This document shows positions 1-8,686 of a stretch of DNA of 8,686 bases, one piece after another (the first letter of the stretch is position 1; each line of letters opens with the position of its first letter). The position numbers were made by a program, and so were the translations under genes. Below the pieces are notes generated by a model. That model saw nothing but the letters and a program-made list of their open reading frames with translations, did no database searches and was not told where the DNA came from. Source of the DNA: a candidate division Zixibacteria bacterium SM23_81 (lineage in GTDB: Bacteria; SM23-81); NCBI GenBank assembly GCA_001304015.1, contig LJUY01000077.1, forward strand, positions 1 through 8,686. Direction: 5' to 3'.

Positions 1-489
1 ATTTGGCCGGGCCCGCACCACGGTGGTAAGCGCACGATCGGAACCCCCAAAATCGGGGACCAGGACCTCAACCCTGACCCCGGGAACGCGCCGCCGTATC
101 TCCGTAATAGTCTGTGCGAAGATCCCTGCGCCACCGTCGGGAAGGTCATCGCGGGTGACCGATGTGATGACCACGAAGCGAAGTCCCATCTTCTCCACCG
201 CCTCACCCACTCTTCCCGGCTCCTCGGGATCTGGCGGCCCCACCGGCCCATGGGCTACCGCGCAAAATCGACAGTTTCGCGTGCACCGATCCCCCAGGAT
301 GAGGAAGGTTGCGGTGCCACGAGAAAAACACTCCCCGAGATTGGGGCAAAGGGCCTCCTGACAGACGGTATGAAGCTGGCTACTCTGGAGGATCCGGTGC
401 ACTTCGTGATAGGTAGCCCCCCCGGGTATCCTCCGCTTCAGCCACGGCGGCTTTCTCAAACGAGGCCTCTGCTCACGCACTGGACTCAT
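1..489 (-). CDS. lipA: Lipoyl synthase LipA, radical SAM (3' part cut by left edge)
   Basis: LipA inserts two sulfur atoms into octanoyl groups on carrier proteins (GcvH, E2 subunits), completing lipoate made in place. The 163 visible residues hold both cluster motifs. The auxiliary cluster cysteines are C43, C48 and C54 in CQEALCPNLGEC, and the radical-SAM triad is C69, C73 and C76 in CTRNCRFC. TSVTRDDLPDGGA (about 109-121) is also characteristic of the family. A full LipA is near 290-320 residues, so roughly the last half lies beyond position 1, and the frame is open to the edge. The start ATG at 489 overlaps the lipB stop as ATGA and has an AGGGAGG ribosome site four bases upstream, which supports coupled translation. 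The N-terminal stretch RKPPWLKRRIP and the following motifs recall Desulfobacterota LipA proteins; this comparison is from memory. Identification is very secure. Confidence 0.97.
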   Translation of the reverse strand, partial: MSPVREQRPRLRKPPWLKRRIPGGATYHEVHRILQSSQLHTVCQEALCPNLGECFSRGTATFLILGDRCTRNCRFCAVAHGPVGPPDPEEPGRVGEAVEKMGLRFVVITSVTRDDLPDGGAGIFAQTITEIRRRVPGVRVEVLVPDFGGSDRALTTVVRARPN

Positions 490-1184
490 GCCGCCTCCCT
501 TACTATCCCCCGGGCCTTTGCGTCCAACAGGCGATGGATATCCTTCACGCTTACCATGTCCAATTCCACGCCGAAACCCTCCCGGATGTGTCGAGCAGCA
601 GCGCACCGAACCTCCTCCATGGGAATCTCCCTGCCCAGTATTCGTTTCAAGGAAGTGACCTGAATGCCCTCCAAACCACAAGGGTCAATCCACTGGAAGG
701 GCGCCAGCCATGTGTTCACATTGAGGGCGAATCCGTGGAAGCTAATCCCCCGGCGCACGGCTATCCCCACGCTCCCGATCTTGGAGGTTCCCACCCAGAC
801 ACCGCGATTCATGGAATTTCTCCCCGATCGGATTCCCCAGTCCGCCAAAGAGCGGATCATCACCTCCTCCAGGGCCTCCACGAAATCCAGCACCCTCCAC
901 CCATGGGCCTTCAGGTTCACGACGAGGTACCCCACGAGCTGCCCCGGGCCGTGGTACGTAATGTCCCCACCCCTTTCCACGTGGATAAGCGGGATTCCAC
1001 GCTCGGCCAAGAAGTCCTCGGACACCTTCAGGTGGTCTCGCCCCCCTCGATGCCCCAGCGTGAAGACGGGAGGATGTTCCAAGAGAAAGACGAAATCCGG
1101 GAGGCTCGCATGGCTGCCTTTGGCTTCCACCAGGCCGAGTTGGAGTCCCCACGCCTCCCGGTAGTCAATGGAAGGGGTCTCCAT
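486..1184 (-). CDS. lipB: Lipoyl(octanoyl) transferase LipB
   Basis: LipB moves octanoate from octanoyl-ACP to the lipoyl domain lysine of target proteins, the step before LipA. With the start at 1184 the protein is 232 residues, close to the usual 210-230. Motifs in order are LEHPPVFTLG (35-44), RGGDITYHGPGQ (71-82), the catalytic lysine K135 in SKIGSVGI, SFHGFALN (149-155 region) and the catalytic cysteine C169 in DPCG. The start at 1184 was chosen because GGGAAGGTGG lies just upstream with a six-base gap. An in-frame ATG at 1256 would add 24 residues and would retain more of the first beta strand (WFCMETPS), but it has no clear ribosome site. The frame stays open to 1382, but there it reads through the octamer repeat, so translation from that far up is unlikely. 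The stop overlaps the lipA start. Confidence 0.96.
   Translation of the reverse strand: METPSIDYREAWGLQLGLVEAKGSHASLPDFVFLLEHPPVFTLGHRGGRDHLKVSEDFLAERGIPLIHVERGGDITYHGPGQLVGYLVVNLKAHGWRVLDFVEALEEVMIRSLADWGIRSGRNSMNRGVWVGTSKIGSVGIAVRRGISFHGFALNVNTWLAPFQWIDPCGLEGIQVTSLKRILGREIPMEEVRCAAARHIREGFGVELDMVSVKDIHRLLDAKARGIVREAA
494..500 (-). promoter_or_regulatory. Ribosome binding site of lipA inside lipB
   Basis: AGGGAGG on the minus strand lies four bases before the lipA ATG and within the last codons of lipB. Together with the ATGA stop/start overlap it indicates translational coupling of the two lipoate genes. Confidence 0.7.
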
Positions 1185-1190
1185 ACAGAA

Positions 1191-1197
1191 CCACCTT
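1191..1197 (-). promoter_or_regulatory. Ribosome binding site deciding the lipB start at 1184
   Basis: AAGGTGG on the minus strand (one mismatch to AAGGAGG) lies six bases before the ATG at 1184. The alternative upstream ATG at 1256 is preceded by AACAGAATCTGTT without a purine-rich site at proper distance. This is the main reason for preferring the shorter LipB. Confidence 0.5.
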
Positions 1198-1296
1198 CCC
1201 GAGGCCGGAGTTTTCTGGTTTTTATTGAAAAGATTTCTGTAACTTCTTGATTTCATAACAGATTCTGTTTTTCCCAAGAGAACACCCTTGCCCCCG

Positions 1297-1410
1297 TGGA
1301 ATAATGGAATAGTGGAAAAGTGGAACACTGGATAGAGAAATCGGAAGGCACTGATCTTTTGTGTTCTCCCCCAGCCCATCACTCCAGTATTGCATTACTC
1401 CAATACGCCA
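1297..1410. repeat. Octamer-periodic imperfect inverted repeat (TGGAANNN units)
   Basis: The left arm (1297-1336) is five consecutive 8-base units: TGGAATAA, TGGAATAG, TGGAAAAG, TGGAACAC and TGGATAGA. The right arm (1371-1410), read on the minus strand from 1410, is again five consecutive 8-base units: TGGCGTAT, TGGAGTAA, TGCAATAC, TGGAGTGA and TGGGCTGG. Nine of ten units begin TGG. The arms are equal in length, inverted, and separated by a 34-base spacer (1337-1370). Unit-by-unit pairing of the arms matches at about 24 of 40 positions, so the element could fold as an imperfect hairpin. Similar strings of TGGAAT-type octamers are known to me from intergenic DNA of deltaproteobacterial genomes, but I cannot verify the family. 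It may be a small dispersed repeat or the relic of one. Confidence 0.75.
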
Positions 1411-1503
1411 GTCGGTGTGGTTTGGGGGGAAATTAAGTCATGGGTCGGGAGGTTGCGGTCGCCATCACCGGCCCTGTTTCTCGGTGGAAAGGCTGCGCCC
1501 CTT

Positions 1504-2802
1504 TCAATAGAGATGTTCTCCCCGGTTGAAAAAACGCCTGAAACCCTCCCTATCCCCAGCGGCTCGAGAGATGCGTCTCAACCCCTCTTTCAACGATTCC
1601 GTTTCCGTGGCAAAGGAGAGTCGTAAGAAGTGAAACTTCTCGACTCCAATGCGGCCGAAGGATTTCCGATCCATAGTCGCCACCTGGTATTCGAACAGCA
1701 AGAACATCTGAAAGAGGGTCGAAGGACTCGTCTTCCCCCTTATCTCAGCGGGAAGACCCTGAAACGCATCCATAATCCCCAAATTCTCGCACACCTCGCC
1801 GACGTTCGGGAAAACGTAGAATGCCCCCTTCGGCTTCTGGCACCGAATCCCCTCGATGGCATTGAGTCCATCGACGACTAAATCCCTCCGTTCCTGGAAA
1901 ATGGTCACCATGTGACGAATGGCGTCCTGGCTGAGCGGTGACTCGAGGGCGATGCGAGCTCCTTCCTGGTTGTAAGGGGGGATACAGGAAAAATAGTTAA
2001 TATTGAGATTTCTGAAGACCTCGGCCTCCTCGGCCGTGGGGAAAAGAACCCATCCGATTCTGCCCCCGGTCCAGGAAAAGCTCTTCGATGCCCCACTGAC
2101 CAGGATGGTGACCTTCTCCATCCCCGGACAGGAAATAATACTGTGGTGTTCGCTCCCATCGAAAAGGATATGCTCATACACCTCATCGGAAAACACACGA
2201 ACCTGTTCGGGACATCGCCTCCTAATCACATCGGCTAGGTCTCGAAGTTGTTCCGGGGAGGCTACACCTCCCGTGGGATTCGAGGGGAAGTTGAGGAAGA
2301 TCATCTTCGTCTTCTCGGTGATGAGAGGCCCAATATCCACCCCTGAAAAGGAGAAATTCCTCTCCTCGTTCAAATGCAGGGGCACGGGTTTGACGCCCAG
2401 GTAGGTCATAAAGGATTCATAGATGGGAAACCCCGGGCTGGGATAGATGATCTCATCCCCCGGATCGCAGTAGGTTTCCTGGCATAACCCGATGGCGGGT
2501 TTGGCACCGGGAAACACCACGATTCGATCGGGTGTTGCCCTAATTCCCCGTGTTTCGGAGAAATGCTTTGCAACGGCAGCCCGGAGTAAGGGAATCCCCT
2601 GGGGATCGCAATAGTGCGTGTTATCCCGATCGAGCTGCCCTTTGACCTCATCCTTGATAAATTCCGGAATGGGAAAATCCGGTTCCCCCAGATTGCATTT
2701 GACCACCTCTTTTCCCTGCTCCTCGATGGCCCGGATTAAAGGCCCTATTTTAAAAGCATTCTCCGTATCGATGAGCCCGACCCTCTTGGCGTAAAGATCC
2801 AT
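1504..2802 (-). CDS. Class I/II PLP-dependent aminotransferase (AspC-like)
   Basis: This 432-residue cytosolic enzyme transfers an amino group between an amino acid and a 2-oxo acid using pyridoxal phosphate. Visible family marks are NLGEPDFPIP (37-46), N175 in SNPTGG, D206 and Y209 in SDEVYE, the Schiff-base lysine K240 in SGASKSFSWTGGRIGW with R248 for the phosphate, and the substrate-carboxylate arginine R394 in HFLRLSFAT. It is longer than typical 390-400-residue members. The extra length sits in a segment at about 335-390 and in a basic tail after 410. The start at 2802 has a GAGGAGG ribosome site eight bases upstream. The gene is divergent from the flavoprotein gene across 418 bases. 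Substrate is undetermined: aspartate, alanine, or glyoxylate as acceptor are all possible. Fold and cofactor are very secure. Confidence 0.93.
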   Translation of the reverse strand: MDLYAKRVGLIDTENAFKIGPLIRAIEEQGKEVVKCNLGEPDFPIPEFIKDEVKGQLDRDNTHYCDPQGIPLLRAAVAKHFSETRGIRATPDRIVVFPGAKPAIGLCQETYCDPGDEIIYPSPGFPIYESFMTYLGVKPVPLHLNEERNFSFSGVDIGPLITEKTKMIFLNFPSNPTGGVASPEQLRDLADVIRRRCPEQVRVFSDEVYEHILFDGSEHHSIISCPGMEKVTILVSGASKSFSWTGGRIGWVLFPTAEEAEVFRNLNINYFSCIPPYNQEGARIALESPLSQDAIRHMVTIFQERRDLVVDGLNAIEGIRCQKPKGAFYVFPNVGEVCENLGIMDAFQGLPAEIRGKTSPSTLFQMFLLFEYQVATMDRKSFGRIGVEKFHFLRLSFATETESLKEGLRRISRAAGDREGFRRFFNRGEHLY

Positions 2803-2810
2803 AACCTACT

Positions 2811-2817
2811 CCTCCTC
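2811..2817 (-). promoter_or_regulatory. Ribosome binding site of the aminotransferase
   Basis: GAGGAGG on the minus strand lies eight bases upstream of the ATG at 2802, a strong site that fixes this start. Confidence 0.75.
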
Positions 2818-3009
2818 ATGTTTAGCTATTTCTTCTGTTAAAGCAATCGTGATACATGCGGGAATTTGAAATAGTTCGTGTTTGATGAAAGGAGAACACA
2901 AGTCTTGGTGCTCGCTATACCGCCGGTATCACTGAGTTCCCTCAGGAAAAGGATCTTATTCAGTTTGGGCAATGAATTGACCGTCACTTCAAAGGAAAGG
3001 TCATAACAT

Positions 3010-3028
3010 CCTATGAACGTAACATAGG
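3010..3028. promoter_or_regulatory. Possible operator dyad CCTATG-N7-CATAGG
   Basis: Perfect six-base inverted arms (3010-3015 and 3023-3028) surround a seven-base spacer AACGTAA. The 19-base size fits a dimeric repressor or activator site between divergent genes. A dyad of this quality is expected about once by chance in a region this long, so the assignment is weak. Confidence 0.25.
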
Positions 3029-3143
3029 CCTCTTTGCAAGTCAAGAGAAGATTACATGTTTCGCATAATTTTTCCATATAATTATGTCGTATTGATTTTT
3101 TTTTGGATTTTTTTTGTTTATTATTAAGAATGGGATTGACTCC

Positions 3144-3172
3144 TTGATTTTTTCGTGATTCTTTTTTAAATA
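3144..3172 (+). promoter_or_regulatory. Weak sigma-70-like promoter candidate for the flavoprotein gene
   Basis: TTGATT (3144-3149) and TAAATA (3167-3172) are 17 bases apart and lie 49-77 bases before the start codon, the right direction and distance. The -10 match is poor (three of six). A better -35 match, TTGACT at 3136-3141, has no -10 partner at proper spacing. Offered only as the best candidate seen. Confidence 0.2.
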
Positions 3173-3188
3173 CTGATACGTTCTCATA

Positions 3189-3204
3189 GTTCATTAACGT
3201 GAAC
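3189..3204. promoter_or_regulatory. Possible operator dyad GTTCA-N6-TGAAC
   Basis: Perfect five-base inverted arms with a six-base spacer lie 17 bases before the flavoprotein ATG and downstream of the promoter candidate, where a repressor or an mRNA hairpin could act. The arm length is short enough to arise by chance. The core AACGT is shared with the spacer of the 3010-3028 dyad. Confidence 0.25.
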
Positions 3205-3211
3205 CTGAAAT

Positions 3212-3215
3212 GGAG
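3212..3215 (+). promoter_or_regulatory. Ribosome binding site of the flavoprotein gene
   Basis: GGAG within TGGAGAAG lies five bases before the ATG at 3221 and supports this start; the protein then begins just ahead of the FAD-binding domain, as in relatives. Confidence 0.6.
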
Positions 3216-3220
3216 AAGAT

Positions 3221-6200
3221 ATGGCAGAAATCGATAAAGAGGCCATCCGAGAAGGCCTCATGAAAGCAGGTATTCCCGAATCCCGGATTGATATCAGTGA
3301 TGTCGGCTGCTTAGGGTATGCAATAGATGTAGGTCCTATCAGTCTCACACCCAAGGCAGTAGTAGGTGTGCGCAGTCATTCTGATGTAGCAAATGCCGTT
3401 AGATTTGCCTATGAGCACAATGTCCCCATTACTGCCAGGGGTGCAGGAAGCGGCTTGCCCGGTCAGTCAGTTGGCTCTGGCATTGTCCTCGATATGCGCT
3501 CCCTGGATGAGATGAAGGTCCTAGAAGATCATCCTGAGGGGGGAAAGATAGTCCATGCCCAATCTGGGGTAATCTTTACCAGATTGAACAATTTCCTGAA
3601 AGAATATGGCGTATTCTTAGCCTCTTATCCTGCCTCCGCAGATATGGCTACCATTGGCGGTAGTATTGCCAACAACGCTTCAGGTGCAAATTCCTGCAAG
3701 TTGGGCACTACACAGCATCAGGTTATGGATTTACACGTTGTCTTGGCTGATGGAACAAGCTTATGGACCTCGGAGATTGAATCTGACAAGCAACCCTGGA
3801 AGAAAATTCTAGAGCTCGTCCGGCAAAACAAAGATGCGATCGAGAGAGACTTCCCCAGAGTGCCTAAGAATTCCTCAGGCTATAATGTTTTCGATATCTT
3901 AAAACAGCTTGAGAAAGGCATCCCCGTTGACTGGACCAGACTCTTCGCCCACTCTGAAGGCACTTTAGGCATTATCACCGAGGCCAAAATAAGGGCAGTG
4001 CCTCTGGCCACACAAAAGGCTACCTGCATTGTCTACTTCACAGATTTAAGAAAGGCCTGCGGGGCGATACCTAAGATTTATAACCTGGGCCCATCCTGTT
4101 TTGATACAGCGGTAACCACCAATCTTGACCTCATCAGAAAGACCTTTCCACAACTTGGCATACGCGAAGATGCCAAAGTAATGTACATCATTGAGTTCGA
4201 TGATGTAGAAGTAAAACCAGATCCCCATGACCCAGCCAAAAGAATCGGCCAGGTGAGTCTCATGGATGAAGGGACTGCCACTGGCCTCATCGAAAGTCAG
4301 GTAGAGTCATTAAAGGGACTACTGGAAGAAGAATATCCCGAATCAGCTATTGGTTTTGAAGTGGCCAGGGACCCAGCAAGACAAGATGCCCTCTGGCTGG
4401 GAAGGAGAAGCGCCTTACAGGTCCTTTACGCCTATGACCCGGGGAAAAGACCGCTTACCATGATTGAGTGTGTGGTCTTACCCAGGGATGAGAAAAAACT
4501 CCTGGAATTTATCAGTTATATGGAAGAGGTGTTTGACGAAGAGCACGTTGTGGCTGGTACCCACGGACATGCAGGAGACTGTAACTTCCATCTCTACCTC
4601 CTCCTCAACCTAAGCCAACAGCAAGACAGGCAGAAACTGATTAATGTGATGACCAAAATTACGCAAAAGGTAGCCGAACTTGGCGGCAGTATGAGCGGTG
4701 AACATGCCGATGGAAGGACCAGAGGGAAAATTTTACCTCATGTGTTTGGGCTGGATCTCTTTGACCTATTCGTTGAAATAAAAGACCTTATGGATACAAA
4801 GAATATCTTACATCCAGGGGTTAAGATTATTAGAGATGCTCGCGGTAAAGACCTTCATCAGGCAATAGAAGAGTTAGTAGGCATAGAAGCGAAAGCAAGC
4901 CAGCTTAATCTCGACCGCTTTCAAGACTTTTCACATCTATTTACCGGTGTCTGTTCCGTCTGTTCTCAATGTGCTGATATCTGTCCCATATTCCGAAAAC
5001 TCCCGGATCAATTCAGCGCCCGCTCCCAGGCTGCTCCTACGTTCAAGCGTGCCCTAGCCATGGCCCTGGAAATGGACAAAGACTTAGAAACCATCAAAGA
5101 TGATCCCCTGTTTAAAAAGATATACGAGCTCTGTCTACTCTGCGGTCAATGCACCTTTAAATGTCCCACCAATGCCAGTATACGGGATTTGGTAATAAAG
5201 ATAAGGGAGGACCAGCGGAGCAGGGTCATAGCCCCGGCAATCTCTTATATTAGGTCTCATCCAGCACTCTATAAATTATCGATCAATTTACTTGGCTTAA
5301 CTCAAGGTATCTGGCGTAATCGATTAAGCCGCAGGATTATCTCTGCCCTGCCTCAGGGATTCCTTCCCACCTCTATTCCCTATCAGCGCTACTTGCCAAC
5401 GTTGTCTTGGTCGAGCTTAGAAGGGAGACACCCGGAACTCGTCGATGTCTCAGCCTCTCAGGCAGATATTGCCTACTTCTATGGCTGTAGTTCCGATCTC
5501 CTCTCAGAACCAATTGCGGATAGCTTTATCACTATCGCCAGACATAATAACTGGAAGGTATCCTTGCCTACCCAGCGCTGTTGTGGTGAGCCCTTCGCTG
5601 CCCAGGGTAACGTAGAAGAATACCACAGGCTCGCCAGATTTAATATTGACCAACTCCTGGACTACAAATACATCATTGCACACTGTCCATCCTGTATCTT
5701 AGGCTTTAAGGAATATGCCAAAGACTTTGGCCGAATTAACGATAAGGCCTATGAGAAAAAGGCTCAGGCCCTGGTTGAGAAAATCTTTGAACCTGCCCAG
5801 TTCATTATGGAAGTAATCGGGCCTGACAATCTGAAACCGCCTACGAGTGAGCTTAAACAAAAGGTAACGGTGCATTTGTCTTGCCATGAAAAGTTAGGCC
5901 AGAAGATGACTGTTACCCCTAACTACACCCGAGACCTGCTTAATCTTATACCTGGCCTAGAAATAGTGGAAATGCAGGGAGCTGATGAGTGCTGTGGCCT
6001 CGCTGGTCCTTGGGGCCTTGGCCGCCACTATGATTTAGCCACAAAGCTGCGGGAGGATAAGATTAGTAATATCATAAACTCTAAAGCAGACATTGTCGTA
6101 AGCTGGTGCTTGGGCTGTATGCTGCAGATGAGAGACGGCCTTATGCAGGCAGGAAGCACTATTCGGGCAAGGCACCCCTTAGAACTGTTAAGCCAGGCCT

Positions 6201-6229
6201 ACGACCAACATAACCCATTATCGGAGTAG
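3221..6229 (+). CDS. FAD-linked oxidoreductase with 2[4Fe-4S] and two CCG domains (GlcD-GlcF / D-lactate dehydrogenase type)
   Basis: This 1002-residue protein joins a GlcD-like flavin half to a GlcF-like electron-transfer half. Enzymes of this kind oxidise D-2-hydroxyacids (glycolate, D-lactate, 2-hydroxyglutarate). The FAD domain shows TARGAGSGLPGQSV (71-84), ATIGGSIANNASG (143-155) and SEGTLGIITEA (245-255). The FAD-oxidase C-terminal domain shows GTHGHAGDCNFH (446-457) and GEHADGRTRG (493-502). Two ferredoxin-type clusters follow: C578, C581, C584, C588 and C638, C641, C644, C648. Two CCG domains carry C756, C787-C788, C822, C825 and C888, C924-C925, C963, C966, the pattern of HdrB-like non-cubane clusters. 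No signal peptide or clear membrane helix is seen, so it is probably cytosolic or peripheral. Size and order resemble YdiJ. The usual GDGN is GDCN here (C454). No Etf or partner gene is adjacent. The exact substrate and electron acceptor are unknown. Confidence 0.93.
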   Translation: MAEIDKEAIREGLMKAGIPESRIDISDVGCLGYAIDVGPISLTPKAVVGVRSHSDVANAVRFAYEHNVPITARGAGSGLPGQSVGSGIVLDMRSLDEMKVLEDHPEGGKIVHAQSGVIFTRLNNFLKEYGVFLASYPASADMATIGGSIANNASGANSCKLGTTQHQVMDLHVVLADGTSLWTSEIESDKQPWKKILELVRQNKDAIERDFPRVPKNSSGYNVFDILKQLEKGIPVDWTRLFAHSEGTLGIITEAKIRAVPLATQKATCIVYFTDLRKACGAIPKIYNLGPSCFDTAVTTNLDLIRKTFPQLGIREDAKVMYIIEFDDVEVKPDPHDPAKRIGQVSLMDEGTATGLIESQVESLKGLLEEEYPESAIGFEVARDPARQDALWLGRRSALQVLYAYDPGKRPLTMIECVVLPRDEKKLLEFISYMEEVFDEEHVVAGTHGHAGDCNFHLYLLLNLSQQQDRQKLINVMTKITQKVAELGGSMSGEHADGRTRGKILPHVFGLDLFDLFVEIKDLMDTKNILHPGVKIIRDARGKDLHQAIEELVGIEAKASQLNLDRFQDFSHLFTGVCSVCSQCADICPIFRKLPDQFSARSQAAPTFKRALAMALEMDKDLETIKDDPLFKKIYELCLLCGQCTFKCPTNASIRDLVIKIREDQRSRVIAPAISYIRSHPALYKLSINLLGLTQGIWRNRLSRRIISALPQGFLPTSIPYQRYLPTLSWSSLEGRHPELVDVSASQADIAYFYGCSSDLLSEPIADSFITIARHNNWKVSLPTQRCCGEPFAAQGNVEEYHRLARFNIDQLLDYKYIIAHCPSCILGFKEYAKDFGRINDKAYEKKAQALVEKIFEPAQFIMEVIGPDNLKPPTSELKQKVTVHLSCHEKLGQKMTVTPNYTRDLLNLIPGLEIVEMQGADECCGLAGPWGLGRHYDLATKLREDKISNIINSKADIVVSWCLGCMLQMRDGLMQAGSTIRARHPLELLSQAYDQHNPLSE

Positions 6230-6338
6230 GCCTCTACCGGAAGATTTCAAGGAAATTTTCCCCTTCCCTCCCCAGTGCTTACCCAAGCTTTATTGTTCAG
6301 TAAACGGGCCTGATCCCCCACTGCTCTTGCCGCGGGTA
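6230..6338. other. Convergent intergenic gap
   Basis: The flavoprotein gene (plus) and the fusion gene (minus) end toward each other across 109 bases. I looked for a bidirectional terminator and found no GC-rich hairpin followed by a T tract on either strand. Confidence 0.5.
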
Positions 6339-8686
6339 TCATCTCGCTTCGCGGAGAAGCTGGTGAAGCTTCTCCATAACGTCTGCGTATTCGTTGCCAC
6401 GGAAGCAGAACTGAAGCTCGGAGAACCGTTCCCTCAGCGCCTTGATCTGATCGGCCACGTTGGCTTTGTTCATCACTACGTCGTGAATCAGCAAAGCCAG
6501 GTCGCGGAAGCCGTCTTCTCCCATACCGAAGCGAGTCATCTCGGATACGCCCATCCGCAGAGACCCTGAGGCGGTGAAGCCCTCTTCGTCTGGGCTGGCC
6601 TGATAGTTGCAAATGATGTTGTTGGCCTCGAGTCGGCTAGCGATTTCCGGGCCGTGGCCGTAACCCACATTCACCACCACCTGGTGTGTTTCGGTAAAGT
6701 CAATAGTTGGATCGCCAGCGACATCCAGGCCGTAGTCCTTCATCGCTCTGGCGAACGCCTTGGCGTTGGCGATCACCCTGGGCTGATATTCGTCCTTAAA
6801 GTGGTTCATCTCGTAGGCGGCTATCAGGAGTCCCAGCAAGGTGCCGAGGTGGTGGTTGGAAACCGAGCCGGGGAATGATCGCCGATAGAGGGCCTTCCAG
6901 AGCTCGTAACGTTCCTCGTGCTCCTGGAACCTACTGCCCACAACGCCACGCTGGGTGCCGAAGAACGTCTTGTGCGTCGAGCCGGTCACGAGGTCCGCCC
7001 CTTCGGCAAACGGCCGTTGAAAGTGTGGGCCGATGAGCCCGAGCACGTGGGCCATATCGTACATCACCACGGCGTCAATACCCTGGGCGTCAAGGAATTG
7101 GCAGATCTCAGCTACCGGTTCTTTGTGGAGGACCATACTCTTGCCGAAGATGATCAGCTCCGGTCGATATTCATCGATGAGTTCCAGTGTGACTGACACG
7201 TCAATGTTGTGGGGATTGTCGGCCAGCACCGGGAAATTTACCACAGCCGGGCGCTCCGTGCGCGGGTCATGGGCGACAAAGTCCTTGAGGGCGCCCATCG
7301 GCTGAGCGCTGAGGTGACCACCCTTGCCAATGTGGTTGTTCATAACCTGGCGAATTCGCCGCGGTTCGCGCTTGCGGTCTGCGCGGTTGATGTAATCCAC
7401 CATCGCGCTGAACACGGCTGTGTTGGCCATTTGTCCGCTGATGAGGCGCATCTCCACTTCCTCGCATCCCAGGAACTTCCTCATCTCCTCATCCAGCAGC
7501 CGCTCAACCTCGCTGATGAACTTTGTGCCCTGGTAGTAGAAGATGTCGGCCTCGTAGAAGGCTTCCAACTTTCTGTGCTCGGCGTAGCGGAAGGCCGGGT
7601 CCATAACCGAAACCAACCGGGCCATCGGCGAGATCGTCATCTCCGAGGGAATAAGGTTGATGCACTCCCGCTGTCGCCAGCGTGTATTCTCCACCGTCTT
7701 TTCCAGAAGGCGCCGCACGTTGGTCGGCGTATCGCCGGTTGGCAGCTCCTCGGCCTCCAGCTTGTGATCGAAGACGATGGGGCGAGCGTACGGAGGTGCA
7801 TCACTGCGCATGTGGAACGGGACAACCACACCATCGACTGCCTTGCCCCGAATATCAATGGTGACCTTCTCGTCCTCGATTATGTCGCTGTCGATATAGG
7901 CCAGGCAGATCGGCCGAAGCTCCCGCTGGTCGCCCTGGGTGGAGGCCAAACCTTGGCCTTCCACGGCCCACATGGGAATCATCGTGCCGCTGGTCACGTA
8001 GCCCACGTGCGTGCCATCTTTGAACACCTTGGCCCCCTCACGGGCAATGCCTCGACCTGCCACCGCAATCGACCAGATTAGGCGAGGCAGGTCCGCAATC
8101 ATCGAGTAATCGCGGGCAATAATTCTTCCCAGTGCCTCAAATTGCCTGGCCAGAGCAGCCCGGCCAACGAACTCGCCCTTGAGTGGTGAAAAGCTCACGC
8201 CGAACTTCACCTGTGGGCAGGCCATCATGGGGATTTCATTGCCCTCGTGGTCTTCACCCAGCTCATGGCCATAAAGCGGGAGGCCGGCTTCGAGGCGAAG
8301 CGTGTCCCGTGCACCGAGGCCAATGGGCGTTGCTCCCCTGGCAACGAGTTGGTCCCACAGCATCAGGCCGTCTTCTCCGCTGGCGAAGAGCTCGAAACAC
8401 ACGGGCTCGCCCGTGTAGCCGGTGCGGGCCACCAGCACTTTGGCACCGGAGATCGTTACAACACTTACTGCATTTCGCATGGGCTCTGGAGGCGGGCCGG
8501 ACTGGATGATCTCTCCCATCAGATCGCGCGACATCGGCCCCTGAAGTGCAAGCATGGCGATCTCCTTGGTGCGGTCGGTCATCTCAACGTCATCGAAATC
8601 CTTGAGAAACGACTGGAGGTGCTCCCAGTCCTTCTGGCGGTTGGCGGCGTTGACCACCAAGAGATATTCATCCTCGACGAAGTGAT
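6339..8686 (-). CDS. gcvT-glyA: GcvT-SHMT fusion: aminomethyltransferase + serine hydroxymethyltransferase (5' end cut by right edge)
   Basis: One uninterrupted frame of 781 visible residues carries two enzymes of one-carbon metabolism. Visible residues 1 to about 300 are glycine-cleavage T protein: DEYLLVVNAANRQKD, LALQGPMSRDLM, ARTGYTGEPVCFEL, GLGARDTLRLEAGLPLYG, then the C-terminal barrel with GYVTSGTMIPM and ICLAYIDSD. From about 320 to the end is a PLP-dependent SHMT: INLIPSE, FYYQGTKFISEVE, DMAHVLGLIG (D543, H546), the Schiff-base lysine K572 in GSTHKTFFGTQRG, FPGSVSNHHLG and the carboxylate arginine R710 in SGSLRMGV. T protein releases methylene-tetrahydropterin and ammonia from aminomethyl-lipoyl-GcvH; SHMT condenses that C1 unit with glycine to serine. 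About 90-100 T-protein residues, including the region of the catalytic aspartate, lie beyond position 8686. The frame stays open to the edge; a TTG at 8660 is inside the T-protein fold and is not a start. The last 40 residues form a charged, probably helical tail. Confidence 0.93.
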   Translation of the reverse strand, partial: HFVEDEYLLVVNAANRQKDWEHLQSFLKDFDDVEMTDRTKEIAMLALQGPMSRDLMGEIIQSGPPPEPMRNAVSVVTISGAKVLVARTGYTGEPVCFELFASGEDGLMLWDQLVARGATPIGLGARDTLRLEAGLPLYGHELGEDHEGNEIPMMACPQVKFGVSFSPLKGEFVGRAALARQFEALGRIIARDYSMIADLPRLIWSIAVAGRGIAREGAKVFKDGTHVGYVTSGTMIPMWAVEGQGLASTQGDQRELRPICLAYIDSDIIEDEKVTIDIRGKAVDGVVVPFHMRSDAPPYARPIVFDHKLEAEELPTGDTPTNVRRLLEKTVENTRWRQRECINLIPSEMTISPMARLVSVMDPAFRYAEHRKLEAFYEADIFYYQGTKFISEVERLLDEEMRKFLGCEEVEMRLISGQMANTAVFSAMVDYINRADRKREPRRIRQVMNNHIGKGGHLSAQPMGALKDFVAHDPRTERPAVVNFPVLADNPHNIDVSVTLELIDEYRPELIIFGKSMVLHKEPVAEICQFLDAQGIDAVVMYDMAHVLGLIGPHFQRPFAEGADLVTGSTHKTFFGTQRGVVGSRFQEHEERYELWKALYRRSFPGSVSNHHLGTLLGLLIAAYEMNHFKDEYQPRVIANAKAFARAMKDYGLDVAGDPTIDFTETHQVVVNVGYGHGPEIASRLEANNIICNYQASPDEEGFTASGSLRMGVSEMTRFGMGEDGFRDLALLIHDVVMNKANVADQIKALRERFSELQFCFRGNEYADVMEKLHQLLREAR

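Follow-up and report, generated by a model that had tools for sequence, protein, structure and literature searches.

A single-chain GcvT-SHMT fusion in bacteria and its predicted role in glycine cleavage

The window, that is, the whole stretch of DNA analysed here, is a contig of exactly 8,686 bases that carries a 5'-truncated GcvT-SHMT fusion gene on its minus strand (6339-8684). Translation of the open reading frames of the window gives a single frame of 781 amino acids with zero internal stops. Because the contig stops inside the gene, the 5' end is lost, and with it the start codon. The Pfam domains GCV_T, GCV_T_C and SHMT follow one another in this order along the window protein. The GCV_T match (residues 4-150, E = 2.9e-37) spans profile positions 101-249, and the first ~100 positions are therefore absent from the window copy; GCV_T_C is matched at E = 2.2e-9, whereas SHMT is matched over residues 329-731 (E = 3.4e-32) with 112 bits against a PF00464 cut-off of 27. 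The T-protein half, delimited by Pfam and by motifs, lies at 7785-8684 without its first ~106 residues and contains the motifs RTGYTGE (8406-8426) and GARDTLRLEAG (8283-8315). It is followed by an inter-domain linker (residues about 301-326, at about 7707-7784), whose counterpart in a modelled homologue has low confidence, and by the SHMT-like half (6339-7706). The latter contains the PLP lysine (6969-6971) and residues resembling Glu57 (7578-7580), His126 (7314-7316), Asp200 (7056-7058) and Arg363 (6555-6557), all on the minus strand; these E. coli residue numbers were set by motif, without direct alignment to E. coli SHMT. The preliminary description of this DNA had read GcvT and SHMT folds in one stop-free frame, with a junction near 7727 and no internal ribosome site, and each point is borne out: the frame and its three Pfam domains are as described, and the junction falls inside the linker. 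In-frame GTG and ATG codons do occur nearby, such as the GTG at 7716-7718, but none has a well-spaced Shine-Dalgarno sequence, and an internal start giving a separate SHMT was rejected.

The other genes of the window include two for lipoylation, namely lipA, encoding lipoyl synthase and cut by the contig end (1-681, minus strand), and lipB, encoding octanoyltransferase (486-1382, minus strand). LipB is needed for lipoylation of GcvH. A class I/II aminotransferase is encoded at 1504-2802 on the minus strand, and aminotransferases that group loosely with it (30-40% identical) are found near the fusion in six relatives. On the plus strand, opposite to the fusion, 3221-6229 encodes a GlcD/LdhH-like protein of 1002 amino acids with FAD-linked oxidase, Fe-S and CCG domains. 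This protein scores far under every curated NCBIfam cut-off and may be a glycolate, lactate or 2-hydroxyglutarate dehydrogenase. The G+C content is 59% in the fusion gene and 48% in the neighbouring FAD oxidase gene.

The window contig is an outlier in its own genome and looks foreign. The bin to which it belongs has separate gcvT (C40), glyA (C49) and gcvPA/gcvPB (C33) genes, and the fusion is absent from the three compared relatives of the sparsely sampled phylum of the bin, which have a separate GcvT. The window lipB likewise lacks a counterpart in these three genomes. The window fusion is 81% identical to copies from Desulfobacterales, whereas its contig neighbour lipB shares only about 53% identity with its Desulfobacterales counterparts. 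Gene transfer and mis-binning are both possible, and the reality of the fusion is unaffected by either.

Scanning a single genome of each species yielded 80 related loci, all of which match nearly the whole query, including both halves, at 54-81% identity. Because these 80 relatives match over both halves, chance and assembly error are excluded, and the fusion is real. In 76 of these loci, ORF calling recovered one continuous frame, which measures about 883 amino acids when complete. Among the four others, G016 and G028 each hold both domains in a frame free of stops. The preliminary description had weighed the prospect that relatives always have the two genes split by a stop at the junction; this is not the case, as 76 of the 80 are continuous and the other four match both halves. 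Its belief that fusions of this type occur in anaerobic lineages is confirmed. The fusion was found in at least eight bacterial groups: carriers include many Desulfobacterota as well as Planctomycetota, Actinomycetota (Thermoleophilia), Clostridia with Oscillospiraceae, Firestonebacteria, Poribacteria, Abyssobacteria, Nitrospiria and Calditrichales. One carrier, Desulforhopalus singaporensis DSM 12130, is a named isolate and has the full-length gene at L060:2701-5352. When 395 genomes of the phylum to which D. singaporensis belongs were sampled evenly, 35 had a fusion-type SHMT half, counted over 450 bits, and in 33 of these the frame was at least 744 amino acids long. In the open-access literature, none of the titles or abstracts listed for the searches mentions a GcvT-SHMT fusion, although subscription papers could describe one, and a term search of the text of a paper on the glycine pathway of Desulfobacterota returned neither 'fusion' nor 'fused' (PMC12827605).

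The genes that surround the fusion belong to glycine cleavage, lipoylation and, in a few relatives only, serine metabolism. Within the fetched stretches of 77 loci, window included, gcvPA is near the fusion in 32, gcvPB in 28, gcvH in 28, lipB in 19, lipA in 12 and lpd in 9. These glycine cleavage and lipoylation neighbours often form one operon, or a divergent pair, with the fusion. As for serine metabolism, an L-serine ammonia-lyase lies directly upstream of the fusion in D. singaporensis (L060), L033 has genes for a SerK-like protein and a SerB-like phosphatase downstream of it, from clusters that recur in L031, L036 and L053, and a glycerate 2-kinase is an operon mate in L050; most of the SerK, SerB and kinase names come from matches under curated cut-offs. 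A further locus (L038:2807-4006) encodes, between the fusion and gcvH, a protein of 399 amino acids with a PGDH N-terminal and an SbnI/SerK-like domain.

The T half is very probably the T-protein of those carriers that have no other. The fusion is the sole GCV_T protein in 31 of 47 carrier genomes, and 30 of these 31 encode the P-protein (GDC-P); the T half therefore very probably serves as the T-protein of these genomes, unless every missing T gene happens to fall in an assembly gap. Relatives encode the T half with GcvH and GcvP and no replacement T-protein, whereas the bin of the window does hold its separate gcvT. The glycine cleavage role first proposed for the gene is thus backed by the gene context and genome content of relatives. 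The curated gcvT models agree in full-length relatives: L005 and L060 score 309.5 and 319.4 with NF001567 (cut-off 300), and 252.9 and 270.3 with TIGR00528 (cut-off 235.85), whereas the truncated window copy by itself falls under the NCBIfam gcvT cut-offs. The folate and active-site motifs of T-proteins are kept, namely the xDD aspartate, RTGYTGE and GARDTLRLEA; the xDD aspartates were read in relatives, as the window copy is without that part. One carrier, G009, is a single-contig assembly of 5.1 Mb in which the fusion (L122:16095-18746) is the only GCV_T protein, and no match to a glycine decarboxylase P-protein was found in it.

The SHMT half is a divergent, archaeal-like type rather than a captured GlyA. 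It scores 240-246 bits with the canonical GlyA model NF000586, under the cut-off of 335. In trees, the fusion SHMT, its free-standing cousins and the SHMT of Methanocaldococcus jannaschii stand apart from canonical GlyA with support of 100/100, which rules out derivation from the GlyA of the host. In the first tree, a transaldolase fragment and L129 paired by long-branch attraction, and both were omitted from the second. The PLP lysine and the Glu57-, His126-, Asp200- and Arg363-like positions do not vary among 36 homologues and occur in the window copy as well, whereas the asparagine of the canonical pterin loop, NKN(S/T), is replaced in the alignment by a glutamine that is invariant across the fusion family. 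A strong match to ordinary GlyA is also present in 40 of 50 carriers, so that the SHMT half usually represents an additional SHMT, one linked to glycine cleavage. Among 395 genomes of one phylum, about 15 have free-standing archaeal-like SHMTs of 416-456 amino acids (loci L119, L120, L126 and L146-L149). A free-standing, fusion-type SHMT of 480 amino acids, 53% identical to the SHMT half, is encoded in G187 (L142:6859-8301, contig C189) with no gcvT beside it; the 8.9 Mb genome also holds a more distant SHMT cousin. In the tree this protein falls at the base of the fusion clade, where branching is not resolved, and so may represent a relative from before the fusion or the product of a subsequent split.

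A full homologue modelled with AlphaFold gave a pLDDT of 83.9 and a pTM of 0.80, with a linker of low confidence. In this model, the T half matches T-proteins (TMt 0.87-0.89) and the SHMT half matches the M. jannaschii enzyme (TMt about 0.80-0.84); the pTM suggests that the halves have a preferred arrangement. Distances between pairs of sequences in one half correlate with those in the other (r = 0.84, 0/2000 permutations), as would be expected if the halves stayed joined, and shared ancestry of separate genes would raise r too.

Taken with the gene context, these features make it reasonably likely that the fusion is a bifunctional T-protein/SHMT of the glycine cleavage system, with both activities, the direction and any folate hand-over being predictions. 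The T half would transfer the aminomethyl group from lipoylated GcvH to tetrahydrofolate (THF), releasing 5,10-methylene-THF and NH3. The PLP-dependent SHMT half would then combine methylene-THF with a second glycine to yield serine and THF, and the freed folate would go back to the T half. Acting with GcvP, GcvH and Lpd, the fusion would overall convert two glycines to serine, CO2, NH3 and NADH, and serine could pass on to pyruvate or 3-phosphoglycerate. The serine ammonia-lyase, SerK-like and SerB proteins and glycerate kinase found as operon partners fit such a role. Since a hand-over would be useful only for the conversion of two glycines to serine or its exact reverse, and since some neighbours use serine, the evidence points to glycine assimilation through serine. 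Several observations count against the bifunctional reading: the sub-cut-off score of the SHMT half, its resemblance to transaldolases, the pterin-loop glutamine, the GlyA of 40 out of 50 carriers and the G009 carrier without a P-protein match. More tentatively, and with rather less than even expectation, the fusion may be a channelling synthase, in which methylene-THF would pass from the T site to the SHMT site of the same chain or of a dimer partner, skipping the free pool, and a fusion-specific insertion beside the YAE motif would help form the path.

A distinct possibility, if not the favoured one, is that both halves are active and that joining them provides only matched dose and proximity, the methylene-folate mixing with the cell pool without hand-over. 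The low-confidence linker between the halves, the fact that T-proteins and SHMTs work as separate proteins in most organisms and the free-standing SHMT of the same clade in G187 all agree with this. It explains less well, however, why the fusion is kept over many phyla alongside a retained GlyA, and the preferred arrangement suggested by the pTM also counts against it. An unlikely alternative to glycine assimilation is that the enzyme runs in the reverse sense, the SHMT half releasing methylene-THF from serine and the T half using it with CO2 and NH3 to form glycine, or that it serves the reductive glycine pathway. Every step is reversible, and this pathway has been discussed for Desulfobacterota (PMC12827605). 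In formate assimilation, however, both halves would consume methylene-THF made elsewhere, so that joining them gives no hand-over; on this logic the pathway is disfavoured as the reason for joining, and some neighbours (serine ammonia-lyase, SerK-like) consume serine.

It is still less probable that the substrate of the SHMT half is a different aldehyde or alpha-amino acid, which would make it an aldolase or transaldolase, or that it uses a different pterin. The nearest solved SHMT comes from a methanogen whose SHMT uses methanopterin; there are also weak matches to the fluorothreonine transaldolase family TIGR04506 (135 bits for the window protein, cut-off 650) and to the L-threonine transaldolase 7k34, and carriers usually have a normal GlyA too. 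On the other side, the folate site retains its Glu57-like position and its paired tyrosines, glutamine is a conservative replacement for the pterin-loop asparagine, the T-protein joined to the SHMT half is of the folate type and the neighbours belong to the glycine cleavage system and serine metabolism. Finally, that the window gene is an assembly chimera or a lone frameshift, as a short contig ending within the gene and a bin with 4% contamination might suggest, has a negligible chance, being ruled out by the 80 relatives, which come from independent assemblies, among them that of the isolate D. singaporensis, and all share this junction.

It has long been asked whether the single folate that glycine decarboxylase and SHMT share in photorespiration and one-carbon metabolism is handed over directly or exchanged via a pool. 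To our knowledge, a channelling fusion would be the first natural single-chain link of the glycine cleavage system to SHMT, and a natural one-chain version makes hand-over directly testable. The fusion is also a ready part for engineering glycine assimilation. Because only the T half clears NCBIfam cut-offs, automated annotation would probably name the fusion GcvT only, a possible source of error when SHMT genes and glycine pathways are counted in anaerobes.

Compared with known systems, the T half shares its fold and motifs with the GcvT structures of T. maritima (1woo), B. subtilis (1yx2) and E. coli (3a8i) and is 34-35% identical to the first two; unlike these plain GcvT proteins, the fusion has a C-terminal SHMT domain of ~460 residues. 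The SHMT half shares its superfamily and catalytic positions with canonical bacterial GlyA (NF000586, PF00464) but is about 28% identical to the GlyA of the host bin. M. jannaschii SHMT (4bhd, 4uqv) is its nearest solved relative by profile (E = 6e-73) and also by fold, and the two have the STHKTFFG motif in common. The fusion differs from it in a 7-residue insertion right after the YAE motif, in more insertions around 'NRADRKxE...' and 'xDFVARDP' and in being joined to GcvT. The L-threonine/fluorothreonine transaldolases (7k34 ObaG, TIGR04506) have a related SHMT-like fold but match more weakly, and the pterin-loop asparagine or glutamine is absent from ObaG in the alignment. Dimethylglycine oxidase/dehydrogenase, sarcosine oxidase alpha and TMAO demethylase also combine a GcvT-like folate-binding domain with another enzyme in one chain, and their GcvT-like domain is thought to capture a one-carbon unit. 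In those fusions the partner produces the one-carbon unit, whereas in the GcvT-SHMT fusion the T half is predicted to make methylene-folate and the partner to use it.
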